A stretch of DNA of 64,000 nucleotides, taken from contig CAMBOV010000002.1 of NCBI GenBank assembly GCA_945869475.1, positions 1 to 64,000 on the forward strand, read 5' to 3'. The DNA comes from Singulisphaera sp. GP187 (GTDB lineage Bacteria > Planctomycetota > Phycisphaerae > Phycisphaerales > SM1A02). The notes under the pieces were generated by a model that searched no databases, was not told where the DNA came from, and worked only from the letters and a program-made list of their open reading frames with translations. Each line of letters opens with the position of its first letter. The first letter of the stretch is position 1. Made by a program: the position numbers and the translations under genes. Positions 1-64,000 of the stretch are shown here, piece by piece.

Positions 1-2510
1 TTTCCACCACCGCCACCGGTGCTCTGTGCAAGGAATCCAGTTGAGAATTCGCCATCGGTCAGAATGTTGCCGTTAAAACCTGTTGAGATCAGATTGCCAA
101 AGGCGTCGAACTCTCCGGCGCGCACGATTCCGGCTGAGCCTCCAAGTCCACCCTTTCCGCCTTGTGAAAAGCTGACTGATCCAGCGAGAGGCCCGCCGGC
201 GGCCGCAACCGATATCGCGTAACCGCCGTCGCCGCCAGTGCCGCCAATACTTTCGAGCACTATTCCCTGGGAATACATCCCGTGGGTTTCAATATTCGTC
301 CGCCCAAGTCCGCTAGCTAGTGTCACATCTCCACCATGCGCCGCTGCTCCTCCAGAGCCGCCAATGCTGATCGCACCCGCACCCCAAGCACCAACAGCCA
401 CCGCGACCGTGCCGCCTCCTACACCTCCACCTCCACCGACACTTTGTGCGAAAAGACCTCGCGAGTTTCCGCCATTCGTTGAGATGACCGCTGGCGATCC
501 ACCGCTACGCCCCTGCAGTGTGACATTGACATTTCCACCATCGCCGCCGCCGCCACCATCGCCGCCGATAGCCATTCCTGCGAATGCATGGGTACCCACC
601 GCACCTCCGCCGATTCCACCACCACCACCGATGCTCTGCGCGAAGATGCCATTCGAGAAAAGCCCGTTGGTGGTGATATTGCCCCCATTGGTGACTTTAA
701 CGAGCGAACTGAATCCGCCACCCGCTCCCCGTCCTCCGATTGAAGCAAGACCAGTGCTCGTCCCGCCGTCGCCACCACCTCCACCGACGCTCTGCGCAAA
801 GATCCCCGTCGAACCCCCCAATTGTTCCGCAATAACCCCATCAAAAAAGACGAGCGTGGGTAATCCCGCTGTAAAAATTGTTCCATAGTTTTCAACCGTG
901 ACTGCTCCTCCATTTCCAGCGACTGCTCCGTTTCCGCCAATGGCGACGACGCCAGCTGAATCGCCGGCACTTCCTCCGCTGCCACCAACGGATTGTGCGT
1001 ACAGCGCGGCAGAAGCTGCTCTTCGTGTTTCGATCCGTCCTGTGCTGCTGTTGGTGATGGCGACAGATCCGCCGTTCCCACCCGCGCCACTCTGGCCGCC
1101 GAGTGCGATCAGTCCGAAGCTGCCCCCTTGATCGCCACCGCCGCCGCCGTTGCTCATTCCCTGAATGCCGCGCGAGGCGAATCCTTCTGTCAAGATGAAT
1201 CCGGAGTTCAGTACGGTCACGCTTCCGCCGTCACCGCCTGCCTGGCCTTGCGAAGGAAGTGAGAGAAGGAGGTTCCCTGACGTTCCGGAGGAACCACCGG
1301 TTCCTCCGATGCTCAGCGCACTTATTCCCGTACTTAAGTGACGCCTCGTAATCACCCAACTATTCTCATTATTTGTGACCACAACGGTTCCGCCGTTGCC
1401 AGCCAGTCCGCCAGTTCCACCCGTGCCAACGAGACCCCAACTACTGCCGCCGTTGCCACCGTTGCCACTGACGCTCAAGGCGATGATTCCCGTTCCACCC
1501 AAACTGTCAGTCTGGACCGTGCCCCAATTTTCGACCGTTACGTTTCCGCCGTTGGGCGAAGATCCGGCAGTACCGCCGGACGGCGCGAGCACACCCGTTC
1601 CGCTGTCTCCGCCTCGACCACTTTGACTAAAAGCAGAGATCCCGTACAAGTTATTAATCGTCCCGCTCTGCGTTGCAATCTGTGTATTCACCCAATTAGT
1701 GACGACAACGTTGCCTCCGACGCCACCACGACCACCGTCGCCTGGACGGTAAATCCCAAAGGTTGAGTTACCACCTCTCCCGCCGTTACCGCCGCGACTT
1801 CCCACTTCAAATCCAATCCGATCCTCCGCCAGAATATTCTGAAAATTTACGCCCGCAGCTTCGATGTTAATCCCAGGCCGACCTTGTTGACCGTTCCCCG
1901 GCCTCCAAAACAAAGTGCCCCATCCTCCGCCCGAACCGGGAGCGCCTGTAAATACGACTCTTCGGCCCCGGTCACCAACTACAATGTCTGGACCTACGAT
2001 TTCGCCGGGTTCGGATTGACCACCATTCCACTGGATGTTCCAGTTACCTGCGGTTTGCCAGAGATCGAACTCTAGGTGGTCTCCGGTTTCGTTTCTGAGG
2101 ATCGCCTTGGGAGATGCGTATGGATCGGCGCCTGGCGTGATACTGAGAATGTCAAAGGAATATTCTGCAGACTTGTAAATCGTCGTGCCCACAGGTTGAA
2201 CCAAGAATGTCCAGTTATCCTCCGTAAAGACGAATTGCGTGTATTGCGTTGTGATGTCGCCGGGGACAGTCTCCCATGTTTCAAGACCGCTCACTGTTGT
2301 GATATTGGAACCTGTAGCAGGATCTATCGCAGGATTTGTGACGATCTCAGGTACTGGATAAAGGTACGATGTAGCCGATGGTGGCGGCGGAGGTGGTGGT
2401 GGCGGCGGTGGTGGCGGCGGCGGATCTTGCGCGAAAGAAATCGCTGCAGATGCGAGCAGTGATGCGACAAAAGCAAAACGTGCGATGTGACTGGTCGATT
2501 GCTGTGGCAA
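1..2510 (-). CDS. Secreted Gly-rich repeat protein, autotransporter-adhesin type (3' end outside window)
   Basis: The frame is open from 2510 to the left edge (836 codons, no stop), so the C-terminus is missing. I chose the TTG at 2510 because GGAG lies six bases upstream; an in-frame TAG lies just beyond. Residues 1-27 form a signal peptide cut near SFA-QD. A run of 15 prolines follows, then a non-repetitive region (about residues 45-235). After that come roughly ten units of 50-65 residues with the pattern GGxVxVxNxGxIxTxGxxSxGIxAQSxGGxGG, for example GIFAQSVGGGGGDGG near base 790 and GLFAQSVGGGGG near 440. This repeat is known from proteobacterial autotransporter adhesins and predicts a secreted beta-helix. 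Whether a beta-barrel or another anchor follows cannot be seen. The adhesin role is inferred; the repeat and secretion signal are direct. Confidence 0.8.
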   Translation of the reverse strand, partial: MPQQSTSHIARFAFVASLLASAAISFAQDPPPPPPPPPPPPPPPSATSYLYPVPEIVTNPAIDPATGSNITTVSGLETWETVPGDITTQYTQFVFTEDNWTFLVQPVGTTIYKSAEYSFDILSITPGADPYASPKAILRNETGDHLEFDLWQTAGNWNIQWNGGQSEPGEIVGPDIVVGDRGRRVVFTGAPGSGGGWGTLFWRPGNGQQGRPGINIEAAGVNFQNILAEDRIGFEVGSRGGNGGRGGNSTFGIYRPGDGGRGGVGGNVVVTNWVNTQIATQSGTINNLYGISAFSQSGRGGDSGTGVLAPSGGTAGSSPNGGNVTVENWGTVQTDSLGGTGIIALSVSGNGGNGGSSWGLVGTGGTGGLAGNGGTVVVTNNENSWVITRRHLSTGISALSIGGTGGSSGTSGNLLLSLPSQGQAGGDGGSVTVLNSGFILTEGFASRGIQGMSNGGGGGDQGGSFGLIALGGQSGAGGNGGSVAITNSSTGRIETRRAASAALYAQSVGGSGGSAGDSAGVVAIGGNGAVAGNGGAVTVENYGTIFTAGLPTLVFFDGVIAEQLGGSTGIFAQSVGGGGGDGGTSTGLASIGGRGAGGGFSSLVKVTNGGNITTNGLFSNGIFAQSIGGGGGIGGGAVGTHAFAGMAIGGDGGGGGDGGNVNVTLQGRSGGSPAVISTNGGNSRGLFAQSVGGGGGVGGGTVAVAVGAWGAGAISIGGSGGAAAHGGDVTLASGLGRTNIETHGMYSQGIVLESIGGTGGDGGYAISVAAAGGPLAGSVSFSQGGKGGLGGSAGIVRAGEFDAFGNLISTGFNGNILTDGEFSTGFLAQSTGGGGG
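2436..2510 (-). other. Signal peptide and start of the Gly-rich repeat protein
   Basis: The TTG start at 2510 is preceded by GGAG at 2520-2517 with a six-base spacer, one of the clearest Shine-Dalgarno sequences in the window. The hydrophobic core reads FAFVASLLASAAISFA before QD. The 15-residue proline tract follows immediately. Confidence 0.6.
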
Positions 2511-2611
2511 AGTTTTCTCCAAGAGCGAACTCTAGCCACGCCTCAAAAAAAAACAAATGCTGACTACAAATTTTCCGCTTTTCGCCTCTGGAGGCACTTG
2601 TGAAGCGCGTG

Positions 2612-3832
2612 CTACTGGGATGGCGGTTCGGGCAACTTCCAGCGAGCCATCAAGAGCGCTTTGATTGGCGGATAGGAAATCGCGAAGCGATGAAATCGAT
2701 AGTCAGCGATTGTCGTGCCGAGTTCTGCCGCGCCGCGGCGGACGAGTTCGTGGTAAGTCGCTGAGTGACTGGCGATTGGCGCTGGCAGGTCGAGCGAATT
2801 GATCTCGACGATTTGCTCTTCGGTTCGAATGCGTTGGTCGACTATCAGTTGATCGCCGTCGCGTCTTGGTATGCGCGAGTCGATGATCCCAGCATCGATT
2901 CGGTTGTCAATAGGAATCTCTCGGTGCACACATACATCGAACACCACGAGGCCAATCGGCAGTTCAATCGGCAGCGCTAGCGTCGCCCAAGAGTCGTCCG
3001 ATTCGCGGTACATCGACCCAGTTTCTCGCTGAATCTCTGAGAAACTCAGATAAAGCGGCTCTGTGCGGTCTGGTCGAGCGCCCAAAAAATCAACTGACTT
3101 GCGATTGTTTAGGGGGCCTCGCTGCAACTCATCCTGCGAAATGTTTGGCGATGAAAGGTCGAGGATGAGAGGATAGAGCGCGTGCTGCTTGGCGCCGTCG
3201 CCAGCGCGAACGTCAGCGATCGATGCTCGTGACTCTGTCCAAGAAGTCATCGGGACGTACAGGCGCACCGGTGCGCGAGACGAGAGAAACTCTGGCCCCT
3301 GGATCAACGCCATCACGGCGACATCTACTTTGTGAGGTGCCTTTGAAGGCGCCACCAGAAAGCATCCGACCCGTGCGGCGATGCGAACGCCAAGGATGCT
3401 GCTCGTCGTCTGCGATGCCTCTTTGCGAATTCGCAGCAGGCGGCGCCCTGAAGTCGACGAGACGGTTCCATTCAAGAAGATGTCGGCGATTGCGCCACGC
3501 TTCAACTTGCTCGAAAGGAGTATTGCTTCGAGCGCATCGATCGCTGTTCGCAAGTCGACCATCGTGGACGCACTCGTACCATTTTGCTCCAGAGCCGCGA
3601 TGATCTTTCCCCATGCGCGTGGTCCGGGAATGTGCTTGACAGCATCCTCATCATCAACAGAAAACGCGAGTTGAAAAACTTTCCACCCGAGGGTCTTGTC
3701 GAGACCGAGTCGGCGAGCAAACGCTCGACCCCCCTGCTTCTCAATCACCAAGGGAGAGAGCGCGCTACGCACTGCCGAACGAAGCGTTGTGAATCTCAAT
3801 TGCAGTTGTGAAGCGTCTCTCACTCTCCACAA
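2612..3832 (-). CDS. Conserved-looking protein of unknown function with possible N-terminal helix-turn-helix
   Basis: The protein is 406 aa, soluble, with no signal peptide or membrane segment. The start is a TTG at 3832; a GTG three codons in is an alternative. Residues about 30-55 (GGRAFARRLGLDKTLGWKVFQL) look like a helix-turn-helix, with a second helical stretch around HIPGPRAWGKIIAAL. The rest is mixed alpha/beta, with paired PLYLSFSEI and YVPMTSW-like strands, and I recognise no enzyme motif. From memory, similar sequences occur as hypothetical proteins in planctomycetes, but that is unverified. It lies 24 bases after the pgl gene on the same strand and could be the last gene of that transcription unit. 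A regulatory role is only a guess. Confidence 0.6.
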   Translation of the reverse strand: MWRVRDASQLQLRFTTLRSAVRSALSPLVIEKQGGRAFARRLGLDKTLGWKVFQLAFSVDDEDAVKHIPGPRAWGKIIAALEQNGTSASTMVDLRTAIDALEAILLSSKLKRGAIADIFLNGTVSSTSGRRLLRIRKEASQTTSSILGVRIAARVGCFLVAPSKAPHKVDVAVMALIQGPEFLSSRAPVRLYVPMTSWTESRASIADVRAGDGAKQHALYPLILDLSSPNISQDELQRGPLNNRKSVDFLGARPDRTEPLYLSFSEIQRETGSMYRESDDSWATLALPIELPIGLVVFDVCVHREIPIDNRIDAGIIDSRIPRRDGDQLIVDQRIRTEEQIVEINSLDLPAPIASHSATYHELVRRGAAELGTTIADYRFHRFAISYPPIKALLMARWKLPEPPSQ

Positions 3833-3856
3833 GTTACGGTGAGATCGCGCTTGGAA

Positions 3857-4639
3857 CTAGAGTCCGCACGCGGGGCGGTCGAGGTACCAGACGAGTTGCC
3901 CTGTGGTGGGACGAATGCCCTTGATGGGAAGCGCGTGAAAATCGTCACTGCCGCTGGCGACCCGCGCGATCATCTCGGCCTTGTTCTGCCCCAGCACAAG
4001 TGCGGCGACGTGGCGTGCACCATTGATGAGTGGATACGTCATCGTCACTCGTGGCGGCGGCGTCACCGTTGGACCATCGCAGTCACTCACCCACTTCGTC
4101 TGCTCGTTCAGTACCGCTGTCTCTGGAAAAAGACTCGCCGTGTGTCCGTTATCGCCCATGCCGAGCAAGATGAAGTCGAGACGCGCCTCGCCTTGCGGAC
4201 GCGAAGCGAGTGCGGTGCGAAGCGAGCGTTCGTACTGCTCTGCCGCATCGGCCGCGGTCGCCATCATCGGATGCATCTGACTGCTTGGGATGCCAGAGTG
4301 CCCCGCGAAGATCTCATCGATCTGTCGCCAATTGCTCAGCGGATTGTCGAACGCAACGCGTCGCTCATCGACAATCCAAATGTGGGTCTGCGCCCAAGGA
4401 AACGCGCGGTAGTGCGGATCGGTCATCAACTGTTCGTAGAGTGGAAATGGCGTCGAACCCCCTGAGAGCGCGAGATGAAACTCGCCAGACTTTTCGACGC
4501 GGTCGAGGGCACACGCGAGTAACTCTGCACCAAGCACTTCGTAGACGCTGTATCGATCTGCACGCACAACAACGCGACCTAGCAGAGTCGGACCCTTCAC
4601 ATCGTCGGCGTCAGGCGCGAGAGGAATTGGATCACTCAT
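3857..4639 (-). CDS. pgl: 6-phosphogluconolactonase
   Basis: This enzyme hydrolyses 6-phosphogluconolactone to 6-phosphogluconate, the second step of the oxidative pentose phosphate pathway. The 260-aa protein has the family landmarks: LALSGGSTP (residues 57-64), IWIVDERRV (87-95) and FILLGMGDNGHTASLFP (156-172), which carries the catalytic His. Length is normal for the bacterial (DevB/SOL-type) form. It starts nine bases after the zwf stop on the same strand, so zwf and pgl are almost certainly co-transcribed. The pair lies at the end of the membrane-protein run headed by the MutL-family gene. No phosphogluconate dehydrogenase is nearby. Confidence 0.93.
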   Translation of the reverse strand: MSDPIPLAPDADDVKGPTLLGRVVVRADRYSVYEVLGAELLACALDRVEKSGEFHLALSGGSTPFPLYEQLMTDPHYRAFPWAQTHIWIVDERRVAFDNPLSNWRQIDEIFAGHSGIPSSQMHPMMATAADAAEQYERSLRTALASRPQGEARLDFILLGMGDNGHTASLFPETAVLNEQTKWVSDCDGPTVTPPPRVTMTYPLINGARHVAALVLGQNKAEMIARVASGSDDFHALPIKGIRPTTGQLVWYLDRPACGL

Positions 4640-4648
4640 CGTTGTGCC

Positions 4649-6163
4649 TCACTCATCGTTGTGCCAGACCCTTCCGTCGCGCGCCATCATTTCATCCGCT
4701 GCAGCGGGACCCCATGAACCCTGCGCGTAGTTCGCGTTGATCAATGTGCGGATGTCACTCGACCCCGAGCCGAGGAACGGCATCACGGCGGCCCATCCAC
4801 TTTCGACTTCGCGTCCATGCTTGAAGAGAGATTGATCGCCGCGCATCGCGTCGACGAGCAGCGGTCCATAGGCCTCAACAGGTTCGACGCCGAACTCTTT
4901 ATCGAAGTCAACTTGCATCTCAACGTTTGCGATGCGAAACGGCGTGCCAGGCAACTTGCTCTCGAAGCGAAGTCGCGTGCGCTCGTCGGGGGCAATCTCC
5001 ATGACGAGTCGATTGCCGATGGCTTCGCCGGCGCTCTGCGCGACGCCGCGAAAGAGATTCGCTGCAGGTGGCTTGAACTGCACGACAACTTCGGTGCGCT
5101 TCTTCGCCATGCGTTTACCTGTGCGCAGATAGAACGGCGTGCCAGCCCACCGCCAATTGTCGACGTGCAACTTGATCGCGGCGTAGGTTTCGGTGGTCGA
5201 TCCTGCTGAAACTCCGGGCAATTGGTGATAGGCGCCCTCTTGCTCGCTCGCCGCGTACTGACCGAGCACGGCATGCGCTGCGATGTCGCTCGCATTGGTC
5301 GCGCGGAGTGCCTTGACCACCTTGATCTTCTCGGCGCGAATGTCTTCGGCGCCATACACCGTCGGTGGTTCCATCGCGGCGAAGGCGAAGATCTGCAACA
5401 AGTGCGACTGAATCATGTCACGGATCGCTCCAGTCGCATCGAAGAACGCAGTGCGATTGCCGACGCCGACTGTTTCAGTCGCCGTGATCTGCACATGATC
5501 GATGTACTGATGGTTCCACACGGGCTCGAAGATCGTGTTGGCAAAGCGCAGCACCAACATTGCCTGCACGACTTCTTTGCCGAGGTAATGATCGATGCGG
5601 TAGATCTCCGTCTCTTCAAAGACTCGACCGAGCGTGCGGTTGAGACTCGCAGCACTCGCTTCATCGCTGCCGAATGGCTTCTCAACGATAATGCGTTGCC
5701 ACGAACGCTCGTCACGATCGATCGCACACCAACGTTTGCCTTCGGTGACCAGCGACGCGTCTTCAATGCGTTGCACGATTGATTCGTAAAGTTCGGGACC
5801 GACCGAGAGATAGAAGAGACGATTGCCACGCGTGCCATCCTGCGCGTCGAACTGTCCCAGACGCTCGGCGAGTGCGCGATACATCTCGCCCTGCGCGGCA
5901 TCTCCCGCGAAATAGTGGATGCACGTTGCGAAGTTGCTCCACGCGGCGGCGTCCCAACCCTTCGCATGCTTCTGCACCGAGAGTGCGAGTTCATCGCGCC
6001 ACGCTGCGTCATTTTTCTCGCGCCGCGAGACTCCGAGCACTTGAAATTTCGCTGGCAGTGCCCCGGCGCGATGCATTTCGTAGAGCGCTGGAATCAACTT
6101 GCGCGCAGTGAGATCGCCCGAGGCACCAAAGATAACGAGCACACAAGGATCTGCAGTTCGCAT
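4649..6163 (-). CDS. zwf: Glucose-6-phosphate 1-dehydrogenase
   Basis: This enzyme oxidises glucose 6-phosphate to 6-phosphogluconolactone and produces NADPH (or NADH). The 504-aa protein has the nucleotide-binding loop IFGASGDLTARKL (11-23), the EKPFG motif (161-165) and the active-site signature RIDHYLGKE (189-197) with the substrate-binding Lys and catalytic His. Length is typical. The ATG at 6163 is ten bases downstream of the preceding membrane-protein gene and pgl follows after nine bases, giving an operon-like arrangement. Whether it belongs functionally with the upstream membrane genes or is simply the next gene cannot be decided from sequence. Confidence 0.95.
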   Translation of the reverse strand: MRTADPCVLVIFGASGDLTARKLIPALYEMHRAGALPAKFQVLGVSRREKNDAAWRDELALSVQKHAKGWDAAAWSNFATCIHYFAGDAAQGEMYRALAERLGQFDAQDGTRGNRLFYLSVGPELYESIVQRIEDASLVTEGKRWCAIDRDERSWQRIIVEKPFGSDEASAASLNRTLGRVFEETEIYRIDHYLGKEVVQAMLVLRFANTIFEPVWNHQYIDHVQITATETVGVGNRTAFFDATGAIRDMIQSHLLQIFAFAAMEPPTVYGAEDIRAEKIKVVKALRATNASDIAAHAVLGQYAASEQEGAYHQLPGVSAGSTTETYAAIKLHVDNWRWAGTPFYLRTGKRMAKKRTEVVVQFKPPAANLFRGVAQSAGEAIGNRLVMEIAPDERTRLRFESKLPGTPFRIANVEMQVDFDKEFGVEPVEAYGPLLVDAMRGDQSLFKHGREVESGWAAVMPFLGSGSSDIRTLINANYAQGSWGPAAADEMMARDGRVWHNDE

Positions 6164-6173
6164 GCGGTGGGTT

Positions 6174-7190
6174 TTACCACCAACAGAGCATCGACACGGC
6201 GCTCGCCGCGACTTCGATTGTGCGTTTGCCTGCGGGATCGATCAGCCAGAGCCAATCGTCGAAGAGGAATTCGATGCGTGCTGCGAGCAGCGCGACGCGA
6301 CCCATCACGGTGAAGCCGAACGCTGCGCCGAAGGTGATCATCAGGTACATGATGCCCGTGCGTGCGGCGCGCCCGACGACTCCCTTGTGATCGACCGAGA
6401 AGAAGAAGTACGTCAGGCAGCAGAGCACGCCGACCACCACCAAGGTGTTCGCGAGACTTGCCCACACGGTCGGCCAGATTTCGACGACGCCTTCGATGCG
6501 CTGTGGTGAGATGAGTGGCTTAAAAGTGGCGACAGTCTGCGCGACGAGATCGCCTTCGATGTGGCTGACGATCTTGAGACCCGCGGTGACACCGATGATG
6601 AAAGCCATCGGCCAGAGGCTGATCCATCCACCCTTCGGTGCGAGCCGCATCAAAAGCAGGACGCCGAGCACCAGCGCGAATGTCATCGCGATGACCGTCG
6701 CCGTCGATGGATTGGGCAGGCTCGGCATGACATGCGCTTGCACGAACGATGGAACGAGCGCGCCGAAGAGTTTCGGCATGAGCGTGTCCCAGAATCCGAT
6801 CACCCCCCAGTATGCCGCAGAAACTCCGATGATGACAGCCTCGGCGAGGCGATATCCGGCGTTGTCACGATAGAGAAACGAGAAAACGGCGAGTGTGAAG
6901 AATGCGCCGATCCAGAGCCCGATCGTGTCAGACCAACTGAACGCCACTTGCGTTTGTTGCGGGTCGGCCCTCTGCGCGGCGAAGTAGATCTTTGGCTGCA
7001 CCGCGTGCCACTCAGTCCAGGTGATTGTTCGTGCTGGCGTATTCGTCTGTGAGTTCGCGGGCACCTCGGCCTTCTGCTCGAGACGCTGCGAGTATGCGCG
7101 ACCCATTCCACCACCGATCGACATGCGCACGCCGAGCAGCACAATGATCACGGCGATGATGATCGCCCATGTTCGCGTGGGGCCACTCAT
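6174..7190 (-). CDS. Polytopic membrane protein of the MutL-headed gene run (unknown function)
   Basis: The 338-aa protein has about seven hydrophobic segments: near residues 8-28, 88-106, 113-135, 163-183, 190-210, 250-270 and 280-306. A polar loop of about 60 residues follows the first segment. I recognise no transporter or enzyme signature. Its ATG overlaps the stop of the preceding gene by four bases (ATGA, 7187-7190), indicating translational coupling. zwf starts ten bases after its stop. Consistent coupling with its two upstream membrane-protein neighbours suggests a multi-subunit membrane complex; this is inferred from gene order only. Confidence 0.7.
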   Translation of the reverse strand: MSGPTRTWAIIIAVIIVLLGVRMSIGGGMGRAYSQRLEQKAEVPANSQTNTPARTITWTEWHAVQPKIYFAAQRADPQQTQVAFSWSDTIGLWIGAFFTLAVFSFLYRDNAGYRLAEAVIIGVSAAYWGVIGFWDTLMPKLFGALVPSFVQAHVMPSLPNPSTATVIAMTFALVLGVLLLMRLAPKGGWISLWPMAFIIGVTAGLKIVSHIEGDLVAQTVATFKPLISPQRIEGVVEIWPTVWASLANTLVVVGVLCCLTYFFFSVDHKGVVGRAARTGIMYLMITFGAAFGFTVMGRVALLAARIEFLFDDWLWLIDPAGKRTIEVAASAVSMLCWW

Positions 7191-8089
7191 GAGGTCGCTC
7201 CGGCCTTGGTCTTGCGCGCTGCGAAGAATGCGATGTTGCCAAGAATGATGAGCGCGACCATCAACAAGTGCGCGCCGAGTTGGGGTCCCATGCGACGCTG
7301 TGCCTCGAGATACTTTGGATTCGGTGCAGCTGAGTGGTCTTTGGGAGCGAGGCTCTCATTGACGAGCGCTTCGTATTCAGCAGCGCCCTTGATTGCGCCG
7401 AGCATTCCGTTCAACTGTGCTGGGTAGTACGGGAAGAGTTGCGGAGTTTGCACGCCGGTGCATCCGGTGACCATCTTGACCTTGCCGCCACTCGACGAGA
7501 CGACGTATTGAATCCACTCTTTCGCGCCGGGATAGCCCGCGCTGATTGTGATGAGCAGTGGAAAGTCGCTCACCCGCTCGATGCCCTTCATCGCAGCGAC
7601 CGTGCTCACGGCACTGCCCGACTTCGTTGTGGGGAAGGCCTTTCGAAAGTCGGTGAGAATCACCTTCATCACGGCCTCATTGCCCGACTGAAATCCGAGA
7701 TTGACATAGTCGACACCCTCTTTGAGGTTCGGGTAATCCGATTGGATCACCTTCTTGATCGTCTGATCGATGAGCGTCGGACCAAGCGGCCAGAGCGCAA
7801 TGAAGATCATCCGATGTCCGCGCGCCGCGCATTGATGCACGAGGCTCGTCGCCATCGGCAGCAGTTCGCCGCCGCTGCCTGGATCAAAGTCAAACGAGAG
7901 GAGAATCGGGCTTCCAGGTGGCAGTGATTCGATTGCGTTGTAGACGGCGCGCGCGGCGGGCGTGGGAGTTTCGGGCAGTGTCTTGCCCGTGATGCCGATG
8001 ATCAGAATCGGTCCAGCGACTGCGAGTGCCATCGCGAGAAAAATCCAGCGGCGGTCGAGTTTTTCGAGGATGGCGACGAGCGTCTTCAT
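7187..8089 (-). CDS. Bitopic protein with large alpha/beta domain (unknown function)
   Basis: The 300-aa protein has a hydrophobic segment at about residues 16-33 and another near the C-terminus (about 268-288), with a 220-residue domain between them. The domain opens with LPPGSPILLSFDFDPGSGGEL, a beta strand followed by an acidic Gly-rich turn, and continues with alternating strands and helices, including LLITISAGYPGAKEWIQY and a VTGCTGVQTPQLFPYY stretch. I cannot assign the fold. The gene sits four bases after one membrane-protein gene and overlaps the next by ATGA. The two anchors place the domain on one side of the membrane; which side is not clear. Confidence 0.68.
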   Translation of the reverse strand: MKTLVAILEKLDRRWIFLAMALAVAGPILIIGITGKTLPETPTPAARAVYNAIESLPPGSPILLSFDFDPGSGGELLPMATSLVHQCAARGHRMIFIALWPLGPTLIDQTIKKVIQSDYPNLKEGVDYVNLGFQSGNEAVMKVILTDFRKAFPTTKSGSAVSTVAAMKGIERVSDFPLLITISAGYPGAKEWIQYVVSSSGGKVKMVTGCTGVQTPQLFPYYPAQLNGMLGAIKGAAEYEALVNESLAPKDHSAAPNPKYLEAQRRMGPQLGAHLLMVALIILGNIAFFAARKTKAGATS

Positions 8090-8092
8090 CAG

Positions 8093-8788
8093 TTAGTCGC
8101 CTGAACCCATCCACGAACGATCGATACCAAGAAGAATACGCAGACTCGTCGCAGAGACGCCAAGCGCGATGCCGATGATGATCGCTCGGTTGCCGGCGGT
8201 GTTGAAGACTTGCATGATGTAGACCGACAAGTTTTCGAGTCGCAGTCCACTCGCCCAGTCTGGAAGCCATCCAGTCAAGACGACGCCGGCGAATGTGCGG
8301 CCGAGCAAGATGATGAAGGCCGTTGAGAGCAAGAGGATCGCTTCGAGATTCTTCGCACGGAATGCGCGAAAGGCCGCGCTCGCGACATAGAACGCGAGCA
8401 GTGCGAACATCGTCGCGGTGATCGGAACGAGCGCGTAGGCGTAGATCCACGCGAAGGCACCACCTTCGGCTTCTTTTTCACCAGACCACGGCAACGCTGC
8501 GAACTGTGGATTCTGTGGAACGCCAAATTTGCCGAGTCCCACGACGATCGTGATCGTGAAGCAGATGAGTGTGACGACTGCGAATCCCCACCCTGGATCG
8601 CGCCGCGAGACCTTCGCGAGATTGACTTTCGCGAGCGAGCCCGCGCCAAGGATAAAAGCGATTGCTGCGACGACATTGAAGACATCGCCGAATGTCTCGC
8701 CGAGCGATTCGGTCATCGGAAAGAACGCCGAGAGCAACATCGCGAAGCCCGCGATGATTGCGATCCACATTGGAACCATGCGTCTCAT
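8093..8788 (-). CDS. Polytopic membrane protein of the MutL-headed gene run (unknown function)
   Basis: The 231-aa protein has five or six hydrophobic segments, near residues 5-27, 37-57, 68-88, 112-136, 144-167 and 195-216. Its loops are short apart from a 25-residue polar loop after segment 3 (GVPQNPQFAALPWSGEKEAE). No family motif is recognised. Its ATG overlaps the stop of the FN3 membrane protein by four bases (8785-8788) and the next gene begins four bases after its stop. This places it firmly in the same translationally coupled unit. Confidence 0.68.
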   Translation of the reverse strand: MRRMVPMWIAIIAGFAMLLSAFFPMTESLGETFGDVFNVVAAIAFILGAGSLAKVNLAKVSRRDPGWGFAVVTLICFTITIVVGLGKFGVPQNPQFAALPWSGEKEAEGGAFAWIYAYALVPITATMFALLAFYVASAAFRAFRAKNLEAILLLSTAFIILLGRTFAGVVLTGWLPDWASGLRLENLSVYIMQVFNTAGNRAIIIGIALGVSATSLRILLGIDRSWMGSGD

Positions 8789-9993
8789 GAGCCGAGTATT
8801 CCTCTGAGTGCGCCGAGTGCGGCCGTTGCGAATCCACCAGGCGAGAGTGCGGCGAACGTGGCGAGTACGACACCCACAATAATGAGAACTGACGCGATCG
8901 CCTTGCCTGCGTCTTGTCCCTTGAGCGATCCCATTTGGTCAGGTTCGCCAGAGAGATAGGCACTCGCTGCCATGAATTCTTCGCCGATAAGCGTGTAGTC
9001 GCACGCGGCAACGAAGAACGGCAACTGCGAACTCTCGGCTGTGCCCGCAATCTGAATCGCGCCGATCGAATTGCCAGTCTCTGCGAGGATGAGACTCTCT
9101 GCGTAGAAGCATCCCATATAGAAGCAGGTCGCTGGCTTCTCGCGCACCATGCGTCCAGAGACGTAGGCGACGAATCCGAATTGCTCATCGGTGATGTAAC
9201 GAATCAGATCGGCGTTGTACGCCTCTGGACGGCCAGCCGCGAGATAGGAAGCTTGCACCGTTTCGCGCGCGGCTTCCATCACGAGCGAGCGACTCGTTGG
9301 CACTTCGATCGTCGCGTCGTATTCGGCGGCAGTCTTCGAGACGTGGCCGAGCACGGTGATTCCAGCGACGGTCTGGATGTTGTCCATATCTTGGATGCCC
9401 GCAACAAACAAGATCGGCCGTCCCATTTCGGTTGCGCGTCCAACGGCGTTATCGATCGCTTCGAGTGCTGCGATGCGACGCACTTTCATCGGTCGTCCCT
9501 TGCGAGCTGCGAGGATGAAATAAATGACGCACGCGCAGACTGTCAAAATCGCGCTAAAGAGAGGCAGTTTTTCGCCGATGAAGAAGTTGCGGTGGGCCGT
9601 TGTGTGAGCTGGGGAATTGGTTGGGGAGCTCGAGCCATCGCTGCCGACTGCCGTCACGCGAAACCAATACGGTGCTGTGTGGGAGAGTTTCGCTGCGGTT
9701 GTTGTTGTTGTCGCGATGGCGACTTCGGCGACGGTGACCCACGGTCCGGAGGTTCCGTCAGCGCCGATTTCGCTGCGCTCGACGAGCCATGTCGTCGCTG
9801 ATCCGAGATTCGCCGCGGGCACCCACGAGATCTCGATCGATCCGCCCGCATCCCACGGCACATCAGCCGCAGTGACGGAGAGTGGTGGAGTTGGCGGTGA
9901 CGCGGATGGTGACGCGCAGAGTGGCGCACAGAGGGCAGCACATGCTGTCGCTGCGCACATTCGAGCCGCTGCGACCGAGAGAATGATCTGCAT
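8785..9993 (-). CDS. Fibronectin type III domain membrane protein (DUF6754-like)
   Basis: The 402-aa protein starts with a signal peptide (about residues 1-28). An FN3-like beta-sandwich follows at about 38-128, ending in the typical PYWFRVTAVGSDGSSSP strand. Then come a membrane segment (about 148-165), a 190-residue domain with GRPILFVAGIQDMDNIQTVA and a conserved-looking CFYMGCFYAESLILAETG stretch, and a C-terminal hydrophobic segment (about 362-385). I associate the central region with DUF6754 from memory; this needs an HMM check. The ATG at 9993 is preferred over the GTGs at 9999 and 9996. It is the first membrane gene after a 95-base gap from the barrel-sandwich gene and is coupled to the next gene by ATGA. 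Confidence 0.7.
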   Translation of the reverse strand: MQIILSVAAARMCAATACAALCAPLCASPSASPPTPPLSVTAADVPWDAGGSIEISWVPAANLGSATTWLVERSEIGADGTSGPWVTVAEVAIATTTTTAAKLSHTAPYWFRVTAVGSDGSSSPTNSPAHTTAHRNFFIGEKLPLFSAILTVCACVIYFILAARKGRPMKVRRIAALEAIDNAVGRATEMGRPILFVAGIQDMDNIQTVAGITVLGHVSKTAAEYDATIEVPTSRSLVMEAARETVQASYLAAGRPEAYNADLIRYITDEQFGFVAYVSGRMVREKPATCFYMGCFYAESLILAETGNSIGAIQIAGTAESSQLPFFVAACDYTLIGEEFMAASAYLSGEPDQMGSLKGQDAGKAIASVLIIVGVVLATFAALSPGGFATAALGALRGILGS

Positions 9994-10088
9994 CACCACG
10001 CGCGAAAGGTAACGGCATTCTCAGAATCTTGCGCGGGGCGCAGGGCGCAGTAGGTGGTTGTCTGCGAGCGACCCTCTCGCGCCCTCCC

Positions 10089-11216
10089 CTACGTGCTACT
10101 CAGCTCGACGTTGGCCCGAGGCACGGTCACGCGCTCTCCACTCTCGAGTGCGACTTCAAGCACGCGCGCTTTCGATCCTGAACCAAGCACCGCAGGCTGC
10201 TCTGGAAGTGCACTCACCGTGCCGAGGAATCCAAAGTATGGATCGCGAATGATGCGCACAGCGGTGCCGATGTCGAGGATGCCAGCTGTCGCTCCGCCGG
10301 TGAAGATCTCACTTGATCCACGTGCTTCGAGCGCGACGACGATCTCAGGGCGCATCACTCCCGCGCGGATTTGCGTCGCGCCATTGACGCTGGCAAGCTT
10401 GCCTGCGTGCGCGAGCAACAATTGAAATGTGCGCTCGGCCATCGCGATGTCGCCGAATCCTTCGGTGACGAGCAGCGTGATGCCGATCTTCTCGCTTCCA
10501 GTGACGGCGACTCCGAGGTCGTAGCCGAGCACATCGCGAAGGTCGGCGTCGTCGATTCCACCGCAGATCACCGCGGCGACTCCGACCTCGCGCGCGCGAC
10601 GAATGCCGCCCGCTGTCATGCGCGCGCCTCCAACGACGATCGCTCCCTTCATCGACGAAACGATGAGCTCCTCGCGCAAGTCTTCTGTGTGTGACTTGAC
10701 TGCGATCACCAGTGGACCCCACGTCTCGCCGCCCACGCCGAAAATTCCCTGCACGAAGAGTGCGTCGGTCTCGACGATGACACCTTCGCCAGCGATCACT
10801 TCAGCGACTCGGCCCGCGACGTATGCGCGCACCTGCACGGGAGTCTTCGCGCCTCGAATGATCACCATGCCAGTCGAATCAGAAATGCTCTCGAGTGTTC
10901 CAGCGGCGGTCGACTTCGCCTCGGTCTTCATCATGCCGAAGATTCCCTTGCTTCGCGCGAGAACTTCGCCAACCTGCACACTCTCGCCGACGCGCTTGAG
11001 CATGAGCGCAGCGAGCTCGTTGGGATTCGCACCGAGCATCCCTGCAACTTTGATCGGAAAGACATCGCCTTCGAGAAAGGTCTCGGCGACCACCGTCTCT
11101 GCAGAAACGAGCTCGCCAACCTTCACGCGCACATCGCCTGTGACGGGCAAGAGCCGCCGCACGCGGTAGGTCGTACGCGCGGTCACTTTCAATCCTGGTG
11201 TGTATGCCTTTGCCAT
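10089..11216 (-). CDS. Barrel-sandwich (biotinyl/lipoyl-like) and KOW-like domain protein next to MutL homologue
   Basis: The protein has 375 aa from the ATG at 11216, 11 bases after the MutL-family gene. Residues about 15-130 contain two hairpin modules resembling barrel-sandwich hybrids. They read TGDVRVKVGELVSAETVVAET and VGEVLARSKGIFGMMKTEAKST, the latter followed by GTLESISDSTGMVIIRG. No lysine in a biotin or lipoyl MKM/DKA motif is evident. Residues 185-295 form an alpha/beta core with GAIVVGGARMT, AVICGGIDDADLRDVLGYDLGVAVTGSEKIG and VNGATQIRAGVMRPEIV. Residues about 315-373 look like a KOW/SH3 barrel ending VPRANVEL. I know no characterised homologue. Constant adjacency to MutL would suggest a partner or scaffold role, but that is inference. 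Confidence 0.72.
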   Translation of the reverse strand: MAKAYTPGLKVTARTTYRVRRLLPVTGDVRVKVGELVSAETVVAETFLEGDVFPIKVAGMLGANPNELAALMLKRVGESVQVGEVLARSKGIFGMMKTEAKSTAAGTLESISDSTGMVIIRGAKTPVQVRAYVAGRVAEVIAGEGVIVETDALFVQGIFGVGGETWGPLVIAVKSHTEDLREELIVSSMKGAIVVGGARMTAGGIRRAREVGVAAVICGGIDDADLRDVLGYDLGVAVTGSEKIGITLLVTEGFGDIAMAERTFQLLLAHAGKLASVNGATQIRAGVMRPEIVVALEARGSSEIFTGGATAGILDIGTAVRIIRDPYFGFLGTVSALPEQPAVLGSGSKARVLEVALESGERVTVPRANVELSST

Positions 11217-11227
11217 GCTGATGACCG

Positions 11228-13015
11228 TTAGACGTAGACCTCGAGCGACTTCAACCACTTCTCGACGCACGCGCGCCGTTCTGCCTGCGTGTGCGGCAGT
11301 TTCAATGGACGCCCTCGCGCATCAAACACGATGCCGACACTTCCGCCGCGCACTTCGCGCGAAATCGGTTTGCCTGCGCCAGCGCCCATGTCGAGACCTT
11401 TTTCTGGACGCACTTCGAGCGTGCCCGACTCGCCAAGCGCGAATCGCACGAGTCGCATTTCGCCTCCGACGAGTTGCCCGTGCGCAAGCGTGGTGCCACC
11501 GCGAGTGAGCGTGTATTCGAATGCGGGTTTTCCAGCGCGCACTTCTCCGCGCGGAGCAACGCACCATCCAAGAATCACGAGGCAATCTTTTTCGAAAACC
11601 TCCATCGCTGCGCGTGGATTGACCGACGCGAGTACGCCGAGATGGGGCATCATGAAGATCGAGTCTTTGGCGATCTCAGTAAATCCCTCGGGTTCGAATG
11701 CGTCGATCATCATGAGCGCCGTCTGCTCCATGCGCGGAGCGTGGCTCAACACTCCGCCCGAAGCGACCATCAAGTCGAGCGCCATATTGTCGACGAGCGA
11801 TTTGCCTGCCTCTTCTTGCTTGAACGCATCGCCGACCGTTCGCTGCTGCTGCACACCTTTGAGCGTCGTTGCGAAGGCTTTGTGCTGCACATACGCGAGT
11901 CGAAGTGCCTCGCGCGAGACCGCCTGCTCGAAGACGAGCGCCTCGAGCGTTTGTGGAATCGTCGTGGGACGAATCATCTTGTTCTTCACCCGATTTCGAA
12001 GTTCGCGCTCGTCCATGTCGAGATGCACCCAGCGCAAGACGCTGTCCATCCCAGCTTCTGCGCAGACATTCGAGATCGAATAGCTCATGCCGAGATTCGC
12101 GCTGACGGTTCGATTGAAGATGCCGCCGAAAACGCTGAACATGTCAGTCGTCGCGCCGCCGATATCGACGCCAACCACATTGATTGCGCGCCCCTTGGCG
12201 ATCGTTTGCAGAATGTCACCCACCGCGCCAGGAGTTGGCATGATCGGCGCGTTCGCCCACTCCATGAGCTTGTCGTATCCAGGCGCGTGCGCCATCACGT
12301 GTTCAAGAAAGACATCATGGATGCGTTCACGCGCGGGTCCAAGATGCTCGCGCTCGAGCGTTGGACGAAGGTTGTCGACGATGCTCAACGCGAATCCTTC
12401 ACCAGAAAAAATGCGCTCGATTGCCGTACGCGCTTCTTTGTTGCCCGCGAAAATCAGCGGCAGACAGAACTCAGATCCAAATCGAGGACGGGGTCGCGCG
12501 GGAGCGATGAGCTCTGCGATCTCGATCACCTTCTTCGTGTCGCCGCCATCGGTGCCGCCCGAGACGAGCACCATGTCGGGTCGAAGCTCGCGGATGCGTT
12601 GGATCTGCTCGTGCGGTTTGCGCCGGTCGTTGCTCGCAATTGTGTCCATCACGATCGCTCCGGCGCCGAGTGCTGCGCGCTTGGCGCTCTCGGCGGTCAT
12701 CTCGCGTACCACACCTGCGACCATCATTTGCAATCCGCCGCCGGCGCTCGAGGTTGAGATGTACATGTCGCACCCATCGACGTCGTTGACCGAGGCGCGG
12801 CGGATGATCGTGCCGTCATCGGCGATGAGTTTGTAGCCCGAAAGTTCTTGCAGTTCAGTGACGGCGTTGGTCACGCCGAGCGTGACGTCGGCGAAGGGAT
12901 CTTCGACGGTCGTTGGAGCCTCGCCACGAAATGTCTGGCGAAAGACTCCATCGCGCTCTTCGATCAAGATCGCTTTGGTGGTTGTGCTTCCGCAATCGGT
13001 GGCGACAATTCGCAT
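11228..13015 (-). CDS. MutL/GlmL-family ASKHA ATPase (glutamate mutase L-like), orphan
   Basis: The 595-aa protein shows the actin-like ATPase layout: phosphate-1 loop ATDCGSTTTK (5-14), a VSGGTDGGDT loop (151-160) and phosphate-2 VGVDIGGATTDMFS (281-294). This matches the MutL family, thought to assist or reactivate B12-dependent glutamate or ornithine mutases in clostridia. No mutase, methylaspartase or cobalamin-binding protein is in the window, so the usual substrate is absent. The ATG at 13015 was chosen over a TTG 30 bases upstream because family members begin right at the phosphate-binding strand. It heads the minus-strand run that continues to pgl and is divergent from dgkA, leaving 49 bases for both promoters. 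Confidence 0.85.
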   Translation of the reverse strand: MRIVATDCGSTTTKAILIEERDGVFRQTFRGEAPTTVEDPFADVTLGVTNAVTELQELSGYKLIADDGTIIRRASVNDVDGCDMYISTSSAGGGLQMMVAGVVREMTAESAKRAALGAGAIVMDTIASNDRRKPHEQIQRIRELRPDMVLVSGGTDGGDTKKVIEIAELIAPARPRPRFGSEFCLPLIFAGNKEARTAIERIFSGEGFALSIVDNLRPTLEREHLGPARERIHDVFLEHVMAHAPGYDKLMEWANAPIMPTPGAVGDILQTIAKGRAINVVGVDIGGATTDMFSVFGGIFNRTVSANLGMSYSISNVCAEAGMDSVLRWVHLDMDERELRNRVKNKMIRPTTIPQTLEALVFEQAVSREALRLAYVQHKAFATTLKGVQQQRTVGDAFKQEEAGKSLVDNMALDLMVASGGVLSHAPRMEQTALMMIDAFEPEGFTEIAKDSIFMMPHLGVLASVNPRAAMEVFEKDCLVILGWCVAPRGEVRAGKPAFEYTLTRGGTTLAHGQLVGGEMRLVRFALGESGTLEVRPEKGLDMGAGAGKPISREVRGGSVGIVFDARGRPLKLPHTQAERRACVEKWLKSLEVYV

Positions 13016-13064
13016 GGGAGGCAAAGGGTAGGGAGTTGCGCGCAAGTTGGCTTACACTTTCACC

Positions 13065-13430
13065 ATGAAGTCCACGGTCGGTTTCGCGCGACTCATCAAC
13101 GCTTTCAAGTACAGCGTCGATGGACTGCGCGCGGCCGCGACCCACGAAGCGGCGTTTCGCCAAGAGTTGTGCGTGGTCATTCCGCTTTCAATCGCGGCGT
13201 GGTTCATCCCAGTACCGATCGTTCAGCGCGCGCTGCTCTTCGGCGTCGTGCAACTCATCCTCATCGTCGAACTTCTGAACTCTGCGATCGAGGCGAACAC
13301 CGACCACATCTCGCTCGAACTTCACCCGCTCGCCAAACGCGCCAAAGACATGGGAAGCGCCGCAGTGCTTCTCGCGATGATCGTCGCGGCAGTGGTCTGG
13401 GGTGCGGTGCTCTGGCAGCGATTTGGGTGA
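13065..13430 (+). CDS. dgkA: Diacylglycerol kinase family membrane protein
   Basis: The 121-aa membrane protein phosphorylates diacylglycerol (or undecaprenol, as in Gram-positive homologues) for lipid recycling. It has a cytoplasmic amphipathic N-terminus (FARLINAFKYSVDGL), three membrane segments and the family signature ELLNSAIEANTDH (about 79-91), containing the catalytic Glu and metal-binding residues. ATG at 13065 is used; a TTG six codons upstream is possible. It is divergent from the MutL-family gene and stands alone. Confidence 0.9.
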   Translation: MKSTVGFARLINAFKYSVDGLRAAATHEAAFRQELCVVIPLSIAAWFIPVPIVQRALLFGVVQLILIVELLNSAIEANTDHISLELHPLAKRAKDMGSAAVLLAMIVAAVVWGAVLWQRFG

Positions 13431-13534
13431 GGGGGCACCAAGCGGAGCACATCGCACGTGCACACACGCTCATTTTGCCCCATATTCGCGCAAGTCCGAG
13501 TCGACCTCGAACGAACTTGGAGTAGGATGTCTTG

Positions 13535-15115
13535 ATGATCCTCGCCACCCTTGCCTCGATCACCGCGATCGTGTTGCCCTCGACCGTGTTGCCCTCGACC
13601 GCAGCTGAACCGACGCGCGCGATGTGGATCGAACTGAGCGCGAAGGCGATTTCGGTTCGTGGCGTCACCGCCTCTGACACTCCGCTGACGCCGCGCGCGC
13701 TCGAGCGCCGAGCCGCGCTTCGCACGCTTCCGGGACTCGTCGACGCGCATGACGTGCCGATCTCGCTCGATCGTGTGCGCTCGATCGTTGCAACCGGCGC
13801 TGACCTGCGCACGCAGAGTCGCTGGCTCAACGCGGTCTCAGTCAATGCAACCGATGCAGAAATCCGCGCGATCGCGCGACTGCCTTTCGTCGCGAAAGTT
13901 TCGCCACTTCACCGCAGTCGCCCTGACACGCCGCGCGACGACACGCCCATCGACTCGCAAGGCGGCGTCGCCGCGCTCGAGTATGGATTGATGACAGATC
14001 AACTGCTCGAGATCGACGTTCCATCGATGCACCTGCGTGGATTTCACGGCGAGGGAATGATCATCGGCATACTCGACAGCGGATTCAATCGCGTGCACGA
14101 GGCCTTTCATTCGGTCGACCATCCCCTTGATGTGATTGCAGAGTGGGACTTCGTCTCGAACGATGCCAACACCGGCATCGAAACGGGTGATGATCCAAAT
14201 CAGCACAACCACGGAACGTGGATTCTGGGCACGATTGCTGCCTACATGCCAGGCAGCGCAATCGGCGCGGCGTTCAAGGCGAAGTTCGTTCTCGCCAAGA
14301 CCGAGGTCTACGCAACTGAAACAATCATTGAAGAGGATTACTACGTCGCTGGACTCGAGTTCATCGAGGCGCAGGGCGCCGACCTCGCGACGAGTTCGCT
14401 GGGGTACATCGATTGGTACACCCCCGAAATGCTCGATGGCCTCACTGCGATCACAACGCGTGGAGTGAACATCGCAACTGCCAATGGACTCGTCTGCCTC
14501 ACCGCAGCTGGCAACGATGGTCACGACACGAATCCTGCAACTCACACGATCATCGCTCCATCAGATGCATTCAACGTGATCACTTGCGGCGCAGCAAACA
14601 GCGACGGCACGATCGCGGGATTTTCGTCTGACGGTCCAACAGCTGATGGACGGCTCAAACCTGAAGTGCTCGCGCGAGGTGTCGCTGTTGCGAGTGTTCA
14701 CTCGACCAACGCCACCGGATTCAGTGCCGTCAGTGGCACGAGCCTTTCGACTCCGCTCATCGCTGGCGCGACCGCCCTCGTGATGCAGGCGCGAAGTGAA
14801 CTCGGCGTCGCTGGAATTCGCGCAGCGCTTTTCGCGACCGCTTCAGACTTCGTTGCCAACGGAGTCACCGATCCACTCTTTGTTCGTGGCTACGGCGTGA
14901 TCTCAACGATTGCCGCTGCACGCTCGGGTCGTCGCGCCGCTGACGTCAATTTCGATGGGATCGTTGATGCCGCTGACCTCACGAGCGTGCTCGCGAGTTG
15001 GGGAGTCTGTGCAGACGTAGATCCTGCGACTGGATTCTGCGCCTGTGACTTCGACGCGGATGGCACGATCGGGGGCACAGACCTCGCGACAATCTTGAGC
15101 GCGTGGGGCATGTGA
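13535..15115 (+). CDS. Secreted subtilisin-family (S8) serine protease with C-terminal dockerin-like repeats
   Basis: The 526-aa protein has a short signal peptide (about 1-24). A propeptide-like region follows to about 165 and then a peptidase S8 domain. The catalytic residues are visible: Asp181 in GILDSGFN, His226 in HNHGTWILG, Asn327 in LTAAGNDG and Ser403 in GTSLSTPLIAG. After the protease, two calcium-loop repeats, DVNFDGIVDAADL (from about 471) and DFDADGTIGGTDL (from about 504), each end in LxSWG/LSAWG. This dockerin-like tail is typical of secreted proteins in Phycisphaerae, where it is thought to act in surface attachment. ATG at 13535 is used with AGGA about eight bases upstream. 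The signal peptide contains a 15-bp tandem duplication. Confidence 0.9.
   Translation: MILATLASITAIVLPSTVLPSTAAEPTRAMWIELSAKAISVRGVTASDTPLTPRALERRAALRTLPGLVDAHDVPISLDRVRSIVATGADLRTQSRWLNAVSVNATDAEIRAIARLPFVAKVSPLHRSRPDTPRDDTPIDSQGGVAALEYGLMTDQLLEIDVPSMHLRGFHGEGMIIGILDSGFNRVHEAFHSVDHPLDVIAEWDFVSNDANTGIETGDDPNQHNHGTWILGTIAAYMPGSAIGAAFKAKFVLAKTEVYATETIIEEDYYVAGLEFIEAQGADLATSSLGYIDWYTPEMLDGLTAITTRGVNIATANGLVCLTAAGNDGHDTNPATHTIIAPSDAFNVITCGAANSDGTIAGFSSDGPTADGRLKPEVLARGVAVASVHSTNATGFSAVSGTSLSTPLIAGATALVMQARSELGVAGIRAALFATASDFVANGVTDPLFVRGYGVISTIAAARSGRRAADVNFDGIVDAADLTSVLASWGVCADVDPATGFCACDFDADGTIGGTDLATILSAWGM
13571..13600 (+). repeat. 15-bp perfect tandem duplication inside subtilase signal peptide
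   Basis: The unit GTGTTGCCCTCGACC occurs twice in direct succession (13571-13585 and 13586-13600). It encodes the repeated residues VLPST within the hydrophobic stretch of the signal peptide. The duplication is in frame and lengthens the core by five residues. Confidence 0.9.
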
Positions 15116-15132
15116 GGTAACACTCACGCACT

Positions 15133-17676
15133 ATGACAACTTTGCTTTGCGCCCGTCGTCGCACTCTTGCGATCTCACTCTTGCTCACCCTCTGCGCACC
15201 CTGCGCGCACGTGATGGCGCAAACGAGTGGCGCGCCTGTGATCCCTGAGACGACTGCGACTGCTGCACCGGCGACTGCTGCGCCGGTCACCGCTGATACC
15301 TGGCCGCGCATCTTCAACTCTGGTGGATTCACCGTGACGGTCTATCCACCCAACTTGAATTCATGGGATACGAGCACACTCGTTGGCACCTGCGCATTTT
15401 CGCGCAGTGCCGGCGATGGCTCTGCGCTCACGTATGGAACGTTTTCATTCACCGCTTCGACCGAAGTGAACCGCATCAACAGGATGGTCACACTGACCAA
15501 CGTGACGATTACTGCCGTCTCGCTTCCGGACAGTCCGCAACAACAGACTGCGATGCAAACAGCGATGCAGACGATGGCTGCTACGAGGAACGCCAACGCA
15601 GCGCTCACCGTGCCACTCGATCGACTCGAAGCGGCAGTGCCCACGATGTCGACATCGCCACATGTCACAGTCGCGGCCCTTCGCAACGTCGCTCCTGCGA
15701 TCACCGTTGCATCGACACCGACCGTGCTTGTGCCAGTGCAAGGAACTCCGGCGTTCGCTCCGATCGCCGGAACGAAACTTTACCGGGTCATCAACACACA
15801 AATGCTGCTCGTGCGCGATGCGAAAAATGTCTGGTGGCTGAAGATTGCTGATGGATGGATGAGCGCGCCTTCAATCGATGGTCCATGGACTGTCGGCGCT
15901 TCGACTAGCAACGCTGACCTCGCGGCTGCGGTGAAGTGGGCGACGACGAATCCAGCAGTGAATCTGCTTTCTGGCGCGCAACCAGCTCCAGCACCCGCGC
16001 CGTCACTCACGAGTGGCGCGCCTGCGATCATCGTCTCGACGAAACCCGCAGAAGTGATCGTCACCGAAGGCCCGCCAAAATGGGAAGCGCTCGGAACCAG
16101 CGGCGTCGACTACGTCACGAACACCGGCGGCAACATCTTTCGGCTCACGAGTCGTGGCGTCAACTATGTGCTCGTTTCTGGACGGTGGTTCACCGCCGCA
16201 ACGCTCGCGGGTCCATGGACCTTCGTGCCAGCCGCGTCGATGCCAACCGAGTTTCACGCGATTCCACAAGAGAGTCCGAAAGAAAATGTGCTCGCGTCCA
16301 TTCCCGGAACGGCACAAGCTCAAGAAGCGGCGATCGCCAATGCGATTCCACAAATGGCGCGCGTGCCTCGATCGCAAGTCTTGGTGAATCCAACAATCGT
16401 CGGTGCGAAGCCGGTGACCGCCGCGATCGTTGGCACATCGCTGCACGTGGTCACGAACTCGACTGTACCGATGTTCATGGTGACTCAGCACGAGTGGTAC
16501 GCGCTGAAGGATGGCGTCTGGTTTACCGCGACGAGCATCACTGGACCCTGGACCCTTGCATCATGGGTCTCGAGCGAGATCTACAGAATCCCGCCATCAA
16601 GTCAGTACTACTACGTCACGTTCGTTCGCATCTACGGTTCGACAAGCGACTACGTACTCGTCGGATACACGCCGGGCTATTACGGCGCATACGAACAAGA
16701 TGGCGTGATCGTCTATGGAACTGGCTACATCTATGACCCCTATTGCACTGATGTGTGGATCGCCGCACCCGATACCTACGGATATGCCGTGAATCCTGCA
16801 TATAGTCCGTGGATGGGTTGGGGGATGGGCTACGCGATGGGCATGTCGATGAGCGATACGTACTACTACAACTCTTATCCATATTGGGGTCCATACTCGG
16901 CTGCGTATGGACCCGGTGGATGGGCCGCAACAACTGGCAACGTCTATCGACAGTCGGGCGACATCAGCTCAGTGACGCGCACAAGCGAGGGATACAACGC
17001 GTGGACCGGCAATGCGTGGGGCGCAACAAGCGGCGCCGCATACAACTCGACAACGGGCGCGCGCGCAGCGGGCCAGAAGGGCTACGTCGACAACGCGTAC
17101 ACAGGCAATTGGGCTGAAGGTGAACGCGGTGCGGGCTACAACCCAGAGACTGGCACGTACGCGGCGGGCAAGGCTGGCGCCGTCGGAACCGATGGCGACA
17201 CGAAAGCAGTTGCTGCTGCTGGAACAGTCGGAAATACCACAACGGGAAACGAAGTGAGCGCCGCCGGAGTGAAGACCGAAAACGGAACGTGGGGAGTCGC
17301 GCACGGCGACAATGGAACGGCCGTTGCGACTCCAAACAATGTCTATGCGACGAGTGACGGACAGGTCTATCGAGATCAGAATGGCACGTGGGAAAATCAC
17401 AGCAACGGAAGTTGGAACACAGTGAACGATGCCAACACGACCTCGCAGTTGAATCAACAGAAGGCGACGCGCGCCGATGGTGATTGGCGTTCGTCGATGG
17501 CGACTGGTTCATCGGGCAACTCGTGGGCTGGCAACAACGGCGCGAACAACAATCGCAGCAACGCGAATCAAGGCAACGCGAATCAAGGCAACGCCAATCG
17601 AAACAGCGCGAATTCAGGGCGTTTTGGACGCGCCAGCGGTGGAGGCGGATTCGGCGGCGGCGGTCGGCGGCGATGA
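15133..17676 (+). CDS. Large secreted protein with GPW repeats and Tyr/Gly-rich tail (carbohydrate-binding V/XII-like)
   Basis: The 847-aa protein has an N-terminal signal peptide (about 1-29, ending VMAQ). It carries at least three similar beta modules, each ending in a GPWT motif: DGPWTVGAS (about 254), AGPWTFVPA (about 361) and TGPWTLASW (about 475). A Tyr-rich segment follows (YYVTF, GYTPGYYGAYEQDGV, MGYAMGMSMSDTYYYNSYPYW). The tail, about residues 600-760, has repeating YNxxTGxxAAG-like units, and the C-terminus is Asn/Gln/Gly-rich, finishing GGGRRR. I recall this architecture in proteins annotated as carbohydrate-binding family V/XII; no activity is known. The last 63 bases overlap the convergent lipoprotein gene. 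Confidence 0.72.
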   Translation: MTTLLCARRRTLAISLLLTLCAPCAHVMAQTSGAPVIPETTATAAPATAAPVTADTWPRIFNSGGFTVTVYPPNLNSWDTSTLVGTCAFSRSAGDGSALTYGTFSFTASTEVNRINRMVTLTNVTITAVSLPDSPQQQTAMQTAMQTMAATRNANAALTVPLDRLEAAVPTMSTSPHVTVAALRNVAPAITVASTPTVLVPVQGTPAFAPIAGTKLYRVINTQMLLVRDAKNVWWLKIADGWMSAPSIDGPWTVGASTSNADLAAAVKWATTNPAVNLLSGAQPAPAPAPSLTSGAPAIIVSTKPAEVIVTEGPPKWEALGTSGVDYVTNTGGNIFRLTSRGVNYVLVSGRWFTAATLAGPWTFVPAASMPTEFHAIPQESPKENVLASIPGTAQAQEAAIANAIPQMARVPRSQVLVNPTIVGAKPVTAAIVGTSLHVVTNSTVPMFMVTQHEWYALKDGVWFTATSITGPWTLASWVSSEIYRIPPSSQYYYVTFVRIYGSTSDYVLVGYTPGYYGAYEQDGVIVYGTGYIYDPYCTDVWIAAPDTYGYAVNPAYSPWMGWGMGYAMGMSMSDTYYYNSYPYWGPYSAAYGPGGWAATTGNVYRQSGDISSVTRTSEGYNAWTGNAWGATSGAAYNSTTGARAAGQKGYVDNAYTGNWAEGERGAGYNPETGTYAAGKAGAVGTDGDTKAVAAAGTVGNTTTGNEVSAAGVKTENGTWGVAHGDNGTAVATPNNVYATSDGQVYRDQNGTWENHSNGSWNTVNDANTTSQLNQQKATRADGDWRSSMATGSSGNSWAGNNGANNNRSNANQGNANQGNANRNSANSGRFGRASGGGGFGGGGRRR
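17563..17592 (+). repeat. 15-bp tandem repeat in Asn/Gln-rich tail
   Basis: The unit GCGAATCAAGGCAAC is present twice (17563-17577, 17578-17592), with a degenerate third copy starting at 17593. It encodes ANQGN repeats in the low-complexity C-terminus of the secreted protein. Confidence 0.85.
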
Positions 17677-18798
17677 CGCGGTCGGCGTTGCCCTCGCAGG
17701 CGCAACAACCGCGGCGGGCGGCAACGTGTGGCGGTGGCGGTCTTGGTATCGGTACTGCGCGATCTCGGTCCATTCTGGAATGACTGGCTCGGCCGCCGCG
17801 ACCAACTTTAGCACCGACTGCGCGTCGAAGAGTCGAAACGCAGCGATGTCGGCAGGCTCATACTTCAGTCGCTCGTGCTTGCTCGGCTCGACCGCACTGG
17901 CGACGATCCACGCGCGAAGGTCGATGAGTGATCCAATGAAGAAGACGCGCGTGACATTGGGCGAGTCATCGGGGTACTCCTCGAGCGCGATCCTCCACGC
18001 ACGCACTTCGAGCTCATCGATCGGCACGAGCACTGGCTTTTCGTCAATGTAACCGCGCCTTTTTACGAGCGAGTCCCACGGACCGACCTGCTCGAGCCAC
18101 TGCTCATTGCGCCTGAAACTTCGACCCGCCTGAAAGTCAAACCCCTTGACTCCATCGATCGTTCCCGGATAGGAGACGACGCCGTTCGCATCGGGTCGAA
18201 CACGAGCGCGCCTTTTCATCCCTTCGCTCACGATGAGCGGCGGTTTCCATCCGGCGCCACCTTTCGAATCTTCATCCAACTTCACTTCAGCAACCATGCC
18301 AATGAAATCGGGTGGCAGATCAATCACGATCGAGAGTGGAGGCCAGAGCGGCGCGCGGTAGTAATCCTTCGAGAGCTCGGTGAACTCTGGCGGAATCTGG
18401 CTGAACCCGCGACCATTGAAGAAGCGTCCCCCCTCTGTCTTGAGATTGTCCGGAAGCATCGGATCGCCTGCAAAGATTTGCCAATACGTTCCATCCATCC
18501 AACACAGGACGACGAACCGCGCGGTTCCATCGGGTCCAGTCGTCGCCACAGACCTGTCGATCGTCGGATCAAACTTCCCAACTGTCTTGCCCTGACTGAT
18601 GAACGCCCCCTCGACGGGCAAACCAGTCAGTCCATCGACGACCTCGATTGTGACTGGAAGGCGCAGGTGAAATTTTCGAAAGCATCCGCCGAGCACGAGG
18701 ACAGCCGCGGCGAGTGCGCACGTGAACCACACCCGACGGGCACATCCGAATGCTGCAGCAGCCGTTTCTGCCTGGAACAGGGGTGCTGCTTCGAACAT
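17614..18798 (-). CDS. Putative lipoprotein of unknown function
   Basis: The 394-aa protein has a long N-terminal region and a lipobox LVLGGC (Cys at about residue 39), so it is probably a lipoprotein; a downstream start would give a shorter signal peptide. The next region, about 50-110, resembles a carboxypeptidase-regulatory or Ig-like fold (TIEVVDGLTGLPVEGAFI, then TTGPDGTARFVV), common in surface proteins. The rest is unrecognised. The C-terminus is Ala/Thr/Pro-rich. Its ATG directly abuts the stop of the upstream 118-aa gene, implying co-transcription, and its 3' end overlaps the convergent secreted-protein gene by 63 bases. Confidence 0.65.
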   Translation of the reverse strand: MFEAAPLFQAETAAAAFGCARRVWFTCALAAAVLVLGGCFRKFHLRLPVTIEVVDGLTGLPVEGAFISQGKTVGKFDPTIDRSVATTGPDGTARFVVLCWMDGTYWQIFAGDPMLPDNLKTEGGRFFNGRGFSQIPPEFTELSKDYYRAPLWPPLSIVIDLPPDFIGMVAEVKLDEDSKGGAGWKPPLIVSEGMKRRARVRPDANGVVSYPGTIDGVKGFDFQAGRSFRRNEQWLEQVGPWDSLVKRRGYIDEKPVLVPIDELEVRAWRIALEEYPDDSPNVTRVFFIGSLIDLRAWIVASAVEPSKHERLKYEPADIAAFRLFDAQSVLKLVAAAEPVIPEWTEIAQYRYQDRHRHTLPPAAVVAPARATPTASSPPTAAAESASTAGASKTP

Positions 18799-19155
18799 CT
18801 AGCGCTTCTGACTCTCAAGAGTCTCGATGCGCAGGCAGAGATACTCGACGGCACCTGAGCGTTCGAGAAACGTCGCGAGTGTGGCCCATGTCTGCGGCTT
18901 CATCACGACTGAGACGAATGGTTGCAGAAAGTGCATTGCTGCTGCGCCAACTCCTGAAAGTGGACGGCTCGACTCGAGAAAGAGCAGCGCTGGTTGCGAC
19001 ATGCCTCGATGAACGATCTCGTGCGCAACGCGTTCGACAAGCGCCGCTTCTGATTCGGTCGGTTTCGCCGCACCCGCAGGTTCGACGTGAAAGGCGCGCG
19101 CGGCAACGGCGCGAAGTTTCTGCCAGGTGCTCTGCGATTCGCTCGTCACTGCCAC
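18799..19155 (-). CDS. Small hypothetical protein
   Basis: The 118-aa protein has no membrane segment or recognised domain. It appears mostly helical, with a weakly hydrophobic central part (VGAAAMHFLQPFVSVVMKPQTWATLATFL). It overlaps the upstream small membrane protein by ten bases and ends immediately before the lipoprotein start, so the three genes 19571 to 17614 form one unit. It is supported as real by this tight packing and by the codon bias of its neighbours; function is unknown. Confidence 0.55.
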   Translation of the reverse strand: MAVTSESQSTWQKLRAVAARAFHVEPAGAAKPTESEAALVERVAHEIVHRGMSQPALLFLESSRPLSGVGAAAMHFLQPFVSVVMKPQTWATLATFLERSGAVEYLCLRIETLESQKR

Positions 19156-19571
19156 GCCTCCGCACTCGTGCGCGCGGCGACAAATGTGCGCAGTTGCGTG
19201 GCGCGGTCGGCCTCGAGCTGCGAGAGATCAACATCGAGGGCGCGGTGGCGCTCGCGGCGCGCCGCACTGCGAGCGATCAGCGCACGCACGGCTGTCCAGC
19301 GGATCAGACCGACGTCGCTCCAAAGCAGGCGACTTTTCGAAAGTGGATAGACGACCTCGCACCCCGACTCATCGATGCGGTAACGCGTCGGAAGAAAGAA
19401 ACGCGCGAGCGAAAGAAAGAGCGCGAGCGTCGCGAGTGATCCCCACAACCAGTCGCCGGCGATTTGCGTGACAAGCACTCCCATTGCGACGATCGCTGCG
19501 AGGGTGCACAGTGCGGCGATCGGTCGCGCGCGCGCGGGGTGTGTCGTGAAGTGAAAGGGCGCGCAGATCAT
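19146..19571 (-). CDS. Small membrane protein, two transmembrane segments (unknown)
   Basis: The protein has 141 aa from the ATG at 19571. Two hydrophobic segments (about residues 17-34 and 38-56) are followed by a cytoplasmic-like domain containing RYRIDESGCEVVYPLSKSRLLW and a WSDVGLIRWTAVRAL stretch. This resembles small PH-like or DUF-type membrane proteins, but I cannot name the family. The frame stays open upstream but would run into the divergent HAAO gene, so the internal ATG is preferred. It is divergent from HAAO with only 39 bases between the starts. Confidence 0.6.
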   Translation of the reverse strand: MICAPFHFTTHPARARPIAALCTLAAIVAMGVLVTQIAGDWLWGSLATLALFLSLARFFLPTRYRIDESGCEVVYPLSKSRLLWSDVGLIRWTAVRALIARSAARRERHRALDVDLSQLEADRATQLRTFVAARTSAEAWQ

Positions 19572-19610
19572 GAGGCGAGAATATCCAGAGACGAAGGTAG
19601 GCTTTCGATC

Positions 19611-20225
19611 ATGACGACAATCAATCCAACTGCTGTGGTTGCTGCGCCGATGCCTGCAACGGATTCGCTTGGCGATCCAACAGGATGGGATGGCGTTGGA
19701 GGCGTCGCGAGTGCGATCAATCTCTCGGCGTGGGCGCAAGAGAATCGACATTTGATGGTGCCGCCCGTGTCAAACAAGTACCTCTTCAGCGGACAGGATT
19801 TTTTTGTGATGTTGATTGCGGGCCCCAACGCACGCAATGATTTTCATATGACTAACTCTGAGGAGTATTTCATGCAATTGAAGGGCAATGTCTCGGTGCG
19901 TGTGCGTGATGCGCACGGCATTCGCGACATCATTCTTCGCGAGGGTGAAGCGATGTTCATTCCAGGTGGTGTGCCCCACCGTCCGCAGCGCGGTCCAAAC
20001 ACTCTTGGACTCGTCGTCGAGCGCCGGCGTCCGCCGCATGAGACTGAGCACCTGATGTTCTACTGTGAAAAGTGTGAGGCGCTTGTGTATGACAAAGAGT
20101 TTGCGTGCTCAGACATCGTGACGCACTTTCGAAAAGCGATGGAAGCGTTCTGGGCTGATCCTGCGCTGTGCACCTGCAAGTCATGCGGAACGCGCGTGCC
20201 CAAGCCTGCGAGCCGAACGGAGTAG
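19611..20225 (+). CDS. nbaC: 3-hydroxyanthranilate 3,4-dioxygenase
   Basis: This enzyme opens the ring of 3-hydroxyanthranilate to 2-amino-3-carboxymuconate semialdehyde (ACMS), using Fe(II) and O2. The 204-aa cupin has the metal ligands His79, Glu85 (HMTNSEE) and His123 (GVPHRPQRG). The C-terminal rubredoxin-like iron site of bacterial HAAOs is intact: Cys152-x2-Cys155 and Cys189-x2-Cys192. Length is normal. The gene stands alone on the plus strand, separated from the rest of the kynurenine operon by an ISL3-type remnant and a minus-strand glycosyltransferase gene. Its product is the substrate of the ACMS decarboxylase encoded at 22802. Confidence 0.95.
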   Translation: MTTINPTAVVAAPMPATDSLGDPTGWDGVGGVASAINLSAWAQENRHLMVPPVSNKYLFSGQDFFVMLIAGPNARNDFHMTNSEEYFMQLKGNVSVRVRDAHGIRDIILREGEAMFIPGGVPHRPQRGPNTLGLVVERRRPPHETEHLMFYCEKCEALVYDKEFACSDIVTHFRKAMEAFWADPALCTCKSCGTRVPKPASRTE

Positions 20226-20242
20226 GTCACTCGCGAACCTTG

Positions 20243-20881
20243 GGTTCTTCATCGATCCCAGGAAAGATTCCAAGTCGATGCGTCGTGGGCGGGAGCGCGG
20301 CTTGCACTTCACGGCGCTCTTTGAATGAATCGTGATTAAATGGTTGAAGGAGGCGAACTGCTCGGCTGTTGCGCGCGGACTCGCACGCCGCGAAAAGATT
20401 TCGCCGACACGCATTGGTGTTGACGAAACATCTTTTCAGAAGCGCCACGAGTATGTGACGGTGGTGACAGACATTGACAATTCCCGCGTGATTGCAGTGA
20501 TGGACGGACGAACAGAGGAAAGTCTTGGCTCATTCTTGGGCGCGATGGACATGTGGCCCGCGAACTTCTCGCGCAGGGCGACACAACGCTTGCGAAGACA
20601 AAGTACGTGTGGCTACAGAAGCCCAACAGGATGAAACGCTCGCGGCGCAGATGGTGCAGAAACATCCGGACGGAATCATCAACGCGATCGTGTTGACGGC
20701 GACCAATACGTTGGGAGAATCGATGAACGCCAAAAAGATGAGTGTCAAGATCCAAAAGATCAAGTCGCAAGCCTGCGGTGACCGCAATCGTCAACGCTTC
20801 AGCGATGCGATCATGTTTCACCTGGGCGGACTTGATTTGTATCCACAAACCGCCTCAACTCACACGGATTCCTGAAGCGCC
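20243..20881 (+). mobile_element. Decayed ISL3-family insertion sequence with both ends
   Basis: A 639-bp remnant of an element normally about 1.3-1.5 kb. The ends GGTTCTTCATCGATCC (20243-20258) and the reverse complement of GGATTCCTGAAGCGCC (20866-20881) match at about 12 of 16 positions, giving candidate terminal inverted repeats. The interior encodes scattered pieces of an ISL3 (DDE) transposase. No clear 8-bp target duplication is seen in the immediate flanks. The element separates the HAAO gene from the rest of the kynurenine genes. Confidence 0.75.
20278..20875 (+). pseudogene. ISL3-family transposase, degraded
   Basis: The transposase is recognisable in three frames. Frame 1 gives FTALFE, then an in-frame TGA (20326-20328), then VIKWLKEANCSAVARGLARRE, SPTRIGVDETSFQKRHEYVT and GRTEESLGSFLGAMDMWPA. 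A shift to another frame gives ELLAQGDTTLAKTKYVWLQ at about 20562-20630, and the third frame gives RNRQRFSDAIMFHLGGLDLY and a THTDS end. Compared with the family pattern as I remember it, segments are missing after AVAR, after GSFL and after MWPA, and most of the Cys-rich N-terminus is absent. The product cannot be functional. Confidence 0.85.
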
Positions 20882-20974
20882 GATTTTTTGAGTAATGACA
20901 TTGAGTTTCGAACTCATTGTCTGAAATCTCGGTGGACGCGCGCGTGTGAACCAGCGCGCGAGCCGTCGCACCTT

Positions 20975-22717
20975 TCATTCCCCGCCAACGCTTCTCAGCG
21001 CGCCGAACGTGAAGGGATTGCGCTGCGCTTCGGCAGCAGATTTCGGCGCAGCAGGATCGCGCGACGGCAACGTCGCAGGAAAATCTTCGGTGACCGCGAG
21101 CACGAGTGTGCGACGATCGAACCAGCGCCACCACGATCCGATCACGCGCACCCGCGCGACGAGCGGCGGATAGGCGAGTTGCATCCACTGCCACTGCGGC
21201 TCAGTGATGAAGAGGATCGATCCACGCATTGGCGGTGCGATCGGTGGTGTGAGAGATCGACCGCTGAAGAGTTGCTCGACGGAGTAGGCGCTTGGAATCA
21301 CCCGGCCGCAGTAGAAGTCAAACGGCGGATAGAGAAATCCAACCAGCACGGTCGGGGGCATCTCTGCCGTCGTGGCGCGATCGCCCTGCGCGATCGTGAT
21401 CGCTTGTGACGCGCCAGCGACCGTGAGCACGCGCGCTTCGACGCTGAATATTGTCAGGAGAAAGATCGCGGCACCAGCCCAGAGCACGCCGAGAGCTTGA
21501 ATTCGTGCGCGCGCACTCCGCTGCCAGACCGCGCATGCAAAGAGTGCCGCAACCACTGGCGCGGCGATCGGAAGCACACTCATCGTCCACACGAAACCAC
21601 CCGCTGCGAACCACGCGAGAGCCATCACCACAACAAAGATGCACGAGTAGATGATCAAGAGTGTGCGGCGCACATCTGGAAGTCGCGCGTGCGCCGATCC
21701 ATCGACCCACCTCGTCAACATCACGGCGACGAGCAGTGCCAGTGGCGCTCCCATCGGATTGAGATAGGTCAACATCTTTCCTTCTGAGAGACTAAAAAAG
21801 ATCAGCGGAGAGACGACCGCGATCAACAGGAGTGCATTGAGATCACCACGCGCAAACGCGCGCACTGCGTCGCGCCACTTCATGTTGAACCACGGAAGTG
21901 TCAACAGCGCGGTCGCTGGAAAGAACGAGACTAGAAATGTCGGCAGATAGAACCACCATGGCTCGCCAGGTTCGCTCTCGCCTGACATCCGACCAACGGT
22001 TTGCTTGCGAAGAGTCTCGAGCACTTCGGGATGCTCCTTCCAGATGAGATATCCGACGACTCCGATGGGCACGAGTGCGAGAGGCAACCCAATCAATGGA
22101 TGGAGCCGCCAGAATTCGCGCGCACTTCGCGTGCGCCCAAGCCAGCCGAGCGCGATCCACGCAGCGATGATGAGCGTCGGCGCTGCGGCGAGTGGTCCCT
22201 TCGTGAGCGCGGCGAGCGCGAAGGCGATCCAGTGAAGGGCGGCGAAGCGCGCGCTCTTCGATTCGATCGCGAGAAACCCCGCGCCGAGACCGCAGACCCA
22301 GAAACAATTCAAGAGTGCGTCGGTGGTTGCGAATCGCCCAAGAAACACCGGCCCAATCATCACGCTGTACAACCCAGTGGCGAACACTGCAGTCGTGCGG
22401 CCGCGCAGGCGAAAGGTGAACCAGTAAAGCATCAACACGGTCAGACTCTGGGCGATGAGTGAGGGCAATCGCACAGCCCACTCGTTGTGCCCAACCACGC
22501 GCAGAGAAAGTGCCTGCAACCAGTAGGTCATCGGCGGCTTCGTCAGATGTTGGTGGCCGCGAAAGTGCGGAACCAGCCACGATCCACCATCGGCCATCAC
22601 TGCGCTCACACTTGCGTATCGCCCCTCATCTGGAGTGTGCAGGTCGTGACCTCCCGCCCCAACCCAGATCACCATCAGCGCAACGCACAGCACGAGTCGT
22701 GAAATCCAGCAGTTCAT
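20975..22717 (-). CDS. GT39/ArnT-like glycosyltransferase (polyprenyl-phosphate sugar dependent membrane enzyme)
   Basis: The protein has 580 aa from the ATG at 22717 with about twelve hydrophobic segments. The first extracytoplasmic loop has the family signature HTPDEGRYA (about 25-33), with the catalytic Asp-Glu, and GHQHLTKPPMTYWLQ. A second loop has FLGRFATTDALLNCFW. These are hallmarks of the GT39/ArnT/PMT group, which moves a sugar from a polyprenyl phosphate carrier to lipid A or protein. The frame stays open upstream, opposite the ACMSD gene, but that extension has no coding character. It has no obvious link to kynurenine metabolism, yet shares the divergent promoter region with ACMSD. 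Confidence 0.85.
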   Translation of the reverse strand: MNCWISRLVLCVALMVIWVGAGGHDLHTPDEGRYASVSAVMADGGSWLVPHFRGHQHLTKPPMTYWLQALSLRVVGHNEWAVRLPSLIAQSLTVLMLYWFTFRLRGRTTAVFATGLYSVMIGPVFLGRFATTDALLNCFWVCGLGAGFLAIESKSARFAALHWIAFALAALTKGPLAAAPTLIIAAWIALGWLGRTRSAREFWRLHPLIGLPLALVPIGVVGYLIWKEHPEVLETLRKQTVGRMSGESEPGEPWWFYLPTFLVSFFPATALLTLPWFNMKWRDAVRAFARGDLNALLLIAVVSPLIFFSLSEGKMLTYLNPMGAPLALLVAVMLTRWVDGSAHARLPDVRRTLLIIYSCIFVVVMALAWFAAGGFVWTMSVLPIAAPVVAALFACAVWQRSARARIQALGVLWAGAAIFLLTIFSVEARVLTVAGASQAITIAQGDRATTAEMPPTVLVGFLYPPFDFYCGRVIPSAYSVEQLFSGRSLTPPIAPPMRGSILFITEPQWQWMQLAYPPLVARVRVIGSWWRWFDRRTLVLAVTEDFPATLPSRDPAAPKSAAEAQRNPFTFGALRSVGGE

Positions 22718-22722
22718 CTGTG

Positions 22723-22741
22723 GGCGAGCGTACCGCTCGCC
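22723..22741. promoter_or_regulatory. 8-bp palindrome in divergent promoter gap
   Basis: GGCGAGCG and CGCTCGCC flank a TAC loop, forming a perfect 8-bp inverted repeat. It lies six bases upstream of the GT39 start and 61 bases upstream of the ACMSD start. It could be an operator or a hairpin in the GT39 leader; the function is inferred. Confidence 0.4.
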
Positions 22742-22762
22742 TCGCGTCGAACGTTTCGCGAC

Positions 22763-22790
22763 GATCGTCGTCGCTTTGATCGTCGTCGCT
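22763..22790. repeat. Two 13-bp direct repeats with 15-bp period upstream of ACMSD
   Basis: GATCGTCGTCGCT occurs at 22763-22775 and 22778-22790, 12 bases before the ACMSD start codon. The 15-bp period and the position between divergent genes make an operator or iteron-like site possible. A simple duplication in the leader is equally possible. Confidence 0.5.
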
Positions 22791-22801
22791 ACGATTCGTT
22801 C

Positions 22802-23821
22802 ATGCGTCCACTGCGCACCATCGATCTTCACACGCACATGCTTCCCGAGCGGTGGCCTGACCTGCGCGAGCGGTATGGTTGCGGTGGATGGGTCGCGCTC
22901 GATCACTGCGCGCACTGTCGCGCGCGGATGATGATTGACGGCGAGCTCTTTCGTGAAATCGAGTCGAATTGCTGGGATGCGTCGGTGCGCATCGCGGATT
23001 GCGACCAGGCGCACGTCGACATGCAGGTGCTCTCGACGGTGCCTGTGATGTTTTCGTATGGCGCGAAGGCGGAGCACGCGCATGATCTCTCGCAGTTGCT
23101 CAACGACCACCTCGCTGGAGTTGTGCGCGCGTTTCCTGATCGATTCGCTGCGCTCGCCACACTGCCGATGCAAGACGCAACTCTCGCAGTGCGCGAACTC
23201 GAACGCGCGATGAAATCTCTTGGCATGCCAGGAGCGCAAATCGGAACGAACATCAATGGGCGCGACCTCGATGACCCCGCGTTCGCTGAGATCTTCGCCG
23301 CGGCAGAGTCGCTCGGCGCGGCACTCTTCGTTCATCCATGGGATGTACTCGGTCGCCGTGAGACTCCACGATTCTGGATGCCGTGGCTCGTGGGGATGCC
23401 CGCCGAGAGCACCCGCGCAATCTGTGCGCTCGCATTTGGTGGAGTGCTCGACCGACATCCGAAACTCAAACTTTGTTTCGCGCATGGCGGCGGATCGTTT
23501 CCCTACACGCTCGGTCGCATCGAACATGGGTTTCAAGCCCGACCCGATCTCTGCGCGACGCACTCGACCACTCCGCCGCGCGAGCACCTGAAGCGGCTCT
23601 ACTTCGACAGCATCGTGCATGATGAAGAGGCGCTGCGCTACCTCGTGCGCACCGTCGGCGCCGATCGCATCGCAATGGGATCGGACTATCCCTTTCCGCT
23701 CGGCGAAAATCCTCCTGGCAAGTTGCTTCACAATTCGCAGTGGCTCAGCCACAGCGATCGCACGCGCATGCTTGCAGGAACAGCGATCGAATTTCTTGCA
23801 CTCCCCCACCGAATCACATGA
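22802..23821 (+). CDS. nbaD: 2-amino-3-carboxymuconate-6-semialdehyde decarboxylase (ACMSD)
   Basis: This enzyme decarboxylates ACMS to 2-aminomuconate semialdehyde and so steers 3-hydroxyanthranilate away from quinolinate and NAD. The 339-aa amidohydrolase-fold protein has the metal-binding DLHTHML (8-14), a His in LFVHPWDV, the catalytic His in CFAHGGGSFP and the metal Asp in MGSDYPFPLGE, all as in ACMSD. Length fits. It is the first gene of a plus-strand operon. Its stop overlaps the kynureninase start as ATGA (23818-23821). Confidence 0.94.
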   Translation: MRPLRTIDLHTHMLPERWPDLRERYGCGGWVALDHCAHCRARMMIDGELFREIESNCWDASVRIADCDQAHVDMQVLSTVPVMFSYGAKAEHAHDLSQLLNDHLAGVVRAFPDRFAALATLPMQDATLAVRELERAMKSLGMPGAQIGTNINGRDLDDPAFAEIFAAAESLGAALFVHPWDVLGRRETPRFWMPWLVGMPAESTRAICALAFGGVLDRHPKLKLCFAHGGGSFPYTLGRIEHGFQARPDLCATHSTTPPREHLKRLYFDSIVHDEEALRYLVRTVGADRIAMGSDYPFPLGENPPGKLLHNSQWLSHSDRTRMLAGTAIEFLALPHRIT

Positions 23822-25137
23822 CAAGCCTGCGAAGCGTGACACACCCACCCGCCCAAACGATTTTCGATCTCTGCGCAGCAGACATCAAGCCGACGCGCGA
23901 GTTCGCGCAGTGGTGCGATGCGCACGATCCGCTCGCGCCCTTTCGAAGTGAGTTTGCGATCCCAACAGATGCAGATGGAAAGCCCTTGGCGTATCTCGTT
24001 GGCAACTCGCTCGGTCTCATGCCGCACGCCGCGCGCACGCTTATCAACGAGGAACTTGATGATTGGGCAGCGCTCGGCGCCGAGGCGCACGTGCATGGTC
24101 GCCGTCCGTGGGTTGACTACCACACGCTTTTTCGCGCGGGACTTTCTGAGTTGACTGGAGCGCATCCACACGAGGTCGTGGCGATGAACACGCTCACGTC
24201 GAACTTGCACTTGCTCTTGCTGAGTTTCTATCAGCCCACACGGACGCGGCGACGCATCATCATCGAGCGAGGCGCTTTTCCGAGTGATCGCTTTGCTGTG
24301 CACTCGCTTGTGCGCATGGTGGGCGGCGATGTCGCGCGTGATGTGATTGAAGTCGCGCCGCGCGAAGGCGAGACACTCTTGCGCAACGAAGACATCGAAG
24401 CCACGATCGATCACACCGGATCGTCGCTCGCGCTCGTCATGCTCGGCGGGGTTCAGTATTACTCAGGACAGGTGCTCGACATGCAGCGCATCACTCGCGC
24501 GGCACACCGCGCCGGTGCGAAATGTGGATGGGACCTCGCGCACGCGATCGGCAATGTTCCACTCGCGCTGCATTCGTGGGGAGCAGACTTCGCCTGCTGG
24601 TGTTCGTACAAATATCTCAACGGCGGTCCCGGTGCGGTTGCGGGAGCATTCATTCACGAGCGCCACCACGCCGATCCGCCACCGAGGCTCGAGGGATGGT
24701 GGGGCACGAATCCCGCAACGAGATTCGAGATGCGAAGTGAATTCGATCGAGGCGCCGGCGCGGATGCCTGGCAACTCTCGAACCCCCCGATCTTTTCGCT
24801 CGCGCCGCTGTTGGCGAGTTTCGATATTTTTCACCGAGCCGGACTCGACCGTTTGCAAGCAAAGTCGCGTGCGATGAGTGGCTTCATCGAGATCGCACTT
24901 CGCGCGCGGATGCTCGATGCGATTCGCGTGCTCACTCCGATCGCGACGCCCGAGCGCGGCTGCCAACTCTCATTGTTCGTCGATGGAGGAACGCCCGTTG
25001 CGCGCGCAACCTACGACCGATTGCTTCCGCGTGGGATCGCATGCGACTTTCGATATCCCAGCGTCATTCGCGTCGCCCCCGTGCCGCTCTACAACACATT
25101 CGACGATTGCTGGCGGTTGGTCGAAGCGCTTGGCTGA
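23818..25137 (+). CDS. kynU: Kynureninase
   Basis: This PLP enzyme cleaves 3-hydroxykynurenine (or kynurenine) to 3-hydroxyanthranilate (or anthranilate) and alanine. The 439-aa protein shows LVGNSLGLMP (60-69), the PLP-pyridine Asp239 in CGWDLAHA, and Lys265 in CSYKYLNGGPGA, the Schiff-base lysine. The active-site GWWGTNPATRFEM segment is also present. Length matches the human/bacterial type. ATG at 23818 overlaps the ACMSD stop by four bases, indicating coupled translation; a longer upstream frame is antisense-like and rejected. Confidence 0.96.
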   Translation: MTSLRSVTHPPAQTIFDLCAADIKPTREFAQWCDAHDPLAPFRSEFAIPTDADGKPLAYLVGNSLGLMPHAARTLINEELDDWAALGAEAHVHGRRPWVDYHTLFRAGLSELTGAHPHEVVAMNTLTSNLHLLLLSFYQPTRTRRRIIIERGAFPSDRFAVHSLVRMVGGDVARDVIEVAPREGETLLRNEDIEATIDHTGSSLALVMLGGVQYYSGQVLDMQRITRAAHRAGAKCGWDLAHAIGNVPLALHSWGADFACWCSYKYLNGGPGAVAGAFIHERHHADPPPRLEGWWGTNPATRFEMRSEFDRGAGADAWQLSNPPIFSLAPLLASFDIFHRAGLDRLQAKSRAMSGFIEIALRARMLDAIRVLTPIATPERGCQLSLFVDGGTPVARATYDRLLPRGIACDFRYPSVIRVAPVPLYNTFDDCWRLVEALG

Positions 25138-25201
25138 AGCGGCGAGTTGAAGCGCGCGAGTCAGCCTGAGAGGTGAGGCATCGCTTCCTACACTCCACTC
25201 G

Positions 25202-26569
25202 ATGTCGAAACACGTCCTTATTGTTGGTGCTGGTCTCGCGGGTTCACTGCTCGCGGTCTATCTCGCGCGCGCAGGATGGACCGTCGAAGTGCGCGAGCGG
25301 CGCAGCGATCCGCGCGCTGCAGGACACGTCAGTGGGCGCTCGATCAATCTCGCAATCAGTGCGCGCGGATTGAAAGCGCTTCGACGCGTTGGTCTCGAAG
25401 ATGCGATCCTGCGCGATGCGATCCGAATGCCAGGGCGCATGATTCACCCGCCCACTGGCGCGCTCAACTTTCAGCAGTACAGCGCCAATCCGGCACATGC
25501 GATTCAAAGCGTCTCACGAAGCGCTCTCAATCTAACGCTCATTCTCGCGGCCGCCGCAGAGAAAGGCGTGACGATTCGCTTCGATCAGCGTTGCAGTGAG
25601 ATCGACGCAGCGACTGGCACTGCGACCTTCATCGACAACCGCACGGGCGAGAGTTCACGCGCGCAGGTAGATCTCATCGTCGGCACCGATGGCGCGTACA
25701 GCGTGCTGCGAAGTGCGATGGAAAGGAATGAAGGGTTCGACTATCAACAGTCGTGGCTCAGTCATGGCTACAAAGAGTTGAGCATCCCAGCAGTCTCGAC
25801 TGGACCCCATGCGCCTTTCGCGATGGCTCCACACGCGCTGCACATCTGGCCTCGCGGAGGATCGATGATGATCGCGCTGCCTAATCCAGATGGATCATTC
25901 ACCTGCACGCTCTTTTGGCCGCACACGACAACAGCGAGTGCGCGCGGATTCGATTCGATCGCGACGGCGCCCATCGCCCGCCAACATTTCGAAGCGCACT
26001 ACGCCGATGCGTTGCCGCTCATGCCGACCTTCGACGATGACTTCAATCGCAATGCTGTTGGATGGATGGTGACCGTGCGTGCGCGACCCTGGTCGCGAGG
26101 CGGTCGCGTCGTGCTACTCGGTGACGCCGCGCACGCGATCGTTCCGTTCTTCGGACAAGGTGCCAACGCAAGCTTCGAAGATTGCGAGGCGCTCACCGAC
26201 GCACTTACTGCCTGCGGCGATGACATCGCGCTCGCGTTGGCGAACTACGAACTCGCACGCAAGCGCAACACCGACGCGATCGCAGAGATGGCGCTCGAGA
26301 ACTTCATCGAGATGCGTGACAAGACCGCGTCGCCCCTCTTTCGTTGGCGCAAACGAGTCGAGCACTTTATTCACGGGGTCGCGCCAGCGCTCTTCACGCC
26401 TCGCTACGACATGGTGAGTTTCGAGACGATTCCATACGCCGACGCGCTTGCGAAGTCGCGCAAACAAGATCGCGTGCTCTCGATCGTCGCCGTTGCGGCG
26501 GCAGTGGGCGTCGTCGTTGCACTCATCGCGATCATCACTCGCTTCATCTGGTGGGCGTCGTCATGCTGA
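25202..26569 (+). CDS. kmo: Kynurenine 3-monooxygenase
   Basis: This FAD enzyme hydroxylates L-kynurenine to 3-hydroxykynurenine with NADPH and O2. The 455-aa protein has the dinucleotide loop VGAGLAGSL (8-16), the GRSINLAIS motif, the second FAD motif LLGDAAHAIVPFFGQGANA (about 303-321) and the KMO-like NPDGSFTCTLFWP. A C-terminal hydrophobic stretch (about 425-447, LSIVAVAAAVGVVVALIAII) looks like a membrane anchor, as in the eukaryotic enzyme. It starts 64 bases after kynU and its end overlaps the transporter start by seven bases. Confidence 0.95.
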   Translation: MSKHVLIVGAGLAGSLLAVYLARAGWTVEVRERRSDPRAAGHVSGRSINLAISARGLKALRRVGLEDAILRDAIRMPGRMIHPPTGALNFQQYSANPAHAIQSVSRSALNLTLILAAAAEKGVTIRFDQRCSEIDAATGTATFIDNRTGESSRAQVDLIVGTDGAYSVLRSAMERNEGFDYQQSWLSHGYKELSIPAVSTGPHAPFAMAPHALHIWPRGGSMMIALPNPDGSFTCTLFWPHTTTASARGFDSIATAPIARQHFEAHYADALPLMPTFDDDFNRNAVGWMVTVRARPWSRGGRVVLLGDAAHAIVPFFGQGANASFEDCEALTDALTACGDDIALALANYELARKRNTDAIAEMALENFIEMRDKTASPLFRWRKRVEHFIHGVAPALFTPRYDMVSFETIPYADALAKSRKQDRVLSIVAVAAAVGVVVALIAIITRFIWWASSC

Positions 26570-27540
26570 ACCTCGCATCCACTGCAGCCGCCGCAACTCG
26601 TCGACTTGGTCTCTCGACTGGCATCATCTGCCTCTCGCTCACACTTCTTGGATGGTCGACCGTGCCGCTTTTTCTGCGCCACCTCTCAGAGCACGTCGAC
26701 TTCTGGACGAACAATGGTTGGCGATACGGCGCGAGCGCGCTCTTCTGGTTGCCCGTCGTGATCTGGGCGTGGAGAAAGGCTCGACTTCCCGCTGGAATCT
26801 GGCGCGATGCAGTGATCCCGAGCCTCGCCAACATCGGCGGTCAAGCAGCATTTACCGCAGCCTTTCACGAGATGAATCCTGGACTTGTCACCTTCGGATT
26901 GCGCACGCAACTCATTTGGGTCGCGCTGGGGGCGTGGTTTCTCGTTCCAACCGAGCGACCGATCATCGCGAGTCGTCGCTATCTCATCGGCGCCGGAATT
27001 CTGCTTGCAGGCTTGCTACCGATCTTGCTCGGCGGTGACGCATCATTGAGCGAACTCAACGGCACGGGACTCACGCTGAGCATCCTCTGTGCTGTTGGCT
27101 ACGGTTTCTACGGACTCAGCGTGCGCAGGTGCATGCACACCTACAACCCAATCATTGCGTTCGCGGTGATTTGCCAACTCACCGCCGCTGGACTCATCGT
27201 GCTCATGTTGTTCTTCGGACGCGACCGCGGCATGTACGTGCCCCAACTCTCGGGCATGCTGCTCGCCGAGCTCGGTATCAGCGCATTTATCGGCATTGCT
27301 GCTGGCCACGTCTTCTATTACATCAGCATCGCGCGCATCGGCGTCGTCATCACTAGCGGAGTGCTGCAACTTCAGCCCTTCATCGTGAGTGCATGCAGCT
27401 TCTTTCTCTTTGGAGAGATCTTTTTCTGGTGGCAGTGGACCGCAGGTCTCATCGCTGTTGGCGGGGCCTACCTGATGCTCACTTCAAAGGGCAGTGGCGC
27501 GAAACAACTCACGATGGCATCGAGCGAAGGATCAGACTAA
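26563..27540 (+). CDS. EamA/DMT-family transporter in kynurenine operon
   Basis: The protein has 325 aa from the ATG at 26563, with about ten membrane segments in the two EamA repeats (for example TLLGWSTVPLFLRHL in the first and AGHVFYYISIARIGVVITSG in the second). DMT transporters export or import amino acids and related metabolites. The start overlaps the kmo stop by seven bases and its stop shares one base with the aldehyde dehydrogenase start. Its location in the middle of the pathway operon suggests kynurenine, tryptophan or a pathway intermediate as substrate; this is inference. Confidence 0.88.
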   Translation: MLNLASTAAAATRRLGLSTGIICLSLTLLGWSTVPLFLRHLSEHVDFWTNNGWRYGASALFWLPVVIWAWRKARLPAGIWRDAVIPSLANIGGQAAFTAAFHEMNPGLVTFGLRTQLIWVALGAWFLVPTERPIIASRRYLIGAGILLAGLLPILLGGDASLSELNGTGLTLSILCAVGYGFYGLSVRRCMHTYNPIIAFAVICQLTAAGLIVLMLFFGRDRGMYVPQLSGMLLAELGISAFIGIAAGHVFYYISIARIGVVITSGVLQLQPFIVSACSFFLFGEIFFWWQWTAGLIAVGGAYLMLTSKGSGAKQLTMASSEGSD

Positions 27541-29015
27541 TGAACCCAGTGACCGTTCTCAACTTCATTGATGGATCGTTCGTACTCGGTCGCGGCGGCG
27601 CAACGATTTCGATTTACAACCCCGCCACGAGCGAGCTCATCGGCACGGCACCCGATAGCACCGCGCATGATGTTGATGCGGCGGTCGAAGCTGCGGCGAA
27701 TGCTTTCCCAGCGTGGTCTGCGCTCTCACCTGCGCAACGCGGCGCGAATCTGCACCGGCTCGCAGATCTTGTTGAGCGCGACGCCGAGGCCTTCGCACTC
27801 GCCGAGAGTCGCGACACGGGCAAGCCTCTTTCGCTTGCTCGGTCGGTCGACATTCCGCGCGCGATCGCGAACTTGCGATTCTTCGCAAGTGCAGTCTGCG
27901 AACAGACGCACGAATACTTTTCGAATGAGCACGCTCGATCGATCGTGCACCGACGCCCGCTCGGCGTCGCCGCATGCATTTCGCCGTGGAATTTGCCGCT
28001 CTATCTCTTCACCTGGAAGATCGCCCCGGCCCTCGCTGCAGGATGCACAGTCGTGGGCAAGCCGAGCGAAATCACTCCGATCACTGCATGGATGCTCGCG
28101 CAGCGTTCGATCGAGGCGGGCATGCCACGCGGCGTCTTCAACATCGTCAATGGTCGCGGTCCACTCTGCGGAGCGGCGCTCGTCGCTCACCCGCGCGTCG
28201 CGTGCATCACATTTACGGGCGGCACAGTGACGGGCGAGTCGATCGCGCGCGCGGCGGCGCCGACTTTCAAACGCATCGCGCTCGAGCTCGGCGGAAAGAA
28301 TCCAACGATCGTCTTTGCTGATTCCATTCACGGCGACGATCTCACCAAGACGGTGCACGGCGTCGCACGTGCGGCCTTTACAAATCAAGGTCAGGTCTGT
28401 CATTGTGGATCGCGCATCCTCATCGAACGAAGCGCGTGGGAGAGATTCGTTCCAGCGCTCGTCGCACGAACACGCGGCTTGTGTGTGGGAGATCCGCTCG
28501 ACGGTGCGACTGACATCGGCGCGCTCATCTCTGGGCAACATCTCTTACGTGTCGCAGCAGCAGTGGATGGCGCCGTGCGTGATGGTGGTCATCTGCTCTG
28601 TGGTGGATCGCGGGTCGATCCACTGCAGTTGCCAGAGCAGAATCGCGCTGGCGCCTTTTATCCACCGACGCTCATTGAAGGGCTCCCTGCAACAGCGAAG
28701 GCGAATCAAGAAGAAATCTTCGGACCCGTCGCAACATTGATTCCGTTTTCAGGCGAGAGTGAAGCCGTCGCGATTGCAAACGGCACACGCTTTGGACTTT
28801 CTGCAAGCGTCTGGACGAGCGACTCTGATCGCGCGCACCGTATCGCCGCGCAACTCGACTGCGGAACAATCTGGATCAACGCATGGATGTTGCGCGACTT
28901 GCGCGCGCCAATTGGGGGAATGCGCGCGAGCGGACTCGGCCGCGAAGGTGGACAAGAGGCACTTCACTTCTTCGCTGAACCCGTTGTTGTCGTCACACAC
29001 GAGCCAACACAATGA
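27540..29015 (+). CDS. nbaE: 2-aminomuconate 6-semialdehyde dehydrogenase
   Basis: This aldehyde dehydrogenase family member is predicted to oxidise 2-aminomuconate semialdehyde to 2-aminomuconate with NAD+. The 491-aa protein has the oxyanion/entrance motif ISPWNLPLYLFTWK (147-160), Glu249 in LELGGKNP, Cys287 in NQGQVCHCGSR and EEIFGPVATL near the C-terminus. Substrate specificity is assigned from the operon (ACMSD upstream, deaminase downstream). Closely related enzymes act on 2-hydroxymuconate semialdehyde or betaine aldehyde. The ATG at 27540 overlaps the transporter stop codon (TAATG). Confidence 0.9.
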   Translation: MNPVTVLNFIDGSFVLGRGGATISIYNPATSELIGTAPDSTAHDVDAAVEAAANAFPAWSALSPAQRGANLHRLADLVERDAEAFALAESRDTGKPLSLARSVDIPRAIANLRFFASAVCEQTHEYFSNEHARSIVHRRPLGVAACISPWNLPLYLFTWKIAPALAAGCTVVGKPSEITPITAWMLAQRSIEAGMPRGVFNIVNGRGPLCGAALVAHPRVACITFTGGTVTGESIARAAAPTFKRIALELGGKNPTIVFADSIHGDDLTKTVHGVARAAFTNQGQVCHCGSRILIERSAWERFVPALVARTRGLCVGDPLDGATDIGALISGQHLLRVAAAVDGAVRDGGHLLCGGSRVDPLQLPEQNRAGAFYPPTLIEGLPATAKANQEEIFGPVATLIPFSGESEAVAIANGTRFGLSASVWTSDSDRAHRIAAQLDCGTIWINAWMLRDLRAPIGGMRASGLGREGGQEALHFFAEPVVVVTHEPTQ

Positions 29016-29025
29016 GCCCACACCT

Positions 29026-29427
29026 ATGAGTCAAGACTTTCATTCATCGCGCGCACCTGAACCGGTCGGTCCCTATCCGCACGCCAAACGCGCGGGCGAT
29101 TTCGTCTTTCTCAGCGGGGTTGGACCGCGCACCCGCGGATCGACCGTGATACCTGGAGTCGATCCACTCGATTTCGAAGTGCAATGTCGCGCGTGCTTCG
29201 AGAATGCCAAACTCGTCGTCGAAGATGCGGGGCTCGCGTGGACGAGTGTCGTCGATGTCACGATCTATCTCACCAACATGAAGCGCGACTTCGCGACTTA
29301 CAACCGCATCTACGCCGAGTACTTCGCCGGCAATGCAAATCCAAATCCCACTCGCACGACGCTCGAGATCGGCGCGCTTCCCACACCGATCGCCGTCGAA
29401 GTCAAAGCGATTTGTTGGGCTGGGTGA
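29026..29427 (+). CDS. nbaF: 2-aminomuconate deaminase, RidA/YjgF family
   Basis: The 133-aa RidA-fold protein shows AGDFVFLSGVGPRTRG, NAKLVVEDAGLAWTSVVDVTIYLTNM and the catalytic Arg region NPTRTTLEIGALP followed by AVEVKAICW. In nitrobenzoate and tryptophan degradation clusters a RidA relative hydrolyses 2-aminomuconate to 4-oxalocrotonate and ammonia, which fits the position as last gene of this operon, ten bases after the dehydrogenase. A general imine deaminase is the alternative. Confidence 0.88.
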   Translation: MSQDFHSSRAPEPVGPYPHAKRAGDFVFLSGVGPRTRGSTVIPGVDPLDFEVQCRACFENAKLVVEDAGLAWTSVVDVTIYLTNMKRDFATYNRIYAEYFAGNANPNPTRTTLEIGALPTPIAVEVKAICWAG

Positions 29428-29447
29428 ACGGCGACAGCACCTCTCAA

Positions 29448-29467
29448 GAAAAACCTGCACGTTTTTC
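29448..29467. terminator. Possible AT-rich hairpin between convergent genes
   Basis: GAAAAAC and GTTTTTC flank a six-base loop between the ends of the deaminase gene and the convergent kynB gene. The second arm supplies a short T-run on either strand, so it could act as a weak bidirectional terminator. Pairing is AT-rich and the call is tentative. Confidence 0.35.
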
Positions 29468-29488
29468 GAACCTCTCCCTCGTCGCTGA

Positions 29489-30163
29489 TCAGAGTTGTCG
29501 CAACACCGCCCGCACGGGGCTTCCATCGAACCCCTCGAGCGCGAGCGGCAGCGCGCAGAGTTCATACTTTCCTGCGGCGACGCCGGCGAGAACGAGTCCT
29601 TCGATGATCGCAACATCGCCGGCGTAAAACCTCGCGTGCGCTGGAAGGTCTTTCGAATCTGCCGTATCGACGCTCGGCGTATCAACCCCCACGAGTCGCA
29701 CGCCGCTCGCTGCGAGCCAATCGACGAACGTAGGTTCGAGTCCCAAGAAATTTGCGGTCCACTCGTCTGCATTTGGATACGAGCCAGTCGCGATCAAGAG
29801 TCGTTGAGTCGACGGAACCCACCCCCCGTCGACGTCGAGATCGGCCCGCGACACTCTCGTGATTGAACTCGCGGGTGCGCGCGCATCCGCACGAGCGTGC
29901 GCCCGCACACGCACCACCTCGCACTCTCCCCAGTAGAGCTCGAGCGGTTGCGCATCGATCGTGCGGCCATCCCGACTGTAGTGACTCGGCGCATCAGCGT
30001 GCGCACCACAGTGCACGGTCGTTCGAAGTGCGCTCAGTGTGATCGCGTCGCCCCGCTTCATGTCGAAGGCGACTTCGCGCGTCGGGGGCGTGTCTCCAGG
30101 AAAGACTGCAATACGCGCTGAGATGCGCGGCGAAACATCGATGATTGCGCCGCGATCTGCCAC
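29489..30163 (-). CDS. kynB: Kynurenine formamidase (cyclase-type arylformamidase)
   Basis: This enzyme hydrolyses N-formylkynurenine to kynurenine. The 224-aa protein belongs to the metal-dependent cyclase superfamily: FPGDTPP (about 21-27), the zinc motif HCGAHADAPSHY (51-62) and GVDTPSVDTADSKDLPAH (about 158-175), which is characteristic of KynB. Length is normal. It is the last gene of a long minus-strand run and faces the kynurenine operon end to end. The enzyme that makes its substrate, tryptophan 2,3-dioxygenase, is not in the window. Confidence 0.92.
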   Translation of the reverse strand: MADRGAIIDVSPRISARIAVFPGDTPPTREVAFDMKRGDAITLSALRTTVHCGAHADAPSHYSRDGRTIDAQPLELYWGECEVVRVRAHARADARAPASSITRVSRADLDVDGGWVPSTQRLLIATGSYPNADEWTANFLGLEPTFVDWLAASGVRLVGVDTPSVDTADSKDLPAHARFYAGDVAIIEGLVLAGVAAGKYELCALPLALEGFDGSPVRAVLRQL

Positions 30164-30165
30164 GA

Positions 30166-30999
30166 CTAACTCTGCATCGCGGTGCGCCCGCCATCGACTG
30201 GCAGATTGACGCCTGTGATGTACGCGGCGCTGGCCGAGGCGAGAAAGAGCGCAGCCGATGCGATCTCTTCAGCTTCGCCGAGTCGTCCCGCTGGAATGGT
30301 CGCGATCGCTGCACGCTCGACGTCGTCGATTGTTGATGCCGCGCGGCTCGCACGACCTCGAAAGATCGCTGCGAGTCGAGCTGTGCGAGTGAACCCCGGG
30401 AGGATCGTGTTCACCGTGATTCCAAACGGCGCGAGCTCTCCCGCAAGTGTTCGCGCCCAGTTGGCGACTGCTGCGCGAATCGTGTTCGAGATGCCAAGTC
30501 CGCGAATCGGCGTGATGACAGACGTGCTCGTGATGTTGATGATTCGTCCATACTTCGCCTCGCGCATGCCAGGCGCGCACGCTTGCACGATCGCCTGCCC
30601 AGTGAGCAGATGCGACTCAAACGACTTCGCGAAATCTTCGGGCGCCGCATCGATCGCGAGGCCTGCTGCTGGGCCTCCAGTGTTATGTAAGACGATGTGC
30701 ACGGTGCCATGCGCCTGCACATGCGCACTCACCGCCCCTTGCACCGCGCGCCACTGTGCGTAATCAACGAGCAAGCTGCGGTGCGTTTGCCCAGCGTTGG
30801 TCGAGAGTGCTGCGAGTACTTGCTCGAGCCCCTCTGGATTACGTCCCATGATCGTGACCGACGCTCCTGCGCGGGCGAACGCCTCTGCGCATGCGCGACC
30901 GATGCCTTGTGTCGCGCCGCCAACAAGTGCATGGCGACCGACGAGCGAGAGTGGGCAGGGTTTTTCGTTCAGGTCGTTCATGCTCTGTGTGCTGTTCAT
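30166..30999 (-). CDS. Short-chain dehydrogenase/reductase with atypical active site
   Basis: The 277-aa Rossmann protein has the cofactor loop VGGATQGIGRACAEAF and an LHNTGGPAAG strand in place of the usual NNAG. The Ser-bearing strand IINITSTSV is present, but the usual YxxxK is replaced by ISNTIRAAV, where Ser takes the Tyr place and Arg the Lys place. The C-terminal LPVDGGRTA is typical. ATG at 30999 forms an ATGA overlap with the upstream gene's stop; kynB follows after two bases. The coupling to kynB hints at aromatic metabolism, but the substrate is unknown and normal dehydrogenase activity is doubtful. Confidence 0.85.
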   Translation of the reverse strand: MNSTQSMNDLNEKPCPLSLVGRHALVGGATQGIGRACAEAFARAGASVTIMGRNPEGLEQVLAALSTNAGQTHRSLLVDYAQWRAVQGAVSAHVQAHGTVHIVLHNTGGPAAGLAIDAAPEDFAKSFESHLLTGQAIVQACAPGMREAKYGRIINITSTSVITPIRGLGISNTIRAAVANWARTLAGELAPFGITVNTILPGFTRTARLAAIFRGRASRAASTIDDVERAAIATIPAGRLGEAEEIASAALFLASASAAYITGVNLPVDGGRTAMQS

Positions 31000-31565
31000 G
31001 TGCGAGAGACTAACAACGCGCGACGAGCGAGGAAGAGTGATCCTGTAATGGCTGTCGCTGCCGCGCACCCGATGAGCGCAACGTAAAGATTGCGCGCATG
31101 AAAGTGTGCGGCGAAAAGCGCATCATCGGCCACCTCGATTCGCGCTGCATCGACCGATCCGGCGCACTCCCAGAACATGTGCGAAGCCTCACGAACGCGA
31201 ATGCCTGCTTCGAGCGAGGTGATCGCGCACAAGAACGCGAGCGAGAGCGCGACGAGTGCGCATCGCCGCCGCCAACGCACCAAGCTCCAATCGATCTTTG
31301 CGGATGTCCCTCCGAGCAACGAGATCAAGATCGCCGGCATGAACACGCTCGTCCAACTCACAATGTCAAACGGAACTTGCACGACTCGACCGCCGACAAA
31401 TCGAACGAGCCAATGCGCATCGACTCCGCGCATCATTGGATCGCTCACCTCGACGACTCCAGCCGAACTCACTGCGCTGAACGTCCATCCAGCAAACGCG
31501 GCAACGATGACGAGCGTGACGACCCACGCTATCGAGAGAGCGACGAACCAGATCAATCGACCCAT
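30996..31565 (-). CDS. Small membrane protein, about four transmembrane segments
   Basis: The 189-aa protein has hydrophobic segments near residues 5-27, 68-86, 100-117 and 161-182, with a 35-residue extracytoplasmic-like loop (VEVSDPMMRGVDAHWLVRF) after the first. No family is recognised. It starts four bases after the DUF1579-like gene and overlaps the SDR start by four bases, so it is a translated member of this unit. Confidence 0.6.
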   Translation of the reverse strand: MGRLIWFVALSIAWVVTLVIVAAFAGWTFSAVSSAGVVEVSDPMMRGVDAHWLVRFVGGRVVQVPFDIVSWTSVFMPAILISLLGGTSAKIDWSLVRWRRRCALVALSLAFLCAITSLEAGIRVREASHMFWECAGSVDAARIEVADDALFAAHFHARNLYVALIGCAAATAITGSLFLARRALLVSRT

Positions 31566-31569
31566 CGCT

Positions 31570-32499
31570 CTACTGCCCCCAACCGCTGCTCATTGCGCGC
31601 GACATGTCAGGCACTTGTCCTTGCATCGTGTTCATCTGCGCCTGCATCTGCTGTCGTTGCTGCATCATCGCGCTCAACAACTGCTGATTTTCTGCGGCCG
31701 TCTGCGGCGGACGGGTCACTGCCAGACCCTGCGGAGTCTGCACGATGAAACTTCCGCTCGACGCGCTTGACCCGCCAGTCGCTCCCGCACCGCTCGCACC
31801 ACCCGACTGTGCCGCGCCACTCTGCACCAGCATCGGCGCGCCGAAAGGAGTTTGCGGACTCGAGAGTCCAGGATTCTTGCTCGTCTGCGTCATCACCAGC
31901 TTCACGGAGCCTGCAGGTTGATCGCCGACTTGAAAGGTCGTGTTCCACATCACGGTGCCATCCGACTGAAAGAGAAATGTCGTCGCAAGCGAGCGGGGTT
32001 GACCATTGGCCGTGATGAGCGAGTTCGACGTGACAAAGGTCAGCGCGCTGGCGGCCTCGTCGTAGATGCCAGCAGAGAGAAACATCGAACGGTCACCATT
32101 GGTGATCTCACTGCGTGTGAACCCGACCCCTGGCGTATATCCCATCACATCGATTGTCTGAAGCGCTGAACCAGACGAGTTGAAGAGCACGTGATCGCCC
32201 GAGAGAAAATTTCCGCCCAGTGTCCAACCGAACTGCGTCGTGCCTTGAAATGGACCGTTCGTGGTGCCATCCGCTGCAACGGATGTTCCCTGCACCGCCC
32301 ACGATCCAACGAGTTGCGTTAGCAACGCGAGCGCCTTCGCATCATCGGCACCCGCGGGAACGATCGGTCCGAGCGGCGCGCGCGGTTGAGGCGGCTGCGT
32401 CGGCTGTGCTTGCTGCGCACCGAGAATCAATGCGATCACCGCGCACGAGCCCGCTCCGACGATCGATCCAACCACGAACGACTGCGTTTTTGTCTTCAT
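31570..32499 (-). CDS. Secreted or membrane-anchored DUF1579-like protein
   Basis: The 309-aa protein has an N-terminal hydrophobic segment (about 9-28) that may be a signal anchor and a Pro/Gln-rich linker. A DUF1579-like beta-barrel region (about 55-215) follows, with LVGSWAVQGT, TTQFGWTLGGNFLSGDHV and MGYTPGVGFTRSEITNGD. The C-terminus is Gly/Ser-rich and then strongly Gln/Met-rich (MMQQRQQMQAQMNTMQG). Function of DUF1579 is unknown. Its ATG overlaps the stop of the dCMP deaminase gene by four bases. Confidence 0.68.
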   Translation of the reverse strand: MKTKTQSFVVGSIVGAGSCAVIALILGAQQAQPTQPPQPRAPLGPIVPAGADDAKALALLTQLVGSWAVQGTSVAADGTTNGPFQGTTQFGWTLGGNFLSGDHVLFNSSGSALQTIDVMGYTPGVGFTRSEITNGDRSMFLSAGIYDEAASALTFVTSNSLITANGQPRSLATTFLFQSDGTVMWNTTFQVGDQPAGSVKLVMTQTSKNPGLSSPQTPFGAPMLVQSGAAQSGGASGAGATGGSSASSGSFIVQTPQGLAVTRPPQTAAENQQLLSAMMQQRQQMQAQMNTMQGQVPDMSRAMSSGWGQ

Positions 32500-32975
32500 T
32501 TCGCAGAGGGTACCGAAGCAGGAAAGACGCGGTATCCCACACCAGCTTCAGCAAACATCTCGCGCGCAAGTGCCAAAGAGTGCTGCCAGTGCTCGTCACC
32601 ACCTGCCATCTCGTGGGTCACGACTTCAGCGATTCCACATTGAATGATCGCGAGCGAACACTGCACGCATGGACTGAACGTGCAGTAGATCGTGCATCCC
32701 CTCGGTGTGACCCCGTTGCGCGCGCACTGCACAATCGCGTTGAGCTCAGCATGACACATGAGGTCATACTTCACAGGGCGCTCGAGCCGCTGCGGATTGT
32801 CGGCGATCCCTTGCGGAAGTCCATTGAATCCAGTGCTGATGATCTGCTTCGCGGGCGAGACGATGATCGCTCCGACGCCACGCGAGGGATCTTTGCTCCA
32901 CGTCGCAATGCGCTGTGCGAGATCGAGAAATCGAAGATGCCAGTGATCGGCGAATGTTTCAGAGGAACGGATCAC
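32496..32975 (-). CDS. dCMP deaminase family protein (ComEB-like)
   Basis: The 159-aa zinc deaminase is predicted to convert dCMP to dUMP for dTTP synthesis. The zinc and proton-shuttle motif CHAELNAIVQC (74-84) and the second motif FSPCVQCSLAI (99-109) are intact, as is the nucleotide-binding GVGAIIVSP. Length matches the dCMP deaminase/ComEB type rather than cytidine deaminase. It lies two bases after the HtrA-like gene stop and overlaps the next gene by four bases. Confidence 0.88.
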   Translation of the reverse strand: MIRSSETFADHWHLRFLDLAQRIATWSKDPSRGVGAIIVSPAKQIISTGFNGLPQGIADNPQRLERPVKYDLMCHAELNAIVQCARNGVTPRGCTIYCTFSPCVQCSLAIIQCGIAEVVTHEMAGGDEHWQHSLALAREMFAEAGVGYRVFPASVPSAK

Positions 32976-32977
32976 CG

Positions 32978-35221
32978 CTAGCTCGTGCCTCTGAGTTCGA
33001 GTGCGTGCAGGTTCATGAGTGGTCCTCGCAGTTTTCCGCCCGTCTTAATTTCGATGATCGCTCGACCGGCACTCTCGACGTGCACTGCGCCAACGTCGAC
33101 TCCTTGAAAGTCAGCTGTGTCGGTTGTGGCTTTCGTGTTGCCCGTCAAGAGCACCTCACCCATCTGCACCAAAAAGTTCTGACCAGCGAGTTCGGATGGA
33201 CAGGCTTGCATCACGCGCACAGAGTAATCGCCAGGTTTGGTGAACTCGACGAGCCACCGCACCGAGTCGTTTGAGTCGATCCATCCCACAATTGCAGCTG
33301 GTGCGTCATCGACCTGCGCGAGCCGCAACGACGTTCCAACGATCTCGGCGTTCTTTGCCTCGAGGCGAATCAGTGAACCCAGCTGTCGCGTCACGATCCC
33401 ATTATCAAGAGGATTGATCAGCTTCATGGGCTCGGGATGCTCCTTCGCAGTCGCGACCATGCGCGTGATTGCTTCTTGCACCGTCGCCGAAGCGAGCGCA
33501 TACGACTTCGTGCGATCGGTTCGCGCGATATTCACGCCGATGACCCGCCCATCAAGATCAACCAGTGGCCCTCCCATCTGATCGGCACGCAGCGTCGTGT
33601 CATGCTGAATGACGGCGCCGAAACCACTCGAGCGGCGACTTGCAGGAAAGCGCGTGGACGATGGCGATGGACCCTGCTCAACGGGTCGCGGTGTGAGGCG
33701 CGCTCGCAAGACTTCTTCGCCATCTGCGGTCACTCGCACAACATTGATGATCTCTCCAGCCGCGTGACGGCGGACAACTTCGCCGAGTTGCGGCTGATTC
33801 TCGACCGTCGCCTCACCGATGCGCGTGATGAAATCTCCTGCGCGCACGCCAGCGCGCGCAGCCGATGTCGCAGGCGGCACAACCATCACAATGACTCCAG
33901 GTCTGTCGCCATGCGCCGCGCGCTCCTCTGGAGTGATCGGTCGAACGCGCACTCCGAGGTAGGGCGATGAGATGTCACTGCGTCCAGGTTGATAGGTGTC
34001 CAAGCTGCGCGCTCCAAATGCGAGTGGACTGCCATCACGTCCAACCGTGAAGAGCAGCGCTCCTGCAGCGGGCGAGACGTCGCGATCGAAGATCGGATCC
34101 TCAAGCACTTCAGAAACTTTAAGCAGCATGAGATCGAGCGGCGCATCCACAGCCATGCGCGTTGCCGAGACCGTCAGTCCATCGGCGAGGGCAACTGAAA
34201 CATCGGCGGATGTCATCCCAACTTCGGATGCCTTTGTGATGATGAAACCCTGCGAATCGGCGACCGTGCCGAAGCAGACGAGTCGATCGTCAACGAAGAC
34301 TCCGACCGTCATCATGATCGCGTCATCGACGACTGAGGCAATCGCTTGCAGAATCTTTGGGTCGGCCTTTCGCGGCGCGTTCTCAGCAGGCGGACCCGAA
34401 TCAACAATGCGCTGCCTGCTGCCCTCGTGTGGCCTTCCTTCGCGCTCGTTCTTTACATCTTCTCCCGTTGCGGCGCCCTGCTGCATGTCGCTCAAGTGCG
34501 ACTTCACGAAATCGATGGTCGTCGCCACATTGAACTCGGGTTCGGCGCCAGCGGTCGAGTTGATTCCGATGAGTCGCCCTTGCAAGTCGAAGACGCCACC
34601 GCCCGAATCTCCTGGCGAGAGTGGAGCATCCATGTAAATCGCAATTCCGTTTGCGCCGTTAAATCGACCCAGTCGCAAGATTGGCGGACGAAAGGGTTCT
34701 TTCTCGATGCCGAACGTGTGACCGAACGCGACGACCCAATCGCCTGGTGCGGTCGTTGACATCGATCCCACTTCTGCTGCAGTCACGTCGAGGCCCGTTG
34801 GATCGAACTTCACGACGCCACAATCTTCGGTGCCATTCCAGTGCAGGCCAGCGGTCCTGCCGGTGGTGGTGGTTCCGTTGGCAAAATAAATCTTCGCCTC
34901 AAGATCTGGCTGCTTGCAGACGTGGCCTGCGGTGAGAATCCACCCGTCCTTTGAGATGATCGTTCCGCTGCCAGACCCGGCCCCCGCTGGATCCATGATC
35001 TCGAGCCCGACACAGGCGTCGAGCACCTTCGCTCTCACGATTTGAATCTGCTTCTCGAGCGCCTTTGCGCTCGGCACATCTGTCATCGCGAAGGTCGCGC
35101 GCTGCTCGACCGACTTGGCCTGCGTGCTTCCATCGACCACCTGCCCATGGCAGATGCTCGCGACCGCACACGGAATGAAAACGCACGGAATGAAAGCAGA
35201 GAGGAGTGTCGCACGCCGCAC
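32978..35221 (-). CDS. Two-domain HtrA-like secreted protease: active domain plus PDZ-split pseudoprotease
   Basis: The 747-aa protein starts at a GTG with a signal peptide (about 1-26). The first trypsin-like domain (about 60-245) has a full triad: His100 (TAGHVC), Asp133 (GTEDCGVV) and Ser206 (SPGDSGGGV). The second, about 300-590, keeps the fold motifs CFGTVADSQGFIITKASEV and PLDLMLLKV (Asp363). It lacks the His, and its Ser is replaced by Met549 in DQMGGPLVDLDG. A PDZ domain (about 419-512, PYLGVRVRPITPEER onwards) sits between the two halves of this dead domain. Residues about 600-747 form a beta-rich C-terminal domain. Likely periplasmic quality control. It follows the kinase gene by 21 bases. 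Confidence 0.87.
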   Translation of the reverse strand: MRRATLLSAFIPCVFIPCAVASICHGQVVDGSTQAKSVEQRATFAMTDVPSAKALEKQIQIVRAKVLDACVGLEIMDPAGAGSGSGTIISKDGWILTAGHVCKQPDLEAKIYFANGTTTTGRTAGLHWNGTEDCGVVKFDPTGLDVTAAEVGSMSTTAPGDWVVAFGHTFGIEKEPFRPPILRLGRFNGANGIAIYMDAPLSPGDSGGGVFDLQGRLIGINSTAGAEPEFNVATTIDFVKSHLSDMQQGAATGEDVKNEREGRPHEGSRQRIVDSGPPAENAPRKADPKILQAIASVVDDAIMMTVGVFVDDRLVCFGTVADSQGFIITKASEVGMTSADVSVALADGLTVSATRMAVDAPLDLMLLKVSEVLEDPIFDRDVSPAAGALLFTVGRDGSPLAFGARSLDTYQPGRSDISSPYLGVRVRPITPEERAAHGDRPGVIVMVVPPATSAARAGVRAGDFITRIGEATVENQPQLGEVVRRHAAGEIINVVRVTADGEEVLRARLTPRPVEQGPSPSSTRFPASRRSSGFGAVIQHDTTLRADQMGGPLVDLDGRVIGVNIARTDRTKSYALASATVQEAITRMVATAKEHPEPMKLINPLDNGIVTRQLGSLIRLEAKNAEIVGTSLRLAQVDDAPAAIVGWIDSNDSVRWLVEFTKPGDYSVRVMQACPSELAGQNFLVQMGEVLLTGNTKATTDTADFQGVDVGAVHVESAGRAIIEIKTGGKLRGPLMNLHALELRGTS
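35170..35195 (-). repeat. 15-bp-period tandem repeat in HtrA-like signal peptide
   Basis: ACGGAATGAAA occurs at 35170-35180 and 35185-35195. On the coding strand this produces the repeated residues FIPC in the signal-peptide core (FIPCVFIPC). It parallels the five-residue duplication in the subtilase signal peptide. Confidence 0.7.
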
Positions 35222-35242
35222 CCACTTAGAGTAGCGAGCGAA

Positions 35243-36106
35243 CTAGATCGAAATGTTCGCGACCGTCTGCTCGAGTGCCCGCAGTTTCTGCGCGATCTTT
35301 TCCATCGAACGAGGACGGCGCTCGACTTCGAGAGCGAGACATTCCATCACGAGGTCAGAGAGTTCGCGATTAAGACCCGCGACGCGCTCGACTGGGTGAA
35401 CAGTGCCTGGAACAGTGTCAACGCTGCGCGGCTTGCTCGTCCCTGGTACGAGCACTGTCTCAGCATGGTCTCGCACAAGCGCGCGGTACATCGTCGCGCC
35501 AAAGTTGTAGACATCCGTTCGCTCCGTGATCGCGTGTTTGGCCGCCTGCTCTGGCGCCATGTAGCCGGGTGATCCCTGCGTGCGCAACTTAATCGTTCCG
35601 ATCGCACAGGACTGCCCAAGGTCGATGATCTTCGCAGTGCCAAGCACTCCCCACTCGCCAGGCATCATGATGTTGCCAGTCTTCATGTCGGCGTGGGCAA
35701 ATCCCTTTTCGTGGATGTGTGCGAGCCCCTCGGCGACCTCAGCAAACGTCCGAACATAGTCACGCAGCAACTGTGGGGGCTCTTCTTCGAGGGTCGCGGT
35801 ATCGATCATCTCGAGAACGAGTCCAACCTCAGTGACCTGCACGAGTGGACGCTCGCGCTTGAGTGCGATCGCCTTGCGAATCGCCCGGTGCGAAACGTGC
35901 CGAAGTGTGTTGTATTCGTTCTCGACTTGCTGGAGAAAGCGATCGTCTTTGTCGCCGCGGCTCTCATCGAAGATGACGTGCTTCAGCGCGTAGGTGTTCC
36001 CGGAGTCTCGGTCCTTGACCGCATACAACTTGCTACGAGCCCCCTCGCCCAAAAAGGCGACGACCTTGTAACCGAAGAGTTCATCTGCATACAACTTTGA
36101 GCTCAC
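35243..36106 (-). CDS. Soluble Ser/Thr protein kinase (Hanks type)
   Basis: The 287-aa protein is essentially a bare kinase domain. It has a Gly-rich loop LGEGARSKLYAV (19-30), Lys42 in YALKHV, HADMKTGN (catalytic Asp140, Asn145), a metal Asp162 in IIDLG (a DLG variant of DFG) and YMAPEQ. There is no transmembrane segment or sensor domain, unlike most planctomycete PknB-type kinases. The start is GTG at 36106. The gene heads a long run that continues through the HtrA-like protein, dCMP deaminase and on to kynB. Its substrates are unknown. Confidence 0.88.
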   Translation of the reverse strand: MSSKLYADELFGYKVVAFLGEGARSKLYAVKDRDSGNTYALKHVIFDESRGDKDDRFLQQVENEYNTLRHVSHRAIRKAIALKRERPLVQVTEVGLVLEMIDTATLEEEPPQLLRDYVRTFAEVAEGLAHIHEKGFAHADMKTGNIMMPGEWGVLGTAKIIDLGQSCAIGTIKLRTQGSPGYMAPEQAAKHAITERTDVYNFGATMYRALVRDHAETVLVPGTSKPRSVDTVPGTVHPVERVAGLNRELSDLVMECLALEVERRPRSMEKIAQKLRALEQTVANISI

Positions 36107-36339
36107 CTGCAGTGCTTCTTTCTTGGCTAGAAACAGACTTAATCTATAGATCCCACAGAATGGCGTCTACCCCACTGCGGACAAACGTCTTGTTCCGCGC
36201 CAAACACTGGCGCGACCCACACGAGACGCATCGGGAACTCCCGACATGATTGATAGTACGAAAATCGCCATTTCTACCCACACGAAAAATGGAATTATTC
36301 CAAAACACACGACCGCGAAGGCAAGGCTGCGCAAACTAC
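36107..36339. other. Intergenic region with 7-bp inverted repeat
   Basis: This 233-base gap is the longest non-coding stretch in the window. CGCGCCA (36196-36202) and TGGCGCG (36208-36214) form a perfect hairpin with a five-base loop, downstream of the amidase gene and upstream of the kinase. There is no T-run on the minus strand after it, so it is not a classical intrinsic terminator. The kinase promoter probably lies between the hairpin and 36107, but I cannot point to convincing -35/-10 boxes. Confidence 0.4.
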
Positions 36340-37074
36340 TCAGCGACGAATCTGCGCCTCAAACTCAGCGGCTGGAAAGTACTTGCCTGGGCTCTGTACC
36401 TTCGAGAGATCGGAGTGCAGATAGACCGCAGATCCGGGGATGCCCAATTGGTCTTGAAGTTCGCGCACGAGTGCAATGAGTTCTCGAACTTGTCGATCGG
36501 TGAAGGTGCGCTTGTTTCCATTGCCCACGAGACAGATGCCAATGGTTCGGCGATTGAAGAGGTCTGCATCGGTGACCGAGAGGCTGGCTTTGCTGATGCC
36601 TGTGCGAACTTCTGCCGCGCTTGCCGAGGCGACGTGTGCGCCTGGCAACTGACGATTCCAGCGGTATCCGACGTGAATCACGCCATCGGCGAGTCCCTGA
36701 CCGTTGCCGACGACGAAGTGGTATCCAAGGCCCGAGAGTCCCGCAGCGATGTGTTCGCGGTCGAGAGTGACGTCATCCCCTGCTGGTGTTGAAGAATGGT
36801 GAATGACGATGCCCGTCCACTGACCGGCGACGACTGAAGCGTCGCGCGGGGCGATCGGCGAGGAATCTGTGGCGCGGGCAACTCCCTGCACCGGTGCGTT
36901 GAGACTCATCGTTGCGAGGATCGCCGGTCGGGTCGCGATGAATTCGGCGGGCGCGCCGCTATCGCCCAGCAGCAAGACACCAGTGACCGCGGTCATGGCG
37001 CCCACAAAACACGCCCAAATGATCATTCGTCGTCGAGGTGTGCGAATCGTCGTGGTTGTCGTTGGCACGCTCAC
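36340..37074 (-). CDS. PGRP/amidase_2-like protein, membrane-anchored, zinc site altered
   Basis: The 244-aa protein has an N-terminal anchor (about 17-40) and a peptidoglycan-recognition/N-acetylmuramoyl-L-alanine amidase-like domain (about 85-240). The first zinc His is in IVIHHSSTP, the catalytic Tyr position in GLGYHFVVGNG, a GYRWNRQLPGAH loop follows, and the second His is in YLHSDLSKVQSPGKYFP. In T7-lysozyme-type enzymes a Cys lies eight residues after this His; here the position is Ser. The enzyme may therefore be binding-only or use another ligand. It is separated by 75 bases from the small lipoprotein gene upstream. Confidence 0.78.
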   Translation of the reverse strand: MSVPTTTTTIRTPRRRMIIWACFVGAMTAVTGVLLLGDSGAPAEFIATRPAILATMSLNAPVQGVARATDSSPIAPRDASVVAGQWTGIVIHHSSTPAGDDVTLDREHIAAGLSGLGYHFVVGNGQGLADGVIHVGYRWNRQLPGAHVASASAAEVRTGISKASLSVTDADLFNRRTIGICLVGNGNKRTFTDRQVRELIALVRELQDQLGIPGSAVYLHSDLSKVQSPGKYFPAAEFEAQIRR

Positions 37075-37149
37075 TGTGTGGTCACTCCGATCTTCTCTAT
37101 CGGAATCACAGCGATGGATCGTGAGAAAAATCTCTCAATCGGTCGAGAA

Positions 37150-37401
37150 TTACGTCTGCGGAGTGAGACGCGCGCGAAGCGCAGGCTGAGGATTACCAAA
37201 CTCATCGGGCACGACAAGTTGTTGATTCTGCTGTCGAAGCGCGTCGTAGGTCTCGAATTGTGAGCGCGCATTTTTCTCTGGAAACAAGGGCTTTTGGCAT
37301 CCACCAGCAAGAGTGCAGAGCAGCAGCACGGTGGTCGCCACCACGATGGGTTGGGCTCGCGCGTGGTAATGGGCTCTAGAAGTTGTGTGCGTCTCTGTCA
37401 T
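37150..37401 (-). CDS. Small lipoprotein
   Basis: The protein has 83 aa from the ATG at 37401. Residues about 18-35 are hydrophobic and end in the lipobox LAGGC. The mature part is about 48 residues, polar and Gln-rich (SQFETYDALRQQNQQL). No family is known. It starts seven bases after the stop of the larger lipoprotein gene and is probably co-transcribed with it and rex. The longer upstream reading of the frame overlaps that gene and is not needed. Confidence 0.6.
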   Translation of the reverse strand: MTETHTTSRAHYHARAQPIVVATTVLLLCTLAGGCQKPLFPEKNARSQFETYDALRQQNQQLVVPDEFGNPQPALRARLTPQT

Positions 37402-37408
37402 GGTTCGA

Positions 37409-38032
37409 TCACTTCTGATGGGTGAGTTCGTGCTGGGCTTCGATGGTGCGACCGGTGACTCCATCGGTGTATTTCAAGCGAGCTGTAACGCGTCCGGCGC
37501 ACGACCATCCATCGGCCGCGAGTGGAAGTTCGAATGTGTAGTGCGATCCCATGATGCCGCCTCGCCACGCACCGCTGACCTGGGTGGGTGAGTACGAACC
37601 TGTCGCGAGGGCGCGCGAGGTGCCGTCGGCATGCAGGTCGAAGATCGAAAGGTCGACCCGTCCAACAAGCTGAATGAACCGTCCGAGTGTGTCGGATGGC
37701 TCAACGTAGACCCTTGCTGTGCATAGGCTTGTGCGAATATCGGACTCAAAGTGGCTCGCCGATTCGATCGCAATACGGGCGAGCTTTGGGGTCGCTGCGA
37801 TCACTTCAGGATTGATGCCGGTGGTGAGTTGCGATTCTTTCGCAAGCGAGGCGAGTTGCGCCTCAAGTTGCGCGTTCTTCGCCTCGAGCGACGAGAGTTT
37901 CTCGCTGAGGTCACGCACTTGCACACGCAGTGGATCGTCCGACGTCGGTGTGAGAGCCACTGGATTGCATCCGCTCATCACGCCCGCGGCGGCCACGGTC
38001 AGCACGAACATCACGCCGCGAACGTTTCTCAC
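37409..38032 (-). CDS. Lipoprotein with coiled coil (unknown)
   Basis: The protein has 207 aa from a GTG at 38032 that overlaps the rex stop (GTGA). A signal peptide with lipobox VMSGC (Cys at about 22) is followed by a short coiled coil (VRDLSEKLSSLEAKNAQLEAQ). A beta-rich domain follows, with TARVYVEPSDTLGRFIQLVGRV and a conserved-looking GGIMGSHYTFELPLAADGW. Probably an outer-membrane or periplasmic lipoprotein; no function is recognised. An ATG at 38011 is the alternative start. Confidence 0.65.
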   Translation of the reverse strand: MRNVRGVMFVLTVAAAGVMSGCNPVALTPTSDDPLRVQVRDLSEKLSSLEAKNAQLEAQLASLAKESQLTTGINPEVIAATPKLARIAIESASHFESDIRTSLCTARVYVEPSDTLGRFIQLVGRVDLSIFDLHADGTSRALATGSYSPTQVSGAWRGGIMGSHYTFELPLAADGWSCAGRVTARLKYTDGVTGRTIEAQHELTHQK

Positions 38033-38712
38033 GCTGCTCCAATCTTCGCGAGCGGAGGATGATCTCCGCGCGAGATGTTCATCGCGAGTTGCTCGAGCGC
38101 GACACTCACATCGACGTTGGTCACACTCACCCCTTCGGTCACGGCGAGTCGCACTGGGGCGAAATTGAGAATGCCACGCACCCCTGCCGCGCACAGTTGT
38201 GACGCGACTTCTTGCGCGGCAGTGCGTGGCACGGCGAGCACCGCAATCGTGACGCGGTTCGTGCGAACACACTTGCGAAGCACGCTCATTGGCTGCACGA
38301 CGAACGCGCCGATCTTCTTTCCCACAACCCTCTCGTCACCATCGAGCACTGCGAAGATTCGAAATCCTTGCGAGGCGAATCCGCCATATCCCAAGAGCGC
38401 TCGCCCAATGTTTCCAGCGCCAATCAGCAGCGTCGACCACGGGCGGTCTGTTCCGATGACAGACCGAATCGCCGCAAGCAATGATGCGCAGTCGTAGCCA
38501 ACCCCAGCTTGACCACCCTCGCTTGTCCCTCCCACATGCACAACCCATGCGAGATCTTTTCGTACTTGCGCGCTCGAATATCCCAGCGCTTCGCCCAGCG
38601 CCCGCGAACTGACCGTGACCTCTCCGCTGGCGATCATCAGTTGGATCTCGCGCAGATAGAGGCTCAACCGATGAGCGGTTGGTCGCGGGATTTGGAGGTC
38701 ACTCGATGGCAC
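38029..38712 (-). CDS. rex: Redox-sensing transcriptional repressor Rex
   Basis: The 227-aa protein has an N-terminal winged helix (about 1-80), including RLSLYLREIQLM, VSSRALGEALGYSSAQVRKDLAW and the GGQAGVGY wing. A Rossmann NADH-binding domain follows with IGAGNIGRALLGYGGF and FAVLDGD, and then the C-terminal swapped helix. Rex represses respiration and fermentation genes at high NAD+/NADH-controlled affinity. I found no convincing Rex operator in the adjacent 28-base gap to metF. It is divergent from metF and co-transcribed with the two lipoprotein genes downstream. Confidence 0.92.
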   Translation of the reverse strand: MPSSDLQIPRPTAHRLSLYLREIQLMIASGEVTVSSRALGEALGYSSAQVRKDLAWVVHVGGTSEGGQAGVGYDCASLLAAIRSVIGTDRPWSTLLIGAGNIGRALLGYGGFASQGFRIFAVLDGDERVVGKKIGAFVVQPMSVLRKCVRTNRVTIAVLAVPRTAAQEVASQLCAAGVRGILNFAPVRLAVTEGVSVTNVDVSVALEQLAMNISRGDHPPLAKIGAA

Positions 38713-38740
38713 CTCGTGAGTCTAGTGCTAGAGTCTCGCC

Positions 38741-39649
38741 ATGCATCTCGTGGATGTCCTCGCGCGCGACTCGTTTACTGCGAGCTTCGAGTTTTTCCCT
38801 CCCAAGCAGTCGAGTGGATGGGATGCGCTCTTTGCATCGATCGTCGAGTTCGGCGCGCTGAAACCATCCTTCGTCTCGGTCACCTACGGGGCTGGCGGCT
38901 CGACGCGACAGTTCACCCATGATCTCGTCATGCGCATTCGAAACGAGACGGGGCTCGACGCAATGCCCCACCTCACCTGCGTGAACCACACCACGAGCGA
39001 GATCGACGAGATTCTCACGAGGTATGCGGCCGCTGGCGTCTCGAACATCCTTGCACTTCGCGGCGATGCACCTGCTGGAAGCGTCTCGACCTCGAGTGAC
39101 TTTGCGCACGCGAGTGATCTCGTGCGGGCGGTGCGCAGCTTTGCTGATCGCTCTGCGCATCCCGATGCGCGAGGATTCGGCATCGCCGTCGCTGGCTATC
39201 CCGAGGGGCATCCCCAAACTCCAAACACATTGACGCAGATGGACCACCTCAAGGCGAAATGCGAGGCTGGAGCAGATCTCATCATCTCGCAACTCTTCTT
39301 CGACAACCACGCATTTTTCGATTGGCGCGAGCGATGCGAACTGGCGGGCATCAAGACGCCAATTCTCGCGGGCATCATGCCGGTCACATCGATCGCAGGT
39401 CTCAAACGCATGGCAGATCTCGCGGGAGGAACACGCTTTCCAGCAGCGCTGCTGCGAGCGGTGAGACGAGCACAGGATGATCCCGAGGCAGTCGCTCGCG
39501 TTGGTGTGCACTGGGCCACTGAGCAGTGCCGCAGTTTGCTCGACCACGGAGTGCGCGGCATTCACTTTTACACTTTGAACAAGAGTGATTCAACGCGCAA
39601 GATCTATGAGAATCTCGGCGTGCGCTCAACCGACGCGCTTCGGCAGTGA
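38741..39649 (+). CDS. metF: 5,10-methylenetetrahydrofolate reductase
   Basis: This flavoprotein reduces 5,10-methylene-THF to 5-methyl-THF for methionine synthesis. The 302-aa TIM barrel shows SFEFFPPKQ (13-21), SVTYGAGGSTR, THLTC-like MPHLTCVNHT, NILALRGD, GYPEGHP and DLIISQLFFD. Length is normal for the bacterial form. It is a single gene, divergent from rex and convergent with the 572-aa gene. Confidence 0.94.
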   Translation: MHLVDVLARDSFTASFEFFPPKQSSGWDALFASIVEFGALKPSFVSVTYGAGGSTRQFTHDLVMRIRNETGLDAMPHLTCVNHTTSEIDEILTRYAAAGVSNILALRGDAPAGSVSTSSDFAHASDLVRAVRSFADRSAHPDARGFGIAVAGYPEGHPQTPNTLTQMDHLKAKCEAGADLIISQLFFDNHAFFDWRERCELAGIKTPILAGIMPVTSIAGLKRMADLAGGTRFPAALLRAVRRAQDDPEAVARVGVHWATEQCRSLLDHGVRGIHFYTLNKSDSTRKIYENLGVRSTDALRQ

Positions 39650-39673
39650 GCTGGTGTGGCGGATTTCGCGTGC

Positions 39674-41392
39674 TTAGGGCGCTGGCGCTGAAAGCCAGAT
39701 CACTCTCAACGCATGCGTGAGAACACCATCGGCTGGATCGCGTTCCATCAACGCGAGTCCCTGCTCGACGATCGTGCGGTCTGACAATTGATGACCAACG
39801 TATGCCGCGACGAGTCCATACTCACTGGCGTACTTCGAATCCACAGCGCGCTCGAGCGACTTTTTTGCGACTTCCGCCATGCGAGCTTGCGATCCAAGTA
39901 TTTCCATCCCGTAGCGCGTATCGATCATCTCAGGCCACTCTGTGAAGAGTCGCCGCAGAGATGCTGCGGCCGAAAGTTGAAGCCCCGCTGCAACTTGTGC
40001 ATTGCTCAGACCAGCCATCGGAAGTGGATGCGCCGGTGCGATCTGCGCAGCGGTTGTGAAGATCTTCTCTGCCGAGATGTACCGCCCATCGCGCATCGCC
40101 CGATCAGCGGTCTGCAGCATGATGTCGAGCGCCTCGCGCGTTCCCGCATCGAGTTGATTGAGCACTTCGCCATGCGCCAGAAGCAGATACGCCTCATCAC
40201 CGGTCAACTTGCGCAGCATCTTGACTGGCTCGCCCTTGCGTGGATCAACCAGCGCAGGTTGTGCGGGCTGGCTGGTTGCGCCAGAACCTGCAGCGCTCTG
40301 AGGAGTCGTCGGGATCTCGAGTGGATCGACCGCGCCGCGTGATCCAAGCAATCGATCGGTCTCGTCGATGGGTGTCGTTGGAGCGAGTTGCATACGAGCA
40401 CGCAAGTCTCCGAGCACTCCAACGGTGGTCTCGAGCGCGAGCTCTTCGTCCAACTTTTCTGCTGCAGTGAGCGCTTGCGCTCCTCGATAACGCTCAGCCA
40501 CCTTTGTCAGCAGACGGTCGTAAGGTGCGGTGACCTCGCGCCTCACTGGAACCGCCGGGGTGGCACCAGCTGCCTGCGCAGCACGCTTCACCCCAGGAGT
40601 TGGAGAGAGGTAGGAGCGCAGAATCTTCTCGCCGCTCGCGCGACCACTTCGAAAATCAGAACGCAGCAGCGCGCTGCTGTAGATGCCATGATTGAGCGAC
40701 TCAATGAAGTCATCACTCGGTGCGAGCAGCACTCCACTGAAGGGTGTCGCAAGGACTCGCGAGAAGCGATTGTCGCCCGTACGGATCATCCCCACTGACA
40801 CCGGTTGATAGCTGGTGACAAAGTCGCTCTGCGTCGCACCCTGCCGAGTCAAGAGGTCAAGTCGAACGCGATTGTTGTTCTCAAGTGTTCGCGAAGGCTG
40901 AACCACCAGGCCAGTATCGCGACCCGCGACCGTCCGTATCTGCGCGTTTTCTTTCGTGTTGCCAGGACGGCTCGAACTCGCATTGTTGCCAACAAAGTCC
41001 CTGCGAAACGCCGTCGCTCCCATACCTGTCGCCACACTGAACCGGTCGTTCATCGCAATGTTTGCGAGTGCATCCGCGCTCGTCGACGCCGAGTTTGCCC
41101 GAAACGCACGCGTCGAGTCTTCAGCGGTCGCTCCGCGAAAATCCTCGGCCGCCGTGTAGCCGACGCTTCCACGAAATCCGCGACCGTCCGCGACGTCGCC
41201 AGTCACCAACAGATTTCGAGATCGGTAGTCCTGCTTCGCTGCCGGCGCATTGATCGGAGCCCCCTGTTGAAGTCCGCGATCGAGTGCTGTGCCGCTGCCT
41301 CGGGCGAGATTGCCATCGAGTGCATTCTGTGACATCGTCAACGCGAGAAGCAGAGAGCTCAACATTTGCATCAAGTGTACAACCCTCATCAT
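39674..41392 (-). CDS. Secreted protein with C-terminal helical repeats (unknown)
   Basis: The 572-aa protein has a signal peptide (about 1-24), then a long low-complexity region rich in Ser/Ala/Arg/Asp with no clear fold (about 25-270), then a helical region. The last 200 residues contain TPR-like pairs (DIMLQTADRAMRDGRYISAEK, ASLRRLFTEWPEMIDTRY). No enzyme motif is seen. The start is uncertain: ATG at 41392 or 41389 gives the best signal-peptide n-region, while 41371 is an alternative. At 41392 the start codon overlaps that of the divergent gene. Confidence 0.62.
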   Translation of the reverse strand: MMRVVHLMQMLSSLLLALTMSQNALDGNLARGSGTALDRGLQQGAPINAPAAKQDYRSRNLLVTGDVADGRGFRGSVGYTAAEDFRGATAEDSTRAFRANSASTSADALANIAMNDRFSVATGMGATAFRRDFVGNNASSSRPGNTKENAQIRTVAGRDTGLVVQPSRTLENNNRVRLDLLTRQGATQSDFVTSYQPVSVGMIRTGDNRFSRVLATPFSGVLLAPSDDFIESLNHGIYSSALLRSDFRSGRASGEKILRSYLSPTPGVKRAAQAAGATPAVPVRREVTAPYDRLLTKVAERYRGAQALTAAEKLDEELALETTVGVLGDLRARMQLAPTTPIDETDRLLGSRGAVDPLEIPTTPQSAAGSGATSQPAQPALVDPRKGEPVKMLRKLTGDEAYLLLAHGEVLNQLDAGTREALDIMLQTADRAMRDGRYISAEKIFTTAAQIAPAHPLPMAGLSNAQVAAGLQLSAAASLRRLFTEWPEMIDTRYGMEILGSQARMAEVAKKSLERAVDSKYASEYGLVAAYVGHQLSDRTIVEQGLALMERDPADGVLTHALRVIWLSAPAP

Positions 41393-42014
41393 GTCGAAGC
41401 GCGCGCGATCTTCAAATCGACTGAATCCAATCGCGCTTCTTGCGACCTTGGCGATGGTCGCGGCGAGCGTTGTCGTGGGAGTCTTCGGGCCGCGCCTCTC
41501 TGAGCGCGCGCAGGGTCCGCTTGTGCCGCTGGGCGACCTCGTCGCGCAGGCGCGCGATGTTCAAGCACGTCTTCAATTTGAAACCCTGCATCGGCCGACG
41601 ACCAGCGCGAACCCGACACGCGAAGTCCTCGCAGAACTCTGCGAACGCGCACTTCTTGGGGCTTGGCGTCCACCTGATCTTGCCGCGGATGGATTCGTCT
41701 TGGTCTGCGCACAAGCGACCGAACTTGAGCAGAGCCATGCTGCAGTCGCGCTCTTGTATGAGCGCGCTGGAGAGACTCCCGATCGATTTCTCGCTTTGTT
41801 CGCGACGGCAGACCACACGCAGTTTGCGAGCTTTGACGAGTTTGGTCGCATCGAACCCTTCGCGGTCGGGCGCACAATCGTTGAATCCGACGACGCGACC
41901 AATCCACTCTCGAGCGCATCGATCGCGTGGAGCGACGGCACGCTGCTCCTTCTCGCCCGCGTCGACACGACGGAGTCGCTCGATTCGCTGCGCACAGCGT
42001 TGGGTGCTCCGTAG
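41391..42014 (+). CDS. Membrane-anchored protein of unknown function
   Basis: The 207-aa protein has a basic N-terminus and one hydrophobic segment (about 13-33). A periplasmic-like domain follows with AQARDVQARLQFETLHRP, an LCERALLGAWRPPDL stretch and a beta-rich C-terminus. I do not recognise the family. metG starts 21 bases after its stop and may be co-transcribed. The start codon overlaps that of the divergent 572-aa gene within the palindrome CATG (41390-41393). Confidence 0.6.
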   Translation: MSKRARSSNRLNPIALLATLAMVAASVVVGVFGPRLSERAQGPLVPLGDLVAQARDVQARLQFETLHRPTTSANPTREVLAELCERALLGAWRPPDLAADGFVLVCAQATELEQSHAAVALLYERAGETPDRFLALFATADHTQFASFDEFGRIEPFAVGRTIVESDDATNPLSSASIAWSDGTLLLLARVDTTESLDSLRTALGAP

Positions 42015-42035
42015 CCCTCTAGTATTGCGCGACCA

Positions 42036-43598
42036 ATGACCACGACTGCATTCATCACGACGCCGATCTATTACGTCAACGATCGTCCGCACATCGGTCA
42101 CGCCTACACGACGACGATTTGTGATGTGTGGGCGCGCGGCTCGCGACTCATGGGACGCGACGTCTTCTTTCTTACCGGCACTGATGAACATGGATCGAAA
42201 GTCGAGAAGAGTGCCGCCGCGCGTGGAGTCACTCCACAGCAACTCGCCGATGAAAATGCCGCTGAGTTTCAGAGAGTGCTCTCAACATTCGCGCTGACGA
42301 ACTCTGACTTCATCCGAACGACGCAACCCCGCCATGAGCAACAGGTGCAGGCGATGCTCACTCGCCTCGTCGACTCGGGCAGCGTGTATCTCGGAACATT
42401 CGAGGGGTGGTACGACGAAGGACAAGAGGAGTACCACACCGAAACCCGCGCGCGCGAGCTCGAATACAAGAGTCCCATCAGCGGCAAGCCGCTCATCCGT
42501 GCAACCGAGCAGAACTACTACTTCAAGCTGAGTGCCTTCGCCGAGCGCCTCACGAAACACTTCGCCGATCATCCGACTTTCGTTCGTCCCAACGAACGCG
42601 CCAACGAAGTGCTTGGACGATTGCGCGATGGACTGCAAGATGTGCCGATCACACGGACGAATTTCACCTGGGGCATCGCGATGCCAGGCGCGCCTGGTCA
42701 CGTCGTCTATGTATGGATCGATGCACTGCTGAACTACATCACGGCACTTGGGCTCGGCACAGCAACTGGCAGCGACGGTGATCGTGCGCGCTATTGGCCT
42801 GCCGACTACCACGTCGTTGGCAAAGAGATTCTCTGGTTTCACGCAGTGATCTGGCCAGCGCTGCTCATGGCGCTCGAGCTGCCTCTGCCAAAGTGCGTCT
42901 ATGCGCATTCATTCTGGATCGCCAACGGACAGAAGATGAGCAAGTCGCTCGGCAACTTTGTCGACCTTCCGACGATCGAGGGATTCACTCAGCAGTATGG
43001 ACTCGACGCATGGCGCTGGTACATGGCGACACAGGGTCCAATTGCTGCGGCTGATTCTGACTTCAACGCCAAACACTTTCACGAGATCTATACCTACGAC
43101 CTCGTGAATACCGTTGGCAATTGTCCAAGCCGAATCGGCGCGATGATCGCGAAATACTTCGAAGGCAAGCTGCCACCCGACAGCGATGAGGCGTCGCATG
43201 GTGGATGGCCGGCGATCTGCGAGGCGAGTGTTCGCGAGTGGGAGCAGTGCATCGCGTCATTCGACTTGCACGGCGCCGCGCGCACTGGCATGGATCTGCT
43301 GCGCAAGCTCGACGCATTTATCAACGACACTGAACCATTCAAACTCGCGAAAGATTCTGCGAACACTGCGCGCCTTGGATCGATTCTGAATCAGTGCGCG
43401 CAAACTGTGCGCGTGGCAGGAGTGCTTCTCGAACCATTCATGCCACAAAAGATGGAAGAACTCGCACGCGCGTTTGGTGGCGTTGCAGCGACCGCAGCGC
43501 AATGGACGACGCGTGCGAAGTATGGATCGATCGCGGTGGGACACCCTATCGACAAGCTCGCGCTTTATCCGCGCGTCGAACGCGCAGTGGTCGTCTAG
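42036..43598 (+). CDS. metG: Methionine--tRNA ligase
   Basis: This class I synthetase charges tRNA-Met. The 520-aa protein has PHIGHAYT (HIGH at 19-22), GTDEHGSKV and the KMSKS loop NGQKMSKSLGNF, plus the helical anticodon-binding domain. The connective peptide (YDEGQEEYHTETRARELEY) lacks zinc-binding Cys pairs, so this is a zinc-free MetRS. There is no C-terminal tRNA-binding (OB-fold) extension. It follows a small membrane-protein gene by 21 bases. Confidence 0.96.
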   Translation: MTTTAFITTPIYYVNDRPHIGHAYTTTICDVWARGSRLMGRDVFFLTGTDEHGSKVEKSAAARGVTPQQLADENAAEFQRVLSTFALTNSDFIRTTQPRHEQQVQAMLTRLVDSGSVYLGTFEGWYDEGQEEYHTETRARELEYKSPISGKPLIRATEQNYYFKLSAFAERLTKHFADHPTFVRPNERANEVLGRLRDGLQDVPITRTNFTWGIAMPGAPGHVVYVWIDALLNYITALGLGTATGSDGDRARYWPADYHVVGKEILWFHAVIWPALLMALELPLPKCVYAHSFWIANGQKMSKSLGNFVDLPTIEGFTQQYGLDAWRWYMATQGPIAAADSDFNAKHFHEIYTYDLVNTVGNCPSRIGAMIAKYFEGKLPPDSDEASHGGWPAICEASVREWEQCIASFDLHGAARTGMDLLRKLDAFINDTEPFKLAKDSANTARLGSILNQCAQTVRVAGVLLEPFMPQKMEELARAFGGVAATAAQWTTRAKYGSIAVGHPIDKLALYPRVERAVVV

Positions 43599-43617
43599 GA
43601 ACATCAACTCGCTCGCG

Positions 43618-44289
43618 TCAACCGCGACGGCGTCGCGCAGTGCCCGTGAGGCCCGCAAGCGCGATGAGCGCGAACGCTCCGGGTACTGGCACGTGGCGCA
43701 TGTCGAGGCTGACCGCGTCGAGTGACATATTGCTTGTCGTGCTCGCAAAGTCGAGAACGAATCGGGTCGGAGTGAACGCGCTCGGCGTGATCGCCCATTG
43801 CATCGCCCACGTTTGGATCTGCCCCTGACCGCCTGGAGCTGGGGTATCCGACTGCAAGGTGCTCGAGCCGGGCGCGAGCACAGTGCTGTTGCCGCTGTTG
43901 TCGAAGATCGAGAAACGAATCGAGTTCAGGTTCACGGTCGTTCCGATGGTCGAAAGATTGAGGATGACCGTGCTCACATCCGCAGTCAAACCGCCATAGA
44001 TCGAGATTGAGAGTGGACCGCCCGCGCCGTAGAGATTGCCCGTGCCGGTGATGAAAGCTCCACCACCAAAGTTGAAGAGTGCGGCAGCTGATTCAGTGCC
44101 TGCGTAGTTGGGAAGATTTGGACCGCCAAACGCGCTCGTGAATGACTCCCACGCATAGAAGTCTGCGCTGGTCGCTCCACGCCAGGTCGGCACGACCGGA
44201 TTCACGAAGTCTGCTGTCGCGACTGTGGTGATAAGTGATGAACAACCAACAACAACGCCAGCGGCGCAGATCCAACTCAATTGTGTCAT
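43618..44289 (-). CDS. Secreted protein with PEP-CTERM-like sorting tail
   Basis: The 223-aa protein has a signal peptide (about 1-26). A beta-sandwich body follows, with VNLNSIRFSIFDNSGN and RFVLDFASTTSNMSLDAVSLDM, as in many choice-of-anchor domains. The tail is VPVPG, then a hydrophobic stretch FALIALAGLTG, then RRRR. This is the PEP-CTERM/VPxPG arrangement recognised by exosortase-type systems in exopolysaccharide producers. No exosortase is in the window. It is convergent with metG (19 bases apart). Confidence 0.8.
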   Translation of the reverse strand: MTQLSWICAAGVVVGCSSLITTVATADFVNPVVPTWRGATSADFYAWESFTSAFGGPNLPNYAGTESAAALFNFGGGAFITGTGNLYGAGGPLSISIYGGLTADVSTVILNLSTIGTTVNLNSIRFSIFDNSGNSTVLAPGSSTLQSDTPAPGGQGQIQTWAMQWAITPSAFTPTRFVLDFASTTSNMSLDAVSLDMRHVPVPGAFALIALAGLTGTARRRRG

Positions 44290-44405
44290 GACACGTCCTT
44301 TTCTCTCAACCTTTTTCGAACAACATACGACTCACCACAGACAATAGGAGTGGAAGGTCAAAAGTCAAAGACACCGCGCACGAATCTCAAAATACCTCGC
44401 GAGCC

Positions 44406-45935
44406 TCAGTACGCCTTCGCCCAGACAACGCGACGCGCGCTCGGCCGTCCTGTGATGACGCACTCTCCAGATTTGTGCGAATCACCAATGGGAATGCAAC
44501 GAATCGTGACTCCGAGGCGATCTTTCACTTCTGCTTCCACTTTTGCATCTCCGCAGAAGTGTGCAAGCGCAAAGCCTCCGTGGATCGGCGTTGGAATGTT
44601 CTCTCCAACACTCGGCGCCGTGAAATACTCGTTGAATTCCTCGAGCGTATCGATCGTTTTCGTGTGCTCGACTTGAAAGGCTTGCGCCTTCGCGAAGATT
44701 CCATCCTGAATCTCTTGAAGAAGCGCAGCGATCCCATCAACGAAGTCGCTTCGCTTGACCGCTGACTTCTCTTTGTGTGGTCGATCGCGCCGCGCCATGA
44801 AAACGCTCTCTGCAGCAATATCGCGTGGACCAACTTCAACGCGAACAGGCACGCCCTTTTTGATCCAGCTCCATGCCTTGTCGCCACCGCGCATGTCGCG
44901 CAGGTCAAGTTCGACTTGCACAGGTCGGCCATCGAATGATTGCTTGCGAAGATCTTCTGCGAGCGCGCGCGTCCACGCATGCACCACTGCGACATCTTCT
45001 GGTTTGTGCGCAACAGGAATGATGACGACATGTGCGGGCGCCAACTTTGGTGGAAGAATCAATCCATCATCATCGGAGTGCGCCATGATCATCGCACCGA
45101 CGAGCCGTGTGCTCACTCCCCAGGAGGTCGTCCATGCAAACTGCTGCACACCTTGTGCGTCGAGAAACTGAATCTCACTCGCCTTCGCGAAGTTCTGTCC
45201 CAAGAAATGGCTCGTGCCCGCTTGCAGCGCGCGGCGATCCTGCATCATCGCTTCGATGCAATAGGTGTCGACCGCCCCTGGAAATCGTTCACCATCAGTC
45301 TTGCTTCCTTGCAAGACGGGCATGGCCATCCAACCCTCTGCGAATGCCGCGTAGACCTTGAGCATCTTCATCGTCTCCTCAACGGCCTCTTCGCGGGTTG
45401 CATGCGCGGTGTGTCCCTCTTGCCACAAGAATTCAGTCGTTCGAAGAAAGAGTCGCGTGCGCATCTCCCAGCGCACAACATTTGCCCACTGATTGATGAG
45501 GATGGGAAGATCGCGATAACTCTGCACCCACTTCGCATAGGTCGCACCGATGATCGTCTCGGATGTCGGACGCACCACGAGTGGCTCCTCGAGCTCGCCC
45601 GCTGGAATGAGTTTGCCGTCAGGACCGACCTCAAGTCGGTGATGAGTGACGACCGCGCACTCTTTGGCGAAGCCATCGACGTGTGCGGCTTCCTTCTCGA
45701 GAAACGACACAGGGATGAACAGCGGAAAGTATGCGTTCTTGTGCCCCGTCTCTTTGAACATGCCATCGAGCACGCGCTGCATGTTCTCCCAGATCGCGTA
45801 CCCCCATGGCTTGATCACCATGCATCCGCGCACGGCAGAATTCTCGGCGAGATCGGCCGATTTCACGACCTGCTGATACCACTCAGAATAGTTTTCAGAA
45901 CGCGTTGGAGTGATCGCCGTCGTTGGATTCGCCAT
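44406..45935 (-). CDS. proS: Proline--tRNA ligase (archaeal/eukaryotic-like short type)
   Basis: This class II synthetase charges tRNA-Pro. The 509-aa protein has motif 2 (RWEMRTRLFLRTTEFLWQEGH), motif 3 (GVSTRLVGAMIMAHSDDDG), an anticodon-binding domain starting at PAHVVIIPV, and the C-terminal zinc-type domain ending in Tyr (VWAKAY). It lacks the editing insertion of typical bacterial ProRS and so belongs to the short archaeal/eukaryotic-like group found in some bacteria. It is monocistronic; 116 bases separate it from the PEP-CTERM-like gene's start. Confidence 0.95.
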   Translation of the reverse strand: MANPTTAITPTRSENYSEWYQQVVKSADLAENSAVRGCMVIKPWGYAIWENMQRVLDGMFKETGHKNAYFPLFIPVSFLEKEAAHVDGFAKECAVVTHHRLEVGPDGKLIPAGELEEPLVVRPTSETIIGATYAKWVQSYRDLPILINQWANVVRWEMRTRLFLRTTEFLWQEGHTAHATREEAVEETMKMLKVYAAFAEGWMAMPVLQGSKTDGERFPGAVDTYCIEAMMQDRRALQAGTSHFLGQNFAKASEIQFLDAQGVQQFAWTTSWGVSTRLVGAMIMAHSDDDGLILPPKLAPAHVVIIPVAHKPEDVAVVHAWTRALAEDLRKQSFDGRPVQVELDLRDMRGGDKAWSWIKKGVPVRVEVGPRDIAAESVFMARRDRPHKEKSAVKRSDFVDGIAALLQEIQDGIFAKAQAFQVEHTKTIDTLEEFNEYFTAPSVGENIPTPIHGGFALAHFCGDAKVEAEVKDRLGVTIRCIPIGDSHKSGECVITGRPSARRVVWAKAY

Positions 45936-45975
45936 TGTTCAAGATTAGCGAAATTCGCCGCTGCGTCACCGAGCG

Positions 45976-46992
45976 TCACGCGCGCGAGATGCGCTGCGTC
46001 ATCGCTCGAGCCGTCTGCAGCTTCGTCGCAACGAGCGCCCGCCGAGAAGTATCGCGCGCCACCCGAACGGCGCGAGAGCGCAATTTCACAGCGCGATTTG
46101 CAACGGCACGACCCTCAGGGCTCGATCGATCGATCATTTCTGCGAGCATTCCAAGATCACGCGCGCGTCCGAGTTGCGCAGCTGCGACGCGAAGTCGCTT
46201 GCGTGCGACCAACTGGCTCGGCGTTGCGCAGAGTGCGAGTGCTTCGAGTTGATCGCCAAGTCGCTGATACTGCTTTCGCGTTTCATGCATCCACGACTCG
46301 GTGCGACCGAGCCACTGTTGACGCGCAGCGATGCGAGCGCGTCCCCACGTTGTTGCAAGTTGCGCTGTGATCTCATGCCAATCGATTGGTGCGCCCGAGG
46401 GCAAGCGCATCGATCGCTCTGCAACTGAGAGATCAGCGAGCACATCTCGCACAGGTTGCGACTGCGGCGCAACCTGCAGCGCGGCAATCTGATGCGCCGA
46501 CGTCGAAGTCAACGGGTGACTTCGCAGCGCACAGAGTTCTTCGAGCAGCAATGCAAGCGCATCGCGCTGCCTCGTCTCGGCAAGTCGCTCCTTCGCTCGG
46601 CGGATCGCTGTTCGCGCTGCGCCCTGACCACGAGGAAACCCTGCGCGCAAGAGGTCGCGAAGAGCATGCAAGCGCTTGAGTCCTCGCCGAGCACGGTGAA
46701 TGCCCGCGAGTCGATCTGCGATAGAAAGATTCTCGTCAGTCGCGCTCGCGATGCCTGCGCGCACCAGCGCAAACTCATCGCGAAGAACCACACGTGCTGC
46801 GACGCGCGCGCTCACCTTTGGATCAAGTCGCGACGCAGAGTGGTCAGTCGGCGCTGCAGTGGCGTGAGCCTTGGTATGTTCTCGCTCGCGCGAAGCCACA
46901 GCGCTCGCATCCGCCTTCACGCGTTGTCGCTCAATTGCCTCGAGTACCTCACGCGGAGCGAGTGTGACCCGAGCGATCGTGGTGCTCTTCAT
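45976..46992 (-). CDS. CHAD domain protein
   Basis: The 338-aa protein has one CHAD domain (about 60-330) made of conserved helices with basic His/Arg faces: IHRARRGLKRLHALRDLLR and HETRKQYQRLGDQLEALAL are the two signature helices. CHAD domains bind polyphosphate; no CYTH (triphosphate tunnel) domain is attached. It follows the lipoprotein gene after nusG by 13 bases on the same strand, the place where ribosomal-protein genes would usually be. Confidence 0.85.
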   Translation of the reverse strand: MKSTTIARVTLAPREVLEAIERQRVKADASAVASREREHTKAHATAAPTDHSASRLDPKVSARVAARVVLRDEFALVRAGIASATDENLSIADRLAGIHRARRGLKRLHALRDLLRAGFPRGQGAARTAIRRAKERLAETRQRDALALLLEELCALRSHPLTSTSAHQIAALQVAPQSQPVRDVLADLSVAERSMRLPSGAPIDWHEITAQLATTWGRARIAARQQWLGRTESWMHETRKQYQRLGDQLEALALCATPSQLVARKRLRVAAAQLGRARDLGMLAEMIDRSSPEGRAVANRAVKLRSRAVRVARDTSRRALVATKLQTARAMTQRISRA

Positions 46993-47005
46993 TGCGAGCC
47001 CTCCG

Positions 47006-47533
47006 CTAGTGTTTTAGTTTCGACTCGTCGAGCACGATCTGTGGAGTCGTGCACGCAGGCGCATCGGTTGGCACAAGCCAGAGTTGCAGAATCGTTGGAT
47101 AAAAAGTCTGTCCAGTCGATCCTGTGAAGTGCACAGTCGCAAGTTGCATGATTCCCTGTGTTGGATACACCACATCAACTTCAGCTTTGCCGCCACTGAG
47201 CCGCACCTGGCGCACAGTCCACGCGGCGGTATCGCTCGCCGTCATTGGGCGACCGGTGCCGATGCGCTTGCCGACGAGTCGCCAGACTTGCACCGGAGTC
47301 GTCGGCGGAAGATTGAAGATGATCTCGGTCGAAGGCGCGATGTTCTGATGGGCAAACTTCAGCGCATCCCCCATCAAGTCTGGCATCGGCTGCAGACTTG
47401 GGTCTGCCTTGGGCGCTCCTGGATACTCGGGATAGGTCATCGTGCTCGCGCAGCCAGGCACAGCGAGCAACATCGCGAGCGCGATTCCGAAAGTGGCGAG
47501 GCCCGATGCGAAGATCAACGTGTGTTTGCGCAT
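47006..47533 (-). CDS. Putative lipoprotein downstream of nusG
   Basis: The protein has 175 aa from the ATG at 47533, whose A is shared with the nusG stop (TAATG). The signal sequence ends in the lipobox-like AVPGC (Cys at about 28). The mature domain has APSTEIIFNLPPTTPVQVWRLVG and VDVVYPTQGIMQLATVHF; no family is recognised. Translational coupling to nusG is unusual for a lipoprotein and marks a break in the conserved nusG-rplK order. Confidence 0.68.
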   Translation of the reverse strand: MRKHTLIFASGLATFGIALAMLLAVPGCASTMTYPEYPGAPKADPSLQPMPDLMGDALKFAHQNIAPSTEIIFNLPPTTPVQVWRLVGKRIGTGRPMTASDTAAWTVRQVRLSGGKAEVDVVYPTQGIMQLATVHFTGSTGQTFYPTILQLWLVPTDAPACTTPQIVLDESKLKH

Positions 47534-48357
47534 TACTTCTCTGCGCGCTGCACGAACCAATATTCCATATCGATTGGCGCCTGCCGACCGAAGATGGTGA
47601 CGAGCACCCGGACCTGGCCCTTGTCCGGGAATACTTCGTCGATTGTTCCTTCGTAGCCCTGGAAGGCTCCCTCTTTGATGGTGACGTTGTCGCCCTTGTG
47701 CAGATCCATCTTGAGTTGAGGAGCTTCTTGCGCAGGCTTCGAGTCGAACAACATCTTTTCGACTTCAGCGACTTGCATCGGCGTTGGACGCCCAGCGGTT
47801 CCAACGAAATCGCCGACGCCGAGAGTTTCTTTGATCAAGAAGAAGATGTCTTGCGGAATGCGGCCTTCTGCCTCGAGGCGCATTTCAACGAAAACGTACC
47901 CGGGATAGAGCTTGGTCTCAGTGACCGTCTGCTTGCCCTGCTTGCCGAGCACTTTGACCTTCTCGGTCGGCACCATGATGCGACCGATGTGTGATTCCAT
48001 TCCTTCGATTTGCGCCTTGCGCAAGAGTGTGCTGCGCACGGAATCTTCTTTGTTGCTCGCAACTCGAAGCACGAACCAATCCATGCCCTCGCGAAACATC
48101 GGCAGTTCGCCATCAGCGAGAACGGCCGTCGAGACGACATGTGCGGTGATGATGCGTGTTGTCTCAACTCCGAGGCTTCGAATCGATTGAGCGGATGGCG
48201 CAGCCGTTGGTCGCACAGCACGCAGATTGCGCGGACCCGCTGGCTCGGCGACGACAGCCTCAGCCTTCGCTTTGGTCTTACGCTTTGCCTTTGGCTTCTC
48301 CGCAGAAGGCGATGCCGCTTCGGATGGAGTGATTTCGTTTTCTTCAGAATGATTCAT
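47533..48357 (-). CDS. nusG: Transcription termination/antitermination protein NusG, N-terminally extended
   Basis: The protein has 274 aa from the ATG at 48357, about 90 longer than E. coli NusG. Residues 1-90 are a low-complexity Ala/Lys/Glu-rich extension (KPKAKRKTKAKAEAVV). The NGN domain follows from about 93 (MDWFVLRVASNKEDSV, YPGYVFVEMRLEAEG) and then a C-terminal KOW domain (KGDNVTIKEGAFQGYEGTIDEV). It starts one base after secE, the classical neighbour. It links RNA polymerase with Rho or ribosomes. Confidence 0.93.
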   Translation of the reverse strand: MNHSEENEITPSEAASPSAEKPKAKRKTKAKAEAVVAEPAGPRNLRAVRPTAAPSAQSIRSLGVETTRIITAHVVSTAVLADGELPMFREGMDWFVLRVASNKEDSVRSTLLRKAQIEGMESHIGRIMVPTEKVKVLGKQGKQTVTETKLYPGYVFVEMRLEAEGRIPQDIFFLIKETLGVGDFVGTAGRPTPMQVAEVEKMLFDSKPAQEAPQLKMDLHKGDNVTIKEGAFQGYEGTIDEVFPDKGQVRVLVTIFGRQAPIDMEYWFVQRAEK

Positions 48358-48358
48358 A

Positions 48359-48757
48359 TCAGCTACCAGGCTCCAGAACGCGCAGTTGAACGAAGAGCAA
48401 GAAGAACGCTTGATCAAACACGAAACAGAAGATCGCGATGACCGCGCTGGTGAAGATGACGATGATCGTCGATCCTGTCACCTCACGTCGCGTTGGCCAA
48501 CTGACCTTTTTCATCTCAGATTCGGTGGCGCACAAGAAATCGACTGTCGTCACGCTCTTGGCAGTGAACATGTAGATGAATGGACAGCACACCGCGACGA
48601 AGAGTCCGCCGATCGCCCACGAGAGATAAATCGGGTTGATCCCCCAATTGACCGTCTCGAAGATGTCGTGCAACCACCATCCACCGAGCATGGCGATCAC
48701 GCCGCCCGCTGTCGCGGACAACACTCGCGTCCAATAGCCCTGTCCAAGTTTGTACAT
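48359..48757 (-). CDS. secE: Protein translocase subunit SecE (three-TM form)
   Basis: The 132-aa membrane protein has two N-terminal hydrophobic segments (about 13-31 and 44-64). The essential SecE core follows: the amphipathic helix ATESEMKKVSWPTRREV and the third membrane segment (about 98-122). The extra two segments resemble the E. coli arrangement rather than the minimal one-TM SecE. It lies between tRNA-Trp and nusG, the usual bacterial order. Confidence 0.93.
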   Translation of the reverse strand: MYKLGQGYWTRVLSATAGGVIAMLGGWWLHDIFETVNWGINPIYLSWAIGGLFVAVCCPFIYMFTAKSVTTVDFLCATESEMKKVSWPTRREVTGSTIIVIFTSAVIAIFCFVFDQAFFLLFVQLRVLEPGS

Positions 48758-48803
48758 GTATGTTCCGTTCTAACCAGCCCAAAAACAACTCGCCAAGAAA
48801 CAA

Positions 48804-48876
48804 CACGCCGAGAGGGGATCGAACCCACGACCTGCGGATTTGGAATCCGCTGCTCTACCAGCTGAGCTATCGGCGT
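48804..48876 (-). tRNA. tRNA-Trp (CCA)
   Basis: A 73-base cloverleaf on the minus strand: acceptor stem ACGCCGA pairs with TCGGCGT, discriminator G. The D-arm contains AGCTCAGCTGGTAGAGC, the anticodon stem GCGGA/TCCGC encloses loop TTCCAAA with anticodon CCA, and the T-arm has GGTTCGATCCC. CCA at the 3' end is not encoded. It sits between rpmG and secE, as trpT does in many bacteria. Confidence 0.95.
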
Positions 48877-48898
48877 CTCGGCAGAAACAATCCAAAGG

Positions 48899-49078
48899 TT
48901 ATTTCCGCTTGATTTTGTGCAACGTGTGCCGACGAAGACGGGGACTGAACTTCTTGAAGCCAAGCTTCACCTTTTCAGCGATTCCGCCTTTGACGCGGAT
49001 CTCTGCTCGGTAGTTCAGGTCACCTGTTTCGGTGCACTGCAGCCAGACATATTCACGATCGAGGCTTTTCTTTGCCAT
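48899..49078 (-). CDS. rpmG: 50S ribosomal protein L33
   Basis: The 59-aa protein reads MAKKSLDREYVWLQCTE, then GDLNYRAEIRVKGG and a C-terminal RLRRHTLHKIKRK. It matches L33 in size and in the RRHTLHKE/IK ending. It has one Cys only, so it is the zinc-free form. ATG at 49078 lies three bases after the tuf stop and tRNA-Trp follows 22 bases later, consistent with the tuf-rpmG-trpT-secE-nusG order. Confidence 0.93.
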   Translation of the reverse strand: MAKKSLDREYVWLQCTETGDLNYRAEIRVKGGIAEKVKLGFKKFSPRLRRHTLHKIKRK

Positions 49079-49081
49079 GAT

Positions 49082-50290
49082 TTAGCTCAAAATCTTCGAG
49101 ACAACTCCCGAACCGACCGTCTTGCCACCCTCACGGACAGCGAAGCGGACTCCTTCTTCCATTGCGACGCCCTTGCCTTCAAGATCAACCTTGAGCTTGA
49201 CGTTGTCGCCAGGCATGCACATCTCGGCGCCGATGAGAGTCAGCTTGCCCGTGATGTCGGTCGTGCGGAAGTAGAACTGTGGCTTGTAGCCAGAGAAGAA
49301 TGACGTGTGGCGACCACCTTCGTCCTTCGTGAGCACGTACACCTGTGCTTCGAATTCAGTGTGTGGCTTGATCGAACCTGGCTTGCAGATGACCTGACCG
49401 CGCTCGATGTCGCTCTTCTCAACGCCGCGCAAGAGACAACCAACGTTATCGCCGGCCATGCCTGAGTCGAGAGTCTTCTGGAACATTTCAACGCCAGTGA
49501 CTGTGGTCTTGATTGGATCTGGACGAAGTCCAACAACTTCGACTTCTTCGCCAACCTTGATCATGCCGCGCTCGATACGACCTGTTGCGACTGTTCCACG
49601 ACCCTTGATCGAGAAAACGTCTTCAACAGACATAAGGAACGGCTTGTCAACTTCACGCATCGGCTCTGGGATGTATGAATCGATTGCGTCCATGAGGTCG
49701 CCGATGCACTTGCTCTTCTCAGGATCAGTTGGGTTCTGAAGCGCCGGGAACGCCGCGCCGCGAACGACCGGAATCTCCTTCGATGGGAAGTCGTACTTCT
49801 TCAAGAGATCGCGAACTTCTTCTTCGACGAGATCGATGAGTTCTGGATCATCGACGGTGTCGCACTTGTTCAAGAAGACGACGAGGTATGGCACACCGAC
49901 CTGGCGGGCCAAGAGCACGTGCTCGCGGGTTTGCGGCATAACGCCGTCGTACGCCGAGACCACGAGAATTGCGCCGTCCATCTGTGCTGCGCCAGTGATC
50001 ATGTTCTTCACATAGTCCGCATGGCCTGGGCAGTCGACGTGTGCGTAGTGGCGGTTTGCAGTGCCGTACTCAACGTGCGAAGTCGCAATGGTCACAATCT
50101 TTGTTGGATCGCGACGGCCTTCACTCTCGGAAGCCTTTGCAACTTGGTCGTAGCTCACTGGCTTGCTGAAGCCACGCGCAGCTTGAACCGCGGTGATCGC
50201 TGCAGTCAGCGTGGTCTTGCCGTGATCAATGTGTCCGATTGTTCCGACGTTCACGTGCGGCTTGTTGCGATTAAAATTTTCCTTGGCCAT
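49082..50290 (-). CDS. tuf: Elongation factor Tu with planctomycete-type switch I
   Basis: The 402-aa GTPase delivers aminoacyl-tRNA to the ribosome. G1 GHIDHGKT (19-26), G3 DCPGH (86-90), G4 NKCD and domains II-III are all conserved. Switch I differs from the usual ARGITI motif: residues 57-70 read [14 protein letters not shown], so the Thr of RGIT is kept but RG becomes KI and the loop is about five residues longer. The Rhodopirellula EF-Tu, as I recall it, has the same type (RDATKTVTIA). It lies between tRNA-Thr and rpmG, a classical order. Confidence 0.97.
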
Positions 50291-50356
50291 GTCGAATTAC
50301 TCCGTTGAGTCGTCAAATGTCTACTGAAGTAAGCACCCAACGCGAGTACTTACGGA

Positions 50357-50428
50357 AGCCACCGAAGGGGATTGAACCCTCGACCTCACCCTTACCAAGG
50401 GTGTGCTCTACCACTGAGCTACGGTGGC
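50357..50428 (-). tRNA. tRNA-Thr (GGT)
   Basis: A 72-base cloverleaf on the minus strand: acceptor GCCACCG pairs with CGGTGGC, discriminator T. D-arm GCTCAGTGGTAGAGC, anticodon stem CACCC/GGGTG with loop TTGGTAA and anticodon GGT, T-arm GGTTCAATCCC. No encoded CCA. It precedes tuf by 66 bases, as in thrT-tufB of other bacteria. Confidence 0.95.
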
Positions 50429-50440
50429 GTTCCCGAGATG

Positions 50441-50461
50441 AAAAACCGCCCTCTCGGGCGG
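50441..50461 (-). terminator. Intrinsic terminator-like hairpin upstream of tRNA-Thr
   Basis: On the minus strand CCGCCC-GAGA-GGGCGG is followed directly by TTTTT: a perfect six-base-pair GC stem, tetraloop and U-tract. It would end transcription coming from the pseudopilin side. It lies only 12 bases before the tRNA-Thr 5' end, leaving no room for a promoter between them. Confidence 0.7.
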
Positions 50462-50471
50462 CGGGTGGGCA

Positions 50472-50499
50472 AGTGTAACGAGATTCCTGCATGAAACAA
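50472..50499 (-). promoter_or_regulatory. Candidate promoter for tRNA-Thr-tuf unit
   Basis: On the minus strand TTGTTT (50499-50494), a 16-base spacer and TACACT (50477-50472) form a moderate sigma-70-like promoter. Transcription would start a few bases before the terminator-like hairpin, which would then sit in the leader. Each box matches the consensus only partly. Confidence 0.35.
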
Positions 50500-50533
50500 G
50501 TCAGGTGGTCGCGCATGCGATCACCGAGCTCGA

Positions 50534-51457
50534 TCATGGCGCAGGATTATCAGACCGATTCAAGTTTGAGATGCGCACTCCGCGACCTGTTGGGTCAGCA
50601 GGTGGAGTGGTACTTGTCCAAAATTGACCCTGAAGTTCTTCAATATCGTCCCATTTCGCCTCAGTTTGGATGTGGCCGTCGAGACAGAGAAGGACGCAGC
50701 TGTTTCCTGGATATCGAAAGTCGACCTCGCAGAGTTGCAGATCGTCGGCCTTCCACGGATTCGCGGTGGGGGTGATGACCTCGCCGGCGCGGCTATCCAC
50801 AAGGTATACAGATTCTGAAGGACGCTTGATCTGCCCCGAGGTGTAGTAGACGCCGAGTCGAGCATCGAAGAAATCGTTCGCAGCGAAGTAGCCGGGTTGA
50901 CCTCGTTCGAGCACTGAGGCGCCCGGACCCCACGGAGTTGCTTCGCTCGTAGCACTCTCATCGCCGACGAAGGGATTTTCCATTAGGACCGTCGAACGAA
51001 GCACATTCTTGGTGAATCCATCGACGTCTGCGTAGACGTAGCGATCGGGCGAGTCGTATCGGTAGTCATACGGATTGGGGGTTCCATCAGCGGCGCCTGG
51101 CATCTGCACCGAGCCGAGCGCGTTGAGGGTCCACAGAATGTCAGCCCACGTTCCCACAAGTGCTGGACCGATCGGAGGAGTCGATGGGACGGCCGATCGC
51201 ACACTGCCCTTGAATCGTGCCGTTCGATAATCCACCTGACTTGGCAGGACGGTCTCGCGATTGTCCGTGATATAGGACTGCAAATAGGTGTGAATCTGCC
51301 GCATGTTGTTCTGGCTCGCGGCCCACTCGCTGTTGGCGCGCGCGACACGCAGTGCCGGCAGCAGAATCGCAACCAGCAGGGCAATGATGCCCACCACCGC
51401 GAGGATTTCGACCAATGTCAGACCGCGTGAGTGAGAAAACGGGCGAGTGCGATTCAT
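50534..51457 (-). CDS. Prepilin-type (type II secretion/pseudopilin-like) protein
   Basis: The 307-aa protein starts with a short basic leader, then the prepilin peptidase site RG-LTLVE and a hydrophobic helix ILAVVGIIALLVAILLPAL (about 18-36), followed by the NNMRQIHTYLQSYITDN helix. A beta-rich globular domain then carries VYLVDSRAG and LLCLDGHIQTE. This fits the large planctomycete family of secreted proteins with an N-terminal cleavage/methylation domain. It stands alone between rho and the tRNA-Thr unit. Confidence 0.85.
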   Translation of the reverse strand: MNRTRPFSHSRGLTLVEILAVVGIIALLVAILLPALRVARANSEWAASQNNMRQIHTYLQSYITDNRETVLPSQVDYRTARFKGSVRSAVPSTPPIGPALVGTWADILWTLNALGSVQMPGAADGTPNPYDYRYDSPDRYVYADVDGFTKNVLRSTVLMENPFVGDESATSEATPWGPGASVLERGQPGYFAANDFFDARLGVYYTSGQIKRPSESVYLVDSRAGEVITPTANPWKADDLQLCEVDFRYPGNSCVLLCLDGHIQTEAKWDDIEELQGQFWTSTTPPADPTGRGVRISNLNRSDNPAP

Positions 51458-51533
51458 CAGGCTCCTCAGTTGATACTGCTCGCTGGCAGGCGATTCACAT
51501 GCATAGATACGCCATGAGGGTCGAATTGATGCG

Positions 51534-53069
51534 TCAACCCATCGACATTGTCATCAAGAACTCGGCGTTGGACTTCGTCTTGGTGACCCGACTTCGAAGA
51601 AGTTCCATCGCTTCGACGACGTTCATGTCTGAAACGACCTTTCGAAGGCGAACGATGAGTTCGAGTTCTTTGGGATCGAGCAAGAGCTCTTCGCGGCGGG
51701 TTCCAGAGGCGCCGACGTTGATCGCCGGATAAACGCGCTTTTCAACGAGTTTGCGGTCCAAGTGCAACTCTGCATTGCCCGTGCCTTTGAACTCTTCGAA
51801 GATGACTTCGTCGGCGCGGCTTCCGGTGTCGACGAGTGCTGTCGCGATGATGGTGAGCGATCCGCCGCCTTCGATGTTGCGTGCCGCACCAAAGAACTTC
51901 TTGGGCTTGATGAGCGCTGAGGTGTCAACGCCACCCGATCCAATCTTGCCCGAGTTGGGCATCGCGTTGTTGTAACCACGGGCGAGACGAGTAATCGAGT
52001 CGAGCAAGATCACGACGTGATCACCGCACTCAACCATGCGACGGGCTTTCTCAATGACCATCTCTGCGACTTGAATGTGTCGCGACGCCTCTTCATCGAA
52101 GGTGCTCGCAACGACTTCGACGTTTGATGGTGTGTTGCGTTTGAAATCGGTGACCTCTTCTGGTCGCTCGTCGATTAGCAGAACAATCGTGCTCACCTCG
52201 GGATGGTTGGTCGCGATCGCATTGGCGATTTGCTGCAAAATCACTGTTTTTCCAGTGCGCGGAGGGGCAACGATCAAACCGCGCTGACCGAATCCAAAGG
52301 GAGTCACCATGTCGATGACGCGCGGTTCGATGCGTGTTGGTTGACTCAGAATCTCAAGATGAATGCGCTTGTTTGGATGAAGCGGCGTGAGATTCTCGAA
52401 GATCGGAAACGAGTGCGCGATCGCAGGATCGCGACCATTCACGGTCTCGACTTTTAGCATGACGAAGAACAGTTCTTGATCTTTCGGTGCGCGAATGAGG
52501 CCTCGAATCGTCTGACCTCGGCGCAATCCAAGTTTGCGAATCGTCGTCGCGCTGACGTAGACATCGTCTTCGCACGCGAGGTAGGAGTATTCAGCGCTGC
52601 GAAGGAATCCAAATCCATCGGGCACGATGTCGAGCGAGCCCTCCGCGAGCATCTGTCCGTCGATGGTCGCGCGTGCGCGAAGAATCTCAAAGATGAGTCG
52701 CGTGTTGGCGAGAGCACCCTTGTCTTCAAGACCAACCTTCTTTGCTTCTTTGAGCAGTTCGTCGGTCGTCAGTTTGTGCAATCCCGCATTGTCGATTTCG
52801 CCCTTCTTTATGGTCTTTTTCTTGCCGCCGAGCGTCTCTTCGAGCGCGATCGATTCAGCTTCGATTTGCTCATCGGTTGGGATCGCTCCCGTTGCCATTT
52901 GGATCGCGGCCTGCGCGTGGAATCCGCCGCCACCGCCGCCACTACCGCCACCACCGCCGCTGTTGCCATTACCACCCCGTCGACGACGGCGACGTCCCTT
53001 GCCGTAGCCTTCTTTGCCGCCCCCCTGATAGTTGCCTTGCGATGACGATGGTGCCTGTGTGTCGTTCAT
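51534..53069 (-). CDS. rho: Transcription termination factor Rho with basic Gly-rich N-terminal extension
   Basis: The protein has 511 aa from the ATG at 53069. Residues 1-50 are low-complexity, with RRRRRRGG followed by [14 protein letters not shown] Rho N-terminal helical domain follows (about 88-130, [17 protein letters not shown]), then the RNA-binding cold-shock domain ([21 protein letters not shown]). The hexameric ATPase core shows APPRTGKT (Walker A), [11 protein letters not shown] and the Q/R loops. Such Arg/Gly inserts increase RNA affinity in other high-GC Rho proteins. Single gene, 57 bases from coaE. Confidence 0.95.
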
Positions 53070-53126
53070 GATGAAATCCAAGAAGATGTGAAGAGAGATG
53101 CGATTTGGTTCAGCAGAAGCGGGTGA

Positions 53127-53810
53127 TCACGCCCTCTGCGTCCGGTCAAGAATGTGGCTGAGAAGCCGAGCGACGTGCGCCCGCAACGACTGCAGATCGC
53201 CGTCGTTGATCAGTACATCATCTGCAAATGTGCGCTTCTGGTCAAGAGGCATTTGTGCAGATTCTCGCCTCGCGAGATCGTCTTGGGACCATCCTCGGTT
53301 GGTCCCAACGCGCTCGATTCGTAGAGAACGCGGGGCGTCGACGAAGAGAATTGTGTCGCATTCTGCCTGCATATTCGCCTCGAGCAGCAACGGTGCGTCA
53401 ATGACACAGGCAAGGGGCACAGTTTGCGCAGCAAAGAGCGCTTTTCTGCGCGTGTGAATCCATGGATGGATCAACCCCTCGAGGCGCATGCGCTCTCGCT
53501 CGGCTTGCGCGCGCTGCTCGAGCGACGCCTCTGGTGGCGCAAAGACGATCGCCGCGACTCGCTTTCGATCGATCGCACCTGAGCGCATCTCGATCGATGA
53601 GCCCCACCAGCGCAGAAGTTCGGCGTGCACGGTTGGATCGTCAAACGCCTCGCGTGCGAGCGCATCCGAATCGCTCACGGTGCATCCCAGCTCTGCAAGC
53701 ATTTTCGCGACGGTCGACTTTCCAGCGCCGATCGATCCAATCAATCCGATCACTGGTGGATGGATCGGCGAAGCGCCACTCCCACGAGCATCGCTCACAC
53801 TCGCGTCCAT
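53127..53810 (-). CDS. coaE: Dephospho-CoA kinase
   Basis: This enzyme phosphorylates dephospho-CoA, the last step of CoA synthesis. The 227-aa P-loop protein has IGLIGSIGAGKSTVAKML (21-38), SDSDALARE, the EGLIHPWI lid-side motif and CVIDAPLLLEA, as in CoaE. The start overlaps the end of cysS by 16 bases, so the two are probably co-transcribed. Residues 1-18 precede the P-loop strand and may be partly untranslated if a later start is used. Confidence 0.92.
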   Translation of the reverse strand: MDASVSDARGSGASPIHPPVIGLIGSIGAGKSTVAKMLAELGCTVSDSDALAREAFDDPTVHAELLRWWGSSIEMRSGAIDRKRVAAIVFAPPEASLEQRAQAERERMRLEGLIHPWIHTRRKALFAAQTVPLACVIDAPLLLEANMQAECDTILFVDAPRSLRIERVGTNRGWSQDDLARRESAQMPLDQKRTFADDVLINDGDLQSLRAHVARLLSHILDRTQRA

Positions 53811-55375
53811 GTTGTGCCTTGTGGCGAGTCTTTGATCTTCACGCCCAGCGCGACAAGCGCATCGCGCGCACGATCACTCGCGGTGAAATCTTTTGTCGCA
53901 CGCGCCGCGGCTCGCTCGGCGATGAGCGCCTCGACCGACGCGATGAACTCGCTTGCTGCATCGTCGCCTGCGCCGTCGGGTTGTGCCGCAACGGTGTTGC
54001 GCTCAAAGACACCGAGCACGCTGTTGATCGCGTTGAGGGCTGCGAGTTCGCTGTGGGGACACACGCCCTGTGCTGCACCATCGGGAACTTCACTCACCGC
54101 CGTGTTGATCGCTGCAACGGCGCGAGCAACGTTGAGGTCGTCACACATCGCACTGGTGAACTGCTCCAAGGCGCGGGCGAATGGTCCAGCGGGGGCTGAG
54201 GCATGACCGGCATGACTAGCGTGACCGGCATTCGCGAGCCGCGTGCGCGACTGCGCCGCGAGTGCCGCGTGCGCGCGCGACCAACGATCGATCTGCCGCT
54301 GACCATCGCGAAGTCCCTGCCAGGTGAAGTTGGCATTGGTGCGATAGTGCATCCGGATCAGTTCGAATCGAAGCGCCGCAGGCGTGATTCCGCGCGCAAG
54401 CACATCGCGCACAGTGAAGAAATTGCCCTTCGATTTCGACATTTTCTCGCCCTCAACGATGAGGTGGCGGGTGTGAAACCACATGCGCGCGAACGAAGCG
54501 TGATCGAATCCGCAGCAACTCTGCGCGATCTCACACTCGTGATGAGGAAAGATGTTGTCTTCGCCGCCTGAGTGAATGTCGATCTCTTCTGCGAGGTACG
54601 CCGCGGCCATCGCACTGCACTCGAGATGCCATCCTGGATAGCCGGCTCCCCACGGAGACTCCCACTTCATCACGTGCGCACTGTCGGGCTTCCACAACAT
54701 GAAGTCGGCGGGGTGCTTCTTGAACGATTGATTGTTTGCGGAGATGCGCTCGCCTGCCCCCTCACGCAGCGCATCGAGTGAGTTTCCAGAGAGGCGGCCA
54801 TACGCAGGAAAAGTCTTGATGTCGAAGTAGACGACTCCATCACCTGCGAGGTAGGCGTGATTGCGCGCGATCAACCGCTCGATGAGGGCGATCATCTGCG
54901 GGATGCACTGCGTTGGACGCGGCATCAGACTCGGGTCCGCGCGCGCCTCTTCTGCAACCTTGAGTCCGAGCGTGCGTGCATCTTCGAGAAATCGCGCTGC
55001 GTAGAAATCAGCGATCGCCAGTGGATCGCGCGAGTCAACGGTGACACCTTCAGGAAGTTGGCCGGCTTTCTTCGCCTGCGCGAGGCGCCGTCCTGCAACT
55101 GCCATCTTGTCTTCACCACCACCGTCAGCATCGGCATCATCGGTCATGTGACCGACGTCGGTGATGTTCATCACATGTCGCACGCGGTAGCCGATGAGTT
55201 CGAGGGTGCGGCGCAAGAGATCGGCGTTGAGAAACGAGCGAAAGTTGCCGACGTGCGCATCGTCGTAGACGGTTGGACCGCACGAATAGAAGGTCACTGT
55301 TCGACCTGTGGCGTCGATCGGTACGAAGGTCTGAGCCTGTCGCGTGAGCGTGTTGTGGAGAACGAGTTCGTTCAC
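53795..55375 (-). CDS. cysS: Cysteine--tRNA ligase
   Basis: This class I synthetase charges tRNA-Cys. The 526-aa protein from the GTG at 55375 has the zinc/substrate Cys in FYSCGPTVYDDAHVGN (HIGH-like HVGN), the zinc ligands in HLECSAM and FPHHECE, and the KMSKS loop GEKMSKSKGNF. A low-complexity insert rich in His/Ala/Gly (NAGHASHAGHASAPAG) precedes the anticodon-side helices. The frame stays open upstream of the GTG but is unrelated to CysRS. It is followed by coaE with a 16-base overlap. Confidence 0.95.
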   Translation of the reverse strand: MNELVLHNTLTRQAQTFVPIDATGRTVTFYSCGPTVYDDAHVGNFRSFLNADLLRRTLELIGYRVRHVMNITDVGHMTDDADADGGGEDKMAVAGRRLAQAKKAGQLPEGVTVDSRDPLAIADFYAARFLEDARTLGLKVAEEARADPSLMPRPTQCIPQMIALIERLIARNHAYLAGDGVVYFDIKTFPAYGRLSGNSLDALREGAGERISANNQSFKKHPADFMLWKPDSAHVMKWESPWGAGYPGWHLECSAMAAAYLAEEIDIHSGGEDNIFPHHECEIAQSCCGFDHASFARMWFHTRHLIVEGEKMSKSKGNFFTVRDVLARGITPAALRFELIRMHYRTNANFTWQGLRDGQRQIDRWSRAHAALAAQSRTRLANAGHASHAGHASAPAGPFARALEQFTSAMCDDLNVARAVAAINTAVSEVPDGAAQGVCPHSELAALNAINSVLGVFERNTVAAQPDGAGDDAASEFIASVEALIAERAAARATKDFTASDRARDALVALGVKIKDSPQGTTWTRV

Positions 55376-55398
55376 GAGATCGATCCTAGCGAGAGGGT

Positions 55399-55932
55399 TT
55401 ACAGCCGAGGACGGGGTTTCACTGCGACCGCAGGATTTCCAATGTAAATCGTCCACGCGTCGAGATTTCGAAGCGCGACCGCGCGCGCGCCGAGGATCAC
55501 CCCTGCCCCCACGACGACATCGGGGCCGACGAATGCGTCGGCGGCGATCCACGCATCATCATCGATCACGATCGTCGAACGGCGAAGGGCCATCGACGGA
55601 TCGCGATAGTCGTGAGTTCCCGCACAGAGATGCGCCCCCTGTGAGATGGTGACTCGTTCGCCAATGGAGACCGGTCCGAGGCAATAGAGGATCGCGCGAT
55701 CGCCAACCGATGAATCGCTGCCGATCGAGAAGTTCCACGGAATCTCGATGCGCACACTCCGGCGGATGCGAGCCGTGGCTGCGATGCTCGCCCCGAATGC
55801 GCGCAGGAGGAGACGACGAAAGCCGTACCAGTTGTGAAAACTCATTCCAAAGAGAGTCGATTGCACGATCCCCCACGCCACACGGCGGATTTTTTCGGAA
55901 GTGCGAAATGGGGACTCTTTACGCTGCGTCAT
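55399..55932 (-). CDS. WcaF-like sugar O-acetyltransferase (left-handed beta-helix)
   Basis: The 177-aa protein has an N-terminal helix with FHNWYGFRRLLLRAFGA and hexapeptide repeats: IGSDSSVGDRAILYCLGPVSIGERVTIS and VIDDDAWIAADAFVGPDVVVG. The catalytic His is in AHLCAGTHDY. The pattern matches WcaF/NodL-type acetyltransferases that decorate exopolysaccharides. It lies 23 bases before the cysS start on the same strand and is divergent from the GT2 gene, so it opens the polysaccharide cluster. Confidence 0.85.
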   Translation of the reverse strand: MTQRKESPFRTSEKIRRVAWGIVQSTLFGMSFHNWYGFRRLLLRAFGASIAATARIRRSVRIEIPWNFSIGSDSSVGDRAILYCLGPVSIGERVTISQGAHLCAGTHDYRDPSMALRRSTIVIDDDAWIAADAFVGPDVVVGAGVILGARAVALRNLDAWTIYIGNPAVAVKPRPRL

Positions 55933-55970
55933 AGGGTGAATTGCCCTGCCCGATACTATCGTCTGCCCAC

Positions 55971-56831
55971 ATGCACGCGCCGCAATTGCCAGTCACAGTG
56001 GTGATCCCAGTCAAGAATGAAGAGCGAAACCTTCCGCTCTGCCTCGAGCGGCTCTCGCGGTTCGCCACGGTCGTCGTCGTTGATTCTGGCAGCACCGACC
56101 GCACTCGCGAGATCGCACTCGCCCACGGATGCGAATTCGTCGAGTTTCGCTGGGATGGACACTTTCCCAAGAAGCGCAACTGGCTCTTGATGAATCACCC
56201 GCCGCAGACCCCGTGGGTTTTCTTTCTCGATGCCGACGAGTATCTCAGTGCTTCCTTCGTCGACGAACTTGCTGCAGCACTCAACGCGACGACGCATGTC
56301 GGCTTTCGAGTCGTCTATACGAACTATTTTCTCGATCAAGAACTTCGCCATGGCGCGGCGATGACCAAGTTGCCAATCTTCAAGGTCGGCACTGGGCTCT
56401 ACGAGCGAATTGATGAGGATGGCTGGAGTTCGCTCGACATGGAAGTGCACGAGCATCCGGTACTCGATGGATCGATCGGTGAATTGCGCACGAAGGTCGA
56501 ACACCGCGATTACAAGGGACTGCACGCGTACATCGCCCGGCACAACGAGTATTCGACGTGGGAGGCGCGGCGGTACATGAAACTCATGCAGACGCCCGAG
56601 GCGCGAGCGCGATTCACAAGCGACCAGCGGCGTAAGTATCAGAGCCTGACATGCTGGTGGCTCGCGCCCACGTATTTCTTCTACTCATACTTCTACAAGC
56701 GCGGATTTCTTGACGGCGTCGCAGGGTTCGCGTTTGCCAAGATGAAGGCGATCTACTTCTCGCAGATTCGCCTGAAGATTCGCGAGCTTCGCAGAGTCGC
56801 TTCACGCGAACCACACGGCGCGGCGCGCTAA
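55971..56831 (+). CDS. GT2 glycosyltransferase (WaaE/KdtX-like)
   Basis: The protein has 286 aa from the ATG at 55971. The GT-A fold shows VTVVIPVKNEERNLPLCLERL (8-28), VVDSGSTDRT and the DxD-type FFLDADEYLS. The KRNWLL and CWWLAPTYFFYSYFYKRGFLDG segments are typical of the WaaE-like group that adds sugars to lipopolysaccharide core or similar glycolipids. It is the only plus-strand gene of this cluster. Its 3' end overlaps the convergent GT4 gene by four bases. Confidence 0.88.
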   Translation: MHAPQLPVTVVIPVKNEERNLPLCLERLSRFATVVVVDSGSTDRTREIALAHGCEFVEFRWDGHFPKKRNWLLMNHPPQTPWVFFLDADEYLSASFVDELAAALNATTHVGFRVVYTNYFLDQELRHGAAMTKLPIFKVGTGLYERIDEDGWSSLDMEVHEHPVLDGSIGELRTKVEHRDYKGLHAYIARHNEYSTWEARRYMKLMQTPEARARFTSDQRRKYQSLTCWWLAPTYFFYSYFYKRGFLDGVAGFAFAKMKAIYFSQIRLKIRELRRVASREPHGAAR

Positions 56832-58549
56832 CGACGAGCACTCGTGACATCGTGCAGCACTCCGCGCCAATGCTCGCACGCTCGCTGCACCGAATACTTC
56901 GAGTCATATGCCACGCGCCCGCGTTTCCCCATCGCGTGCGCTTCGGCTTCGTGCGAAATCAGAAACTGAATACGCTCGGTGAGTTCTCTTGAGTCACCCA
57001 CCGCGATCTCGAATCCACAGCGGTGTTCGCGAAGAATGGTCACGCACTCGCTGCCCGATGGACCAACCCACAGCACAGGCTTCGACGCTGCGAGCACACT
57101 GAAGAACTTGCTTGGCAGGATGAGTCCATCCCAGCCAAGCTGCAACGTGACGAGATGTGAATCGCCCACATCAAGCACATCTGCGAGTTGCTCTCGTGTT
57201 TGGTACCCCTTCACGATGACGTTGGTTGCGCTGCACGCGCGAACACGCTCCTCGAGAATATGTTTGCTCTTGCCCTCTCCGATGAAGAGCCAGCGGATGG
57301 CGTCGTTCTCTTTGAGTCGTTCAACGGCGCCTGCGATGGCCTCCATGTCATGACCGAGACCGAAGTTGCCCAGGTAGAGAATCGTGAAGCGATCGCCGAT
57401 CCTCCAATCTGTGCGAAGTGGATTGTGAGCGCGTGGGCGATCAGCGATCGTTTCGGCGCCGCTCCAGACGCAAATCGTGCGCACGGACTCTGGTCGCGCA
57501 CCCTTTGCGATCACGATCCGCTTCATGCACTGGCCCAGCGCGACCACGCGGTCGCTGTGGCGCAAGCACAGCCGATCGATCCATTGCAACACTCGCCACA
57601 AGAGGGTGCCCCGCTTCATCAGACCCAAGGCGCCCGCAACATCTGGATAGAGGTCCATCGTCCAGTAGACGACACGCGTTCCCTTGATCCATTTCAGCGC
57701 CACTCCGACGAGCGCGATGAATGGCGGCGTGGTGAAACAGATCACGACGTCATGTCGCGGCAGAATGAGACATCGCCAAGCCGCCGCGAGATAAAAGAGT
57801 GTGAAGTCGAACACGCGGGAGGCGATGCCGCCCTTGCCGAAAAGCTGCAGGCCGACGCGGTAGATCTCAATGGTCGCGCGCACCTCGCGCTTGGGAAGCG
57901 ACGACCCACGCTCGCCATAAATCGCGCGACTTGCAACGACGGTGACGTCGTCTCCGTGCGCGACCATGAATCGCGCGAGGTCATCGGCGTGCTGCGCAGT
58001 CGCGACGACGTCGGGCCAGAAGGCCTGATTCAGAATCAAGATTCGGATGCCGCGCAGCACCTCAAGCATCTTGAGCGCGAGATCGACTTCGGTGGCGAGC
58101 ACATGAATCTTCGAGCCCTTGACTCCATGCGCGACAAGATTCTCCTTGAATGCGTCCGTCACCGAGACGATGCGAAAAGCACGGCGGTAGAGGAACAGTT
58201 CGACCGGTCCGGGCAAACCCGCACGTGCTTCAACAATCAATGGACGGCGCTTGAAGAGGCTCACAATCCACGCGCCCAAGCCCGTCAAAGAGTGCGGCGA
58301 CGTGCCGACGACGACGTCGACTTTCGAGACGAAAAGTGCGGCAATCACGCTGATGGCCGGGATGGATCTGCAAACTTGGATGACGCGGATGCCATCGATC
58401 TCTTGTGTCTGCCAGAGTCTGCGTGTGTTGCACGTGATGATGGTCACGCGCTGACCTTGTCGGACCCACTCACGGCACTGATCAAGGGTGTGCGAGTGTG
58501 ACGCGTTGACTTCTGGGGGAAAGCTGTGTGTGAGAAAGAGAATGTGCAT
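56828..58549 (-). CDS. GT4 glycosyltransferase with an extra N-terminal half-GT4 (fusion)
   Basis: The 573-aa protein is about 170 residues longer than a normal GT4. Residues 1-157 are the N-terminal Rossmann domain of one GT4 (HILFLTHSFPPEVNASHSHT, LIVEARAGLPGP, ending SKIHVLATEVDLAL). At about residue 166 a second, complete GT4 begins (GIRILILNQAFWPDVVATAQ), with its own C-terminal donor domain (ILYLGNFGLGHDMEAI, LPSKFFSVLAASKPVLWVG). The first GT lacks a donor-binding half. An internal ATG at 58069 could start the second enzyme separately. Such WbuB-like enzymes build surface polysaccharides. Confidence 0.8.
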   Translation of the reverse strand: MHILFLTHSFPPEVNASHSHTLDQCREWVRQGQRVTIITCNTRRLWQTQEIDGIRVIQVCRSIPAISVIAALFVSKVDVVVGTSPHSLTGLGAWIVSLFKRRPLIVEARAGLPGPVELFLYRRAFRIVSVTDAFKENLVAHGVKGSKIHVLATEVDLALKMLEVLRGIRILILNQAFWPDVVATAQHADDLARFMVAHGDDVTVVASRAIYGERGSSLPKREVRATIEIYRVGLQLFGKGGIASRVFDFTLFYLAAAWRCLILPRHDVVICFTTPPFIALVGVALKWIKGTRVVYWTMDLYPDVAGALGLMKRGTLLWRVLQWIDRLCLRHSDRVVALGQCMKRIVIAKGARPESVRTICVWSGAETIADRPRAHNPLRTDWRIGDRFTILYLGNFGLGHDMEAIAGAVERLKENDAIRWLFIGEGKSKHILEERVRACSATNVIVKGYQTREQLADVLDVGDSHLVTLQLGWDGLILPSKFFSVLAASKPVLWVGPSGSECVTILREHRCGFEIAVGDSRELTERIQFLISHEAEAHAMGKRGRVAYDSKYSVQRACEHWRGVLHDVTSARR

Positions 58550-58576
58550 GTCTGGTTCAGCGCATGTGCAATGTCA

Positions 58577-59740
58577 TCAGCAACGTATGTCGAACAAGTC
58601 ATCTGCGTCTTCGCCACAGACTGCTCGCTCGATAGCGCGGCGCTGATACGTCGGAGTCCAGAATCGGTTCACGATCGCGTGACACGCGAGGCGAACTTCA
58701 CTGGTTGGATAGGGTGTGCGAAGCCACGGTTCGATCGCCTCTGCGAGCGAATCGACACTTCCCTTCGTGAAATACGCTCCTGTCTTGCCGGGGATAATCG
58801 CTTCCCACTCGGGTGCCTGATCGTTCGCATCGCCGTGCGAAATGACCGGCACACCGTAGACCATGCTCTGAGTCACGGTGAGTCCAACTCTGCCTGGAGC
58901 CACGGTCACATTCGCCGCCATGATCAGCTCGGCGAGTCGCGATTCGTCGTAGCACGCCCCCTCGAAGTGCACCGTGACGCCGAGTGTGGATGCGAGTGCC
59001 TCGAGATTCGCGCGCTGGGGTCCGTCGCCGATGAGAATGACGTTCACCGCGACTCCGCGGCTGTTGAGCAAGCCTGCCGCCCTGATCAGCATGTCGATCT
59101 TCCTAATGGCGACGAGTCGTGAGGGACAGACGATCACTGGTATGCGGTCGTCACCGAAGAGTTCGCGGCGAACTTCTTCGCGCCGTTGGTCGCTCACCAA
59201 GTCGCGCGCTTCAACTTGTTTGTAAAAGTCTTGACTGTTGTAGATCACATGCAGCTTCTCGGGGGGCCATCCAACGTCGATCGCGAGTTGCTTCGATCGT
59301 CGACCGTAAAACATTTGCACGTGCGCGAGGGCATGCAGCGCACGGCGAATCAGACCATTGACGCCGCGAGGTGGCGAAAGAAACCCGTGCCCCCAAAGCA
59401 GCACCCGTTTTCCCATCAAACGTGCGAGCAATGCGCCGATCCAGGTGCAGGGCCAGTGAGGCACTGGGTGAAAGACAATCGTGTCGAACGCTGGGTTGAA
59501 CGCGATAGTGATCGCTCGCCACTGCCACATGAAGGGTCCACCGAGGTGATGGGTTGGGGCGAGCACAAAGCGAACACCGCCACTCAAGACCGCAGGTTCG
59601 ATCGAGTGCAGATACTCATGGTCGTCGCCGAAGAAAGTGAATTGAGCGCGCTCGCTGGTGGCGAGCGCTTCGACGATTGCTGTGCGGTAATGGGGGTAGA
59701 AGTGATAGACGACCGCAACGTTGGGACAGCGCCTCTGCAT
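58577..59740 (-). CDS. GT4 glycosyltransferase, tandem paralogue 1
   Basis: The protein has 387 aa from the ATG at 59740, which overlaps the acyltransferase stop (TGATG). The N-terminal strand NVAVVYHFYPHYRTAIVEAL, KRVLLWGHGFLSPPRG and QMFYGRRSKQLAIDVGW are shared with the two paralogues at 60303 and 61451. The C-terminal domain has PSRLVAIRKIDMLIRAA, LIGDGPQR and YGVPVISHGDANDQAPEWEAI with the GT4 Glu. Donor and acceptor are unknown. Confidence 0.88.
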   Translation of the reverse strand: MQRRCPNVAVVYHFYPHYRTAIVEALATSERAQFTFFGDDHEYLHSIEPAVLSGGVRFVLAPTHHLGGPFMWQWRAITIAFNPAFDTIVFHPVPHWPCTWIGALLARLMGKRVLLWGHGFLSPPRGVNGLIRRALHALAHVQMFYGRRSKQLAIDVGWPPEKLHVIYNSQDFYKQVEARDLVSDQRREEVRRELFGDDRIPVIVCPSRLVAIRKIDMLIRAAGLLNSRGVAVNVILIGDGPQRANLEALASTLGVTVHFEGACYDESRLAELIMAANVTVAPGRVGLTVTQSMVYGVPVISHGDANDQAPEWEAIIPGKTGAYFTKGSVDSLAEAIEPWLRTPYPTSEVRLACHAIVNRFWTPTYQRRAIERAVCGEDADDLFDIRC

Positions 59741-60306
59741 CACGGGTCGAGGAGCCCTCGGGCGAGCTCTCCATGCACGACAGGTCCCGCGAGCATCGCG
59801 TCATGGCGCGCGCGATCGATCGCGTGTGGAAAGCGCTCACCGATCTTGCGCGCTGGAACTCCACCGTGTATCTCGTAGGGGGGAACGTCTTTCGTGACAA
59901 CCGCGCCCGCTGCGACGATTGCGCCGCGACCGATAGTGACTCCGTGCATGATGGTCGAGCCGTGGCCGATCCATGCATCATCTCCGATCAGCGTCTTGAG
60001 AATCTCGGGACGACCGCTGAAAACGTTGGGAACACCCGCGAGATCGGGTCGATGATCTGCGCCGACAACCGCGACAGAGGGACCGAGCAACGTATATCGC
60101 CCGAGCGTCACTCCTGCCTGAATCGCACAGTCATTGTTGATGAAGGAGTAGGGACCCGCAACGAGATCGGACATCACTTCACAGTTCGATCCCATGTAGA
60201 AAGTCGAGTGGACATGCTTGAGTCCGTAGCGAAAGCGGCGCCACGCCATCACTCGTCCCCGGAGAAAGAGAAAGATTTCTCCACGGCCGAGTAGTTTTCG
60301 AATCAC
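59740..60306 (-). CDS. CatB/WbbJ-like acetyltransferase (left-handed beta-helix)
   Basis: The protein has 188 aa from a GTG at 60306 overlapping the preceding GT stop (GTGA). Hexapeptide repeats run from about residue 45 (AGPYSFINNDCAIQAGVTLGRYTLLG). The catalytic His region is DDAWIGHGSTIMHGVTIG, and the end VPPYEIHGGVPARKIGER is typical of sugar O-acetyltransferases. It lies between two GT4 paralogues and probably acetylates a sugar of the same polymer. Confidence 0.87.
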   Translation of the reverse strand: MIRKLLGRGEIFLFLRGRVMAWRRFRYGLKHVHSTFYMGSNCEVMSDLVAGPYSFINNDCAIQAGVTLGRYTLLGPSVAVVGADHRPDLAGVPNVFSGRPEILKTLIGDDAWIGHGSTIMHGVTIGRGAIVAAGAVVTKDVPPYEIHGGVPARKIGERFPHAIDRARHDAMLAGPVVHGELARGLLDP

Positions 60307-61499
60307 GGGCGAATCCTCCTCATATGAACATGAAACAAGTCATTTGAAGGATAGCCAATCACCGCGCGCTCGATTACCGCCTGTTGAAACGCGGGAGACC
60401 AGCGGTTTTCGACCATCGCTACGCAGGCCGCTCGGGTTGAATCGCGGTCGGTGGTTCGATCGAGCCAGCGGTGCATCACTCGGGCGAGATCTTCTTCGTC
60501 ACCCAGCGTGAAATAGTCGCCCGTGAGGCCCGGAATGATCGCTTCGACTTCGGGTGCCTGCTTTCCCCTCGTTCCGTGGGTCACGACAGGCACTCCATAG
60601 ATCATGCTGTGGATCGCCGTCAAACCGACAAATCCAGGCGAAACGGTGACGTCGGATGCGCTGATGAGTCGCGCAAGACGTGCTTCGTCGTAACACGCGC
60701 CTTCGAAGCGTGAGTCAATTCCTGCGGCGCGCGCGAGTTGCTCGAGCTGCGCGCGGGATGATCCATCTCCCACGAGAAGCAGATTCGCCTGCACTCCCTG
60801 TTTTTTCAGGATCGCGAGCGCTCCGATGAGCATGTCGAGCCGCTTCGAAGGCTGCAGGCGGCACGAGCAGAATGCGATGGGCAGCGACGGGTTGCGAAAG
60901 AGTTCTGCGCGAAGAGCGGTGAGCTCTGACGGTGTAATCGACTGTCTCTGCTGAATCTGAGAGTCGATGTTCAGACTGTTGTGCACAACGTGCAAGAGCG
61001 CGGGATCCCATCCCACGTCGATCGCATGCTGCTTCGCCCAACGACCATAGAACAGATGCTGATGTGCGAGTCGAAAGAAGAGTCGGCGGACCATCCCCTT
61101 GATGCCGTGGGGAGCTTCGAGAAACCCATGACTCCAGAAGTGGACGCGCTTGCCAGTGAGTCGCCCCGCGAGTGCGGCGATCCAGGTTGCGATCCAAAAA
61201 GGATTTCCTAGCAGGATGAGTTGGTCGAACTCTCGAGAAAGAGCGACGGCAATGATCCCACGCTGCCACATGATCGACCGAAAGATGCGCGTTGTGGGAC
61301 ACGCACGAAAGTCGACCGCTGCGCTCAACTGCGCGCCCTTGATCGTGGTCTCATAGTGATCGTCATCGCCACAAAAGGTGAATGTTGCAACCTCGCTTCG
61401 AGCGAGTCGCTCGATGATCGCTTCGCGATAGTGGGCGAAGAAGTGATAAATCACCGCGACGCGCGGGCGGTGAGCGGATGAGTGTCGTGAAAAAACCAC
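60303..61499 (-). CDS. GT4 glycosyltransferase, tandem paralogue 2
   Basis: The protein has 398 aa from a GTG at 61499. It shares RVAVIYHFFAHYREAIIERL, RLTGKRVHFWSHGFLEAPHG and HLFYGRWAKQHAIDVGW with the neighbours. The donor domain shows FCSCRLQPSKRLDMLIGAL, LVGDGSSRAQLEQLA and YGVPVVTHGTRGKQAPEVEAI. The start lies inside the end of paralogue 3 (49-base overlap), and no later start keeps the first beta strand. Confidence 0.88.
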   Translation of the reverse strand: MVFSRHSSAHRPRVAVIYHFFAHYREAIIERLARSEVATFTFCGDDDHYETTIKGAQLSAAVDFRACPTTRIFRSIMWQRGIIAVALSREFDQLILLGNPFWIATWIAALAGRLTGKRVHFWSHGFLEAPHGIKGMVRRLFFRLAHQHLFYGRWAKQHAIDVGWDPALLHVVHNSLNIDSQIQQRQSITPSELTALRAELFRNPSLPIAFCSCRLQPSKRLDMLIGALAILKKQGVQANLLLVGDGSSRAQLEQLARAAGIDSRFEGACYDEARLARLISASDVTVSPGFVGLTAIHSMIYGVPVVTHGTRGKQAPEVEAIIPGLTGDYFTLGDEEDLARVMHRWLDRTTDRDSTRAACVAMVENRWSPAFQQAVIERAVIGYPSNDLFHVHMRRIRP

Positions 61500-62674
61500 A
61501 GGTCGTCGGCAGGGTATCCAAGGATCGCCCGCTCAATCGAGCCGAGCTGGAAGGCCGGCGACCAGAATCGTTCGACTATCTTGTGACACGCAACTCGGGT
61601 CGCCTCGCGGTCGTACTCACCCAACAGAAAAGGGCGCATGACCCTCGCGAGATCCTCGACATTGCCCCACTCGAAAAGATCGCCAGTGACCCCAGGGATG
61701 ATCGCTTCGACTTCGGGCACTTGCTTCGCCATCGTTGAGTGCGTGACAACAGGAACGCCAAACGCCATCGATTGCATTGCCATCAGACCGACGAACCCTG
61801 GCGAAACGGTCACTGCAGTGGCTGTGATAAAGCGAGCAAGCTCAGCTTCGTCGTAGCACGCTCCTGCGAAGTGTGTATCAATTCCTGCAACGCGTGCCCA
61901 CCGCTCGAGATCATGCCGGCATTCGCCGTCGCCAACGATGAGCAGGTTTGCCTCGACCCCTTGGGTCTTCAGCGTTGCCAGTGCGGTCACGAGCATGTCG
62001 ATCCGCTTCTCGGGCTGAAGTCGGCACGAGCAGAGTGCCGTGGGCAGCGATGGATCGTGAAAGAGTTGTGTGCGCAGCGTCTGCACGCTCTCTGCATCGA
62101 CGGCCGCGCGCTGCTTCTCTTGCTCCGCCAGGTCGAGCGAGTTACCGATGACGTGCAATTTCTCGGGGGGCCATCCAGTATCCATCGCGAATTGCTTCGC
62201 CCACCGACCATAGAACATGTGCGCATGCGGGATGGCGTTGAGCGCGCGGCGGGCGAGCCCTTTCATTCCCGATGGAGCGGCGATGTATCCGTGCCCCCAG
62301 AAGAGAACACGCTTTCCCATCAGTCGTGCAAGGATCGAACCAATCCACGTGCAAGGCCAATGCGGCCCTGGGTGAAAGACGATCGTGTCGAAGCGTCGAT
62401 CCCATGCGATGCGCAGTGCACCCCACTGCCACATGTATCTGCCAAAAATCTTCCGCGTCGGGGCGAGAATGAAACGGACGTTGTCGGAAAGTGTCGCGGC
62501 CTTGATGCCAGTGCGAAAGTCGTGGTCGTCGCCGACGAATATGAAATCTGCATGCACGCTGCGAGCGAGCGCCTCAACGATTGCTGCACGGTAGTGCGGA
62601 AAAAAGTGATAGACCACTGCGACCTGTGGACGCGCTCTCGACGATTGCGAAGTTTCGTCGAAACGCCAACTCAC
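61451..62674 (-). CDS. GT4 glycosyltransferase, tandem paralogue 3
   Basis: The protein has 407 aa from a GTG at 62674 that overlaps the flippase stop (GTGA). It has QVAVVYHFFPHYRAAIVEAL, RLMGKRVLFWGHGYIAAPSG, HMFYGRWAKQFAMDTGWPPEKLH, the donor-domain CSCRLQPEKRIDMLVTAL and VPVVTHSTMAKQVPEVEAI. In the shared motifs it looks like an intermediate between paralogues 1 and 2, consistent with tandem duplication. Confidence 0.88.
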   Translation of the reverse strand: MSWRFDETSQSSRARPQVAVVYHFFPHYRAAIVEALARSVHADFIFVGDDHDFRTGIKAATLSDNVRFILAPTRKIFGRYMWQWGALRIAWDRRFDTIVFHPGPHWPCTWIGSILARLMGKRVLFWGHGYIAAPSGMKGLARRALNAIPHAHMFYGRWAKQFAMDTGWPPEKLHVIGNSLDLAEQEKQRAAVDAESVQTLRTQLFHDPSLPTALCSCRLQPEKRIDMLVTALATLKTQGVEANLLIVGDGECRHDLERWARVAGIDTHFAGACYDEAELARFITATAVTVSPGFVGLMAMQSMAFGVPVVTHSTMAKQVPEVEAIIPGVTGDLFEWGNVEDLARVMRPFLLGEYDREATRVACHKIVERFWSPAFQLGSIERAILGYPADDLWFFHDTHPLTARASR

Positions 62675-64000
62675 TCTCGAGAGACTACTCGAGTGATGAC
62701 CTGCTTAACGAATGGGACAAGTTCTCGGTAGGCCGTTGGCTGACTGAATCGGGTGAGCCAGAACGCAACCACGAATCCCAGCGGAGCCACCGCGAACAGC
62801 GTGACCAACATCCCCACGATGTCAAATCGAGAGAGCATATTCCAAGCGCCCCATACAGCGAGCGCGACCGGCAGTGCGGTCATCCATGGCGCAAACATCA
62901 CTGCCAGCGACGACCACAAAGTTCCCCCGACCCGTCGCACGCAGAGCCAGAGCGCGATGGGAAGGCTCATTCCCCACAGAACTGCAGCGCAGAGTGCGAC
63001 TCCGATCGCTCCGTGATGGCTCGCGGCGAAAATGTAGGCGCAGGCTGAAATCGCAAACTGCGTTGACTGCCAGATGAAGTAGGTGCCGAATCTCCCTTGC
63101 GCGCGCATGAGCGCCATCGTTGGAGCCGTCGCGAAGTAGAACCCCTCCAAGATGCTCAGCACGGCGAAAATGGTGATCGCACCATTCCACTTTGCCGGAA
63201 ACACAAGCGTAAAGAGCGGCTCAGCAACGGCGGCTTGCAGGAGGCAGACTGGAACGGCGACTGCGCCAATGACGCGCACGACCCGCAGGAATCCATCCGC
63301 TTGACGAGTCGCGCTTGCGCCGAGGCGAACAAAGATCGGCTGCAACACCGTGCCGAGTTGAGCGGCGATCAGTCCGTTGGCCTGCGCAGAGAGCATGAAC
63401 GCAAATGCGTAGAGGCCAGTCTGTTCTTGCGACGCGAAGTAACCCAACACAAGCGCGGGCAGCAGCACAAGCACGTTATGCACGTACTGCGCGCTCGCGG
63501 CCAGCACAAACTGGCGGATAACGCTCTTGCGGATTCGCGCGTGATGCCACGACGACGGTCGTGCGACGAGCGGTTGCGCGTGGGCGACTTCAGCGCGTTG
63601 CTTCGACCGATACCAGAGCGCCTTGGCAAACATCGCGACGACCTGCGGCAACACGAGCGAGAGTGCGCTGCAACCCGAGAAGGCCATGACAACAGTTACG
63701 AGCGTCGCGACAAGTTGGGTCGATCCATCGATGATCGCAATCGTGCGATAGTGAAAGTTGACGCGCAGTCGTGAGAGTGCGACAGTGGCGATGCCATCAC
63801 CGATCGGTCGCAGCGAGACGACCCAGACGAGTCCGATGAGAATCGCCGTGGGAAACTTGTCGAAGACGATCCCGATCACCGGAGCCGCGAGTGCGATCAA
63901 GAGTGTCGTCGCGACTGCGACGGTCACAGCCAGTCGAGCGGCGATCGGTGCGATCAATTCGAATCGTTTGCGGTGTGTGACCAGGACATCACCGACGGTC
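62671..64000 (-). CDS. Oligosaccharide flippase, Wzx/MATE-like (5' end outside window)
   Basis: The frame is open to the right edge (VGDVLVTHRKRFELIAPI precedes the first possible internal start at 63957), so the N-terminus is missing. At least 443 residues are present, with about eleven membrane segments in the visible part. Family-like stretches include VHNVLVLLPALVLGYFASQEQTGLYAFAFMLS and FATAPTMALMRAQGRFGTYF. Such proteins move lipid-linked repeat units across the inner membrane. Its stop overlaps the GT4 start at 62674, so it heads the coupled cluster. Length beyond the edge is unknown. Confidence 0.87.
   Translation of the reverse strand, partial: TVGDVLVTHRKRFELIAPIAARLAVTVAVATTLLIALAAPVIGIVFDKFPTAILIGLVWVVSLRPIGDGIATVALSRLRVNFHYRTIAIIDGSTQLVATLVTVVMAFSGCSALSLVLPQVVAMFAKALWYRSKQRAEVAHAQPLVARPSSWHHARIRKSVIRQFVLAASAQYVHNVLVLLPALVLGYFASQEQTGLYAFAFMLSAQANGLIAAQLGTVLQPIFVRLGASATRQADGFLRVVRVIGAVAVPVCLLQAAVAEPLFTLVFPAKWNGAITIFAVLSILEGFYFATAPTMALMRAQGRFGTYFIWQSTQFAISACAYIFAASHHGAIGVALCAAVLWGMSLPIALWLCVRRVGGTLWSSLAVMFAPWMTALPVALAVWGAWNMLSRFDIVGMLVTLFAVAPLGFVVAFWLTRFSQPTAYRELVPFVKQVITRVVSRE

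Follow-up and report, generated by a model that had tools for sequence, protein, structure and literature searches.

What could an HtrA-type protease gain from a second protease domain that lacks the catalytic His and Ser and is cut in two by a PDZ domain? The question is raised by a single open frame of 747 aa with a GTG start at 32978-35221 on the minus strand of the window, by which we mean the whole 64,000-nucleotide stretch of the Phycisphaerales contig CAMBOV010000002.1 that was analyzed. The first-pass annotation of this locus had read it as an active protease joined to a PDZ-interrupted pseudoprotease and a C-terminal beta domain, an apparently new architecture that may sense or hold substrates. 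Here we combine residue checks, predicted structures, family-wide conservation and gene context to ask what the second domain is and what it might do for the first.

Layout and predicted fold of the fused protein

From its N-terminus the window protein carries a probable signal peptide, domain 1, a linker, the first half of domain 2, a PDZ domain, the second half of domain 2 and a beta module. The gene, its parts and its two neighbors are as follows:

32978..35221, minus strand: whole gene, 747 aa, an HtrA-like protease domain fused to a PDZ-interrupted pseudoprotease (open reading frame, Pfam, model)
35135..35221, minus strand: probable Sec signal peptide, hydrophobic N-terminus, residues 1-29 (read by eye from the sequence)
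34472..35089, minus strand: domain 1, S1-type protease, residues 45-250 (Pfam, residue check, alignment, fold match)
34922-34924, minus strand: His100, domain 1 triad
34823-34825, minus strand: Asp133, domain 1 triad
34604-34606, minus strand: Ser206, domain 1 triad
33992..34369, minus strand: domain 2, N-terminal half, residues 285-410 (residue check, family conservation, DegS alignment)
34223-34237, minus strand: TKASE motif of domain 2 with Lys330 and Ser332, Ser332 replacing His
34133-34135, minus strand: Asp363, domain 2
33692..33970, minus strand: PDZ domain, residues 418-510, inserted in the L3 loop of domain 2 (Pfam, DegS alignment)
33422..33640, minus strand: domain 2, C-terminal half, residues 528-600 (residue check, conservation, DegS alignment)
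33599-33604, minus strand: His540-Asp541, domain 2, C-terminal half
33575-33577, minus strand: Met549 replacing Ser, domain 2, C-terminal half
33512-33532, minus strand: NIARTDR, domain 2, C-terminal half
32981..33388, minus strand: C-terminal beta module, residues 612-747, DUF5077/CBM35-like below cut-off (Pfam, model, homology)
35243..36106, minus strand: protein kinase gene, 287 aa, a neighbor outside the protein (PF00069, E 2e-29), ending 21 bases upstream
32496-32975, minus strand: dCMP-deaminase-like gene (PF00383), directly following the window gene

Pfam recognizes three Trypsin_2 segments and just one PDZ, at 420-494, which lies inside domain 2, with none directly after domain 1. The whole is probably an exported HtrA-type protease, its first 38 residues being modeled with pLDDT below 50. 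The complete triad claimed for domain 1 was recovered, with His100, Asp133 and Ser206 all at their assigned positions, and is invariant in 24 aligned domain-1 rows; domain 1 is apparently a working protease, its capacity to cut being read from this intact triad. In domain 2 the retained Asp363 and the Met549 at the Ser position lie exactly where they had been read, and the reported loss of His is explained by Ser332, which occupies its position within a conserved T-K-A-S-E motif.

The earlier account further depended on the second region being trypsin-like, and the predicted structures bear this out. An AlphaFold2 model of residues 267-610, built from a 24-sequence alignment (pLDDT 81.5, pTM 0.64), matches HtrA protease domains across both halves, superposing on 7co5_B (AlgW) with Z 24.4 and an rmsd of 2.0 Å over 184 aligned residues, in an alignment that spans model positions 26-327 and draws on residues either side of the PDZ. 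Domain 1 (model 53-253) matches 2z9i_B with Z 25.5 and an rmsd of 2.2 Å over 186 aligned residues, such that both domains adopt the trypsin-like double-barrel fold in the predicted models. The full-length model reaches pLDDT 85.9 and pTM 0.83, the latter being the sole measure behind its inter-domain packing, and all matches listed in fold searches with it are of HtrA type. Together with the DegS alignment described below, the model places the PDZ between the halves of a single trypsin-like fold and not after it, as had been proposed: on the predicted structure, domain 2 is one trypsin-like domain split by a PDZ.

The proposed C-terminal beta domain also has its counterpart in the predicted model, where residues 612-747 are mostly strands. 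Taken alone, these residues score 19.1 bits against DUF5077, vs. a Pfam gathering score of 24.6 bits, and homologous modules of the proteins L133 and L134 score 25.0 and 20.8 bits. The module of the window protein is about 31% identical to the C-terminal modules of L133, L134 and L135, from another family of the same order, and the two of these proteins that were scanned are both alpha-L-fucosidases (PF01120), a hint that it may bind glycans or surfaces.

Conservation of the dead domain and placement of its PDZ

Domain 2 was compared across 80 homologs, each with both halves covered by a single profile hit and with no residue demanded; hits without both halves, including L119, L120, L121, L125, L126 and L127, which carry several inserted PDZ domains, and the fragments L012 and L014 were left out of this count. 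The His position is Ser in 80/80 and the Ser position is never Ser, being Cys in 55, Met in 11, Ile in 9, Val in 3 and Thr and Phe in 1 each, so that the His-Asp-Ser triad is absent from domain 2 throughout. Lys330, two residues before Ser332, and Asp363 are each kept in all 80 homologs, the Gly after the nucleophile position in 78, and His540, Asp541, Asn564, Arg567 and Arg570 in 73, 79, 75, 77 and 78, respectively. Furthermore, Lys330, Ser332, Asp363, His540, Asp541, Asn564, Arg567 and Arg570 are equally conserved in the 55 Cys and the 25 non-Cys members, and among the positions that the Cys members conserve at 90% or more, just 329, 498 and 577, besides 549, fall below 85% in the non-Cys group. 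A residue set kept equally with or without the Cys is what would be expected of a structural or binding role. Identity to the window protein is higher for the C-terminal half of domain 2 than for domain 1 in 16 of 19 relatives, the three exceptions being L017, L020 and L086. As judged from sequence, domain 2 is an HtrA-derived pseudoprotease and not an HtrA protease, and its His and Ser were lost through conserved replacement rather than decay.

The placement of the PDZ is equally specific. In an alignment with E. coli DegS, residues 77-177 and 183-217 of the latter are matched by the domain-2 profile, whose intervening 113 positions are the PDZ; DegQ and a solved DegP-like chain give the same split. 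Loop L3 of DegS comprises residues 176-189 and passes the signal of a peptide bound at the PDZ on to the LD' loop and active site, either within one protomer or in its neighbor (PMC11642142). Since the break falls between the equivalents of DegS residues 177 and 183, and hence within L3, it is the sensor loop itself that houses the PDZ. The PDZ aligns to HtrA PDZ domains and keeps its ligand-loop Gly423 in 80/80 homologs, and the putative sensing or holding of substrates by domain 2 is compatible with the position of the PDZ in L3. The size of the insertion varies: two PDZ domains occupy it in L126 and in the four proteins retrieved from family code f30 (L119, L120, L121 and L127), and four in tandem stand at the same insertion point in L125.

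Distribution, gene pairing and fusion

The same domain order was sought in other planctomycetes and found, fused or as a neighboring gene, in many families of the phylum. Among 392 genomes sampled from the phylum, at least 71 contain domain 2, representing 19 family codes, and the idea of a one-genus oddity was dropped on this count. The 71 are those genomes whose best domain-2 match reaches at least 144 bits, among 121 with a listed match; the other 50 score no higher than 91 bits, with listed matches confined to the PDZ or to a single part. A matching domain-1 type at 160 bits or more is present in at least 68 genomes, the domain-1 search being taken as covering the same 392, and all 68 are among the 71 with domain 2; none of the 392 combines a domain-1 type at this score with a lack of domain 2. 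These counts are lower bounds, as the best five candidates per genome were scored for domain 2 and the best eight for domain 1. Of the other three among the 71, G031 is fused and scores 157 bits, G023 scores 145 bits with its match on another contig, and G394 is a genome of 55% completeness. Lowering the threshold to 140 bits brings the genomes with a domain-1-like match to 89, of which 19 are without domain 2. It is important to note that the domain-1 profile was built from domain-2 partners, which biases its top scores, so that the co-occurrence is supportive and not independent.

Within the genus of the window, 18 other genomes hold the full-length protein in 10 cases, a piece starting at a contig end in 2 and none in 6, and these 6 count against a conserved pair. 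Two close relatives recovered by contig search are Phycisphaerales MAGs with isolate names beginning Baikal-deep. When plasmids were searched with a 367-aa domain-2 protein, none of the 50 records returned matched it over 80% of its length.

A tree of 86 members, selected for Lys330 and Ser332 and thus not evidence for those two positions, comprises 43 fused, 36 split and 7 apart, or 32, 36 and 7 without the 11 rows of the window's genus; L019, L020, L123 and L124 were labeled fused by hand, and the fusion count excludes L018, which is truncated at a contig end. All 34 split pairs checked (of 36, with L018 and L127 left out) have the active protease gene immediately upstream in the same orientation, with gaps between stop-to-stop frames of -200 to +96 bases, and the domain-1 partner carries its own C-terminal PDZ in 34/34. 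Seven of the 86 domain-2 genes have no neighboring domain 1 within up to about 4 kb a side, or less at a contig end, and are counted against pairing; all seven genomes have a matching protease elsewhere. On this tree, whose backbone is weak (36/83 inner branches), fusion or fission is repeated, with at least 10 changes between the fused and separate states, one of which (L127) might reflect a frame disrupted in a single assembly, and at least 11 changes between Cys and non-Cys. Repeated fusion of two genes points to interacting partners, and the neighboring or fused genes suggest a conserved protease-plus-sensor pair in the phylum.

Further arrangements were seen among the relatives. Two proteins, L123 (1921-4431, plus strand) and L124 (2005-4455, plus strand), have three trypsin-like domains per chain in the order dead (read from the sequence), active and PDZ-interrupted dead, the PDZ of L124 being recognized by the family profile only and not by Pfam; such chains are reminiscent of an HtrA trimer. 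Genome G057 (L038, 1393-5825, minus strand; L037) has two tandem fused copies and, on another contig, a split pair. L127 (1443-4398, plus strand), a close relative of the fused L121, consists of two overlapping frames of 304 and 707 aa, by assembly error or as a real split.

The surroundings of the fused gene are partly shared. A kinase match lies upstream of it in 14 of 19 other genomes, with L031 and L032 taken as the same loci as L002 and L003; in L015 it is partial and about 0.8 kb away, and it is absent at L017, L019, L020, L083 and L086. Fourteen of these 19 genomes also have a dCMP-deaminase-like match close to the fused gene; in L015 and L017 it is on the opposite strand. Among the unannotated neighbors, no common theme was seen in 12 loci (9 split, 3 fused).

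A proposed division of sensing and cutting, its rivals and its parallels

In light of these results, we propose, with a probability of about 0.5, that the window protein is an HtrA in which sensing has moved to a non-catalytic partner, such that sensing and cutting are divided. Domain 1 would be the cutter, and domain 2 would take the place of one protomer in an HtrA oligomer. The L3-embedded PDZ of domain 2 would bind exposed C-termini or misfolded substrates of a presumably exported pair, and the signal would run from domain 2 to domain 1, which would be activated or fed via the usual L3-to-LD' contact, across domains or subunits. In other lineages the pair would be two subunits from adjacent genes, and in the lineage of the window one chain, with a domain 1 that has no PDZ of its own. 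More tentatively, we consider possible a planctomycete two-component HtrA, comprising an active protease and a dedicated pseudoprotease subunit with L3 replaced by one to four PDZ domains, in which active and dead protomers would form mixed oligomers and a peptide on the dead protomer would gate the active one in trans. In DegS-type homotrimers sensing and cutting are hard to separate genetically. If sensor (the L3-PDZ on a dead domain) and cutter are indeed different domains or genes, the PDZ-to-L3 relay becomes directly testable; the family also adds a conserved pseudoprotease with a residue signature of its own, spread over many families of one phylum.

The chief rival, which we regard as somewhat unlikely, is that domain 2 is a scaffold that holds the complex together, its PDZ merely tethering substrates or envelope partners without signaling to the active site. 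Plant DEG7 provides a precedent in its degenerated domain, chains with three protease-like domains are in keeping with it, and the sensor could have remained on domain 1, since that domain keeps its own PDZ in all 34 split pairs. Such a scaffold would, however, leave unexplained both why the PDZ is placed in the L3 sensor loop and why Lys330, Ser332, Asp363, His540, Asp541, Arg567 and Arg570 are near-invariant. HtrA proteins can also hold substrates, and domain 2 might accordingly act as a holding chaperone that binds unfolded proteins, or as an inhibitor that restrains domain 1 in place of activating it; we judge this improbable, the invariant Gly423 of the PDZ ligand loop speaking for it and the gene pairing being equally compatible with activation and inhibition. 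There is a slimmer chance still that domain 2 hides an enzyme, a chymotrypsin-fold cysteine hydrolase with a Cys nucleophile and Lys330 or His540 as base, secondarily lost in the lineage of the window: Cys greatly outnumbers every other residue at the nucleophile position and may be ancestral, and the Gly that follows is kept, but 25 of the 80 homologs have Met, Ile, Val, Thr or Phe there with the residue set equally conserved, Cys was exchanged repeatedly on the tree, and the window protein itself has Met. Finally, chance, or the lineage-specific decay of a duplicated protease domain into a non-functional one, to which the lost His and Ser might have pointed, was rejected as having next to no likelihood, given the same replacements in 80/80 homologs from many families of the phylum, a C-terminal half of domain 2 that is mostly better conserved than domain 1, and the gene pairing.

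The proposed division of sensing and cutting can be set against several known systems. With the HtrA/Deg proteases DegP, DegQ, DegS and AlgW, which we take to be MEROPS S1C, the window protein shares the trypsin-like fold in both domains (on the models), the triad in domain 1 and an alignable PDZ; it differs in a domain 2 without His and Ser and in a PDZ that lies within loop L3 and not after the protease domain. Its scores reflect this distance: against NCBIfam TIGR02037 it reaches 124.8 bits and the separate domain-2 protein L071 123.6 bits, vs. a cut-off of 416.2 bits, no NCBIfam model exceeds its own cut-off in the proteins scanned, and in Pfam only trypsin and PDZ models do so (window protein and two separate domain-2 proteins). 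RseP (M50) and Prc/Tsp (S41) likewise have a PDZ within the protease region, but their catalytic folds are unrelated.

The impression of a new architecture held in that no dedicated family model or description was found, but not as regards a protein peculiar to the window, as the family extends over 19 family codes. A PDZ inside an HtrA-type domain, or a planctomycete HtrA pseudoprotease, is not described in the mostly open-access literature searched, as far as its available text goes, and the accessible part of a report of many PDZ proteins in planctomycetes does not mention this architecture (PMC6411480). Nor do the available portions of the accounts of MamO and DEG7 describe a PDZ inside their dead domains (PMC4794232, PMC3473262, PMC4754418).

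As far as these sources extend, the closest functional parallel is the MamE/MamO pair, where an active HtrA likewise stands alongside a degenerate one and MamO promotes MamE-dependent proteolysis non-catalytically (PMC4794232). It is an imperfect precedent: the authors did not detect contact between MamO and MamE, and activation needs the transporter domain of MamO (PMC4794232). MamO keeps His116 and Asp149, carries Thr in place of the Ser, and has a TauE-like transporter domain together with a di-histidine metal site (PMC4794232), whereas the window family has Ser at the His position, Met or Cys at the Ser position and an internal PDZ; the window protein gave no Pfam match to such a transporter domain up to E 10, and its C-terminus is the beta module.

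The closest architectural parallel is plant DEG7, in which an active and a degenerated HtrA domain share one chain and the degenerated domain mediates trimerization (PMC3473262, PMC4754418), one Chlamydomonas member having the order PD-PDZ-PDZ-PDia-PDZ-PDZ (PMC3473262, PMC4754418). The PDZ domains of DEG7 follow its protease domains, whereas that of the window protein interrupts the dead one, and the likeness is one of architecture: in both, an active-looking and a degenerated protease domain are joined in a single chain.
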